From positions 1 through 46,530 of the forward strand of contig JAPOPM010000142.1 in the NCBI GenBank assembly GCA_026712905.1: a DNA stretch of 46,530 bases, read 5' to 3'. A program made the position numbers and the translations under genes. This stretch comes from Deltaproteobacteria bacterium (GTDB lineage Bacteria; Desulfobacterota; Binatia; UBA9968; JAJDTQ01). The notes under the pieces are model-generated. The model searched no databases. It saw nothing but the letters and a program-made list of their open reading frames with translations, and was not told the DNA's origin. Below, piece after piece: positions 1-46,530 of this stretch (position 1 is the stretch's first letter; every line of letters starts with the position of its first letter).

Positions 1-159
1 CATCCGACGCCCATGGCCGTCATGAATCTGGCCAATGCGCTCGAAATTCACCCGGCGATTGTCGCGGGCAGGGTCCGATACGAACAGCAGAACTACCGCC
101 TGCTGTCTCAATTCGTCGGCACCGGCGAAGTCCGACGGCAGCTCGGCATGGCCGCATGA
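1..159 (+). CDS. C-terminal tail of an ImmA/IrrE-type metallo-endopeptidase (partial)
   Basis: The window opens inside this gene. Frame 1 reads for 52 codons to a TGA at 157-159. The tail contains a block reading roughly ALEIHPAIVAGRVRYEQQNY followed by RLLSQFVGTGEVRR. I recognise this as the C-terminal end of ImmA/IrrE-domain proteins, often fused to or paired with an XRE-type regulator (HigA-like antitoxin organisation). The catalytic HExxH part would lie upstream of the window and cannot be checked. Family members cleave or sense repressors in phage, mobile-element and stress regulation. The assignment rests on remembered family resemblance of about 35 residues. Confidence 0.55.
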   Translation, partial: HPTPMAVMNLANALEIHPAIVAGRVRYEQQNYRLLSQFVGTGEVRRQLGMAA

Positions 160-552
160 GGCAGCGGTTTGATGATTGAAGCAACGATACACGGGGTGCG
201 GCGTGCCACTGACGAATACCTGGTCGTTCATCTGTGCGATGGTCGGGCGTCGGATGTTGTTGTTTTCGGAGATGGATCTGTCTCCCGTTGGCTGCTGATC
301 GGAACGGGAGACCGATGCCCGGCGCGGGAGCCTGCGGCGAGAGACCTGTAGGGCCTAACGGATTGCTGCAATTAAGGAAATCGCCCGCTGCACCGGGCCG
401 GGGACGTCTCGCTCAGGGCACCCAGGGTGCGTGGGGTGTGAGAACGGACAGCCGCGGAGACCCGCAAAGTCGTTTGCACCCCCGCCGTTTTTTGGTACAG
501 TGCGCGCTTACGAATCGGTTGGGCCGGTGGGGGAGGGCGGCGGCTGCGCGAT
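160..552. other. Intergenic region upstream of the peptide-ABC ATPase pair
   Basis: About 390 bases without a convincing gene. Short open frames exist (for example an ATG at 169 giving 60 codons), but they have no recognisable family, no clear ribosome binding site, and end in low-complexity arginine/alanine-rich sequence. The only positive signal I see is the promoter-like pair at 474-501. Confidence 0.4.
474..501 (+). promoter_or_regulatory. Candidate sigma70-type promoter for the dppD-dppF-like pair
   Basis: TTGCAC (474-479) and TACAGT (496-501) are separated by 16 bases and lie about 50 bases upstream of the ATG at 553. The -10 matches the consensus at four of six positions and the -35 at three of six, within otherwise very GC-rich sequence. 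Inferred by eye. Confidence 0.4.
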
Positions 553-1515
<963 letters not shown>

Positions 1516-1558
1516 ACCGGAAGGCCGGCGCAACGCCCGCGACAGGACGTGAAATCCC

Positions 1559-2560
1559 ATGAGCTTGCTGGAAATCAGGAACCTCAAGAAGTACTTCCCG
1601 GTGGCGGACGGATTGCTCTCCCGGCGCAAGGGGGACGTCAAGGCCGTGGACGGCGTCAGCCTCACGGTGGAGGACGGTGAGACTCTCGGCGTGGTGGGAG
1701 AGTCCGGCTGCGGCAAGTCGACGCTGGGGCGCACGATCCTGCGCCTGATCGAGCCCACCGAGGGCGAGATCCTGTTCGAGAACAAGGACATCATGCGGGT
1801 CTCCAACGCGGAGATGCGCGACCTGCGCCGGCGCATGCAGATCATCTTCCAGGACCCCTACGCCTCCCTCAACCCGCGCATGCGCGTGGGCGAGATCATC
1901 GGCGAGGGCCTCAAGATCCACAAGATGGCCACCGGCAGCGGCCGCAGGGAACACGTGATGGGGCTGCTCGCCAAGGTGGGGTTGCGGGAGGACCACTACG
2001 ACCGCTATCCGCACGAGTTCAGCGGCGGCCAGCGGCAACGCATCGGCATCGCCCGGGCCCTGGCGGTGTCGCCCAAGTTCATCGTCGCCGACGAGCCGGT
2101 GTCGTCGCTGGACGTGTCCATCCAGGCCCAGATCATCAACCTCCTGCAGGAGTTGCAGGAGAGCATGAGCCTCACGTTCTTCTTCATCTCCCACGACCTC
2201 CGGGTGGTGGAGCACGTGAGCCATCGGGTGGCGATCATGTACCTGGGCAAGGTGGTGGAGATCGCGCCCAGCGACGCCATCTACAAGGACGCGCGCCATC
2301 CCTACACGCGCGCGCTGCTGTCCGCGGTGCCCATGCCGGATCCCAACCCCAAGAAGGACCGCATGGTGCTGGAGGGCGACGTGCCCAGCCCCGTCAATCC
2401 GCCTACGGGCTGCAACTTTCACCCGCGCTGTCCGTTCCGCGAGCAGATCTGCACCGAGGTGGAGCCGGAGCTGGAGTTTGCCCACGGCGGGCACGGCACC
2501 GCCTGTCACGTCTTCGGATCCGGCAAGCGCGCGTGGCCGAATCCGCCGCGGGTGTCCTGA
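1559..2560 (+). CDS. dppF: Dipeptide/oligopeptide ABC transporter ATP-binding protein (DppF/OppF type)
   Basis: A 333-residue partner ATPase. Walker A is GESGCGKST (47-55), the Q-loop is [12 protein letters not shown], the signature FSGGQ (154-158), Walker B FIVADE (174-179) and the switch histidine is in [11 protein letters not shown]. As in DppF/OppF, residues after about 250 form the peptide-transporter C-terminal extension, with cysteines in [10 protein letters not shown]...QICTEVEP. DppD and DppF normally form a heterodimer under two permeases. Here the pair is followed by a terminator-like hairpin (2588-2626) and then greA, so it forms a two-gene unit. Solute specificity cannot be read from the ATPases. 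Confidence 0.88.
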
Positions 2561-2587
2561 GGTTCCGCCACGGTTGGCTGAAATCCA

Positions 2588-2626
2588 CGGGCGGGCGGAG
2601 GTTCCTCGGCTCGCCCGGAGCTTTTT
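2588..2626 (+). terminator. Intrinsic terminator after the dppF-like gene
   Basis: A hairpin with outer arms CGGGCG (2588-2593) and CGCCCG (2612-2617) and a mostly paired inner stem GGCGGAGG/CCTCGGCT closes on a short loop. It is followed closely by a run of five T (2622-2626). It lies between the ATPase pair and greA and probably ends that transcript. Confidence 0.5.
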
Positions 2627-2671
2627 CAGAGAAAGCTTTATCAGAACAACATTCTTCAGAGGTGCAGTCAG

Positions 2672-3160
2672 ATGGCAGATGACAACGGCTCCGTGCCCAT
2701 GACGCCGCGTGGACATCAGCAATTGCTGGAGGATCTCCAGCGCCTCAAGTCGGTTGAACGTCCCAAGAACGTCCGCGACATCGAGGAGGCCCGCGCCCAC
2801 GGCGACCTGTCGGAGAACGCCGAGTATCACGCCGCCAAGGACCGCCAGTCCCTGCTCGACGTCCAGATCCGCGAACTTGAGGACAAGATCGTGCGCGCGC
2901 AGGTGATCGACATTTCCAAGCTTTCCGGCGACAAGATCGTGTTCGGCGCCACCGTCAAGCTGGTGGACGACGACACCGATGAGGACGTCGTCTACCAGAT
3001 CGTGGGCGAGCACGAGTCCGAGCCCAGGGAGGGAAGGATCTCCCTGGGGTCTCCGGTGGCGCGGTCGCTGATCGGACGGCGCGTGGGCGACCTGGTGGAG
3101 GTGCGCACGCCCGCGGGCGTGCGGAACTTCGAGGTCCTGGACGTCTCCTTCATCGAATAG
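2672..3160 (+). CDS. greA: Transcription elongation factor GreA
   Basis: 162 residues, the usual GreA length. GreA binds the RNA polymerase secondary channel and stimulates cleavage of the back-tracked RNA 3' end. The N-terminal coiled coil is visible (about residues 10-80), with the tip motif DIEEARAHGDLSENAEYHAA; its paired acidic residues coordinate the catalytic Mg. The C-terminal FKBP-like domain contains GRISLGSPVARSLIGRRVGD. AGAGGTG at 2658-2664 supports the ATG at 2672. Transcription probably starts after the hairpin at 2588-2626. Confidence 0.95.
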   Translation: MADDNGSVPMTPRGHQQLLEDLQRLKSVERPKNVRDIEEARAHGDLSENAEYHAAKDRQSLLDVQIRELEDKIVRAQVIDISKLSGDKIVFGATVKLVDDDTDEDVVYQIVGEHESEPREGRISLGSPVARSLIGRRVGDLVEVRTPAGVRNFEVLDVSFIE

Positions 3161-3200
3161 GTTCGCGTTTGTAGGGAGTTGTGCCGCCGGCCTCGCGGCC

Positions 3201-5063
3201 TTGGCGCTGCTCCTCGCCGTTCCCGCGCAGGCCCAGGTCTCGATTCGTGCCGAGCCGGGGTTCGGCGGCATTTTTCGTCTGGGCGAACCGTTGCCGGTGC
3301 GCATCGAATTGGTGAACTCCGGCGCGGCGGTGCGCGGCGTGCTGGAGGTGGTGGAGGCCCGCGGCGGTCCCACCCGCGGGATGGAACCCTACTCCTTCAT
3401 CCAGCAGCGCGACCTCTTCCTATCCGCCCACGCCCGCAAGGTCCTGTTCGTCACCGTCGACCCGGACACGGTGGCGCAGCCGCTGGTACTGCGCTTCACG
3501 GGCGGCGGACAGAGTCACGAGACCGCCGTCACGCTCCGCGGGCGCTTCACCGGTCAGCCGCTGGTGCTGCTGCTGACCCGGAGCAACGTCGCCCCGGCGA
3601 TTCCCCTTCCCTACGAGACCCCCGTTCCCGTCGTGTCCCTGCCTTTGAGCGATCTGCCCGAGGAAGCCCGCGCCTACGGCGGGGTGTGGAGCATCGTGCT
3701 CTACGAGCAGTCCCTGCGCGGCATGTCGCGCCGTCAGCGCGCCGCGCTGGAACGGTGGCTTTCGTCGGGCGGAACCCTGGCGGTGTTGGGCGGGGCGCAT
3801 TTCGCCCTGTACCGTGACCGCGCCACCGCGCCGCTGCTCCCGGTGGCGGTCCGCGGGGTAAAACGCGTGGACGCGCTGCCCGAGCTGTCCGAGCAGTTCG
3901 GCGGCACGCTCGCGGACCTTCTCGTTCAGGATACGGTAGTGGGTGCCGGCAGCACGGTGCTCCTGGAAGAACGGGGCACGCCCATCCTGGTGCGGCGGGA
4001 TCACGGCGCCGGCCGGGTGGTCTACCTGGCGCTGGACGTGGGCCGTCCGCCCGTGTCGGACTGGACGGGCCTTCCGGCGCTCTTCGGCGAGGTGCTGGGG
4101 AAACCGCCGGCGAGGGGTACGGACCCGTGGAGCGCGTGGAATCGGGAGGTGTTCACCGTCCTGCTCCAGGACTTCGGCTTTTCCAGTCTGCGCTCTCCGG
4201 TGCTGACGCTGCTGCTGGCGCTGGCGCTCTACATCGGCTCGCTGCTGCTGTGGTTCCGCTACTGGAAGAACGGCGCTCCCGCCGGCTACCGGCTCGCGCT
4301 GGTGCCCGCGGCATTGGTGGCGGCATCGGCGTTGGGCGGCTACTGGTACTTCGATCGGGGCGGCCACGTGCCCGACGGCATCCTGATCTCGTCGACCGTA
4401 GTGGACGGCAGTCCGTGGTCCGACGTGGCACCGGTGCATGCCAACGTGGGCCTGTTCGCCACCCGGCACAAGGACTTCTCCTTCAGCCTCAGGGACGGGT
4501 GGAGCCAGTTCGATCTCGTGCCGTCGCCCAGCCGGGATGACGTGGGGGCGTCGCTCGTGCTGCGGCAGGGGCGCCCCCACGGACGGGTCCATGTCCCGCT
4601 CACGGAATGGAACTCGGCGCTGTTCAAGCTGCGCTCCCTGGAGCCCTCGCCGGTGGGCATCGACTGGCAGCACACCGCGGATACCTACCGGATCGGCATC
4701 GCCAACCGCGGCTCCGGCACGTTCACGGATTGCTGGCTCGTGGTGGGTGGACGCGGCTACAAGCTCGGCGACGTGCCGCCCGGCGGCGTGCTGCGGCGGG
4801 AGGGTTCCGCGGTGCCGAAAGGCGAAGGGGAGGACGAGAGTCAACCGCGCGACGTGAGTTTCGACGACGAAGCGCGGGGGCTCCTGCTGCGCTACTCGGT
4901 GTTCCCGGACGGCGAGGCCGACGACCCCAAGGCGGCCTTCGTGATCGGCTGGATCGGCGGCGACGAACCGGCGCTCCAGGTGGACGACGCGCGGGTCTCG
5001 GCGCATCACTTCAAGATCTTTCGCGTCGCCCTCCCCGTGGGAGCCGAGGAGGAGGACCTGTGA
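3201..5063 (+). CDS. Large membrane-anchored protein with glutamine-amidotransferase-like fold; first gene of the MoxR/vWA cluster
   Basis: 620 residues from the first usable start, a TTG at 3201. An N-terminal secretory signal precedes a beta-rich region. Residues about 115-300 resemble the class-I glutamine-amidotransferase-like domain found in membrane proteins of such clusters (RWLSSGGTLAVLGGAHFALY). Two hydrophobic helices follow at about 331-353 and 363-384, then a second beta-rich periplasmic part. The start is odd: the same frame continues upstream as FAFVGSCAAGLAALALLLAV, which looks like the real signal peptide. However, no ATG, GTG or TTG occurs in that frame between the in-frame TGA at 3069 and 3201. 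The stop overlaps the next start as GTGA. Function unknown; the cluster suggests cell-envelope work with MoxR and vWA proteins. Confidence 0.65.
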   Translation: MALLLAVPAQAQVSIRAEPGFGGIFRLGEPLPVRIELVNSGAAVRGVLEVVEARGGPTRGMEPYSFIQQRDLFLSAHARKVLFVTVDPDTVAQPLVLRFTGGGQSHETAVTLRGRFTGQPLVLLLTRSNVAPAIPLPYETPVPVVSLPLSDLPEEARAYGGVWSIVLYEQSLRGMSRRQRAALERWLSSGGTLAVLGGAHFALYRDRATAPLLPVAVRGVKRVDALPELSEQFGGTLADLLVQDTVVGAGSTVLLEERGTPILVRRDHGAGRVVYLALDVGRPPVSDWTGLPALFGEVLGKPPARGTDPWSAWNREVFTVLLQDFGFSSLRSPVLTLLLALALYIGSLLLWFRYWKNGAPAGYRLALVPAALVAASALGGYWYFDRGGHVPDGILISSTVVDGSPWSDVAPVHANVGLFATRHKDFSFSLRDGWSQFDLVPSPSRDDVGASLVLRQGRPHGRVHVPLTEWNSALFKLRSLEPSPVGIDWQHTADTYRIGIANRGSGTFTDCWLVVGGRGYKLGDVPPGGVLRREGSAVPKGEGEDESQPRDVSFDDEARGLLLRYSVFPDGEADDPKAAFVIGWIGGDEPALQVDDARVSAHHFKIFRVALPVGAEEEDL

Positions 5064-5830
5064 GGCCCTGGAGCAATCCGGTGTTTCGCGAGGCCGTGAC
5101 GGTGTACTGGGTGGACGGGCAGGCCTACGTCACGTACCTGTTCTACCTGGTCATCCTGGGGGCGCTGCAGCTTCTGGCGCTCGTGCTCCCCTCCGGGGAG
5201 GCCCGCTTCTGGATCGGCCCCGCCTTCCTGTTCAAGTTTTCCACGGTGGCCTCGCTGCTGCTCATCGTCTACCTGACCCTGCGCTTCGCCGGGCTGGAGT
5301 TCCTGGCCTGGCGCTTCTCGCCGCTGCGCCATTGGCTCGATGAGGAACGGCTGAGCATCACCACGGTGGCGTGCGGCCTGCTGTCCATTCTGCTGGTCCA
5401 TTCGCTGATCCTGCTGCTCCTCGCCGCGCCGCTGCTGGTGTGGTCGGGGGCCGTCGCGCGCGCTCCCTTGATGGACATGGCCTCCACCGTGCCCATGCTG
5501 TTCCTCTACGCCGTGGGCTACGGCATCTGGGGCCTCGTGGGGCTGGCTTTCTGGGAGCGCAAGGCGGATACTCGCCGGGTCTTCATCCGCTGGATCTTCG
5601 TCTGCTTCTTCCTGATCTCCGGCGCCTTCGGCGCATGGGCCCAGACGTTGAACCCGGTGGCGTTTCTGCTCTATCATCTCGGCACCCTGGAGATCGTGGC
5701 CGCGCCGGTGCGCTGGGGTGTGTTGTGGACCCCTTCGCTGATTCACTGGAGCTTCCAGGGCGTGGTGTTCGCGGCGGCGCTGGCGCTCCTGGCCTGGGGG
5801 CTCAGGCGAGTGCAGAGAGGTTACAATTGA
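5060..5830 (+). CDS. Polytopic membrane protein (about 6 TM), unknown function
   Basis: 256 residues from the GTG at 5060, whose last two bases open the TGA of the preceding gene. GGAGGAGGA at 5048-5056 is a strong ribosome binding site. Six or so hydrophobic segments are visible, for example around residues 20-43 (VTYLFYLVILGALQLLALVL), 55-80, 98-130, 143-165, 176-198 and 228-250. The layout resembles ABC-2-type permease or related integral membrane subunits, but there is no ATPase of that class beside it. The gene overlaps the next by TTGA. It very likely belongs to the same membrane complex as its neighbours. The reading frame is open far upstream of 5060 (from 4607), but that part is only a shadow of the previous gene. 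Confidence 0.6.
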   Translation: MRPWSNPVFREAVTVYWVDGQAYVTYLFYLVILGALQLLALVLPSGEARFWIGPAFLFKFSTVASLLLIVYLTLRFAGLEFLAWRFSPLRHWLDEERLSITTVACGLLSILLVHSLILLLLAAPLLVWSGAVARAPLMDMASTVPMLFLYAVGYGIWGLVGLAFWERKADTRRVFIRWIFVCFFLISGAFGAWAQTLNPVAFLLYHLGTLEIVAAPVRWGVLWTPSLIHWSFQGVVFAAALALLAWGLRRVQRGYN

Positions 5831-7227
5831 CCGAACCCGAATCCCTGCTGCGCGACAAGCTCGCCGAACTGCGCCGGTGGGAGCGGCGCAAGCGGCGCGA
5901 GCGCCTGTTGTGGGAGAGCCTCTTCTACGCGGCGCTGGCGGCCGCGGCGGTGGTGGCGGCGCGCGCGCTCATGGCGGTGGACGCCGCCCTGTTGTGGCTT
6001 GCGCCGGCGGTCTTCGCCGCGGCGGCCGCGGCGGTGTTCCTGTTGCGCCCGTGGCGCGAGCGCGCGTTCCTGGGCTCGCTCAAGCGGGTGGACGATCGCC
6101 TGGAGCTCAGGGAGCGGGTGCTGACGGCGTGGGACATCCTGTCCCGTTCCCGCGAGCGGGCGGAAGGAGGCCGCCGTCCGGAGGAAGAGCTGGTGGTGGA
6201 GGAAGCGGCCGAGAAGCTGGCACGGGTGGCCGTGCCGCCGCTGCTGCCGCGCCGGCGCTCCTGGCACGCCTGGGCCGGCGCGTTCCTGGTGGTGCTGGCG
6301 GGGGCGGGGCTGTGGCTGCCGCCGGGAGGTGCTCCCGAGGCGGTGTCGGCCGTGTCGCGCATGGCCGAGACGCTGCGGGAACACGCCCGGGAGCTGGAGG
6401 AGCGGGCGCGCGCGCAGGATCTGGCGGAGAGCCGGCGCATGGCCGAGGCGCTGCGCGAGATGGCCGAAAGGCAGCTCGACGATCCCGCGGACGACAAGAC
6501 CGGCATCGAGGCCGCGGTGGGGGCCATGGTGGAGGTGCTGGAGGACATGACCCGCTCGTGGCCCACCGAGGCGGGCCTGGAGTGGCCGGTGCTGTCCGAC
6601 GCGGCCCTGGAGAAACTGCGGGAGCAGCTCCAACGCTCGCGGACGCGGGAGATGGACGGTCCTCTGGGAAAGAGCCGGGGCGAGATGCTGGAATCCCTGG
6701 GACTCTCGTCGCTGGACCGCCAGCCCGGGAACTCCTCGGAGATGAGCCAGGAGGAGATTCGCGAGTTCCTCGACCGCGTGGAGCGGGAGGCCCGGCAAGA
6801 GCAGGACCGGCGCGAGATGGCGTCCACGCAGCAGTTCCTCACCGAGCTGTTGCCGGGGGATGCGCCGGGCGAATCCCTCGCCGAGGCGGCGCGGCCCGGC
6901 GGTCCCAAGAGTGAGATGGACGAATCGCCGCCGGCCGGGCGGCAACCGGGCAACGAGCCCGGCAAGGGCGGGCAGGAACCCTACGACCCCGCCTTCCAGG
7001 CGCGGGTGCGCACGCACCTGCAAGGGCTCCTGGGGCAGGGGCCGAGCCGGGGGTTCGGCTTCCGCGGTGAGGCGCGTCCGGGCGAGAGCACGGTGACGGA
7101 AGAGGCGGTGGTGGTGCGCTATCAACGGCAGGTGGAGGCGGAGCTGTCGTCCGCCGAGATTCCCGCCGAGTTCAAGGAAACCATCAAGAACTATTTCCTG
7201 TCCCTGGGAGTGACCGGGAGACCTTAG
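5827..7227 (+). CDS. Membrane-anchored coiled-coil-rich protein of the MoxR/vWA cluster
   Basis: 466 residues from a TTG at 5827, supported by AGAGAGG at 5814-5820 with 6-base spacing. N-terminal charged segment (RRWERRKRRERLLWES), then two close hydrophobic helices at roughly 27-70 and a third around 150-170. The rest is strongly charged and helical, with heptad-like Glu/Arg/Ala repeats (EHARELEERARAQDLAESRR). It ends in a conserved-looking segment, QVEAELSSAEIPAEFKETIK, directly before FFLSLG. That tail is common to proteins encoded upstream of MoxR in similar clusters, where it precedes a small folded helix. I cannot assign a named family. It probably scaffolds the complex. Confidence 0.6.
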   Translation: MTEPESLLRDKLAELRRWERRKRRERLLWESLFYAALAAAAVVAARALMAVDAALLWLAPAVFAAAAAAVFLLRPWRERAFLGSLKRVDDRLELRERVLTAWDILSRSRERAEGGRRPEEELVVEEAAEKLARVAVPPLLPRRRSWHAWAGAFLVVLAGAGLWLPPGGAPEAVSAVSRMAETLREHARELEERARAQDLAESRRMAEALREMAERQLDDPADDKTGIEAAVGAMVEVLEDMTRSWPTEAGLEWPVLSDAALEKLREQLQRSRTREMDGPLGKSRGEMLESLGLSSLDRQPGNSSEMSQEEIREFLDRVEREARQEQDRREMASTQQFLTELLPGDAPGESLAEAARPGGPKSEMDESPPAGRQPGNEPGKGGQEPYDPAFQARVRTHLQGLLGQGPSRGFGFRGEARPGESTVTEEAVVVRYQRQVEAELSSAEIPAEFKETIKNYFLSLGVTGRP

Positions 7228-7333
7228 TCGGAAGCACCCGCGCCGCGGCAAGGCACGGACGTGGAAGCGGATCCCGTCCGCCCGAGTCCGTGCCGTGCCG
7301 CGTCCGCGACGGGCTCCGGAAAGCGATGTAACC

Positions 7334-8359
7334 GTGACACTGGAAGCAACCACCGAGGAAACGACGACCGAGGATGTGCGCACCCGCATGCGCGACGCCC
7401 AGCGGGCGTTCGAGGAAGTCAAGAGCGAGATGCACAAGGCGGTGGTGGGCCACGAGGAGCTCATCGAGGGCATCTTCATCGCGCTGGTGTGCGGCGGACA
7501 CTGTCTGCTGGAGGGGGTGCCGGGCCTGGGCAAGACCCTGATCGTGCGCTCGCTGGGGGAACTCATGGACCTGAGCTTCTCGCGCATCCAGTTCACCCCC
7601 GACCTCATGCCCGCGGACATCACCGGCACCAACGTGGTCAACGAGGACGCCTCGGGGCGCAAGGTGTTCGTGTTCGAGGCGGGTCCGGTGTTCGCCAACA
7701 TCGTGCTGGCGGACGAGATCAACCGGGCCACGCCCAAGACCCAGTCGGCGCTGCTGGAGGCGATGCAGGACCAGAGCGTCACCGCGGGCGGCACGCTCCA
7801 CGCCATCCCCAGCCCGTTCATGGTCCTGGCCACCCAGAACCCCATCGAGATGGAGGGGACCTACCCGCTGCCGGAGGCGCAGGTGGACCGTTTCTTCTTC
7901 AAGCTCATCGTCCGTTATCCCTCGTACGACGACTTGGCGCGCATCGCCGACCTCACCACCGCCGCGGCCTCCGGGGCGCTCGCCAAGGTGCTGGCGGCGG
8001 AGTCCGTGCTGGAGATGCGCGCGGCGGTGCGGGCGGTGCCGCTGGCCGCCGCGGTGCGCGACTACGCGGTGCGCCTGGTGATGGCGACCCATTCCGAGAC
8101 CGAGCACAGCACCGAGCTGGCGCGCCAGTACGTGCAGTACGGCGCCAGTCCCCGCGGCCTCCAGGCGGTCATCCTGGCGGCCAAGGCGCGCGCGCTGCTC
8201 TCCGGGCGTCCCAACGTCTCGTTCGAGGACATCCGCCGCGACCTGATGCCGAGCCTGCGCCACCGGCTGCTGCTCAACCTGGCGGCGGAGGCCTCGGGCA
8301 TCGCGCCGGAAGCGGTGCTGGACGAGGTGGTGGCGCGGGTGCCGGAGGTGCAGGCCTGA
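7334..8359 (+). CDS. MoxR-family AAA+ ATPase
   Basis: 341 residues from the GTG at 7334 (GGAAAG at 7317 gives a site; another GTG at 7295 would add 13 residues). Motifs are Walker A GVPGLGKT (61-68), Walker B IVLADE (123-128) and sensor-1 LATQNP. The MoxR pattern INRATPKTQSALLEAMQ is present, and the C-terminal lid contains SPRGLQAVILAAKA. MoxR ATPases act as chaperones that insert metals or mature protein complexes together with vWA-domain partners. The next gene (DUF58, a vWA-like fold) overlaps by 1 base and the one after carries true vWA domains, which is the classical MoxR arrangement. Confidence 0.9.
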   Translation: MTLEATTEETTTEDVRTRMRDAQRAFEEVKSEMHKAVVGHEELIEGIFIALVCGGHCLLEGVPGLGKTLIVRSLGELMDLSFSRIQFTPDLMPADITGTNVVNEDASGRKVFVFEAGPVFANIVLADEINRATPKTQSALLEAMQDQSVTAGGTLHAIPSPFMVLATQNPIEMEGTYPLPEAQVDRFFFKLIVRYPSYDDLARIADLTTAAASGALAKVLAAESVLEMRAAVRAVPLAAAVRDYAVRLVMATHSETEHSTELARQYVQYGASPRGLQAVILAAKARALLSGRPNVSFEDIRRDLMPSLRHRLLLNLAAEASGIAPEAVLDEVVARVPEVQA

Positions 8360-9252
8360 TGGCCGAGGCCGAGGCGCACCGCTTCCTCGAGCCCGACTTC
8401 CTGGCGCGGCTGGACAAGCTGCGCCTGGTGGCCAAGCGCCTGAGCTGGGGCGTGGCCCGGGGCGAGCACCCGACCATCCGCAAGGGATACAGCCTCGAGT
8501 TCTCGGACTTCCGCAAGTACAGCCACGGCGACGACCTGCGCTACGTGGACTGGAACGTCTACGGGCGCCTGGAGCGGCTGCTGCTCAAGGTGTTCACGGC
8601 CGAGGAGGAGATCACCGTGTATCTCCTGCTGGACGCCAGTCTTTCCATGGCCCAGGGAGACCCCGCCAAGCTGGAGTTCGCCAAGAACGTGGCCGCGGCC
8701 CTGGGCTACATCGGCCTCAAGACCCACGACCGGGTGGGGGCCATGGGCTTTGCCGGGGACGTGGGGGTGCAGTTGCCGCCGGCGCGCACCCGGGGCCAGA
8801 TCCTCTCGCTGTTCAACTTCCTGGAGGAACTGCCTCCCGCGGGCCGCACCGACCTGGAGGCGTCGATGAAGACCTTCACCCGGCTCTATCCGCGGCCCGG
8901 GCTGGTGGTGCTGTTCAGCGACCTGCTGGATGTCGCCGGCTGCCGCGCCGGGCTGGAGGAGCTGGCGCGGAAGCGGCACGACGTCCTTCTGGTGCACGTC
9001 TTGGGGGAGGGCGAGAACCGCCTGGACCCCGACGGCGACGTGTCCCTCGTGGACGTGGAGAGCGACCGGGAACGGCGGGTGTTCCTCGACGGCGACCTGG
9101 CCGAGCGCTTCCACAGGGAGGTGGAGGCGTACTTCGACGGCACCCGGCGTTTCTGCGAGAGCCAGGCCATGGACTACCGCCGCACCACCAGCGACGTCCC
9201 CTTCGACGACTTCGTCCTGCGTTACCTGACCCAGGACAGACGGCCCGGATAA
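8359..9252 (+). CDS. DUF58 / vWA-like protein, MoxR partner
   Basis: 297 residues. The ATG at 8359 overlaps the TGA of the MoxR gene. The DUF58 hallmark is clear near residues 50-75: FRKYSHGDDLRYVDWNVYGR. It is followed by a vWA-type fold with the MIDAS-like motif DASLS (about 93-97) and a downstream Thr in GRTDLEASM, so metal binding looks intact. No membrane helix is visible, so it is likely cytoplasmic and a direct binding partner of the upstream ATPase. In characterised MoxR systems the DUF58 protein links the ATPase to membrane vWA proteins; here that role fits the next gene. Confidence 0.88.
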   Translation: MAEAEAHRFLEPDFLARLDKLRLVAKRLSWGVARGEHPTIRKGYSLEFSDFRKYSHGDDLRYVDWNVYGRLERLLLKVFTAEEEITVYLLLDASLSMAQGDPAKLEFAKNVAAALGYIGLKTHDRVGAMGFAGDVGVQLPPARTRGQILSLFNFLEELPPAGRTDLEASMKTFTRLYPRPGLVVLFSDLLDVAGCRAGLEELARKRHDVLLVHVLGEGENRLDPDGDVSLVDVESDRERRVFLDGDLAERFHREVEAYFDGTRRFCESQAMDYRRTTSDVPFDDFVLRYLTQDRRPG

Positions 9253-9256
9253 CGCC

Positions 9257-12200
9257 GTGCTCTGGCTCTTCCCCACCGCCTTCTTCATCCTCCTGGGAGC
9301 GGTACCCCTCATCCTGCTGCTCAACAGCCTGCGGCCCAGGGGACCGCGCGTTCCCGTGACCGCGTTGTTCCTCCTGGAGAAGGTCTTGCGGGAACGCCCC
9401 ATGGGCCGCCGCCTGGGCTGGCTCTGGCACCGCAACCTGCCGTTGATCCTGCAGTTGCTGGCGGCGCTGGCGGTCATCACCGCGCTGGCGGGGCCCGCGC
9501 TCCTGGGCGTGGGCACCGGCGCCCGCGACTGGGTCGTGGTGATGGACCAGAGCGCCAGCATGAAGGCCGCCGGCGCGTCCGGCGTGCGCTTCGACGCCGC
9601 CCGGGAGGAGTTGCTCCGGCGCATCGACGGGCTCGGCTCCAACGATCGCATGATGATCATCGGGGCGGCGGCCGAACCCGTGGTGGTGCAGCCCTTCACG
9701 CGGGACCGCGCGCGGCTGCGGCGGACCGCCGCGGCGCTCCACGCCACCGACGCGGAGGCGCCGGTAAAGGAGGCGGTGCTGCTGGCGCACACCTTCCTCA
9801 AGCGCCAGGGACCGCACCGGGTGGTGGTGCTCACCGACGCCGCCTTCAAGGGCATCGATGAGTTGCCGTGGGCGGCATCCTATCTGGAGTTGGTGCGGGT
9901 GGAGGGCGGCGCCGACAACGTCGGCATCCTGGGGTTCCAGTTCCGCCGGGTACCCGGCGAGGCCGACGAATACGAGGCCATGGTGCTGGTGCAGAACTTC
10001 ACCGAGCGGCCGGTGAATGCGCCGCTGGTGGTCACCGTGGCCGACCGCGTGGTCACGCGCACGCTGCTGTCCCTCGGTCCGTCCGCCCGCGAGGTGCTCA
10101 TCTACGGTGTCCCGGGGCCCCTGCGCGGGCGCGCCACCGCCCTGCTGGCCATCGACGACGACCTCCAGACCGACAACCGCGCGTATCTGTCCTTCCCGGA
10201 CGAGCGCCCCACGCGGGTGCTCTACGTGGGGCCCGGCAATCCGTACCTGGAACGGCTGCTGCGCTATTTCCCCCACGTGACCCTGGCGCGCATCGACCGC
10301 ATCCCGGAGGACCGGGTCACCGAGCAGGTGGCGGCCTACGACGTGGTGATGCTCGACCGGGTGCCGGCGCCGCCCCTCGAGCGCGGCAACTTCATCCTGA
10401 TGGGCACGGTGCCGGAAGGGCTCGACCTGCGCGTGGCCGGGGTGACCGCGCGCCCGGTCCTGGCCTCGGCCGATTCCGCGCACCCGCTGACGGCGGGCGT
10501 GCGCCTCGACGGGCTGGTGGTGCGCGACGCCCTGACCCTCGTGCCGGAAGGCGGCGTGACCCTCGCGGGGTCCGAGAGCGGTCCGCTGATCCATGCGGTG
10601 GAGAAGGGCGACCTCAAGGCGCTGGTCTTCGCCTTCGACCTCACCCGGTCGGACCTTCCGTTCCGGGTGTCGTTCCCGTTGCTGGTGCGCAACGCCTTCT
10701 CCTGGTTCCGGCCCGCGTCCCGGGAGTTCCCCGCCAGCCAGGTGGCCGCGGGCCTGCCGTTCGTGGCCGACGTGGGCGTGGACGAGGAGCAACTGGTGTT
10801 CGTGAGCCCGTCGGGCGAGACCGTCCCCGTGCAAACCCGGGAGCGCATCGGCACCTACGGCGACACCGAGGAGGTGGGTTTCTACCAGTTCCGCGGGACG
10901 CGCGGGGACGGCGAGTTCGCCGTGAATTTGTTCAGCGAGGAGGAGTCACGCATCCGGCCGTCGTACCAGGCGGAGCCCGCGGAAGCAGCGCCGCCGGCGG
11001 CCGAGAGCGCCCCAGGCACGCGCTTCGACCTCTGGCCGGTGTTGATCGTGGTGGCCCTGGCGCTGCTCCTGGCGGAGTGCGTGGTGGTCTGCCGCACGCG
11101 CCGGTCGCTGCTGCCGCTGTGGCTGCGGATACCCGCGGCGGCGGTGCTGGTGCTGGCCCTGGTGAACCCGCGCATGCTGGCGGAAGAGCCCGAGCTGGAC
11201 GTGGTCATGGCCGTGGACCTCTCCCACAGCGTCGGGGAGGAGGCGCGCGCGCGCGCCGCGGAGGTGCTGGAGCAAGCGCAGAGCCTGGTGAATCCCAAGG
11301 TGCGCCTGGGCCTGTTCTCCTTCGCGCGGCGCCCCCAGTGGGAGTTTCTGCCCACCGACGAGCTCCCGGTGAGCGAGCTGCCGCCCCCGCCCGAACGCGA
11401 CGCCACCGACCTGGCGGCGGCCATTCAAGGCGCCCTGGGGGAGTTGAGCGAGGGGCGCGAGAGCCGCATCGTGCTCATCTCCGACGCCAACGAGAACCGC
11501 GGCTCGGTGGAACGGGTGCTCCCTATGCTGCGTTCCCACGGGGTGGCCGTGTGGCCGTATCCTGTGAGCCTGGCGGAGGGCCGGAACGAGGTCTACCTGT
11601 CCGAGTTCTCCGTTCCCTCGGTGGTGGACAGCGGCGAGACCTTCGAGATCAAGGCCGCCCTCACCAGCGCGGGGGCGTCGTCCGCGGACATCTCCCTGCT
11701 GCGCGACGGGCGCGTGATCCGCTCCACGCGCAGGGAGCTGGCCCCTGGTGCCAACTGGCTCAGCTTCACCGACAGCGTGGATCAGCGCGGCACCCACACC
11801 TATGAGCTGATGGTGGAGGCCGACACGGACGTGCTGGCCGAGAACAACCTCCTGCAGGGCATCGTCAGCGTCAAGGGACCCTCCCGCATCCTCTACCTGC
11901 ACGGCCCGGACGCGGCGCGGCGCTTGATGGCCGAGGCGCTCCAGGTCCAGGGTTACGAGGTGGTGGAGAAGACCCCGGCGCGGGCCAACCTCACCCTGCC
12001 CGAGCTGTCGGGCTTCGACCTGCTGGTGCTGGACAACGTCCCCGCCTACCAGCTCTCGCAGGTGAAGATGGAGCGCATCGAGCGCTTCGTGCGCGATCTC
12101 GGCGGCGGGCTCATCGTGCTCGGCGGCACCCGCAGCTACGGCGCCGGCGGCTACTACCGCACGCCGCTGGAGCAGACGCTGCCGGTGGAGATGCGTCCGC

Positions 12201-13651
12201 CGGTGCGCATGGAGCTGCCCCACGTGGCGCTGCTCTTCGTGGTGGACAAATCCGGCAGCATGGGCGGCGGCCCCTTCGGCACCACCAAGTTGGACCTGGC
12301 CAAGGCCGCCACCATGGCGTCGGCCGAGCTTCTCAACCCCACCGACGAGGTGGGCATCCTGGCGTTCGACTCCAACTGGGAGTGGGCGGTGCCGTTCCGC
12401 CAGGCCGGGGGCGGCGAGAGCATCGCCGAGGACGTCGCGGCGCTCACCTCCGACGGCGGCACCGACCTCCTCAAGGCCATGGTGGAAGGCCATCGCGCCC
12501 TCGCCGCCGAGGAGGCCGCCATCAAGCACGTGCTGGTGCTGTCCGACGGGCTCACCGAAAAGGCGGACCTGGTGGAACAGGTGACCCGCATGGCCGGGGA
12601 CCGCATCACGGTCTCGACGGTCTCCATCGGCGGCGACGCCGACCGGCGGCTCATGACGCGGCTCGCCCAGGGCGGCCAGGGGCGCAGCTACGCCACCGTG
12701 GACCCGCGCACGATCCCGCAGATCTTCACCACCGAGACGCTGCTCATCTCGCGGGACCTGCTGGTGGAGAAGGTCGTGACGCCGGTGGCACTGGGGGTTT
12801 CGGGGCCCATGCGCGGGCTGACGGAGCAGCCCCTGCCGCAAATTCTGGGCTACGTCCTGACCCACGTGAAGCCCGGCGCGGAAGTCCATTTGCGTGTCGG
12901 CGAGGACCCGCTGCTGGTTTCCTGGCGCTACGGCCTGGGCCAGGTGTACGCCTTCACCTCGGATGTCTCGGGCCGCTGGGGGCGCCACTGGGTGCAGTGG
13001 CCGGCGTTCTCCAGATGGTCCGCGCAGATGGCCCGGCTGGCGGTGAGGAACGTCTCCGACCACCGGCTGCGCACGGACTTCGTGCGCGAGGGCGAGTCCA
13101 TGAGCGCGGTGGTGGACATGTTCTCGGCCTCGGGAAGGCCCGTGAACCACCTGAAGCTCCAGGGATTGCTGACCCGCGCGGACGAGACCCTGCAGGAGGA
13201 GACCTTCCGGCAGGTGGCGCCGGGCCGCTACCAGACCCGCTTCGCCACCCCCAGCCGGGGCATCAACCTGCTCACCGTCCAGCATCCCGCTGTCGGGGTC
13301 CCCGGCCTGCCCATGGGTTCCGCTGCGTCGGCCCTCGTCGCCGGCGCTGTCCCCGCGTCCGCCGCGGTGGACGCCGTCGCCTTCACCGTCCCGTTCATCG
13401 TGCCGTTCTCGCAGGAGTACCGCGAGATGGACGCCAACCACGAATTGCTGGAGCGCCTGGCCCGGGAGACCGGCGGCAAGGTGCTACGGCGGGACACGTT
13501 GACGGAGGACATCGGGCGGCTCTTCACCGCCGATCCCGAAGCCGCCGGGTCGGTGCGGGGCATCTGGTGGGCGTTGGCCGCCGCCGGCTTGGGCGTCTTC
13601 CTGCTGGACCTGGCGTTGCGCGCCTTCCTGCACGTGCGCCGGGCACGGTGA
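9257..13651 (+). CDS. Giant BatA-like membrane protein with three vWA domains
   Basis: 1,464 residues from a GTG at 9257. N-terminal helices (about 3-23 and 60-85) match the aerotolerance/BatA N-terminal domain. The first vWA has MIDAS DQSAS at 97-101. A helix pair at about 592-640 is followed by a second vWA with MIDAS DLSHS starting at 654. An amidotransferase-like segment with GGTRSYGAGGYY follows, then a third vWA with MIDAS DKSGS starting at 997, and a final helix near 1435-1455. The halves look like two proteins usually encoded separately, a BatA-type protein (to about 610) and a vWA plus amidotransferase-like membrane protein. They are joined through their membrane helices. All three MIDAS motifs keep DxSxS, suggesting each can bind a divalent metal. 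Last gene of the cluster. Confidence 0.8.
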   Translation: MLWLFPTAFFILLGAVPLILLLNSLRPRGPRVPVTALFLLEKVLRERPMGRRLGWLWHRNLPLILQLLAALAVITALAGPALLGVGTGARDWVVVMDQSASMKAAGASGVRFDAAREELLRRIDGLGSNDRMMIIGAAAEPVVVQPFTRDRARLRRTAAALHATDAEAPVKEAVLLAHTFLKRQGPHRVVVLTDAAFKGIDELPWAASYLELVRVEGGADNVGILGFQFRRVPGEADEYEAMVLVQNFTERPVNAPLVVTVADRVVTRTLLSLGPSAREVLIYGVPGPLRGRATALLAIDDDLQTDNRAYLSFPDERPTRVLYVGPGNPYLERLLRYFPHVTLARIDRIPEDRVTEQVAAYDVVMLDRVPAPPLERGNFILMGTVPEGLDLRVAGVTARPVLASADSAHPLTAGVRLDGLVVRDALTLVPEGGVTLAGSESGPLIHAVEKGDLKALVFAFDLTRSDLPFRVSFPLLVRNAFSWFRPASREFPASQVAAGLPFVADVGVDEEQLVFVSPSGETVPVQTRERIGTYGDTEEVGFYQFRGTRGDGEFAVNLFSEEESRIRPSYQAEPAEAAPPAAESAPGTRFDLWPVLIVVALALLLAECVVVCRTRRSLLPLWLRIPAAAVLVLALVNPRMLAEEPELDVVMAVDLSHSVGEEARARAAEVLEQAQSLVNPKVRLGLFSFARRPQWEFLPTDELPVSELPPPPERDATDLAAAIQGALGELSEGRESRIVLISDANENRGSVERVLPMLRSHGVAVWPYPVSLAEGRNEVYLSEFSVPSVVDSGETFEIKAALTSAGASSADISLLRDGRVIRSTRRELAPGANWLSFTDSVDQRGTHTYELMVEADTDVLAENNLLQGIVSVKGPSRILYLHGPDAARRLMAEALQVQGYEVVEKTPARANLTLPELSGFDLLVLDNVPAYQLSQVKMERIERFVRDLGGGLIVLGGTRSYGAGGYYRTPLEQTLPVEMRPPVRMELPHVALLFVVDKSGSMGGGPFGTTKLDLAKAATMASAELLNPTDEVGILAFDSNWEWAVPFRQAGGGESIAEDVAALTSDGGTDLLKAMVEGHRALAAEEAAIKHVLVLSDGLTEKADLVEQVTRMAGDRITVSTVSIGGDADRRLMTRLAQGGQGRSYATVDPRTIPQIFTTETLLISRDLLVEKVVTPVALGVSGPMRGLTEQPLPQILGYVLTHVKPGAEVHLRVGEDPLLVSWRYGLGQVYAFTSDVSGRWGRHWVQWPAFSRWSAQMARLAVRNVSDHRLRTDFVREGESMSAVVDMFSASGRPVNHLKLQGLLTRADETLQEETFRQVAPGRYQTRFATPSRGINLLTVQHPAVGVPGLPMGSAASALVAGAVPASAAVDAVAFTVPFIVPFSQEYREMDANHELLERLARETGGKVLRRDTLTEDIGRLFTADPEAAGSVRGIWWALAAAGLGVFLLDLALRAFLHVRRAR

Positions 13652-13670
13652 CGCCCGCCCTTCCTTCACC

Positions 13671-13698
13671 TTGCGTTGCCCTCCACCCGTGCCATAAT
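13671..13698 (+). promoter_or_regulatory. Candidate promoter for era
   Basis: TTGCGT (13671-13676) and CATAAT (13693-13698), spacing 16. The -10 is a five-of-six match. Transcription would begin around 13704-13706, practically at the first era ATG (13705). Confidence 0.35.
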
Positions 13699-13722
13699 GG
13701 CCCGATGGGCGAAAACGAGGCC

Positions 13723-14640
13723 ATGTCAGAGGCGCACGGTGATGCGCCCGTGCCGGCGGATTTCCGATCGGGATTCGTCGCGATCCTGGGGCGTCCCAAC
13801 GTCGGCAAGTCCACGCTGCTGAACCAGCTCCTGGGGGAGAAGATCGCCATCGTCTCGCCCCGGCCGCAGACCACGCGCAACCGCATCATGGGCATCAAGA
13901 CGGTGCCGCGGGGTCAGATGTTGTTGTTGGACACGCCGGGCATCCACCGCGCCCGTTCGCTGCTGAACCGGCGCATGGTGGACGTGGCCAAGCGTTCCCT
14001 GGGCGACGTGGAGGCGGTCGTGTGGGTAGTGGATGCCCGGGGCGGCATCCGCGGGGACGACGAGGACATCGCCGGGATCCTGGCCGGCAGCCGTCACCCG
14101 CTGATGATCGCGCTGAACAAGATCGACGTGGTGGCCAAGGGGCGGCTGCTTCCGGTCATCGCGCGGCTGGCGGAGTTGCTGCCGGAGCGGGAGATCGTGC
14201 CCATCAGCGCGCGCACCGGAGAGAACGTGCCGCTGCTGGTGGAGGGGATCCTCGATCGGCTGCCCGCCGGGCCGCGGTATTTTCCGGAGGATGAGCTGAC
14301 CGACCAGACGGAACGCTTCATCGCCGCGGAGATCGTCCGGGAGAAGGTCTTTCTGCGCACCCGGCAGGAAATACCCTACGGAACGGCGGTCTCGGTGCAG
14401 CGCTTCGAAGAGAAGAACGACGGCGCCCTCGTAGTCATCGCCGCCACCATCCACACCGAACGGGAAGCCCACAAGCCGATCCTCATCGGCAAGCGCGGCG
14501 CGGCGCTCAAGGAGATCGGCAGCGCCGCCCGGGAGGACCTGGAGCGGCTGCTCGGCTGTCGCGTCTACCTGGAGCTCGCGGTCAAAGCCACGCCCGGATG
14601 GAGCCGGGATCCCCGGAGCCTGGCGGCCTTCGGGCTGTAG
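13723..14640 (+). CDS. era: GTPase Era
   Basis: 305 residues from the ATG at 13723; an in-frame ATG at 13705 would add six. Era binds 16S rRNA and supports 30S assembly. G1 is GRPNVGKST, the G3 region is DTPG, G4 is NKID and G5 lies in SARTGEN. The C-terminal KH domain has the Era-specific ILIGKRGAALKEIGSAARED followed by the LGCRVYLEL strand. GAGG precedes 13723 only closely, while 13705 would be almost leaderless relative to the candidate promoter. The choice of start is therefore open. The gene stands 54 bases after the vWA cluster and 15 bases before an AIPR-type gene. Confidence 0.95.
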   Translation: MSEAHGDAPVPADFRSGFVAILGRPNVGKSTLLNQLLGEKIAIVSPRPQTTRNRIMGIKTVPRGQMLLLDTPGIHRARSLLNRRMVDVAKRSLGDVEAVVWVVDARGGIRGDDEDIAGILAGSRHPLMIALNKIDVVAKGRLLPVIARLAELLPEREIVPISARTGENVPLLVEGILDRLPAGPRYFPEDELTDQTERFIAAEIVREKVFLRTRQEIPYGTAVSVQRFEEKNDGALVVIAATIHTEREAHKPILIGKRGAALKEIGSAAREDLERLLGCRVYLELAVKATPGWSRDPRSLAAFGL

Positions 14641-14655
14641 GGGACGGGAGCATTC

Positions 14656-16350
14656 ATGAACATCAATGCCAGTATTGTCGATCAGAGAGTGGCCGCCATC
14701 GTGGACGACTACTCCGAGCAGTTGCCGGGAAACGACCTGAACAGAAAGAAGTCCGCCGCATTCGTGCTTCTGTGCCTGTCAACGTGTCTGGAAACGACTC
14801 TTGAAGACAGTCTTGAGTGCCTCACGGATGGTGGAAACGACGCTGGCGTGGATGGACTGTACGTCGGTGACGAGGAAGACGGCGAGTTCATGGTCACGGT
14901 GTTCCAGGGCAAGTACAAGATTGAGGATCTGAGTGGGGAAGCGAATTTTCCGGAAAACGACGTCCGAAAAGCCGTGGATACCGTCCAGGTCTTGCTGGAT
15001 CCCTATCGGAAAGTCACGTTAAATCCCAAATTGGAGCCGAAGATCGAAGAGATTCGCTCCTTGATCCGTGACGGGTATATTCCTCGTGTGCGGTTCTTTC
15101 TTTGCAACAACGGCGCTCAATGGCAAACTCAGGCCGACCATTGGATCGACGAGGCGAGGAAGGACTTTGGCGACAAGGTAGATTTCGTACACTTTAATCA
15201 CGATTCCGTCGTCCGTATCCTGCAAGCCAGCAAAGACGTGGACGCCACTCTGACGCTCAGCGGACTGGCGACCGTAGAGGACCTGAACTTCATGAGGGTC
15301 CTGGTCGGACGCGTTTCCGTTCAGGAGATCGGCCGATTGTTCGACGAGTATGGTGACAGGTTGCTGGATCGCAACATCCGGCGTTACCTCGGGCTGCACC
15401 ACAATCGCGTCAATGCCGCTATCCACGCAACTCTCTGCGATCCAGACAAATCCGACAAATTCTACTTCTACAACAACGGCATCACGGTGGTCTGCGAAAA
15501 GTTCGACTACAATGCCTTTCAGAAATCGGACTACAAGGTTCAGCTCCGGAACATGCAGGTGATCAACGACGGCCAGACATGCAGAACAATTCAGGAGACA
15601 CTCAGGGATAGCTCGTCTGATCGGGTCGGTGAGTCGGCTTTTGTGATGATCAGGATTTACCAGTTGCCGGATACAGGCAAGGAGTTCGTCCAGGACATTA
15701 CTTATGCGGCCAACAGCCAGAACCCGGTCGATCTCAGGGATTTGCGGTCCAACGATGAAGCTCAGAAGCAGTTGGAGTTGGGCATGAAAGAACTGGGTCT
15801 GGAATTCACGTACAAACGCCAGAGGGATGAGGGTGGGGGTGGTTCATCGGTCATCACCAGCACGATTGTCGCGGAAGCGGTACTCGCCATCTGGCGGAAA
15901 CGACCGCACCAAGCGAAGTTTCGCCGAACGGAACACTTCGGCAAACTGTACGACGACATTTTCGAACATCTCAATGCGGCCCAAGCCCTGCTTGCAGTCT
16001 TGATCTTCAGGAGCGTGGAGAACGAAAGAAAACGCCCGACGGCCGTAACGCCAGCGGACTTTTTGCCCTATGCGTCGCACTATATCTCCATGTTGATCGG
16101 GAGTAAGCTCTTGATGGATCAGCAAACATCGCTTGATCAAGTCTCGCACCGAAACCTTCCCGCGTTGCTTGAAGTGTTCAAGGAAAACTGCCCCCAATAC
16201 CACGCGTATGCCATCCAAGCGCTGACGGATGCGTTGAGGGAGTGCTACGGAGAGCGGGATGTCTCTCTTCAGCAATTGTCGGCCACCTTCAGACGCGGTG
16301 ACCTGATCGAGATGTTGGAACGACACAGCGGCGTGGGCGTCGTTCCATAA
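14656..16350 (+). CDS. AIPR-family (abortive infection phage resistance) protein
   Basis: 564 residues. The N-terminal part carries a restriction-endonuclease-like core: GGNDAGVDGLYV (59-70) followed by VFQGKYK (82-88), i.e. D66 and Q84-x-K86 of a PD-(D/E)xK-type site with Gln in the acidic position. AIPR-type blocks follow: RNIRRYLG (239-246), FYFYNNGITVVC (269-280) and QVINDGQT (301-308). AIPR proteins are associated with phage defence in several systems. Family knowledge supports the name; the nuclease reading is inference. Base composition is visibly lower in GC and the codon choice is less biased than in era and der on either side, consistent with acquisition. It starts 15 bases after era (GGGACGGGAG just ahead) and seems to stand alone. 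Confidence 0.85.
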   Translation: MNINASIVDQRVAAIVDDYSEQLPGNDLNRKKSAAFVLLCLSTCLETTLEDSLECLTDGGNDAGVDGLYVGDEEDGEFMVTVFQGKYKIEDLSGEANFPENDVRKAVDTVQVLLDPYRKVTLNPKLEPKIEEIRSLIRDGYIPRVRFFLCNNGAQWQTQADHWIDEARKDFGDKVDFVHFNHDSVVRILQASKDVDATLTLSGLATVEDLNFMRVLVGRVSVQEIGRLFDEYGDRLLDRNIRRYLGLHHNRVNAAIHATLCDPDKSDKFYFYNNGITVVCEKFDYNAFQKSDYKVQLRNMQVINDGQTCRTIQETLRDSSSDRVGESAFVMIRIYQLPDTGKEFVQDITYAANSQNPVDLRDLRSNDEAQKQLELGMKELGLEFTYKRQRDEGGGGSSVITSTIVAEAVLAIWRKRPHQAKFRRTEHFGKLYDDIFEHLNAAQALLAVLIFRSVENERKRPTAVTPADFLPYASHYISMLIGSKLLMDQQTSLDQVSHRNLPALLEVFKENCPQYHAYAIQALTDALRECYGERDVSLQQLSATFRRGDLIEMLERHSGVGVVP

Positions 16351-16465
16351 AGAAGGTTGAGGATCGCAGGCATCGCCGTCCGGTTTCAGATGCCCGCCGC
16401 TGTCCTGCCGGACACTCGACCGTACGATCCTGATGAGGGCGTGCCCTCGGGACACTCCACGATAC

Positions 16466-17809
16466 ATGAACACATCCGAAAATCTGCCGGTGGTGGCCAT
16501 CGTGGGGCGGCCCAATGTGGGCAAGTCCACGCTGTTCAACCGCCTGAGCCGGGCGCGGCGCGCCATCGTGAACGATCAGCCGGGGGTCACCCGCGACCGC
16601 AACTACAACGAGGTGTCGTGGCGCCGGCATCGGTTCGTGCTGGTGGACACCGGGGGGATGGAGCCGGACGAGCGCGAGGGGCTCAAGGGGCGCATCCTGC
16701 AGCAGACCATGACCGCGGTGAACGAGGCCGATGTCATCGTGTTCCTCCTGGACGGCCGCACCGGGCCCATGCCGCCGGACACGGCCGCGGTGGAGGTGTT
16801 GCGGCAGGCCGCCAAGCCCGTGTTCTACGCGGTGAACAAGCTGGACACCGGGCCGCGCGAGAGCGATCTCTACGAGTTCTACCGGCTGGGCGTCGAGCGG
16901 CTCTATCCGCTCTCGGCGGAGCACGGGCTCGGGGTCGCGGACCTGATGCAAGAGGTCGTGGACGCCTTGCCCCGGGAAACGGCGGGCGCCCGCGAGGCGG
17001 TGGAGTCCCTGGCACTTGCGGTGGTGGGGCGTCCCAACGTGGGCAAGTCCACGCTGGTGAACCGGCTCCTGGGCTACGACCGTTCCCTGGTGGACTCCCA
17101 GCCCGGCACCACTAGGGACGCGCTCCAGGCCGACTTCACCTGGAACGGAACGGTTTGCCGCCTCACCGATACCGCGGGCATCCGGCGCAAGGCGCGGGTG
17201 GTGGATCCGGTGGAACGCTACAGCGTGAGCCGCGCCCTGCGCTCGGTGGACGGCGGGGACGTGGTCATCCACCTCTTGGACGGGGCCGAAGGAGTGACCG
17301 ATCAGGACGCCCAGGTGATGTCCTACACGTCGCAGCGGGGCAAGGGGATGGTCCTGGGCATCAACAAGTGGGACCTGCTGGACACGGAGCAGGTGAGTCT
17401 GCGCGAATACCGGAATTTCTTGCAACGGCGGCTACCGTTCGCCGACCACGTGCCGATCGTATCTATGTCGGCAATGGAAGGGTCGGGCATGAACAGGCTG
17501 ATGGACACGGTGATACGGGTGGGCGAGGAACAACGCCGGTGGATCAAGACCCCGTTGCTCAATCGGGTGCTGCGCCGTCTCACCGAGCGCCATTCCGCGC
17601 CGCAGCTCCGCGGGCGCCCCGTGAAGGTCTACTACGCCACGCAGACGGACGTGCGCCCGCCGACGTTCACCCTGTTCGTGAACAATCCCCAAGGCTTCGG
17701 CGCGAACTACCAGCGCTATCTGGTGAAGGCGCTGCGCGCGGAGCTGGGCCTCGAGCACGCGCCTTTGCGCCTGACGTTCCGGGCGCGCGCGGGCAGGGAT
17801 GAAGACTAG
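16466..17809 (+). CDS. der: Ribosome biogenesis GTPase Der (EngA)
   Basis: 447 residues from the ATG at 16466; an in-frame ATG at 16433 gives 458. Two tandem G domains are visible. G1 motifs GRPNVGKST occur near residues 14 and 190, NKLD and NKWD are the G4 motifs, and DTGG/DTAG the G3 motifs. The C-terminal KH-like domain includes GRPVKVYYATQTDVRPPTF and NNPQGFGANYQRYL. Der assists 50S subunit assembly. About 115 bases separate it from the AIPR gene. Its TAG shares a base with the GTG of dprA, so der and dprA are coupled. Confidence 0.95.
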   Translation: MNTSENLPVVAIVGRPNVGKSTLFNRLSRARRAIVNDQPGVTRDRNYNEVSWRRHRFVLVDTGGMEPDEREGLKGRILQQTMTAVNEADVIVFLLDGRTGPMPPDTAAVEVLRQAAKPVFYAVNKLDTGPRESDLYEFYRLGVERLYPLSAEHGLGVADLMQEVVDALPRETAGAREAVESLALAVVGRPNVGKSTLVNRLLGYDRSLVDSQPGTTRDALQADFTWNGTVCRLTDTAGIRRKARVVDPVERYSVSRALRSVDGGDVVIHLLDGAEGVTDQDAQVMSYTSQRGKGMVLGINKWDLLDTEQVSLREYRNFLQRRLPFADHVPIVSMSAMEGSGMNRLMDTVIRVGEEQRRWIKTPLLNRVLRRLTERHSAPQLRGRPVKVYYATQTDVRPPTFTLFVNNPQGFGANYQRYLVKALRAELGLEHAPLRLTFRARAGRDED

Positions 17810-19002
17810 TGGCCGGTGCGGCGCGTGCCCGCGGCCGGACGCCGGATGAGAGCCGGAGGGACCTCGCCTGGCTTGCGTTCGGCGAAGTTCCGGGCCTTGG
17901 GTGCGTGGGGTTCCGGCGCATCGCGGAGGTCTTCGGCGATCCCACGGATGCTTTCTTCGGCGGCCGGAGCAGGTTGCGGGACATTGTCGGGCTGAGCCGG
18001 CCGGCGGTGGAAGGACTGCTGGCGTTCTCGGCGTGGGATCGCCTGGCGGAAGAGATGCGCCGGGTGCGCGAAGCCGGGGTGCGGCTGGTGCGGTACACGG
18101 ACCCGGCCTATCCGGAACGGTTGCGCGCCATACACGATCCGCCCCCGGTGCTCTATGCAAGGGGATCGCCGGAGGCGGTTGGGTACGCTTCGGTGGGCGT
18201 CGTGGGCACGCGCGCGCCGAGCGAGTACGGCCGCGAGATGACCCGGCTGCTGTGCCGTGGGTTGGCCGCGGCCGGCATCGTGGTCGTCAGCGGCATGGCC
18301 CGGGGTATCGACCGCCACGCCCACGAAGCTGCGTTGGACGGAGGTGGCTGGACCGTGGCGGTGCTGGGCTCGGGAGTGGACGTGCCCTATCCACCAGAGC
18401 ACCGCGATCTGAGCCGCCGCATCGAAGGTGGCGGCGCGGTGCTCTCTGACTATCCCCTGGGCACGCGCCCGCTGCCGCACCACTTCCCGTCGCGCAACCG
18501 GCTCATCAGCGGCCTCGCTCTGGGCGTGGTGGTGGTGGAAGCCACCGAGCGCAGCGGCTCCCTCATCACGGCGCGCTGCGCGCTGGAGCAGGGCCGCGAG
18601 GTGTTCGCCGTGCCCGGCCCGGCGCGCGCCAGCCGCAGCCGCGGCCCGCACCGGCTGATCCGGCAGGGAGCCAAGCTGGTGGAGGACGTGAGCGACGTGA
18701 TCGAGGAAATCGTGCCGCAATTGGCGGCGCAGGCGCGCGATGCTCGGCCGGAAGCGGCGATCGACGCGGGTGATTCCGGCCGCGTCCACGTTCCTCTCGG
18801 CGGTGCCTATGGCGCGATCCTGCGCGATCTCGAGGCGGGACCGCTGCATGTGGACGACGTCATGGACCGGACGGACCTTCCAGCGCAGCAGGTCTGTGAG
18901 GTTCTTCTGGAGCTGGAGCTTCAGGGCCTGCTCAGGCAGTTGCCGGGAAACAGATATGCTCTGAACACGGCTGTCATCGGCACCACGGGAGCGGCTCGGT
19001 GA
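17809..19002 (+). CDS. dprA: DNA-processing protein DprA
   Basis: 397 residues with a GTG start inside the stop of der. DprA binds incoming single-stranded DNA and loads RecA during transformation, and it is kept in many bacteria that are not known to be competent. A SAM/helix-hairpin-helix-like N-terminal region is present (WLAFGEVPGLGCVGFRRI). The Rossmann-like core contains GVVGTRAPSEYG, VVSGMARGIDRHAHEAAL, LGSGVDVPYPPEH and the signature FPSRNRLISGL. The C-terminal winged-helix (DML1-like) domain follows residue 330. No other competence genes are visible. Confidence 0.93.
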   Translation: MAGAARARGRTPDESRRDLAWLAFGEVPGLGCVGFRRIAEVFGDPTDAFFGGRSRLRDIVGLSRPAVEGLLAFSAWDRLAEEMRRVREAGVRLVRYTDPAYPERLRAIHDPPPVLYARGSPEAVGYASVGVVGTRAPSEYGREMTRLLCRGLAAAGIVVVSGMARGIDRHAHEAALDGGGWTVAVLGSGVDVPYPPEHRDLSRRIEGGGAVLSDYPLGTRPLPHHFPSRNRLISGLALGVVVVEATERSGSLITARCALEQGREVFAVPGPARASRSRGPHRLIRQGAKLVEDVSDVIEEIVPQLAAQARDARPEAAIDAGDSGRVHVPLGGAYGAILRDLEAGPLHVDDVMDRTDLPAQQVCEVLLELELQGLLRQLPGNRYALNTAVIGTTGAAR

Positions 19003-19072
19003 CCCGTTGGTTTCTCGAAATGTCTTACGTTGGTGGTGCCCTTGTGGTATGGATGATCAAAGGGAGAACAAC

Positions 19073-19288
19073 ATGCTCGCTGCTTCATCGGAAACGCAGA
19101 TTCTCCTTGGTGTTTTCGGTATTCTCGTCGCTGTCTTCGGGACGGGGATCGCCTTGGCGGGGCTGATCCTGCCCGATCTTCGATCCATGAAGCGCGATAT
19201 CGCGGACTTGCGAGAGCGCATGGCCCGCTTGGAAGGCCTGTTCGAGGGATTCACCCGGCGAGACAACAAGACTGATGTCGTTTCCTGA
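19073..19288 (+). CDS. Small single-TM coiled-coil protein, unknown function
   Basis: 71 residues from the ATG at 19073, chosen because GGGAG lies at 19062-19066 with ideal spacing. The open frame extends back to 19007 but those residues look unnatural. One hydrophobic helix occupies about 10-32 (LLGVFGILVAVFGTGIALAG), followed by a charged heptad segment (KRDIADLRERMARLEGLFEG). Small proteins of this pattern are frequent hypothetical genes in environmental proteobacteria, but no function is known to me. It stands alone between dprA and trmFO. Confidence 0.6.
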   Translation: MLAASSETQILLGVFGILVAVFGTGIALAGLILPDLRSMKRDIADLRERMARLEGLFEGFTRRDNKTDVVS

Positions 19289-19359
19289 AAAGGACGGCCA
19301 AGAAGAGGTTTGCGTGGGGCGGCAGAGGTCCAGTCTGCCGCCCCTTCGCGTATGACACC

Positions 19360-20712
19360 ATGAACGCGCAGGTGAGCGACAATATCGAGCGTGTGAACGT
19401 CGTGGGCGGCGGGCTCGCCGGGTGCGAGGCCGCGTGGCAGCTCGCCCGGCGGGGCGTACCGGTGGACCTGTACGAGATGAGGCCGGTGCGCCGCACCGAG
19501 GCGCACACCACCGGCCATCTGGCCGAATTGGTGTGCAGCAACTCGTTCCGTTCCCGGTTGCTGACCACTGGGGCGGGGTTGCTCAAGGAAGAGATGCGCC
19601 GCATGGGCTCGTTGATGATCGAGCTGGGGGAGGCGCACCAGGTCCCCGCGGGCTCCGCCCTGGCCGTGGACCGGGTGCGCTTCGCCGAGGCCATTTCCGA
19701 GCGGGTGTCGTCGCTGCCGGGCCTGCGCCTGATCCGCCGCGAAATCGACGCCATTCCGCCGGGCCTCACCATCGTCGCCACCGGGCCGCTGACATCGGGG
19801 CCGCTGTCGGAGCGTCTGCGGGAGCTCCTGGGAGCCGAGCATCTCTACTACTACGATGCCATCTCGCCGGTGGTCACCGCCGAATCCGTGGACGCGTCCG
19901 TGGCGTTTCGCGCCTCCCGCTACGACGAGAATCCCGGCGACTACCTGAACCTGCCGCTGACCCAGGCCGAATACTACCGGCTGGTGGACTCGGTGGTGGA
20001 AGCCGAGAAGGTACCGGTGCGCAGCTTCGAACGCTTCTTCGAGGGGTGCCTGCCGGTCGAGGAGATGGCCCGGCGCGGTCGCGAGACCTTGGCGTTCGGA
20101 CCCATGCGCCCCACCGGGCTCGTGGACCCGGCTTCGGGGGAGAGGCCCTACGCGGTGGTGCAGTTGCGCCAGGAGAACCGCGAGGGGACCCTGTACAACC
20201 TCGTGGGCTTTCAGACCAAGATGACCCATCCCGAACAGAAGCGCGTGTTCTCGCTGATCCCGGGACTGGCCAAGGCGGTGTTCGTGCGCTACGGCAGCCT
20301 GCACCGCAACACCTACATCAACGCGCCGCGGCACCTGTTGCCGACGCTGCAGTGGCGCGGCGGCCCGCGGCTCTTCTTCGCCGGCCAGATTACCGGGGTC
20401 GAGGGCTACATCGAATCGGCCGCGTCCGGCCTCCTCGCCGGCGTCAACGCCGCCCGGCTGCTTTCCGGGGCGAAGCCGGTGACGCCGCCCGCCACCACGG
20501 CGCTGGGCGGCCTGCTCGCCTACGTGTCCGATGCCGCGCGCCAGGACTTTCAGCCCATGAACGTCAACTTCGGACTGTTCCCGAGCCTTCCCTTCAAGAC
20601 AAAGGGCCGGCGCAAGAAGGAATTCATGGCGGAACGGGCGTTGCGGGACCTGGAGCGCTGGTGGCTGGAGTGCGGCGAGGGCGGCGCGTCGGTTGCCGTG
20701 CGTGAAGCGTGA
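19360..20712 (+). CDS. trmFO: tRNA (uracil-54, C5) methyltransferase TrmFO, folate/FAD-dependent
   Basis: 450 residues. Makes ribothymidine at tRNA position 54 using methylene-tetrahydrofolate and FAD. The FAD site is VNVVGGGLAGCEAAWQLARR at about 12-31. TrmFO hallmarks are ELVCSNSFRS with C59 and the active-site FEGCLPVEEMARRG with C230. They also include GPMRPTGLVDP, YNLVGFQTKM and GQITGVEGYIESAASG. This enzyme takes the place of TrmA found in gamma- and betaproteobacteria. The TGA overlaps the GTG of the next gene. Confidence 0.95.
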   Translation: MNAQVSDNIERVNVVGGGLAGCEAAWQLARRGVPVDLYEMRPVRRTEAHTTGHLAELVCSNSFRSRLLTTGAGLLKEEMRRMGSLMIELGEAHQVPAGSALAVDRVRFAEAISERVSSLPGLRLIRREIDAIPPGLTIVATGPLTSGPLSERLRELLGAEHLYYYDAISPVVTAESVDASVAFRASRYDENPGDYLNLPLTQAEYYRLVDSVVEAEKVPVRSFERFFEGCLPVEEMARRGRETLAFGPMRPTGLVDPASGERPYAVVQLRQENREGTLYNLVGFQTKMTHPEQKRVFSLIPGLAKAVFVRYGSLHRNTYINAPRHLLPTLQWRGGPRLFFAGQITGVEGYIESAASGLLAGVNAARLLSGAKPVTPPATTALGGLLAYVSDAARQDFQPMNVNFGLFPSLPFKTKGRRKKEFMAERALRDLERWWLECGEGGASVAVREA

Positions 20713-21770
20713 GGACGCCGGTGTCCCTGATCACTCTCGAGGATATCTCCAAGACCCATGCGCGCATCGCCCCGGTGGCGGTGTCCCACGTGAGCTTCAC
20801 CTTGCGTGAACGGGAGATCCTCGCGCTGCTCGGTCCCAGCGGCTCGGGCAAGACCACGACGCTGCGCATGATCGCGGGTTTCGACCGGCCCGACAGCGGC
20901 AGGATCCTGCTCCACGGAGCACCGCTCTCGGGCGACGGCATGTGGATCGAGCCCGAGAAACGGCGTATCGGCATGGTGTTCCAGGACTACGCCCTGTTCC
21001 CGCACCTGACGCTGCTGGAGAATGTCATGTTCGGGCTGCGGGACGAGTCGCGCAAGGAGCGCGAGGACACGGCACGGCGCGTGCTCGCCGTGGTGGGCAT
21101 GGACGAGATGGCCGCCCGCTATCCTCACGAGATCTCCGGCGGCCAGCAGCAGCGCGTGGCGCTGGCCCGGGCGCTGGCGCCCAACCCCCTGTTGCTCCTG
21201 CTGGACGAGCCTTTCAGCAACCTGGACTCCGACATGCGGGCCGAGATGCGCGAGGAGCTGCTACGGATCCTGCGCGAGTCCGACACCAGCGCCATCATCG
21301 TGACCCACGACCAGGAAGAGGCGTTCACGCTGGCGGACCGCATCGGCATCCTCAACCAGGGTGTGCTGGAACAGATTTCCGAGCCCGAGGTGCTGTACCG
21401 CCAGCCTGAGACGCGTTTCGTCGCCGAGTTCGTCGGCCGGTCGGATTTCGTCCCCGGGGTCGTGCGCGACGGCATCGAAACCGAAGTGGGCAGGTTCCCC
21501 AACGATTCCGGATTGCCCGTCGATACGAAGGTCGACGTCCTGGTGCGGCCGGACGAGGTGGAGTTGGAAGCCGCGGAGGACGGTGTCGGCGTGGTGGCGC
21601 GCCGGCGGTTTCGCGGCGCCGAGAACCTGTACCAAGTGACCCTTCCGTCGGGCGCGCACGTTCGCAGCAGCCAACCTTCGACGTATGTTCTTCCCGCCGG
21701 CACCCGGGTGCGCGTGACGGTGCGGCCCTCGGAGGTCATCGCTTTCCCGTGCGCCGCCGCGTCGTCCTGA
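20709..21770 (+). CDS. ABC transporter ATP-binding protein, Fbp/Pot type with TOBE domain
   Basis: 353 residues with a GTG start overlapping the stop of trmFO. Walker A is GPSGSGKT (about 43-50), Q-loop MVFQDYALFPH, signature ISGGQQQRVALARALAP, Walker B LLLLLDEPFSNLD and H-loop IIVTHDQEEAFTLADR. Residues beyond about 240 form the regulatory TOBE-like domain (ETRFVAEFVGRSDFVPG). This pattern is that of iron(III) (FbpC) or polyamine (PotA) importers. No permease or binding protein is nearby, so its partners must be elsewhere. Specificity is not deducible. Confidence 0.85.
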   Translation: MRTPVSLITLEDISKTHARIAPVAVSHVSFTLREREILALLGPSGSGKTTTLRMIAGFDRPDSGRILLHGAPLSGDGMWIEPEKRRIGMVFQDYALFPHLTLLENVMFGLRDESRKEREDTARRVLAVVGMDEMAARYPHEISGGQQQRVALARALAPNPLLLLLDEPFSNLDSDMRAEMREELLRILRESDTSAIIVTHDQEEAFTLADRIGILNQGVLEQISEPEVLYRQPETRFVAEFVGRSDFVPGVVRDGIETEVGRFPNDSGLPVDTKVDVLVRPDEVELEAAEDGVGVVARRRFRGAENLYQVTLPSGAHVRSSQPSTYVLPAGTRVRVTVRPSEVIAFPCAAASS

Positions 21771-21772
21771 CG

Positions 21773-22507
21773 TTACACCGCTTCGGCCTGCACCGCTTGG
21801 GCCATCTCACCCATGGAATAGAACTTGAAGTCCACCTCAGGCACGTCTTCCACCTCCTCCGTCGCCCCCCAGCTTCCACCCTCCGAGAGTCGCTGACGGT
21901 CGATCCAGGCGTTGGCGAGGCCGAAGCGCTTCGCGGGCGCGTGGTCGTGATGCAGGCTTTGAGCGGTGTGCAGAATGTCGCCTTTGTTCATCCCGAGGTC
22001 CGAGTCGAGATGCGCGAGAAGGTATTCGAAGTTCGCATCGGCCGGCTTGTAGGAGCCAACGTCCTCCGCGGTGTAGATCGCATCGAAATCGACGCCGAGC
22101 TTGCGGTTGGAGGCCGCGAAGCCTTCGCGATGCACGTTCGAAAGGATGACCAGCTTGTAATGCCGCTTGAGCACGCGAAGCGCATCCGCGGAGTCCGGGA
22201 ACGCCGGCCACAAGGGCACCGATTCGCCGAAGGCTTCGTCGAGCGCCTCGCTGGTCGCCATGCCGAGACTCTCCGCGATGCTTCGATGCACCCGCACCAG
22301 CAGTTCCGGATAGCGCAGACCAGGCGATGAGCGTTGGTGTCGGCTTTCGTTTTTCGCGAACGCGAGCAGACCGGCCTCCCGGGTCACGTCCGAGCGGCCG
22401 CTCCGCATGATCAGCGGCTGCAGCGCATCCCAGATCCCGGATTCCCAGTCGATCAGGGTGCCGTAGCAGTCGAACGTCAAGGCACGGTAGTCGGTCAGTT
22501 CAGACAT
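21773..22507 (-). CDS. HAD-superfamily hydrolase, haloacid dehalogenase type II
   Basis: 244 residues, convergent with the upstream ABC gene, leaving 2 bases between stops. Motif I is FDCYGTLIDWE with nucleophile D13, motif II ILSNV (S123, N124) and motif III lysine K154 in GSYKPADANF. The overall length and the DCYGT form match the (S)-2-haloacid dehalogenase subgroup. The actual substrate could equally be another small carboxylate or phosphate ester. It begins about 50 bases downstream of the tRNA on the same strand. Confidence 0.85.
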   Translation of the reverse strand: MSELTDYRALTFDCYGTLIDWESGIWDALQPLIMRSGRSDVTREAGLLAFAKNESRHQRSSPGLRYPELLVRVHRSIAESLGMATSEALDEAFGESVPLWPAFPDSADALRVLKRHYKLVILSNVHREGFAASNRKLGVDFDAIYTAEDVGSYKPADANFEYLLAHLDSDLGMNKGDILHTAQSLHHDHAPAKRFGLANAWIDRQRLSEGGSWGATEEVEDVPEVDFKFYSMGEMAQAVQAEAV

Positions 22508-22559
22508 CGTTTAGTGAATGCCGGTCTTCGCTTTGGTCAGCGAAGCCCCTTGAAAAGAC

Positions 22560-22635
<76 letters not shown>

Positions 22636-22704
22636 GATGAGTTGGGCGGGCGAGGACCACTAATCTAGCAGTCGGCCGCATGTGTCGGCAAGCCACTGGC
22701 GGGG

Positions 22705-23502
22705 CTACCGCGCCGCCATCCGGCCCCCCTCCACCGGCAGGTCGGCCCCGGTGATGTAGTTGGCCCACTGGGAGGCGAGGAAGAGCACCGGGCCGACGAA
22801 GTCTTCGATTTCGCCCTTGCGGCCGAGGGCGGGCGGGGTGAACTCGCCGGCGGCGTGGGAGGGCTCGGGGCCTTCGCTGGCGCCTTTGGCGATGGCCTCA
22901 TATTCGTAGATGGTGGTGAGGCGGTTGGGCGTGAAGCCGGGGCTGACGGAGTTGACGTTGATGTTGTCCCGGCCGAGCTCCACGGCCATCTGCCGGGTGA
23001 GCATGACGACGCCGCCCTTGGCGGCGCTGTAGGCGGAGCCGCCGGCGGTGCCGCGGTGCCCGGCGATGGAGGCGATGTTGACGATCTTGCCGCCGCCCTG
23101 GCGTTTCATCACCGGCGCCACGTGGCGGGTGGTGAGGTAGGCGGCCTTGAGGCAGATGTCGAGCACGAAGTCCCACTCGCCGGGCTCCATCTCGGTGATG
23201 GTCTTGGGCGGGTAGATCTGTACGGCGGCGGCATTGACCACCACGTCGATGCTGCCGAGCCGCTCCACCACTTCGTTGACCATACGGCCCACGTCGGCGT
23301 CGTCGGAGACGTCGCAGGGCGCGGGGATCGCCTCGACGTCGCCGGTGAGGTTGCCGATGCACTCCAGGGCCTTTTCTTCCCGGAGGTCGTTGATGGCCAG
23401 CTTCGCGCCGTGGTCTGCGAAGCCCTGCGAGAAGGCCGTGCCGAGCACGCCGGCTCCGCCTGTGATCAGCACTACTTTGTCCTTGAGTCCGAGGTCTCTC
23501 AT
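22705..23502 (-). CDS. Short-chain dehydrogenase/reductase (SDR)
   Basis: 265 residues. Classical SDR with cofactor motif TGGAGVLG (14-21), DLREE after beta-2 (D39 suggests NAD preference, an inference), NAAA (90-93) and catalytic S145, Y158 and K162 in YSAAKGG. The C-terminal substrate loop carries an inserted segment (EAIAKGASEGPEPSHAAGEF). It may form a two-gene unit with the downstream isochorismatase-like gene's region, but the genes are not overlapping: the isochorismatase gene lies upstream in the transcriptional direction, about 65 bases away. Substrate unknown, possibly a gluconate or polyol. Confidence 0.88.
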   Translation of the reverse strand: MRDLGLKDKVVLITGGAGVLGTAFSQGFADHGAKLAINDLREEKALECIGNLTGDVEAIPAPCDVSDDADVGRMVNEVVERLGSIDVVVNAAAVQIYPPKTITEMEPGEWDFVLDICLKAAYLTTRHVAPVMKRQGGGKIVNIASIAGHRGTAGGSAYSAAKGGVVMLTRQMAVELGRDNINVNSVSPGFTPNRLTTIYEYEAIAKGASEGPEPSHAAGEFTPPALGRKGEIEDFVGPVLFLASQWANYITGADLPVEGGRMAAR

Positions 23503-23568
23503 TGAATTTCTCCAGAGCTCCCCACGCCCGCCGCCGGCGGGCTGGATGTTTTCGTTGGAGTGTGGTCG

Positions 23569-24276
23569 CTACCGCTGTGCCGCCCGGATCTCCGGTACGG
23601 CTCGCAGCGACTCGACGTAGGCCAGCGCCTCGGCCCGGGTCACCACGGTGGCGTACTTGCTGTTCATCTCGTAGAGGTTCACGAGGTGCGAGAACGGCGA
23701 GCGGTCGAAGGTGCCTTCCTCCACGACGTGTACGGAGTAGCCGTTGGAGTAGCCGTCGATGACCGTGGAGCGGACGCAGCCGGAGGTGGAGGCGCCGGTG
23801 ACGATCAGCGAGTCGATGTTCTTGCGCGTCAGGTAGGTCACCAGGTGGGTGCCGAAGAACGCGCTGGCGCGGGCCTTGTGCACCACGTATTCGTCCTTGC
23901 GCGGTCGGATCATTTGCGGGAACTCCACCGCCTTGTCGCTCGACGTGGTGGGCTCCGTCGCGCGTTTGGTGGCGTTGCCGAAGACCGCCTTGAAGTCGGG
24001 ATCACTGGTGGAATAGATCACCGGCACCTTGCTCTTGCGGCACGCCACCAGGAGCTTGCGGATGTGCGGCAGCGCCTGCCACGCGGCCTTGCCGCAGCTC
24101 GACCGGAACTCGTCGATGGCGTCCAGGGTCTCCATCGGCCTGGTTCCGGTGAAGGCCGTGATGACGTCGATGATCAGCAGCGCGGGCTTCTGTCCGAAGG
24201 GTTGTTTGCCGGTGTAGCCGGCCTTTTCGTAGACTTGGCGGTCGTATTCAGGGACGATCTTTTCCCAATCTCTCAT
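23569..24276 (-). CDS. Isochorismatase-family amidohydrolase (N-carbamoylsarcosine-amidase-like)
   Basis: 235 residues from the ATG at 24276, supported by GAGGAGGAA just upstream; an in-frame start at 24303 would lie before this ribosome binding site. The Asp-Lys-Cys triad is visible: D37 in LLIIDVITAF, K134 in VVHKARASAFFGT and C167 in GASTSGCVRSTVIDG. The CVRSTVIDG stretch is typical of the N-carbamoylsarcosine amidase branch of the cysteine hydrolases. It probably cleaves a carbamoyl or amide substrate. It lies immediately downstream of a repeat element (24378-24517). Confidence 0.85.
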   Translation of the reverse strand: MRDWEKIVPEYDRQVYEKAGYTGKQPFGQKPALLIIDVITAFTGTRPMETLDAIDEFRSSCGKAAWQALPHIRKLLVACRKSKVPVIYSTSDPDFKAVFGNATKRATEPTTSSDKAVEFPQMIRPRKDEYVVHKARASAFFGTHLVTYLTRKNIDSLIVTGASTSGCVRSTVIDGYSNGYSVHVVEEGTFDRSPFSHLVNLYEMNSKYATVVTRAEALAYVESLRAVPEIRAAQR

Positions 24277-24377
24277 GGCGTTCCTCCTCGTGGGCTGTAC
24301 CATATACCAAACGCCGGACGTGACTCAATATGGACTGTTCCCGGCGCCGCCCCACCACCCCTGGATTCCCGCTTTCC

Positions 24378-24517
24378 AGGCTGTGTCAAAACTGATGGGC
24401 AGAGCCCCGCGAGTCGTCATTCCCGCGGAAGCGGGAATCCACCTTCCCGCTTCCGCGGGAATGACGACTCGCGGGGCTGGCGCCAATTCTTGTCCGGACG
24501 ACGTTTTGACACAGCCT
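24378..24517. repeat. MITE-like element A: 15-16 bp terminal inverted repeats around a 35-bp perfect inverted repeat
   Basis: The termini are AGGCTGTGTCAAAAC (24378-24392) and its exact complement (24503-24517); with the C at 24377 the repeat is 16 bp. Inside, arms at 24403-24437 and 24444-24478 are perfect inverted copies with a 6-base loop. Each arm contains the palindrome ATTCCCGC-GGAA-GCGGGAAT. The element sits in the loop of a further palindrome: ATTCCCGC-TTTC on the left and TTCC-GCGGGAAT on the right, consistent with a 4-base target duplication with one mismatch. No coding capacity. The right end (24479-24518) is nearly identical (three differences) to 43243-43282. Confidence 0.85.
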
Positions 24518-24561
24518 GTTCCGCGGGAATTACAGGAAGGGCGTCAGCGCCATCCTGTGTC

Positions 24562-25200
24562 TCACGCCCGCAGCGCGGCGAGCATGTCCCGGGCCGCGGT
24601 CCGGGGGTCGGGGGCTTCGGCGATGGCGGAGATGAGGGCGATGCGCGCGGTGCCGTGGGCCTTGATCTCGGGCAGGTGCTGCTGCTTGACGCCGCCGATG
24701 GCGAAGACCGGGACGAAGGTGGCGTCGGTGACGGCCTTGAGGGCGGCGGGACCCTGGGGAGCGCCGAAGGCGAGCTTGGATGGGGTGGGGTAGACGGGGC
24801 CGAAGACGATGAGGTCGGCGCCGGCTCCCGCGGCGGCTCGCGCTTCCTCCACGGAATGGGTGGAGACGCCCATCTTCCGGTCAGGGCCGAGCAGTTCCCG
24901 TGCGACTTTCACGGGCAGGGAGTTGGCGGCCAAGTGCACGCCGGCGGCGTCCGCGGCCAGGGCCACGTCGACGCGGTCGTTGACGAAGAGCTCGGCGCCG
25001 TAGCGGTGGCACAGCGCATTCACCCTCCGCGCCAACTCCAGGAGCGCACGCGCCTCCAGGTCCTTCTCCCGGAGCTGGACGGCGCGGACGCCTCCCTCCA
25101 GGGCCTCTTCCAGCACCCACAACAGCTCACGCCCCGCCGTGGTGTTGCGGTCGGTGACGAGATACAGGTCGAAATCGATGGTGCGCACGGGTCTGCTCAT
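24562..25200 (-). CDS. thiE: Thiamine-phosphate synthase ThiE
   Basis: 212 residues. Joins the HMP-pyrophosphate and thiazole-phosphate halves to give thiamine phosphate. TIM-barrel hallmarks are DLYLVTDRN, VQLREKDL (Q42, R44, K46), LFVNDRVDVALAADAAGVHL (the diphosphate-binding ND and D), VFGPVYPTPSK and FAIGGVKQQHL. It is the last gene of a thiS-thiG-thiE run on the minus strand, with thiG ending 86 bases upstream. No thiC, thiD or glycine oxidase (thiO) is in the window, so the other steps are encoded elsewhere. Confidence 0.93.
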   Translation of the reverse strand: MSRPVRTIDFDLYLVTDRNTTAGRELLWVLEEALEGGVRAVQLREKDLEARALLELARRVNALCHRYGAELFVNDRVDVALAADAAGVHLAANSLPVKVARELLGPDRKMGVSTHSVEEARAAAGAGADLIVFGPVYPTPSKLAFGAPQGPAALKAVTDATFVPVFAIGGVKQQHLPEIKAHGTARIALISAIAEAPDPRTAARDMLAALRA

Positions 25201-25285
25201 TGGCCGATACGAGGTCGTTGGCTCGGGTCGCCCGGCCCGGTTCGAACGCGCCGGCTCTCAAGACCTCTCCGGTGGCGGCCGCCGG

Positions 25286-26092
25286 TCAGGTGAGCAGTCC
25301 CTCGATGGGACTGGATGCGGTGGCGTAAAGCTTCATGGGAATGCGCCCGGCCAGGAAGGCCTTGCGGCCGGCCTCCACGGCCTGCCTCATGGCATCGGCC
25401 ATGAGCACGGGGTCCTTGGCGCCGGCGATGGCGGTGTTCATGAGCACGCCGTCGCAGCCCATCTCCATGACGATGGCGGCGTCGGAGGCGGTGCCCACGC
25501 CGGCGTCCACGATCACCGGGATGGACACGTGTTCCTGGATGATGCGGATGTTGTAGGGGTTGCGGATGCCGAGGCCCGAGCCGATGGGCGCCGCGAGAGG
25601 CATGACCGCGGCGCAGCCCATGTCCTCGAGCTTCTTGGCGGTGACCACGTCGTCGCTGATGTACGGCAGCACGGTGAAGCCGTCCTCGATGAGCAGGCGC
25701 GCGGCCTCCAGAGTGCCGGGGATGTCCGGGAACAGGGTCTTGTCGTCGCCGATGACCTCGAGCTTGACCATGTCGCCGACCCCCGCCTCGCGCGCCAGGC
25801 GGCAGGTGCGCACGGCTTCTTCCGGCGTGTAGCAACCGGCGGTGTTGGGCAGGATCGTGAACTTCTTGGGGTCGAGGTAGTCGAGCAGGTTTGCCTGATC
25901 CGGGTCGGTGATGTTGACCCGCCGCACCGCGACGGTGACGATCTCCGCGCCGGAGGTCTCGATGGCCTTGCGGGTCTCCTCGAAGTCCTTGTACTTGCCG
26001 GTGCCGACGATGAGGCGCGAGCGGTATTCCTTGCCGGCGAGGCGGAAGCAGTCGGGCGTCGCCGCTTTCGAGGCTTGCGTGGATTGGGTCAT
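25286..26092 (-). CDS. thiG: Thiazole synthase ThiG
   Basis: 268 residues from the ATG at 26092, which begins 4 bases after the thiS stop. ThiG forms the thiazole ring from deoxyxylulose 5-phosphate, dehydroglycine and ThiS-thiocarboxylate. The Schiff-base lysine is K110 in [13 protein letters not shown]. Other family blocks are [35 protein letters not shown] and [12 protein letters not shown]. It is co-transcribed with thiS; the two products act as a complex. Confidence 0.95.
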
Positions 26093-26096
26093 GACT

Positions 26097-26297
26097 CTAG
26101 CCGCCACCGACGAAGTGGACGATTTCCACCTCGTCACCTTCCTTCAATTGCGTGTCGCCGTGCGCGTCGCGTGCAACGACCTCGGCGTTGAGTTCCACCA
26201 CCACGCGCCCGGGCCGGATCTCCAGATGTTCCAGGAGCTGGGCGACGCTGATGTCGGGCGCGACTTCGCTGTCCTTGCCGTTGACTTGGATTACCAC
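26097..26297 (-). CDS. thiS: Sulfur carrier protein ThiS
   Basis: 66 residues from a GTG at 26297, giving the standard ThiS length; a longer reading starts with a TTG at 26345. GGTGGGGA lies about 9 bases ahead of the GTG. The ubiquitin-like sequence ends in [10 protein letters not shown], whose terminal Gly-Gly is adenylated and thiocarboxylated to donate sulfur to ThiG. It is immediately upstream of thiG. I looked for a TPP riboswitch in the short upstream gap and saw no conserved CTGAGA-type element. Confidence 0.9.
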
Positions 26298-26384
26298 GAC
26301 AGGTTCCCCACCGATTGTGTCTGACAGGATACTAGCAAAACGCAACGGACACCACAGCCGGCAGGGCCCCGCGGAAACGGTGCG

Positions 26385-27332
26385 TTAGCGCGCGGCGGCG
26401 ATCTTCACCTCCAGCACGCCGATGCCTTCCACCTCGCCTTCCACCGTGTCGCCGACGTTGAGGAAGATGGGTGGAGTCCGGGCGAAGCCTACGCCCGACG
26501 GCGTTCCGGTGCTGATGATGTCGCCGGGTTCCAGGGTGAGGCCGGCGGACAGATGCTCGATGGTCGTGGGGACGTCGAAGATCATGTCCCGCGTGTTGCC
26601 GTCCTGCATGGTCTCGCCGTTCACGCGGCACTGGAGCCGGATGTTCTTGGGGTCGGGCATGGTGCTCTTGTGCACGATGCTGGGTCCCAGCGGGCAGAAG
26701 GTGTCGAGGGACTTGCCCTTCCACCACTGGAGGTGGCGGCGCTGCAGGTCGCGGGCGGTCATGTCCAGGCACACCGTATAGCCGAAGATGTAGTCGTTGG
26801 CCTTGGCGGCGGGGATGTTCCGGCCCTTGCGGCCGATCACCACGGCCAGCTCCACCTCCCAGTCGATCCTGTTGGTGACGGAGTGCGCGAGCACCTTGCC
26901 CTGGTCGCCGATGACCGCGGTGGCCGGCTTGGTGAAGAACACCGGCACCTCGGGCGTGTTGAACTGGATGCCGCGCGCGCGCGCGCCCTCGTCGATGTGC
27001 TCTTGATAGTTGACTCCCAGACAGATGACGTTCTTTCGCGGAGCGGGGATCGGCGACAGCAGCCTCACGCGGTTGCGCTTCATCAGGATGCCGGCCTGGG
27101 CGAGCCTGCGGGTGCCCTTGGTATCGAGGTCCTCGACGTAGCGGGCGGCCTTCTTGGCGGTGTTGACGGCCTTGGCGCCGGCCTCGACGAACGACTGCAT
27201 GCTGCCCAAATAGGCGGCGGTGTCGCCGGGCAAGTAGCGTTTGGCGACTTCCTGGAGATCGATGATCTGATCGTCTCCGGTCATCAAGCCCAGACGGGCC
27301 TTGCTCTGAAAATTGTAAGTCACGAAACGCAT
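26385..27332 (-). CDS. Fumarylacetoacetate hydrolase (FAH) family protein
   Basis: 315 residues from the ATG at 27332, chosen because AGGAGG lies just upstream; the open frame back to 27473 has no site. The FAH fold is shown by CLGVNYQEHIDE, PVFFTKPATAVIGDQG, DWEVELAVVIGRKGRN (metal-binding Glu residues), GYTVCLDMTARDLQ and the C-terminal GDIISTGTPSGVGFAR. Members hydrolyse or decarboxylate beta-diketo acids in aromatic or sugar-acid catabolism. A promoter with a perfect TTGACA lies about 140 bases upstream. No aromatic pathway genes are adjacent, so the substrate is open. Confidence 0.9.
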   Translation of the reverse strand: MRFVTYNFQSKARLGLMTGDDQIIDLQEVAKRYLPGDTAAYLGSMQSFVEAGAKAVNTAKKAARYVEDLDTKGTRRLAQAGILMKRNRVRLLSPIPAPRKNVICLGVNYQEHIDEGARARGIQFNTPEVPVFFTKPATAVIGDQGKVLAHSVTNRIDWEVELAVVIGRKGRNIPAAKANDYIFGYTVCLDMTARDLQRRHLQWWKGKSLDTFCPLGPSIVHKSTMPDPKNIRLQCRVNGETMQDGNTRDMIFDVPTTIEHLSAGLTLEPGDIISTGTPSGVGFARTPPIFLNVGDTVEGEVEGIGVLEVKIAAAR

Positions 27333-27468
27333 GGATGACCTCCTGTCCGGCTCCGGTCCCGAGGGCCGGTTCTGTAAGGCTTTCTCGTTCTCTCTGTTGG
27401 AAAGAAGGAAAGGGTAAGGCGGGCATCCCTGCGCGTCGGACAAGCGGTCCGAAATGCCGCCACTATCT

Positions 27469-27498
27469 CTCATAGAGAAGCGCCGTGCCCTTTGTCAA
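27469..27498 (-). promoter_or_regulatory. Promoter with overlapping palindrome for the FAH-family gene
   Basis: On the minus strand TTGACA (27498-27493) and TATGAG (27474-27469) are 18 bases apart. The -10 region is covered by the palindrome TCTCT-ATG-AGAGA (27478-27466), a candidate operator, for example for a GntR-type regulator (inference). The leader to the ATG at 27332 is about 130 bases. Confidence 0.5.
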
Positions 27499-27578
27499 GG
27501 CCGCTGCCGTGGGCAGGGGACTGGCGGCCTCAAAAGTTCGAAATTGCGCGGCCGGTTGGGCGGTGGTACCCTCGCGAT

Positions 27579-27806
27579 GTGAAACGCACCAAGGGACAAC
27601 GCACCACGATGGAGGTGGGGGACCGCGTTCTGATCCGGGGGAACTTGCGCAGACAGGTGATGATCGTGGCGCGGGTGGACATCCCCCATTCGACCCAGAA
27701 GGTCTTCCTTTCCCGCTCCGGCGGCGATTTTACGGTCGGTCTCAAGGTCTGGAAGTCGGATTTCGCCTGGAGCGAGAAGAACCAGATGTGGGTTTCGAAA
27801 CGCTGA
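27579..27806 (+). CDS. Small hypothetical protein
   Basis: 75 residues from the GTG at 27579, or 65 from the ATG at 27609. The sequence has regular alternating beta-type character (VGDRVLIRGNLRRQVMIVAR and later GLKVWKSDFAWSEKNQMW) and ends in basic residues, resembling a small SH3- or KOW-like barrel. I do not recognise a family. It lies directly upstream of holA, 23 bases before its ATG, and might share its transcript. Amino-acid composition is plausible and not a shadow of another frame. Confidence 0.4.
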   Translation: MKRTKGQRTTMEVGDRVLIRGNLRRQVMIVARVDIPHSTQKVFLSRSGGDFTVGLKVWKSDFAWSEKNQMWVSKR

Positions 27807-27829
27807 CGCCGCCCCGGCGGTGTTGATCG

Positions 27830-28957
27830 ATGGCGCAAGACTTGGAAGCGCTGCTGCAGGCCCTTCGCGACGGCAAGGGGCTTGGGATCATGCTGGTTCA
27901 CGGAGACGAGTATCGTGTCCGGGGAGCGAGCCGCGCGATCCTGGAACACCTGGCCCCCGGCGATGGCGCAAGCCTCGCCGTCTCCCGGTTCGACGCCCGC
28001 GCCGCCTCGTGGGGCGACATCGAGGCTGCCCTCATGACCCCGTCACTCTTCGCTCCCGCCTGCACGGTGGTGGCTGAGTACGTTCCCTGGTTCGCTCCTC
28101 CAGAGCGCAAGGGAGACGGGGGGAACGAGCCGACGTCCGGTTCCGGCAAGCCCAAGGCCGAAGAAACGGAGCGGATCGTTGAACTCCTCGAACGCGGCCT
28201 GCCCCACGGCGCGCGCCTGCTGCTGTTGGCTCCCCAGGTGGACAAGCGCGGCCGCGCCTACAAGCAGTTGAGCCGCCAGGGGTGCGTCCTCGACCTGTCG
28301 GTGGAACGCGACCGCAGCGGACGCATCCGCCGGGAGGCGCTGGCGGCGTTTCTCGATCAGCATCTGCGGAGGGCGCGCAAGCGCATCGAGACCGAGGCTC
28401 GCGAGATGGTGCTGTCCCGATGCGGCAACGAGCTCTGGATCGTGCACCAGGAGCTCGAGAAGCTGATCCTCTACGCCGGTGACGCGGATACGGTGGTTGC
28501 CGCCGACGTCGAGGAAATCTTCACGGACCAGTCCGAGAGCTGGGTGTTCGATCTCACCGACGCCCTGGGGCAGCGGGACGCGCTTCGGGCCCTGGGTTTT
28601 CTGCGCCGCCTGATGGCCGGTGGCGATTACCCGCTGATGATGCTCGGCGCCATCGCGAGCCATGTGCGGCGCCTCCTGAGCGCGCGCCAACTGCTCGACC
28701 GCGAGCTGGCCGCGGTCTGGCGCCGGCACATGTCCTACGCGGAGTTCCAGAACCGGGTCCCGGCAGACACCGAAGGACTCCCCACCAAGAGCCCCTACGC
28801 CAATTTCCTGACCTTGCAGCGCGCGGAGAAGTTCACCTTGCCCGAGCTCAGGACCTTTCTCAGGGTGCTCCAGGACACCGACGCCCGCCTCAAGTCCTCC
28901 GGCCACCAGCCCCAGGCCGCCATGGAGAGGCTGATCCTGGAAATGTGCCGGCCGTAG
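27830..28957 (+). CDS. holA: DNA polymerase III delta subunit HolA
   Basis: 375 residues. HolA is the clamp-loader wrench that opens the beta sliding clamp. The N-terminal AAA-like part begins MLVHGDEYRVRGASRAIL. Middle features include LLLLAPQVDKRGRAYKQL and ELWIVHQELEKLILYAGD with the family's EL-KL-LYAG signature, followed by VFDLTDALGQRDALRAL. The C-terminal collar domain has LMMLGAIASHVRRLLSARQL. There is a longer than usual Gly/Lys/Glu-rich loop near residues 90-110. The assignment is solid. Confidence 0.9.
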   Translation: MAQDLEALLQALRDGKGLGIMLVHGDEYRVRGASRAILEHLAPGDGASLAVSRFDARAASWGDIEAALMTPSLFAPACTVVAEYVPWFAPPERKGDGGNEPTSGSGKPKAEETERIVELLERGLPHGARLLLLAPQVDKRGRAYKQLSRQGCVLDLSVERDRSGRIRREALAAFLDQHLRRARKRIETEAREMVLSRCGNELWIVHQELEKLILYAGDADTVVAADVEEIFTDQSESWVFDLTDALGQRDALRALGFLRRLMAGGDYPLMMLGAIASHVRRLLSARQLLDRELAAVWRRHMSYAEFQNRVPADTEGLPTKSPYANFLTLQRAEKFTLPELRTFLRVLQDTDARLKSSGHQPQAAMERLILEMCRP

Positions 28958-29032
28958 GCCGGACCTTAAGACCGCGTCGGTCGCGCCGATTCCTCCTACG
29001 GAAAGACAACTCACCGAAGGGGGTTCAAGGGT

Positions 29033-29539
29033 ATGGCGGCAGGTTTCTTGCAGCGGTTCTCCGTTCCGTTGGCCGGGCTTGTGGTGGGAGCGTTTCTGTC
29101 CGGCTTCCTGGGGCATCTGGTGTATGCGCGCTGGACTGGACCGGCGCCGTGCGCGGGCGATCCAGCGGACGGCGCGGTCCCTCTCGGTGATTCCACCGCC
29201 GCGAATCCGGCCTCCGACCGGGATCTCCCGGAGGTCGACGTCATGGAGATCGAGCGGCTCCAGGGGTTGGCCGGGGCATTGGCGCGGGTGCGCGGCCGGG
29301 TGTACCGCGTGGGCCACTCGTCCAAGAGCAACACCTGGTTCCTGGACTTCGGCCCTTCCCGGTCCGCCTTTACCGCGGTCATCTTCTCGTCGGCCGTCGA
29401 CGCCTTCGAGCGCGCGGACGCCCACCCGAACCGGTTCCAGGGGAAGGAGGTGGAACTGACCGGGCGCATCAAGGACGACCCGAAATACGGGCTGGAGATG
29501 ATCCTGGAAGGCCCGACGCAGATCAGGCTTGTGCCCTGA
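29033..29539 (+). CDS. Membrane-anchored OB-fold-like protein, unknown function
   Basis: 168 residues. One hydrophobic N-terminal helix (about 10-32: VPLAGLVVGAFLSGFLGHLV) is followed by a Pro/Asp/Ala-rich linker. A C-terminal domain at about 75-168 has the pattern of an OB-fold nucleic-acid- or ligand-binding domain: GRVYRVGHSSKSNTWFLDFG, then FQGKEVELTGRIKDDPKYGL. Small proteins with this layout are often found as lipid- or membrane-anchored hypothetical proteins. It lies between holA and another membrane protein. Function not assignable. Confidence 0.6.
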   Translation: MAAGFLQRFSVPLAGLVVGAFLSGFLGHLVYARWTGPAPCAGDPADGAVPLGDSTAANPASDRDLPEVDVMEIERLQGLAGALARVRGRVYRVGHSSKSNTWFLDFGPSRSAFTAVIFSSAVDAFERADAHPNRFQGKEVELTGRIKDDPKYGLEMILEGPTQIRLVP

Positions 29540-29612
29540 ACGGCGCGGCGATCGTTGTTGGATCGTCCCGCGATTTCGGATAAGCTCGGCGGGGCCGTTT
29601 TATTCCGCACTC

Positions 29613-30260
29613 ATGACAGGGGACCCACGACACTTCGAATCCATCGGCAGCCGTCTCGGATTCCGTCAGGAACCTTCCGGCGGCCACGAGCTGAACCTGG
29701 TCTGGCGCGGCGGACGCTTTCCGGCGCTGCTGTGCCTGGGCATCGCCTGTTTCCTGCTCTTGCTCTCGGTGCCGGTGTTCCTGGCCATTCGCGCTCACGG
29801 GCTCGACAGCGCAGTGGGGAACCTGTGGTACTTTCCGGCCATGAACGTGGTGCTCTTCGGGGTGGTGTTGTTCCTCTTCACCCTCAAGCGCACGATACGC
29901 CTGGACCGGCGCGCGCGCACGGTGTCCCTGACCCGCAGCAGCCTGTTCCTGCGCCGGCGGCTGACTCTCGGCTTCGACGAGGTCGCGGGTCTGAGGGTCG
30001 CCGATGACCAAGTCTACAGCGGCTTCGCCGTAGCCGGATCCACGGCTGGAGAGAAGTCGTTCCCCGCCCGCTCGGTGCGACTGCTTCTCGCCGACTCGGG
30101 GTCCGTGCTGCTCGACCGTGGCGGCGGCCGGCGGCTGGATGATCTCGCGGCGCGCATCGGCGAGTTCATGGAGAAACCGGTGGAAGCGGTGCCGCCGCGC
30201 CGCCGGCCGGCGGCGGGCGGAGCGGCATCAGGAGCGCCGCCCTCAACGCGAGGGGGCTGA
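29613..30260 (+). CDS. Hypothetical two-TM membrane protein
   Basis: 215 residues from the ATG at 29613; the open frame extends to 29529 but that part has no sensible site. Two hydrophobic segments lie at about 34-58 (ALLCLGIACFLLLLSVPVFL) and 69-90. They are followed by a basic, PH-like beta-rich cytoplasmic domain (RTIRLDRRARTVSLTRSSLF). The C-terminus is Ala/Pro/Arg-rich. Similar to other short proteins with a bacterial PH-like (bPH) domain after two helices, but this is only a structural impression. Confidence 0.55.
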   Translation: MTGDPRHFESIGSRLGFRQEPSGGHELNLVWRGGRFPALLCLGIACFLLLLSVPVFLAIRAHGLDSAVGNLWYFPAMNVVLFGVVLFLFTLKRTIRLDRRARTVSLTRSSLFLRRRLTLGFDEVAGLRVADDQVYSGFAVAGSTAGEKSFPARSVRLLLADSGSVLLDRGGGRRLDDLAARIGEFMEKPVEAVPPRRRPAAGGAASGAPPSTRGG

Positions 30261-30371
30261 GCGGGCGACCCTCGGGCTGTCTCTTCCGACGGGCGCGAAC
30301 CTGGGAGCAGGAGCGCGTGACGGCCCCGTTTCCGCTCACCGGAACGCCCCATCGGCCCGTCTCCGGGCCGG

Positions 30372-30400
30372 TTGCACTTTACGGGGATTCTTCCTATATA
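30372..30400 (+). promoter_or_regulatory. Promoter of the coxS-coxM-coxG-like operon
   Basis: TTGCAC (30372-30377) and TATATA (30395-30400) are separated by exactly 17 bases, about 75 bases upstream of the first ATG. The stretch is unusually AT-rich for this region. Confidence 0.55.
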
Positions 30401-30476
30401 AAAGCGGCATTCGGGAATCATCACGACCCCGCCAGCCGGCAGACGGACCAAACCTCACGATCGGAGAGGGAGTTTC

Positions 30477-30944
30477 ATGGACAAGAAGATCAAGTTTCGC
30501 GTCAACGGGACGGAGCACGAGCTTGAGGTGCCCACCAACCGGCTGTTGGTGGACATGCTCCGCTACGACCTGGGCCTCACGGGAACCAAGGAAGGGTGCA
30601 GCGTGGGTGTTTGCGGCGCGTGCACGGTGCTCATCGACGGTGAGATGGTGAGTTCGTGCCTGGCCCTGGCGGTGTTCGCCGACGGCAGTGACGTCACGAC
30701 GGTGGAGGGACTCGCCCAGGACGGCGAGCTTCATCCGGTGCAGCAGAGCTTCATCCGCTACGGCGGTTTCCAGTGCGGCATCTGCACCCCCGGCCAAGTG
30801 GTGGCGGCCAAGGCGCTGCTGGACCAGAACCCCCGGCCCAACGAGGAAGAGATCAAGGACTGGATGATGGGCAACCTGTGCCGTTGCACCGGCTACTACA
30901 AGATCATCGAGTCCATCGAGAAGGCGCACGAGTTCGCCAAGTAG
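30477..30944 (+). CDS. coxS: CO/xanthine-dehydrogenase-type small iron-sulfur subunit (CoxS-like)
   Basis: 155 residues with GAGAGGGAG just before the ATG. Two [2Fe-2S] clusters are predicted: plant-type ferredoxin ligands C41, C46, C49 and C61, and the helical-domain ligands C100, C103, C135 and C137 (QCGICTPG and LCRCTGYY). In molybdenum hydroxylases this subunit passes electrons between the molybdopterin centre and FAD. It is followed 11 bases later by the FAD subunit. The molybdopterin large subunit is not in the operon; instead coxG follows coxM and a terminator closes the unit. Confidence 0.93.
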   Translation: MDKKIKFRVNGTEHELEVPTNRLLVDMLRYDLGLTGTKEGCSVGVCGACTVLIDGEMVSSCLALAVFADGSDVTTVEGLAQDGELHPVQQSFIRYGGFQCGICTPGQVVAAKALLDQNPRPNEEEIKDWMMGNLCRCTGYYKIIESIEKAHEFAK

Positions 30945-30955
30945 GGAGTTGAGGA

Positions 30956-31822
30956 ATGATCGCTTTTGACTACCGCACTCCGGGGAGCCTGGAAGAGGCC
31001 TACGCGGACCTCAAGGAAGCCGGTTCCGACGGCAAGATCATCGCCGGCGGCACCGCGCTCGTGATCATGATGAAGCAGCAGCTCCTGCAGCCGAGCTGCG
31101 TCATCAGCCTGCGCAACGTGTCCGGGTTGAGCGAAATATCGGAGAACAATGGCAGCGTGCGCATCGGCGGCCTCGTGAGCCACGCCCATCTGGACGCGTC
31201 GGACGTGGTCCAGGGCAAGCTCCCGGTGCTGGGCGCCACCTACCACCACGTGGCCACGCAGCGGGTTCGCACCATGGCTACCGTGGGCGGGGGCCTGGCC
31301 CACGCCGATCCCAACCAGGACCCGCCGCCGACCTTCATCGCCCTGGGCGCCAGCTTCGAGCTGGGTTCCGCGGGCGGCAGCCGCTCGGTGGCGGCCGAGG
31401 ACTTCTTCAGCGACTACTACGAGACCGTGCTGGAGCCGGAGGAGATCGTGACCGGCGTGAGCGTGCCGCTCATGGCGGCCAACAGTGGCGCCGCCTACCT
31501 CAAGTTCCTGCCGCGCTCGGCCGACGACTACGCCACCGTCAGCGCGGCCGCGGTGGTGACGCTGGACGCCGCCAAGAGCACCATCCAGGACGTGCGCATC
31601 GCCATGGGCAGCGTTAACACCACGCCCGTGCGCGCCACGGCTTCCGAGGACGTGCTTCGCGGACAGCCGGTGAAGGCCGAGGGCCTGCGCGAAGCCGGCG
31701 AGAAGGCCAAGGAGCACACCGACCCGGTGAGCGACTTCCGCGGCTCGGGCTCCTACAAGACACAGATGGCCGCGGTGTTCGTCCGGCGCGCGCTTGAAGC
31801 CGCCATCGCCGACGCATCCTGA
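30956..31822 (+). CDS. coxM: FAD-binding medium subunit of a molybdenum hydroxylase (CoxM-like)
   Basis: 288 residues. The FAD motifs of the family are present: AGGT (30-33) and TVGGGLAHADPNQD (109-122). C-terminal CO-dehydrogenase flavoprotein blocks include YETVLEPEEIVTGVSVP and FLPRSADDYATVSAAA. The two conserved glycine-rich motifs show that the cofactor site is intact. It accepts electrons from the small subunit. The enzyme's substrate is set by the missing large subunit, so CO, xanthine, nicotinate or aldehyde oxidation cannot be told apart here. Confidence 0.92.
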   Translation: MIAFDYRTPGSLEEAYADLKEAGSDGKIIAGGTALVIMMKQQLLQPSCVISLRNVSGLSEISENNGSVRIGGLVSHAHLDASDVVQGKLPVLGATYHHVATQRVRTMATVGGGLAHADPNQDPPPTFIALGASFELGSAGGSRSVAAEDFFSDYYETVLEPEEIVTGVSVPLMAANSGAAYLKFLPRSADDYATVSAAAVVTLDAAKSTIQDVRIAMGSVNTTPVRATASEDVLRGQPVKAEGLREAGEKAKEHTDPVSDFRGSGSYKTQMAAVFVRRALEAAIADAS

Positions 31823-31838
31823 GCAACGGAGGAATCGA

Positions 31839-32291
31839 GTGAAATTCAGTCAAAGCGCAACCGTGCCCGCGGGCCGCGAGCCCCTGTGGCAGCTTCTCAT
31901 GGACATCCCCAGGGTGGCCACCTGCCTCCCCGGCGTCCAGGACGTCGAGCAGGTGGACGGCGAGACCTACCAGGGCACCCTGAAGGTCCGGGTCGGGCCC
32001 ATTTCGTTGAGCCTGCAGGGCAAGATCGTGCTGGAGGAGAAGGACGAGACGGCCTGGCGCGCCGCGCTCCGGGCCGAGGCCGAGGACCGGCGTGTGGCCG
32101 GCGCCATGCGCGGCAAGTCCACCATGGAGCTCAAGGAGCTGAGCGCCGGCGAGACCGAGCTGACCGTGGAGACCGACGTCAACATCCTCGGCAAGATCGG
32201 CGAGTTCGGCCAGCCCATCATCCGCAAGAAGGCCGACCAGATGCTCAACACCTTCATCAACAACATCAAGAAGGAGCTGGCGGCGAACTAG
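31839..32291 (+). CDS. coxG: CoxG-like SRPBCC protein (molybdenum hydroxylase accessory)
   Basis: 150 residues from the GTG at 31839, supported by GGAGGAA. This start gives VKFSQSATVPAGREPLWQLL, the usual CoxG beginning. The fold is a START/SRPBCC hydrophobic cavity: LPGVQDVEQVDGETYQGTLK, then VGPISLSLQGKIVLEE. In Oligotropha-type systems CoxG is involved in anchoring or delivering the CO dehydrogenase. Its presence together with S and M indicates a molybdenum-hydroxylase operon even though L is absent. Confidence 0.85.
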   Translation: MKFSQSATVPAGREPLWQLLMDIPRVATCLPGVQDVEQVDGETYQGTLKVRVGPISLSLQGKIVLEEKDETAWRAALRAEAEDRRVAGAMRGKSTMELKELSAGETELTVETDVNILGKIGEFGQPIIRKKADQMLNTFINNIKKELAAN

Positions 32292-32327
32292 CATCCATGT
32301 CCTGAACCCGAGCGGTTCTTGAAACGG

Positions 32328-32371
32328 ACGGGCGGCCGGTAGATGATGCACTACCGGCCGCCCGTTTGCGT
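32328..32371 (+). terminator. Strong intrinsic terminator after coxG
   Basis: A perfect 15-bp stem, ACGGGCGGCCGGTAG (32328-32342) with its complement at 32351-32365, closes on an 8-base loop and is followed by TTGCGTTT. It would end the three-gene operon. The first downstream gene starts at 32411. Confidence 0.75.
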
Positions 32372-32410
32372 TTGGGGGCGGTTAACTTGCGAAGAGAACG
32401 AGGGAAACCG

Positions 32411-33583
32411 ATGGCCAAGGAGAGCGTGTCGCAGCAATCCGAATGGGTTCAAGGACCAGGCGGGGAGGAATCCGAGCGTTCCGACGACAGCATCGAACGC
32501 ATCGAAACGTACTGCATCGAGCTTCCCTACCGGAACGCCGTGCAGTTCCGCTCGGTGCGGGAGGCCAGCGGCGCCTACATCCTCCTGCGCCTCGTGACCC
32601 GAAGCGGCGCCGAAGGCATCGCCGAGTCCGTCGCCCGGCCCGCCCACTCGGGAGAGGACCCGAAGCTCCTGGCGTACGCCATCCGCACCTTCTTCGCCCC
32701 GCTTCTCGAAGGGGCGGACCCCTTCGCCCACAACGACATTCTCGCGCGAATCGCCAAGGTCAAGGGCGCGCGGACCGTGCATTCGCTCATCGACGTGGCC
32801 CTCTGGGACCTGCGCGGCAAGCTGCTCGGGCAGCCGGTCTGGCGTCTCCTCGGCGGCGGCAAGCCCGCGCGCGTACCCGTGGGCTGGATCGCCCACGGCA
32901 ACACCGCGGAAGCGATGACTCAACAGGCTGTGGAAGCCATCGAGGTGCGCGGCTTTTCCGCGCTGAAGATCAAGACGTGGAAGCGCTCACGCGAGGACGT
33001 GACCATGATCCGCGACATCCGCGCCGCCGTGGGCGAGGACGTGGTCATGTGGGCTGACTCCAACGGCGCCTACACCGAAACCGAGGCGCGCACGATCCTG
33101 CCCGAACTGGCCCCCTACGGCATCGCCTTTCTGGAAGAGCCCTGCACCTTTACCGATCCGTTACGCATGGCCGCAGTGGCCGCGGACCTGCCCATCGCAC
33201 TCCTCGGCGATCAGACGTGCGGCACGGTGGGCGCGGTGTACCACCTCATCAAGATCAACGCGGTAGGGGCCGTCAGCGTGAAGCTGCGCCGCACCGGCAT
33301 CAGCGACTCGCTCAAGAATATCGCCCTCGCCGACGCCGCCGGTCTGCCCGTGGTCATCGGCACGGACTCTGAGTCCCGGATCGGGTCGCTCGTGCGCATT
33401 CACCTGCGCGCCGCCATCCCCAGCCTGGCTCCCTGGCCCACGGAGACACACTTCTTCGAGAAGCTGGGCGACGATACCTTCGTCGGCGACTTCGACTTCC
33501 ACGACGGCGGCATCCTGCCCACCGACGCCCCGGGTTTCGGCGCCGCCATCGACTGGGAGAAGGTGGAGAAGTACAGCTATTAG
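32411..33583 (+). CDS. Mandelate racemase / muconate-lactonizing enzyme family protein
   Basis: 390 residues from the ATG at 32411 with GAGGGA ahead; an in-frame start at 32366 lies inside the terminator. Enolase-superfamily active-site positions are seen: K186-I-K188 (ALKIKTW), metal ligands D216 (WADSNG), E242 or E243 (FLEEP) and D267 (LGDQT), and a general-base candidate K291 (VSVKLRRTGIS). The KxK arrangement with Lys on the opposite side is typical of the MLE/dipeptide-epimerase subgroup. The first 25 residues are poorly ordered. The gene stands alone. Confidence 0.9.
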   Translation: MAKESVSQQSEWVQGPGGEESERSDDSIERIETYCIELPYRNAVQFRSVREASGAYILLRLVTRSGAEGIAESVARPAHSGEDPKLLAYAIRTFFAPLLEGADPFAHNDILARIAKVKGARTVHSLIDVALWDLRGKLLGQPVWRLLGGGKPARVPVGWIAHGNTAEAMTQQAVEAIEVRGFSALKIKTWKRSREDVTMIRDIRAAVGEDVVMWADSNGAYTETEARTILPELAPYGIAFLEEPCTFTDPLRMAAVAADLPIALLGDQTCGTVGAVYHLIKINAVGAVSVKLRRTGISDSLKNIALADAAGLPVVIGTDSESRIGSLVRIHLRAAIPSLAPWPTETHFFEKLGDDTFVGDFDFHDGGILPTDAPGFGAAIDWEKVEKYSY

Positions 33584-33627
33584 GCGGCAGGTTGATTGAC
33601 GTGCACTGTCGCGGGTTCCCGGAATGC

Positions 33628-33778
33628 AGGCCGTGTCAAAACACCATCTGCGAGGCAACGAACCCCTGAATCGTCATTCCCGCGAAAGCGGGAATCCAGG
33701 GGTGGGGCGGAGCCTAACACTAACGGGCATGTTGCCCCACTCCACCCCGCCTGGATTCCCGCTTTCGCGGGAATGACG
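33628..33778. repeat. MITE-like element B, one-ended copy with inverted arms
   Basis: A single terminal repeat, AGGCCGTGTCAAAAC (33628-33642), is followed by inverted arms at about 33672-33700 and 33750-33778. The arms are perfect over 29 bp. In this copy both arms read GCGAAAGC/GCTTTCGC instead of the GGAA form of the other copies, so arms match within a copy but differ between copies. The second terminal repeat is missing. It lies between the enolase-family gene and the end of the convergent mcrC. Confidence 0.7.
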
Positions 33779-33826
33779 GATGTGAACTGCGCCGCGTTTA
33801 TCGGAGGCTCTCTGCAATTTAATGCC

Positions 33827-34864
33827 CTACGCGATGACGGCAAGCATGTCGGCGTGGATGTGGCGCCAGTCCCGGGCAAGATCGATGCTCCGGGCTCGGA
33901 TCGAGAAGCCTTCCAGGCGGACATCGGCCGCCAATGGCGTGTCGACCACCGGGTAGAGCAAGACCCCTTCGTGCTTCGGCCCGGCCGGCTCGGTGGCTTC
34001 GCGGTTTCGCAGGTAGGCCAGGAGTTGATAGAGGTTGTTCGAGTGCAGTTTCCCGCCGTAGCGGCCACCCAAAGACTCCCGGTAGTACTTGGCATCCATG
34101 ATGATGCGCCGGTCCGGCGCTTCGAGTATGACGTCGGCCTCCATGCGCGGGAGCTTTGAGCGGTGATGGTCGGGCGTGCCTTCGTCGACCCACGCGATTG
34201 TGCGTCCGCGATAATTGACCCGGTAGCGCTCCTGCTCGCGCCGATAGAACTCGATGATGAAGTCCTCGTACAGTCTTTCCATCCGCTCTTCGCTGAAGTC
34301 GGTGAACCGGGCCTCCCCGGACCGCTCGTCGACCAGCAACTGCTCATGGATGAGCCAGCACACGGACAACAGGAAGCGATAGTACCGGCGGTTGCGGTCG
34401 AGTTGCACGCGCTGAAACAAACGGCGATTCAACCGCACGACGCTTACGCCGTCGAGTTTGGTGTAGGCGTTCCGGATCTCCCTGCGCACTTCCGAGTTCA
34501 GGTCCTGGACTCTTAGCAGCAACCGGAGCGTAGAACGCAGGATGCGGTTATGCAGCACGTCGTGCGACAGCTCCTCGAAGTCACAAGTCACCCGTCCGCG
34601 GGCGCGCAGTGACCGTTTTGCCGTCTCCCCCACGGCGATCTTCCCGCGGATGCCGGCGAGATCCTCGCGTACCTCCCGATAGCCGCGGTCGATGCCCCTG
34701 CGGATCAGCCGGAAGGTTCCCTCCGCCAGCACCTTGCCCAGGAGGTCGTGGACCCTTTCAAGTCCATCCAACTCCTCCAGCCGCACGACATCCCGCTCCT
34801 CCACGTGGCTCCAGGCGTAGCACAGGAGGTAGTAGATGTTGGCGATGGGAATCTTCCGGTCCAT
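33827..34864 (-). CDS. mcrC: McrC-like nuclease subunit of an McrBC-type restriction system
   Basis: 345 residues. McrC supplies the endonuclease activity of modification-dependent restriction. The McrC N-terminal region (IPIANIYYLLCYAWSHVEER) is followed by a PD-(D/E)xK site: E200 (LYEDFI), D244 (RMEADVI), D257-x-K259 (MDAKYY) and Q280 (NLYQLLAY). All catalytic positions look intact. The ATG overlaps, in the mcrB reading frame restored by a one-base shift, with a TGA (34866-34864), the expected translational coupling. The ORF of mcrB as it now stands runs 107 bases into mcrC in another frame. Confidence 0.9.
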   Translation of the reverse strand: MDRKIPIANIYYLLCYAWSHVEERDVVRLEELDGLERVHDLLGKVLAEGTFRLIRRGIDRGYREVREDLAGIRGKIAVGETAKRSLRARGRVTCDFEELSHDVLHNRILRSTLRLLLRVQDLNSEVRREIRNAYTKLDGVSVVRLNRRLFQRVQLDRNRRYYRFLLSVCWLIHEQLLVDERSGEARFTDFSEERMERLYEDFIIEFYRREQERYRVNYRGRTIAWVDEGTPDHHRSKLPRMEADVILEAPDRRIIMDAKYYRESLGGRYGGKLHSNNLYQLLAYLRNREATEPAGPKHEGVLLYPVVDTPLAADVRLEGFSIRARSIDLARDWRHIHADMLAVIA

Positions 34865-36869
34865 CAGCGGCGCAAATCTTCGACCATCCTGTCCACCTGA
34901 GCGACAGGTCCACGTCCGCGTTGAGCAGATAGTCCCGGAACTGCCTGGTCCCGTACGCGGGCTCCAGTGTCTCGAACGCGAACCGGCGGCGGAGCGCGTA
35001 GTCGACGATGGCCAGGGATCGGTCCGCGGTATTCATGAGTCCCAGGATATGCACGTTGTCCGGAACGCTGAAGCGTTCTCCGACGGTGCTGTAGGTAAGC
35101 GAGATCGCGTGATCGGGGCCACGCTTGTCCGCTTCGATGAGCATGAGCAGTTCCCCGAAGATCCTGGACAGATTGCCCCGGTTGATCTCGTCGATGATGA
35201 AGACGAACGGCGTCTCCGGCTCCTGTTCCGCGCGCTTGCAAAACTCGAAGAACACCCCATTACGCAACGTGAAGCCGCCCGTCTCCGTAGGCCGCCAACC
35301 CTGCACGAAGTCCTCGTACGCATAGGACTGGTGGAACTGCACCATCTCGATGGGACGCGAATCCTTGTACCCGATCAGGCACCACGCGATTCGCTTGGCG
35401 ATGAACGTCTTGCCTACCCCCGGAGGCCCCTGGAGGATCAGATTCTTGCGCAGGGCGAGGGAGTCGAGAATGCGCTGGAGTTGTGTTTCTTCGACGAAGA
35501 GATCCTTGAGCGTACAACCGATACCATACGGTTTCGGTGGAACCACCACAGGCCTATCGCCATCTATCAAGCTGAAGATATCCCGCAACCACTGCTTGTA
35601 CGGAGTGAATCGGGTCAGTGTCTTGGTGGAAATCAAGTCGTCGAGGCTGATCGGCGTGTGGCGAGGATGCCATTGAACTGTCCTCAGGTTCGGATATCCC
35701 GCCCGCTCGGGGTCATGTACGTACTCTCCGGTGACCTCTCCCCAGCCGAGGATGACAGAGCGGCCCTTCTTCGCGATGAGGATGTCACCGACCTTGATTT
35801 CATGAGCGAATTCCCACGCAGCGAGCGAGTGGTTGCTTGGATTTGGCCCGCGGCCGTTTTCGATCAGTGCACTGTGGATGGCATCCTTGGTCTCGTACTC
35901 GCCAAGGTCCGCGAGTTCACTGTATCCGATGGCCGCGATACCCTGTTCTTGGAAGTCTGGCCAAAAGCGTGCACCTTGGCCCGCCCCGATAGCCCACACA
36001 TTGGCCGTGCCGAAACGTTTTCGGTACCAAGCCTCGTCGTCTAACGAGCCGTTGCCGTTGGCCGGAATCGTAGGGCCTGGTTGCCAGCGTTCTTTCAACG
36101 GTGATTCGTAGAGGTGTATCTCCTCACCAGGACGCTCCTCTTGAAGCCGTCGAACTACCTCCAGCAACCTTTTGTCGAGATCCACGAGGTTCATGTTGCC
36201 AACGTCGAGCGTCTTCCCATTTTCGTCGGAAAAGGCTTCGACGATGGCTTTCTTGTGGTTCAGGGAAACGATGGCTTGGAACACCTCCGGGAACAACAGG
36301 AATAACAAGGCATGACGGAATGAACGCCGGCGGCCTTCACTATGACTATCGACCCACGCCGCAAAGACCCAAGAACCACTCAGCAGCGAGGTCCGATCCT
36401 GCGGGGTACGCGAGCTCCAGTCGCGCATTAGGGTTATGATGAAGTTGAACTCATGCCGTTGGTGTCCCAAGTAGGCCATCCCCGGATAGACGATCCCTCC
36501 GTCCAGTACATCACCCAAGGCTGGGTGATCTTCAGGCAGCGCCGCGCCCGACGACTCCCAAACCGTCCTGATCCTGTCGTGCTTGGTTACACCTTTCACC
36601 CCGCTGACGATCAAGAGGTAAAGCCACGTCATTTCCGCCCACAGACGCTTAGCTTCCGGGGGCGCGGGTTCGAGTTGGCGCCGAAGCCTCTCATCGAACG
36701 ACCCGGTTCCCGTGTCGGGGCGTTCAACGAAGTGGGTATGAAGTTGTTCGAAGCATTCCCGCGTCCACAACCTCTCGTCGGTGAACATCGATCCGCCGTG
36801 CAGCAGACATCGCTGTTTCCACGTCTCGGCGGCCTCAAGGATGGCGGCCGCACGTTCCAGTCGACTCAT
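34758..36869 (-). CDS. mcrB: McrB-like AAA+ GTPase with EVE domain; C-terminus shifted and shortened
   Basis: 703 codons. Residues 1-260 form an unassigned N-terminal region. Residues about 284-405 resemble an EVE/PUA-like modified-base reader (VWAIGAGQGARFWPDFQEQG; later WEFAHEIKVGDILIAKKG). The AAA+ domain has Walker A GPPGVGKT (481-488), Walker B VFIIDE (556-561) and NTADRS (613-618). Family members continue for about 60-90 residues with a GHSYF-containing segment, which is absent. After DVDLSL (652-657) the frame moves into unrelated sequence. A neighbouring frame holds QVDRMVEDLRR and a stop overlapping the mcrC ATG. I read this as a deletion with frameshift near 34895-34910. The system may be inactive unless this is an assembly error. 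Confidence 0.8.
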   Translation of the reverse strand: MSRLERAAAILEAAETWKQRCLLHGGSMFTDERLWTRECFEQLHTHFVERPDTGTGSFDERLRRQLEPAPPEAKRLWAEMTWLYLLIVSGVKGVTKHDRIRTVWESSGAALPEDHPALGDVLDGGIVYPGMAYLGHQRHEFNFIITLMRDWSSRTPQDRTSLLSGSWVFAAWVDSHSEGRRRSFRHALLFLLFPEVFQAIVSLNHKKAIVEAFSDENGKTLDVGNMNLVDLDKRLLEVVRRLQEERPGEEIHLYESPLKERWQPGPTIPANGNGSLDDEAWYRKRFGTANVWAIGAGQGARFWPDFQEQGIAAIGYSELADLGEYETKDAIHSALIENGRGPNPSNHSLAAWEFAHEIKVGDILIAKKGRSVILGWGEVTGEYVHDPERAGYPNLRTVQWHPRHTPISLDDLISTKTLTRFTPYKQWLRDIFSLIDGDRPVVVPPKPYGIGCTLKDLFVEETQLQRILDSLALRKNLILQGPPGVGKTFIAKRIAWCLIGYKDSRPIEMVQFHQSYAYEDFVQGWRPTETGGFTLRNGVFFEFCKRAEQEPETPFVFIIDEINRGNLSRIFGELLMLIEADKRGPDHAISLTYSTVGERFSVPDNVHILGLMNTADRSLAIVDYALRRRFAFETLEPAYGTRQFRDYLLNADVDLSLRWTGWSKICAADGPEDSHRQHLLPPVLRLEPRGGAGCRAAGGVGWT

Positions 36870-36922
36870 TAAGAACTCCTTGCGGCCCCATTACACGCGC
36901 CGCTCAGGACTGACGAACCAGG

Positions 36923-37690
36923 TCAAATTTCCGCCACCAGATCCTTGTAGCTCAGCTCGGCCCGCGGGTAGGTCAACGGGCTGTGGCTCATGCCGAGGGC
37001 GACGCACATTTCCGCGAAGCGGATGGACACGGACTTGGTGTTGAACACGGGCACGCCGGCGCCTTCCTGCAGCGCGGCGGGGTCGACGACGTACGGGATC
37101 AGGGCGCCGCCGAGCGGCACGACGCATTGGGCGCCGGTCTGCGACACGAGGTCGCGGATGAGGCCGATGGTGGTTTCGGTGATCTCGGCGCGCCGCTCGT
37201 TGATGTCGGAGCCGTAGATGTCGAGCGCGCGGATGTCGGTGACGAGGTGGTCCATTCCGATGGTGCGCAACAGCCGCCAGGTGTAGGGGACGTGGGAGGG
37301 CAGCGGGACGGTGATCCCGATTCGGTCGGCCAGCACGGCCGCGGCGTGCACGGTGGTGCGCAGCGGGCCGATGACCGGGATCTTGACCACCAGCCGGCCG
37401 CCGTCGATGCCCGGATCGAAAGTGTTCGACTGGATCACCGCGTCAAAGCCGTTCTCCGCGGCCCAGCAGATCTTCCGGATCAAGGAGGGCGTCTCCATCA
37501 TATGGTCCAGCCCGTTCAGCATCTTCTGGTTCCCGGTCACGTCCTCCACGGCCGAGCCCGCGAAGTTGTCCGGGAAATGCACTTCCACCCGTGTCCCTTC
37601 CGATGCATAGCCGTTAAGCAGCTTCTCCACCGAGGTCACGTCGTACTTCGCGGCGTTCTTCGGCGCCTTGTTGAGAAACATGATGCGCAT
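36923..37690 (-). CDS. Asp/Glu/hydantoin racemase-family protein without the usual cysteines
   Basis: 255 residues from the ATG at 37690 with GGGAGG ahead; the open frame to 37819 has no site. The fold is that of the Asp/Glu/hydantoin racemase superfamily: MRIMFLNKAPKNAA, then AVIQSNTFDPGIDGGR and IPVIGPLRTTVHAAAVLADR. In racemases the catalytic pair is two Cys, one just before the DPG motif and one in VLGCAG. Here these read SNTFDPG and VPLGGAL. It therefore more likely acts as another isomerase or lyase (inference). It follows the iol genes and may share the transcript. Confidence 0.7.
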   Translation of the reverse strand: MRIMFLNKAPKNAAKYDVTSVEKLLNGYASEGTRVEVHFPDNFAGSAVEDVTGNQKMLNGLDHMMETPSLIRKICWAAENGFDAVIQSNTFDPGIDGGRLVVKIPVIGPLRTTVHAAAVLADRIGITVPLPSHVPYTWRLLRTIGMDHLVTDIRALDIYGSDINERRAEITETTIGLIRDLVSQTGAQCVVPLGGALIPYVVDPAALQEGAGVPVFNTKSVSIRFAEMCVALGMSHSPLTYPRAELSYKDLVAEI

Positions 37691-37870
37691 GGGTGTTCCT
37701 CCCTTAGGGGCCAACGTTCCGGTTAATGCACGAGTCTGCTGCCGGTTGGACCGTGATCGGCTTCCCTTATACACGTTGGCGCGGGTGGCTACGAGCAGGC
37801 CGGCGTTTCGCGAAGGCACTGGATGAGATCACACACGCGGCGGACGGAGGACCGGCGCCGAGGTTGGCGC

Positions 37871-38899
37871 TTACGGAGTGCCGTCCACGGGTTCGACGGC
37901 AACGGTGCGGCCCGTAGCCAGGGACTCCGACGCGGCGTCGGCGATGGCGAGGGCGGCGAGGCCGTCCCGGCCGTCGGGATAGGGCACGTTGCCGCCCCGG
38001 ACGACGGCGCAGAAGGCGGCCATCTCCAACCGGTACGCATCCGCGTAACGGTCCATGAAGAAGTCGTTCAGCGGGTCGGTGGCGAAGCCCGCGCCGTCGG
38101 CGCGGGTCACCGTGGTGGCCACGGGATTGCCCGCGGAGAGCATTCCGGCGGAGCCGTGGATCTCGATGCGCTGGTCGTAGCCGTACACGGCGCGGCGGGA
38201 GTTGGAGATGACGCACAGGCGGCCGCCCGACGAGCGCAGCACCGCGACCGCGGTGTCGACGTCGCCGGCGGTGCCGATGGTCTCGTCCACGAGAGCCGAT
38301 CCGGTGGCGCTGATCTCGACGATGGGCTCTCCCACCAGGAACCGCGCCATGTCCAGGTCGTGGATCATCATGTCGCGGAAGAGGCCGCCGGAGTGTTGGA
38401 TGTAGGCGAGGGGTGGCGGGGCGGGATCGCGCGAGGTGATCTGCACGAGTTCCACGTCACCGATGCGCCCGCCGTCGATCTCTTCGCGCAGGCGCCGGAA
38501 CGAGGGATCGAAGCGGCGGTTGAACCCGACCATGAGGGGCACGCCGCGGCGGGCCGCGGCGGTGACGCCCTGTTGGGCGCGGGACAGGTCGAGGTCGAGA
38601 GGCTTCTCGCAGAAGATGGCCTTGCCCGCATCGGCCGCCCGCTTGATGAGATCGGCGTGGACGTCGGTGGGCGTGGCGATGAGAACGCCTTCGACGGCGG
38701 GATCGTGCAGCAGTTCTTCGGCCGACACGGCTTGGGCGCCGGTCATGCGGACCACCGCGGCCGCCGCCGCTTCGACGGGATCGGCCACCGCCACCAGCCG
38801 GGCGCCCTCCGCGGCCGCGATGGAGCGGGCGTGGGTCTGACCGATCCGGCCGGCTCCCAGGAGCCCCAGCCTGACCGGGTCCGCGGTCGCGTCCGTCAC
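37871..38899 (-). CDS. iolG: Gfo/Idh/MocA oxidoreductase, inositol 2-dehydrogenase (IolG-like)
   Basis: 342 residues from the GTG at 38899, overlapping the stop of iolB by GTGA. The NAD(H) motif is LGLLGAGRIGQTHARS (11-26). The catalytic lysine is in FCEKPLD, and the conserved Asp/His pair is in GGLFRDMMIHDLDM. It oxidises myo-inositol to scyllo-inosose, the first step of the pathway. Family members act on many sugars; the assignment here depends on its position in an otherwise complete iol cluster. Confidence 0.88.
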   Translation of the reverse strand: MTDATADPVRLGLLGAGRIGQTHARSIAAAEGARLVAVADPVEAAAAAVVRMTGAQAVSAEELLHDPAVEGVLIATPTDVHADLIKRAADAGKAIFCEKPLDLDLSRAQQGVTAAARRGVPLMVGFNRRFDPSFRRLREEIDGGRIGDVELVQITSRDPAPPPLAYIQHSGGLFRDMMIHDLDMARFLVGEPIVEISATGSALVDETIGTAGDVDTAVAVLRSSGGRLCVISNSRRAVYGYDQRIEIHGSAGMLSAGNPVATTVTRADGAGFATDPLNDFFMDRYADAYRLEMAAFCAVVRGGNVPYPDGRDGLAALAIADAASESLATGRTVAVEPVDGTP

Positions 38900-39705
38900 T
38901 TCGAGTCCCGCTGGAAGATCCAGTCGTGGTCGGGGTGGTTCCTGAAGCGCCACTGCCGTCTCGGGCCGGCCATGACGTTCAGGTAGTACATGTCGTACCC
39001 GTAGGGAGCGCCGCACGGATGGTGCCCGCGGGGCACCAGCACGGTGTCGCCGTCGGACACGGCCATGGTCTCGTCCAGTTCCCCGTCCTCGGTGAAGACC
39101 CGCTGGAAGCCGAACCCCTGGGGCGGGTCGATGCGGTGATAGTAGGTCTCCTCGAGATAGGTCATGTCCGCGCCCTCGTCGCTGTCGTGTCGGTGCGGCG
39201 GGGAGCTCGACCAGTTGCCCTGTGGCGTGAACACCTCCGTGATCAGCACGCTGTCGGCGATGTCGGCGTCGTCCATGGCGATGGGGTGCACGTAGCGCGT
39301 GTTGGCGCCCTTGCCGCGCTCCAGCACCGGGATGCCGGCCGGGTCGATGGCCGCGGCCGGATGCCCGCCGAAGCCCGGAGCCGAGCACACGGCGATCGTG
39401 CAGTCCGTTTCCGCGCGCGCCGACCAGGAGGTGCCGTTGGGAACATAGACCGCGTACGGCTTGGTCTGCTCGAACACGCTCAGGCGCTCGCCCTGGACGC
39501 CGAAGTCCACCTCGGGCGTGGACAGGCGCGCCTTGCCGTCGACCATCACAAGGATGGCCTCGCGATCCCCGGTGTCCTCGCCGGCCGTGTCCCCGGCCTT
39601 CAACGCGTACACCGCGAAGCCGACGTAGCGCCAGCCGGCGTCCGCCGGTGTGATGTCGACGATCTTGCCCGTCGTCCCTGACGGTTTTCTCAGTAAACTG
39701 CTCAT
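38896..39705 (-). CDS. iolB: 5-deoxy-glucuronate isomerase IolB
   Basis: 269 residues from the ATG at 39705 with GGGAGGAAG upstream. Isomerises 5-deoxy-D-glucuronate to 5-dehydro-2-deoxy-D-gluconate. It is a double-cupin protein; the metal-binding block PPHRHDSDEGADMTYLEETY, followed directly by YHR, is clear at about 168-190. The second conserved part GFGFQRVFTEDG and the tail VPRGHHPCGAPYGYDMYYLN complete the match. It lies upstream of and overlaps iolG. Repeat element C separates it from iolE. Confidence 0.95.
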   Translation of the reverse strand: MSSLLRKPSGTTGKIVDITPADAGWRYVGFAVYALKAGDTAGEDTGDREAILVMVDGKARLSTPEVDFGVQGERLSVFEQTKPYAVYVPNGTSWSARAETDCTIAVCSAPGFGGHPAAAIDPAGIPVLERGKGANTRYVHPIAMDDADIADSVLITEVFTPQGNWSSSPPHRHDSDEGADMTYLEETYYHRIDPPQGFGFQRVFTEDGELDETMAVSDGDTVLVPRGHHPCGAPYGYDMYYLNVMAGPRRQWRFRNHPDHDWIFQRDSK

Positions 39706-39785
39706 GGGTTCTTCCTCCCGAGGGCCGCGAGGCCGTGTCAAACCCGCGCGGCATGAACACTATGAATAGGTCATTCCCGCTTGCC

Positions 39786-40075
39786 AGGCTGTGTCAAGAC
39801 CCGTGAGGCGGGACCCTACGGAACGTCATTCCCGCGGAAGCGGCTGTGTCAAGACTCGTGAGCCTACGGTCCCCCGAAGAGTCATTCCCGCGGAAGCGGG
39901 AATCCAGGGGCGGTGGTGGGGCACGACAGGGGCGTTTCTCCGCCTCCCCACCCCTGGATTCCCGCTTCCGCGGGAATGACGTTCCGTTATGTGCGTGCCT
40001 CACGAGTTTGACACAGCCGCTTCCGCGGGAATGACGACTCGATGGGGCTCTGCCTCATCAGCCTTGACACAGCCT
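39786..40075. repeat. MITE-like element C (outer copy of a nested pair), with exact 4-base duplication TTGC
   Basis: The termini are AGGCTGTGTCAAGAC (39786-39800) and GCCTTGACACAGCCT (40061-40075), one mismatch. Flanks are ATTCCCGC-TTGC on the left and TTGC-ACGGGGATGACG on the right, so the loop tetramer TTGC is duplicated. The outer element's own arms, CGTCATTCCCGCGGAAGCG (39824-39842) and its complement (40018-40036), enclose the inner copy at 39843-40017. Another solitary AGGCCGTGTCAAAC lies at 39730-39743. Confidence 0.8.
39843..40017. repeat. Inner nested copy within element C
   Basis: Begins GCTGTGTCAAGACTCGTGAG and ends CTCACGAGTTTGACACAGC, complementary except for one inserted base. 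Its inverted arms (39881-39910 and 39951-39980) are 30 bp and match perfectly. The surrounding arms of the outer copy are perfect complements of each other. Confidence 0.75.
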
Positions 40076-40103
40076 GTTGCACGGGGATGACGTACTCGTA
40101 GCA

Positions 40104-40997
40104 TTAGTCCAACCCCGCTTCCCGTGCCATGGCGCGAAGCGTCTTCAGTGCCAACGTCTGATAGTATACCGGATCGCGTTGCGCCGGGTCCTGCTCGGCC
40201 TCCGCGATGAGCCAGCCCGAGTAGCGGTGGCGCGCGGCGATGCGCAGCACCGCGGGGAAGTCCACGCAGCCCTCTTCGTCACCCGGTACCGTGAACACGC
40301 CGAGCCGGACAGCTTGAAGGAATGACAGCCCCTCCGCAAGCGCCTTGTCGCGGATGGCGGCACGAACGTTCTTGGCGTGAATGTGAACGATGCGGTCCAT
40401 GTACCTTTCGGCGAGGGCCACCGGATCGGTGCCGGCGAAGGTCGCGTGTCCGGTGTCCAGAAGCAGCTTGGTGTTCGGTCCGGCGTGCGCCATGAAGGCC
40501 TCGACCTCGTCCAGGGTCTGCACCACCGTGCCCATGTGGTGATGGTAGGCCAGGTCGATGCCCAGGCCGCGGCAGTGGCTGGCCACGGCCTCGACGTCGG
40601 CGCAGAAGCCTTTCCAGCCGGACGCCGCGAGCTTCGGCCGATGGCCCAGCGGCGTGTCAGCCGCGCCGTGCACGGCACCGGTGCTTTCGCACGCGATGCA
40701 CACCGTGCACCCCAAGGCCGCCAGCACTTCAAGGTGCGGCTGGATGGCCGCTTTCTCTTCCTCCACGGAGCGTTCGAGCAGCTTCAGCGAGTGCCACCCG
40801 GACACGTACGCCAGGCCGTAGCGGTCGAGGGTCGCCTTCAGGGTCGCCGCGTCGGAAGGGAACTTGTGGCCCTTCTCGATGCCCTCGAAGCCGATGCGGC
40901 CGGCGTCGCTCAGGCACTGCTCCAGCGGGATGTCGCCGCCCAGGCTGCGATCGTCGTCGTCGGACCAGGCGATGGGGTTGGTGCCGTAACGGATCAC
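40104..40997 (-). CDS. iolE: Inosose dehydratase IolE-like sugar-phosphate-isomerase-fold protein
   Basis: 297 residues from a GTG at 40997. Converts scyllo-inosose to 3D-trihydroxycyclohexane-1,2-dione. TIM-barrel (xylose-isomerase-like) sequence with MIRYGTNPIAWSDDDD, VSGWHSLKLL, LAYHHHMGTVVQTLDEVEAF, LLLDTGHATFAG and VHIHAKNV; the His and Glu/Asp residues suggest the metal site. The pattern matches IolE better than other isomerase-fold proteins, and its position next to iolD supports it. It starts about 89 bases after the end of iolD. Confidence 0.9.
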   Translation of the reverse strand: MIRYGTNPIAWSDDDDRSLGGDIPLEQCLSDAGRIGFEGIEKGHKFPSDAATLKATLDRYGLAYVSGWHSLKLLERSVEEEKAAIQPHLEVLAALGCTVCIACESTGAVHGAADTPLGHRPKLAASGWKGFCADVEAVASHCRGLGIDLAYHHHMGTVVQTLDEVEAFMAHAGPNTKLLLDTGHATFAGTDPVALAERYMDRIVHIHAKNVRAAIRDKALAEGLSFLQAVRLGVFTVPGDEEGCVDFPAVLRIAARHRYSGWLIAEAEQDPAQRDPVYYQTLALKTLRAMAREAGLD

Positions 40998-41085
40998 GCG
41001 GTTGTCCTCGTCCGGTCACTGGCGGGGATGACCGGCGGCGGGTCGAAACCGGGTCACGGCCGCCTCTTGGCTGGTCCCATCGGGG

Positions 41086-42987
41086 TCACGGACGCTTTCT
41101 CAGCGCCGCGACATAAGACTCGCGCGCCGCCGCCACCTCGGTCCGGTCCGACACCTCGGGGACGGCCACGTCCCACCAGTGGCCTCCGGCCTGAGTGCCG
41201 GCCAGTGGGTCGGTGTCGATGACGATCACGGAGGTCCGCTCGGCGGAGCGGGCCTCGACCAGGGAGGCTTCAAGCGACTCGATACCGTCCACGTGCGTCG
41301 CGATGGCTCCCATGGAAGCGGCATGGGCGGCGAAATCGATGGCCGACGGCGTCTGGTGCCGGGCGGTGTCCAGCAAGTTGTTGAAGCTGGCGCCCCCGGT
41401 GGCCAGTTGCAGCCGGTTGATGCAGCCGAACCCCCGGTTGTCCAGCACCACGACGGTGAGCTTGAGGCTCAGCATGACGCTGGTGGCCAGCTCCGAGTTC
41501 ATCATCATGTACGACCCGTCGCCCACCACCACGACCACGTCGGCGTCCGGGCGCGCCATCTTGACTCCCAGGCCGCCGGCGATCTCGTAGCCCATGCAGG
41601 AGTACCCGTATTCCAGGTGGTAGTCGCCGCGGCGGGGCGAGCGCCACAGCTTGTGCAGCTCGCCGGGCAGGCCGCCGGCGGCGCACACGACGATGCCGTT
41701 GTCGGGCATGTTTCGCTGCACGGCACCGATGACCTGGGCGTCCGTGGGCAGGGCGTCACCCCCGGTTGCCGCGGTGACGGCGTCGACGGCGCGGTCCCAA
41801 TCGCCCTTGAGCGCCGCGTGCGCCGGCGTAACAAGGCGATCGTCTGGATCGCGGTTGGGAGCGGCGGAAGGCGTAATCCGGCGTGGCTTGAACTCCTCGC
41901 CCGGGGTGGCAACGACCCGATCCTCCAGCACGGCGTCCAGTTCCTCCAGGGTCGTCCTGGCGTCGCCCACCACGGCCACGGCGTCATGCTTGGTGGCGTC
42001 GAACGCCGCCGCGTTGATGGTGAGCAGCCTCACGTCCGGGTTCTGGAACAGGCTCCAGGAGCCGGTGGTGAAGTCTTGCAGGCGGGTTCCCACCGCGAGG
42101 ATCAGGTCGGCGGTCCGGGCGATCGCGTTGGCGCTCTCGGCGCCGGTGACACCGATGGCGCCCACGCTGCACGGGTGTGTCCACGGCAGCGCCGACTTGC
42201 CCGCTTGGGTCTCGGCCACCGGGATGCCGTGGCGCTCGGCGAACGCGGCCAGTTTCTCGCACGCATCCGAGTAGTGCACGCCGCCGCCGGCGATGACGAG
42301 CGGCGCCTTGGCGGCCCGCAGGGCTTCCGCCGCGCGCGCCAGTTCCCCGGTGTCCGGCCGTTGCCGGCGCATGATCCAGGCCCGCGGCTCGAAGAACGTT
42401 TCGGGGTAGTCGTACGCTTCGGCCTGGACGTCCTGGCACAGGGAGAGGGTCACCGGGCCGCACCCGGCCGGGTCGATGAGCGTCGCCATGGCGCGCGGCA
42501 GGGCCGTGAGCAGTTGCTCCGGGCGGGTGATGCGGTCGAAGTAACGGCATACCGGGCGGAAGCAGTCATTGGCGCTGACGGTGCCGTCCGCGAAGTCTTC
42601 CACCTGCTGCAGCACGGGGTCCGGGAGCCGGTTGGCGAACACGTCCCCGGGAAGGAACAGCACCGGCAGGCGGTTCACGTGCGCCACCGCCGCGGCCGTC
42701 ACCATGTTGGTGGCGCCGGGGCCGATGGAGGAGGTCACCGCCATGGCGCGCTTCCGATTGTTGGCCTTGGCGAAGGCGATGGCCGCGTGCGCCATACCCT
42801 GCTCGTTGTGGCCGCGCCACGTGGGCAGCGCGTCGCCCGCCTGATACAGTGCCTCGCCCAGCCCGGCCACGTTGCCGTGCCCGAAGATTGCCCACACCCC
42901 GGCCACGAAGCGCTCGCCCTCCTCGTTGGTCTGGCCGCTCAGGTAGCGCACCAGCGCCTGCGCCGCCGTCATTCGGATCGTGCTCAT
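41086..42987 (-). CDS. iolD: 3D-(3,5/4)-trihydroxycyclohexane-1,2-dione acylhydrolase IolD (ThDP-dependent)
   Basis: 633 residues. Opens the ring of the dione to give 5-deoxy-glucuronate. The N-terminal MTAAQALVRYLSGQ and FGHGNVAGLGEAL are characteristic. The middle domain has WTHPCSVGAIGVTGAESAN. The ThDP motif begins at GDGSYMMMNSEL and ends at DNRGFGCINRLQ. The active-site glutamate region is GHNEQGMAHAA. The complete length and all domains are present. Repeat element D lies between it and iolC. Confidence 0.95.
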   Translation of the reverse strand: MSTIRMTAAQALVRYLSGQTNEEGERFVAGVWAIFGHGNVAGLGEALYQAGDALPTWRGHNEQGMAHAAIAFAKANNRKRAMAVTSSIGPGATNMVTAAAVAHVNRLPVLFLPGDVFANRLPDPVLQQVEDFADGTVSANDCFRPVCRYFDRITRPEQLLTALPRAMATLIDPAGCGPVTLSLCQDVQAEAYDYPETFFEPRAWIMRRQRPDTGELARAAEALRAAKAPLVIAGGGVHYSDACEKLAAFAERHGIPVAETQAGKSALPWTHPCSVGAIGVTGAESANAIARTADLILAVGTRLQDFTTGSWSLFQNPDVRLLTINAAAFDATKHDAVAVVGDARTTLEELDAVLEDRVVATPGEEFKPRRITPSAAPNRDPDDRLVTPAHAALKGDWDRAVDAVTAATGGDALPTDAQVIGAVQRNMPDNGIVVCAAGGLPGELHKLWRSPRRGDYHLEYGYSCMGYEIAGGLGVKMARPDADVVVVVGDGSYMMMNSELATSVMLSLKLTVVVLDNRGFGCINRLQLATGGASFNNLLDTARHQTPSAIDFAAHAASMGAIATHVDGIESLEASLVEARSAERTSVIVIDTDPLAGTQAGGHWWDVAVPEVSDRTEVAAARESYVAALRKRP

Positions 42988-43078
42988 GGGTTGTTTGTCC
43001 TTTATCCGTCATTCCCGCGGCTCGGCCTGGTAATGACTCCCAACGCAACGACGTATCCAAACGTCATTCCCGCGGAAC

Positions 43079-43281
43079 AGAGTGTGTCAAAACTCCGCTT
43101 GGCCACGAGACGGCACCGCCACCCCGATTCGTCATTCCCGCGGAAGCGGGAATCCAGGGGTGGCGAGGCGGGGAAACGCCCCGTAGTGCCCCACCACCAC
43201 CCCTGGATTCCCGCTTCCGCGGGAATGACGAATCGGGGGGTTGGCACCGATTCTTGCCCGGACGACGTTTTGACACAGCCT
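43079..43281. repeat. MITE-like element D with a 39-bp perfect inverted repeat and duplicated GGAA
   Basis: The termini are AGAGTGTGTCAAAAC (43079-43093) and GTTTTGACACAGCCT (43267-43281), two mismatches. The inner arms at 43125-43163 and 43197-43235 are perfect inverted copies. Left flank CGTCATTCCCGC-GGAA and right flank GGAA-GCGGGAATGACG rebuild one intact palindrome once a GGAA duplicate is removed. The right end is shared with element A. Confidence 0.85.
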
Positions 43282-43390
43282 GGGAAGCGGGAATGACGGC
43301 ATGGGGCAACGGTGCCATTCCGTGTCCACGCAGAGCCCTGACGCACCCTTTTTGGGGGCATGACGGATGTACTCTGTCGTAGCCATTGGG

Positions 43391-45382
43391 CTACCGTCCG
43401 TCGGCCCGCGCTTGGTCCCAGGCGTGGCATAGGCGTGCGAAGTTCTCCGCCATGCGTGTCACCGCTTCCTGATCATCCATACGGTCCGCCAGCCATGCGC
43501 GCGCTACCTTTCCGAATATCGTACGCCCGACGGCAAATCCTTTCACCATTTCGTGCCTGGCCGCCGCCCGGAAGCTTGTCTGCAATTCCTCGAACGGCGC
43601 GTCCAGTCCCAGCACTACGATGCCGCGGCAGTGCGGGTCGTGGGCTTCGATGGCGGCGCACGCCCGTTGCCAGGCGGTGTCCGACACCATGGGCTCCAGC
43701 TTCCACCAGTCGGGGAAGACCCCGATCGTGTAGAACCGCTCGATGACGGCGGCCGTGGTGGATTCGTCCACGGGTCCGAACTTCGACGGGATGATCTCCA
43801 TCAGGAAGTCCAGGGCGTTGGTCCGGGCAGCCTCGGCCAACCGTTTGACCGTGGCCTCCTGGTCGGCGCGCAGTCCCTCCGGGTCGTCCGGGCGGTAGAG
43901 GCAGAGCGCCTTCACCACGTGCTCGGCGGGCCATTCCGCCAGCGCCGAGCCGAAGTCGTCGCCGATCTCCAGCCTGAGCGGACGAGACCCGGGCCGTTCC
44001 ACCGGGCGTCCGATCCACAGCCCGGTGCCCGCCGCCGCGTATAGCGCGTCGCGGCCCAACCGGCCGTCGCACAGGATCCCGTAGCCGTCGCGCCCGTCCG
44101 CGACCCGGAGCGCCGCCTCCAGGCACAGGCGCTTGAATGCGCCGATGCGCTCCGTCCCGGCGCCGCCTTGCCCAGGCGTGGCGCCGATGGTGTGCGGCGT
44201 GGAACCGCCGTGTTCGGTCCCGGCGTCACCGTGCTCCGCTCCGGCGTTGTATTCCCGCGCCATGTCTTCAAACTGCGAACGGTGATCGAAGGCGAACACG
44301 TGCATGACGGGCCAGACCCTGGAGCGGTTGGTGGCCCAGTGCACCTGTTCCAGGCGTGCGTCGTGGCGCACCGCCGGGGTCGACGGCCCGTGCTCCAGGA
44401 AGTCGCGCAGCTCCACCTCGCTGGGATACGCCGGGGTGCAGCCGTGGCGCGATACCGCCAGCGCGCCGCAGGCGTTGGCGATGCGCAGGGTCCCGGCCCA
44501 GTCCTCGCCGGTGAGCCAGCCCTTGAGGAGCCCGGCCATGAAGCCGTCGCCCGCGCCGAGCACGTTGAACACCTCCACCGCGAACGCTTCGCCGCTCACC
44601 CCGTCGTCGAGGCTCGGGGGGATCGGTCCCTCGAAGGCGGTGGCGCCCCCGGCCCCGCGCTTGCATACCAGCGTCGCCTCCGACACCTCGCGCACCCGGG
44701 CCAGCGCGGCCACGGTGTCGGGCGCGCCGCCGGCGATGTGGAACTCCTCTTCGGTGCCCACGATGACGTCGAACCGCCCCAGGGTGCTCTGCAGCTTGGC
44801 GGTGACGGCGGTCGACTCGATGAAACGGTTCTCGCCGTCGCCGTGCCCGGACAGGCCCCACAGGTTGGGCCGGTAGTCGAGGTCGAGGACGGTCTTGGCC
44901 CCGGACGCCCGCGCCAGGTCCAGCGCCCGCAGGGTGGCGGCCTCGGTGCGGGGATGGGACAGGTGGGTGCCGGAAGCGAGCACGCAGCGTGCCTCGGCGA
45001 TGAAGTCCGGGTCGATGTCGTCGGGCGACAGCGCCATGTCGGCGCAGTTCTCGCGGTAGAAGATCAGCGGAAAGCGTTCCTGGTCGCGGATGCCCAGCAG
45101 CACCAGGGCGGTGAGGCGCTCCGGGTCGGTGATGACCCCGCGTACGTCCACGCCCTCCGCGCGCAACTGCTCGCGGATGAACCGGCCCATGTGCTCGTCG
45201 CCCACCCGGGTGATGACCGCGGACCGCAACCCCAGCCGCGCGGCGCCGGCGGCGGTGTTGGTGGGCGAGCCGCCGATGTACTTGCGGAACGAGCGCATGT
45301 CCTCCAGGCGCCCGCCCACCTGAGCGCCGTAGAGGTCCACCGACGACCGCCCGATGGCGATGACGTCCAGTGTCCGGCTCAC
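43391..45382 (-). CDS. iolC: 5-dehydro-2-deoxygluconokinase fused to DUF2090 aldolase (IolC-DUF2090)
   Basis: 663 residues. Residues about 1-330 are a PfkB-family kinase: DVIAIGRSSVDLYGAQ, RKYIGGSPTNTAAGAARLG, and the anion-hole/catalytic NVLGAGDGFMAGLLKGW. It phosphorylates 5-dehydro-2-deoxygluconate. Residues about 345-663 form DUF2090, thought to act as the following aldolase (VFAFDHRSQFEDMAREYN; EIIPSKFGP; WWKLEPM). Cleavage would give dihydroxyacetone phosphate and malonate semialdehyde. Between AREYN and FKRLC there is an unusual low-complexity insert of about 35 residues rich in Gly, Thr, His and Glu (GAEHGDAGTEHGG). The gene directly follows a degraded ABC-transporter remnant. Confidence 0.92.
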   Translation of the reverse strand: MSRTLDVIAIGRSSVDLYGAQVGGRLEDMRSFRKYIGGSPTNTAAGAARLGLRSAVITRVGDEHMGRFIREQLRAEGVDVRGVITDPERLTALVLLGIRDQERFPLIFYRENCADMALSPDDIDPDFIAEARCVLASGTHLSHPRTEAATLRALDLARASGAKTVLDLDYRPNLWGLSGHGDGENRFIESTAVTAKLQSTLGRFDVIVGTEEEFHIAGGAPDTVAALARVREVSEATLVCKRGAGGATAFEGPIPPSLDDGVSGEAFAVEVFNVLGAGDGFMAGLLKGWLTGEDWAGTLRIANACGALAVSRHGCTPAYPSEVELRDFLEHGPSTPAVRHDARLEQVHWATNRSRVWPVMHVFAFDHRSQFEDMAREYNAGAEHGDAGTEHGGSTPHTIGATPGQGGAGTERIGAFKRLCLEAALRVADGRDGYGILCDGRLGRDALYAAAGTGLWIGRPVERPGSRPLRLEIGDDFGSALAEWPAEHVVKALCLYRPDDPEGLRADQEATVKRLAEAARTNALDFLMEIIPSKFGPVDESTTAAVIERFYTIGVFPDWWKLEPMVSDTAWQRACAAIEAHDPHCRGIVVLGLDAPFEELQTSFRAAARHEMVKGFAVGRTIFGKVARAWLADRMDDQEAVTRMAENFARLCHAWDQARADGR

Positions 45383-45395
45383 GCGCTGGTCCGTT

Positions 45396-45677
45396 TCATA
45401 CGGTGCCTCCCAGCCAGCCCTCGAGTTGCGCCAGTTCCTGACCGCCAGCCATCACGTCCTGAGGCTCGTCGGCCTGGATCTCCCCGCGCATGGCTGTGCC
45501 CACGGTGGTGCCCCGGTTCAGCACCGTGTAGCGGTCGCCCACCGCCATGGCGTGACGCACGTTGTGGGTGATGAACACCACGCCGATGCCGGCCTTGCGC
45601 ACGCGGTCGATGGTGGCCGGCACGTTGGAGGTCTGGAGCACTCCCAGCGCCGACGTGGGCTCGTCCAGGATCAGCCC
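45396..45677 (-). pseudogene. Remnant of a sugar ABC transporter ATPase (C-terminal part)
   Basis: The fragment starts at the Walker-B region GLILDEPTSALGV and continues through VPATIDRVRKAGIGVVFITH to the C-terminus (94 codons). The Walker A and signature motifs are absent. The form matches the ATPase of carbohydrate importers of the Rbs/Frc type, which often accompany iol genes. It is joined directly to a fragment of the permease, in another frame. Confidence 0.75.
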
Positions 45678-45860
45678 ACTGCACCGAGACGATGGCGATG
45701 GCGGCGAACCCGATCATCGACCCTACCGACAGGTCGAACTCGCCGGAGATCATCAGCAGACACGCGCCCCCGGCGATGATGGCGAGGCGGGGTTGGTGAT
45801 GTAGTGGTTGACGCACAGAAACTTCTTGACGCCCGCCTTCTTGCCCTGCTTTTTCGGACA
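45678..45860 (-). pseudogene. Remnant of a sugar ABC transporter permease (N-terminal part)
   Basis: Two frames together give GVKKFLCVNHYITNP followed by RLAIIAGGACLLMISGEFDL and SVGSMIG, the Rbs-type permease signature, so one base appears lost near 45791. The reading stops at about 45678, where the ATPase fragment begins. What remains is far shorter than a permease (about 330 residues). Together with the ATPase remnant it marks a large internal deletion of a transporter operon. Confidence 0.75.
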
Positions 45861-46028
45861 CCGAATATAGACGGAATCATCGTCATTGAAAATAGAAAAA
45901 TCGACCCCGGCCCCTCCGACAGCGGTTACCACGCAACCGCGCGGCACCGAAATTGCTTTCTCGTAGAGCCGTCCGTGGGCTCGATCCGACGGGCTTGACC
46001 CGCGAGCACCTTTCGAGGAACTACCCGA

Positions 46029-46530
46029 TGCCGAGTCGTGTTCTGCTGATAGATGATCATTCACCTTCGAGGACCCTTCTGGCGCGTGTCCTGAACGAAG
46101 AGGGGTTCACGATCGTCGGCCAAGGGTCGAGTGGCGAGTCCTCGCTGTCCTTGGTTCGGCGAACGAAGCCCGACGTGGTTTTCCTGGCCGTGGGCCTCGT
46201 CGAGATGGACGGTATCCGTGCGGCTCGAAGAATCATGGACCAGAGCCCCGTCCCCATCGTCCTGGTCACCAACGACTACGAACGCGAGACCGTTGAGCGG
46301 GCAATAGCGGCGGGGATAGCGGCTTATCTCATCAAACCCTTGCGGCGGGAGGAACTCCGTCCGTGCATCGAGTTGGCGGTGTCGCGCCACGGGGAGATCC
46401 GTGCCCTGAAGCGGCAGAACGAAGATCTGAAGCACGCCATGGAGGTGCGCAAGGACATCGAACGGGCCAAGGGAATCCTGATGAAGAGCCGGGGACTTTC
46501 CGAGGCAGACGCCTTCGCCCTGCTTCAGAA
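46029..46530 (+). CDS. ANTAR-domain response regulator, phospho-acceptor replaced by Ala (partial, runs off window)
   Basis: At least 167 residues, cut by the window end. GAGGAA at 46015-46020 supports the ATG. The receiver begins SRVLLIDDHSPSR (acidic pair D9/D10). T81 (LVTND) and K103 (LIKPL) are conserved, but at residue 54 the usual phospho-acceptor Asp reads Ala in DVVFLAVGL. A coiled-coil linker (ALKRQNEDLKHAMEVRKDIE) leads into the ANTAR domain (RAKGILMKSRGLSEADAFAL). ANTAR proteins bind RNA hairpins to relieve transcription termination. It is read away from the remnant ABC genes. Confidence 0.9.

Follow-up and report, generated by a model that had tools for sequence, protein, structure and literature searches.

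A short non-coding repeat in the genome of a Candidatus Binatia bacterium very probably represents a non-autonomous MITE-like element that is bounded by 16-bp ends (CAGGCTGTGTCAAAAC), uses the 4-nt loop of the CGTC-1 REP as its insertion site, duplicates this loop and nests within its own copies. The sequences directly show the ends and their position in the loop, the duplication, empty sites with an intact REP, nested copies and the inverted REP pair inside the element. The repeat was identified in a window of 46,530 nt (the whole stretch of DNA that was analyzed) from a 4.8-Mb Candidatus Binatia MAG (G000). All element-carrying genomes are MAGs, most of them fragmented, and the counts for G000 are based on pattern searches and individually retrieved sequence stretches.

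Element D and Its Target

Element D contains no gene, and REPs are the only features inside its 16-bp inverted ends (table 1). When the two flanks are joined they form CGTCATTCCCGC-GGAA-GCGGGAATGACG. A previous sequence-only reading of the window had located the element at 43079-43281, which is the correct place but falls one base short at each end; the claims that GGAA is present on both sides inside a split palindrome and that the arms hold the target palindrome both agree with the present coordinates. On either side lies a gene encoded on the minus strand, one for a thiamine-pyrophosphate enzyme at 41086-42987 and the other for a PfkB/DUF2090 protein at 43391-45382. Folded as single-stranded DNA, the whole region forms one long hairpin (-101 kcal/mol, z -14.7). 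Within the window, GTGTCAAAAC (≤1 mismatch) occurs 8 times compared with 1.3 expected occurrences and CGTCATTCCCGC 15 times compared with 0.7, and neither count was reached in any of 100 shuffles. Because both counts exceed all 100 shuffles and G000 contains 66 ends matching CNGNSTGTGTCAAAAC but none matching the reversed control pattern, the pattern of element D is not a product of chance.

Table 1. Features of element D and of three further element loci within the window.
Feature	Position	Strand	Sequence or remark
Element D, MITE-like insertion	43078..43282	.	205 bp
Left terminal inverted repeat	43078..43093	+	CAGAGTGTGTCAAAAC
Right terminal inverted repeat	43267..43282	-	GTTTTGACACAGCCTG on + strand
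Duplicated loop, left copy	43074..43077	+	GGAA
Duplicated loop, right copy	43283..43286	+	GGAA
Interrupted target palindrome, left half	43062..43073	+	CGTCATTCCCGC
Interrupted target palindrome, right half	43287..43298	-	GCGGGAATGACG on + strand
Internal CGTC-1 REP	43130..43157	+	CGTCATTCCCGC-GGAA-GCGGGAATCCAG
Second internal REP of element D, inverted	43203..43230	-	Completes REPIN-like pair
One-armed copy	33627..33778	+	Left end (CAGGCCGTGTCAAAAC) and REP pair; right end missing
Two nested layers around one REP pair	39785..40076	.	Outer ends near 39785 and 40076; inner CGGCTGTGTCAAGAC-type ends at ~39840 and ~40021
Second complete copy in REP loop	24361..24534	.	Copy 24377-24518; halves 24361-24372 and 24523-24534; loops TTTC/TTCC

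The internal repeat and the target are the same sequence, CGTC-ATTCCCGC-GNAA-GCGGGAAT-CCA, and display the CGTC tag, 8-bp stem, 4-nt loop and CCA tail of a CGTC-1 REP; the hairpin folds as expected. CGTC-1 REPs are a published repeat type, to which the Neisseria dRS3 repeats belong, and are characterized by a CGTC tag, an 8-bp stem (ATTCCCGC), a 4-nt loop, a CCA tail and an occurrence mostly in head-to-head pairs (PMC3733652). The target had been described as a palindrome; a perfect palindrome is present at the reported site and sometimes elsewhere, but in most cases the target is the asymmetric CGTC-1 REP (CGTC...CCA). A pattern search identified 338 exact intact copies with a GNAA loop in G000, many of them arranged as inverted pairs ~75 nt apart that form REPIN-like units, and the nine genomes of the genus contain 632, 527, 338, 98, 76, 52, 9, 5 and 1 copies. 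A REP variant with a 28-nt loop (GAAAGCTTGCCCTCGACCCCGATCGGGG) was observed at four loci in G000, G007 and G005 (L007, L166, L193 and L195).

Architecture and Distribution of the Element Family

Overall, ~61 element loci were identified in G000, and the elements share the properties of MITEs in being short, non-coding and multicopy with 16-bp terminal inverted repeats (TIRs). Complete copies are mostly 142-228 bp in length and nested copies reach ~280 bp. Read from the outside inwards, an element consists of a half REP, 4 nt, the TIR, a spacer of ~24, 31 or 36 nt and a REP, followed by ~46 nt, the inverted REP, a spacer, the TIR, 4 nt and the second half REP. Half REPs were scored at exact ends in G000, with up to 2 mismatches allowed in 12. 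One is located exactly 4 nt outside the end in 55 of the 66 cases, 37 of which are perfect, and at offsets of 3, 5 and 22 nt in one case each (half-REP background rate 0.1%). The 11 ends that lack a half REP at 2 mismatches include several that look decayed. Conservation drops sharply at two points, beyond the half REP on the outer side and immediately past the TIR on the inner side.

Within the genus, six out of nine genomes contain the exact 16-mer; the 139 other genomes scanned in the class (148 in total) do not. When 84,980 species genomes were scanned for exact matches, those listed were Candidatus Binatia records only, and each named record listed for the loop-plus-end pattern (JAJDXX, JAJEAI and OX638375) is a Candidatus Binatia MAG.

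Several other repeats and insertions were observed within or next to element arms and REPs. A repeat that follows directly after GTCATT (GATATGAAAATAAAATCTTGTTCAATGATTTCTGGTAGTTACGGAATCCCGCTAC) lies beside REPs in sister species (L169, L186, L187, L193 and L100) and also at the place in G005 that is orthologous to the window site (L108). Two arms in G000 (L002:1-160 in G000:C5 and L036 at the end of G000:C160) are broken at the same GTCATT by a longer shared sequence starting with TGTATGTTGAGAGAACCTCTCAGATCGGCC, for which no Rfam match was found at the gathering threshold. A different insertion sequence with the ends GAGCCACTTGCAAAACC occupies the same position in two element arms of G005 (L326 and L343 in G005:C59 and C244), and in G004 (L062, G004:C1, about 1864200) an element end is separated from a REP pair by a tandem array of a 22-23-bp unit (CCCATCGTTCCCGCACCTCCTC).

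Target Duplication and Empty Orthologous Sites

Paired ends were compared in all genomes read (n = 50). The flanking 4-mers are identical in 22 pairs and differ by one base in 10, and the identity over all positions (124 out of 200) is higher than in shuffled pairings (76 ± 11; none of 10,000 shuffles as high). Matching flanks include the rare 4-mers GCAA/GCAA (L103) and ATTC/ATTC (L041). In 15 of the 50 pairs (13 R/R and 2 Y/Y) both flanking loops face the same way, an arrangement that is no simple duplication and needs recombination or two events. The sequence-only reading had proposed a genome-wide search for the terminal repeat and its flanks, with all insertions lying in palindrome loops between 4-base duplications; the half palindromes at 55 of the 66 ends and the perfect duplications in 22 of the 50 pairs bear out both features as general to the family, though not for every copy.

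The flanks of 19 loci were used to locate the orthologous places in G003, G005 and G007. At L051 (G000:C223) all three states are found: G005 contains no REP, G003 contains an intact REP, and in G000 two nested layers interrupt the REP in its loop. The complete copy at 24.4 kb of the window corresponds to neither REP nor element in G003, a variant REP with a longer loop in G005 and an intact REP in G007. Joined flanks rebuild the REP that the relatives hold intact at these two loci, in agreement with the proposed insertion into a palindrome loop. A further copy (L041, G000:C175) is not located in a REP but is flanked by ATTC at either end, and the orthologous site in G003 is uninterrupted. The site of the two nested layers in the window is empty in G003. 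Next to the RAYT gene (see below), G002, G008 and G004 carry nothing, G003 carries one REP, and G000, G005 and G007 carry increasingly complex insertions. An intact perfect palindrome was not found in the relatives at the site orthologous to element D, where G005 has a bare REP pair and G003, G002 and G001 have none.

The predicted self-targeted nesting was recovered as tandem nested arms, in which the first REP of one arm encloses another arm, in at least 8 of the 61 G000 loci; 34 of the loci are one-armed. Full uncollapsed nests persist at three loci (L021, L066 and L118).

Transposase Candidates and the RAYT Gene

The PF13751 (IS1182-type) and PF01609 (DDE_Tnp_1) loci of the nine mostly fragmented MAGs yielded no autonomous transposon with the ends of the element, so that the suggested check for a full-length transposon came out negative within this set, and none of the element ends tested has a transposase gene of its own behind it. 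By its ends the element does not belong to the IS1182 family; the IS1182 ends in this genus are CTAG-GAGTCTG-like and unrelated. An end in G005 without a REP behind it holds a different insertion sequence with the ends GAGCCACTTGCAAAACCC.

The sole HUH-type candidate is a single-copy RAYT gene (337 aa, L116:853-1866, G000:C13, about 30535-31548) with a Y1_Tnp domain (PF01797, E 3.2e-14), an HFH motif (HUH) and a weak DnaA-like C-terminus. The earlier statement that no transposase is present to explain the insertion is answered in part: none was found for the element's own ends, but a gene that could drive the palindrome does exist. CGTC-1 REPs are present on both flanks of the RAYT gene in three genomes (G000, G005 and G007) and on a single flank in G003 (L115, L116, L117 and L118), and elements also flank it in the former three. 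In G002, G004 and G006 the tyrosine of RYVHMNPVR, presumably the catalytic residue, is replaced by histidine and no REPs flank the gene. It is plausible that RAYT is the motor of the CGTC-1 REP pairs that flank its gene. HUH/Y1 transposases are not expected to generate 4-bp duplications, and the element was for this reason left unassigned to RAYT; the 4-bp duplication at its ends suggests a DDE transposase.

Proposed Mechanism and Alternative Explanations

A cut-and-paste (DDE-type) transposase would act in trans on the TIRs and may select the loop of an extruded or single-stranded REP hairpin. Since every copy carries two REPs, each insertion consumes one target and supplies two, and new copies therefore insert into old ones and build nested stacks. 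Nested REP pairs (~100 bp, direct copies a short distance apart) could recombine and delete one side, leaving the one-armed and tandem-arm forms. The REP pairs themselves may behave as REPINs that are spread by the single-copy RAYT. There is a fair, though slightly less than even, chance that two mobile systems share one palindrome, where RAYT spreads CGTC REP pairs and the TIR element lands in the REP loop and carries the pair as cargo; with the loop as landing site and the pair as cargo, amplification of the element would enlarge its own target pool.

The half REP, loop and TIR could instead be a single long conserved end that never inserted into a REP, which would account for the CGTCATTCCCGC-GRAA string found directly outside the TIR in most arms. 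This is highly improbable, as 14 out of 55 G000 arms carry the other REP half with the loop in reverse orientation (CTGGATTCCCGC-TTYC), joined flanks give a whole REP, and two loci (L041 and L060) terminate at CAGG/CCTG with no normal REP outside; the long end was rejected on the basis of the intact-REP empty sites in sister species. It is also very unlikely that RAYT moves the entire composite together with its TIR arms, in the manner of a large REPIN. Its single-copy gene is surrounded by REPs and elements in G000, G005 and G007, and a link to TIRs has been described for RAYTs whose C-terminus is DnaA-like (PMC3733652, PMC6006769), but armless REP pairs far outnumber armed ones, and in L060 (in G002) the element ends enclose an unrelated interior without the usual REP pair and are flanked by a GAAA duplication. 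The 4-bp duplications, which are not expected of HUH/Y1 transposases, argue against it as well.

An unlikely, somewhat less remote explanation dispenses with a dedicated transposase: the tips of REP hairpins would be cut (e.g., by SbcCD) and repaired from other copies, and arms would be copied by recombination between REP halves. Such a process would fit the free combination of arms with spacers of ~24, 31 and 36 nt, the high frequency of one-armed copies (34 of the 61 G000 loci) and the same-facing loops of the 15 pairs described above. It leaves unexplained why the duplication is exactly 4 nt long and includes matching rare 4-mers, why the TIR boundary is sharp, and how a copy came to lie at the non-REP site L041 with its empty orthologue. 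Transposition of a MITE-like element into the REP loop remains the favored reading.

Relation to Known Systems and Implications

It is established that insertion sequences hit REPs at a fixed point: ISPsy8, ISRm22, IS1397, ISKpn1 and ISPpu9/10 do so, and ISPsy8 and ISRm22 insert at the REP symmetry axis with direct repeats of 3 and 6 bp (PMC1525189). The element resembles these in its fixed point of insertion and short direct repeat, but they encode a transposase and are reported in host REPs, whereas the element is ~200 bp, non-coding, makes a 4-bp duplication, has CGTC-1 REPs as its target and carries two of these. The fixed break position that defines a type 1 association in the sense of Tobes and Pareja is found at 55 of the 66 ends, compared with 100% in the definition. 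The short, non-coding form, TIRs, target duplication and high copy number are shared with bacterial MITEs such as Correia/nemis, RUP and MITEAba12, unlike the choice of target, which here is the loop of the palindrome that the element carries. As in REPINs with RAYT, inverted REP pairs occur by the hundreds per genome at fairly constant spacing together with a single-copy RAYT, but many pairs here are wrapped in the TIR arms of a second mobile element. A literature search of open-access papers identified no description of a MITE-like element that targets its own carried REP and self-nests, and no paper containing the end sequence was found.

The family clearly exemplifies a mobile element whose target is multiplied along with it, so that it nests within itself; intermediate states are preserved in sister species, and the family offers a natural test of hairpin-loop recognition by transposases. 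It also bears on the statement that CGTC REPs, including dRS3 of Neisseria, lack a dedicated transposase, as no tyrosine transposase gene flanked by CGTC REPs was found in the previous study (PMC3733652), in contrast to the RAYT gene flanked on both sides in three species and on one side in a fourth. If two mobile systems do share the palindrome, a CGTC REP family would for the first time have a candidate for a dedicated transposase.
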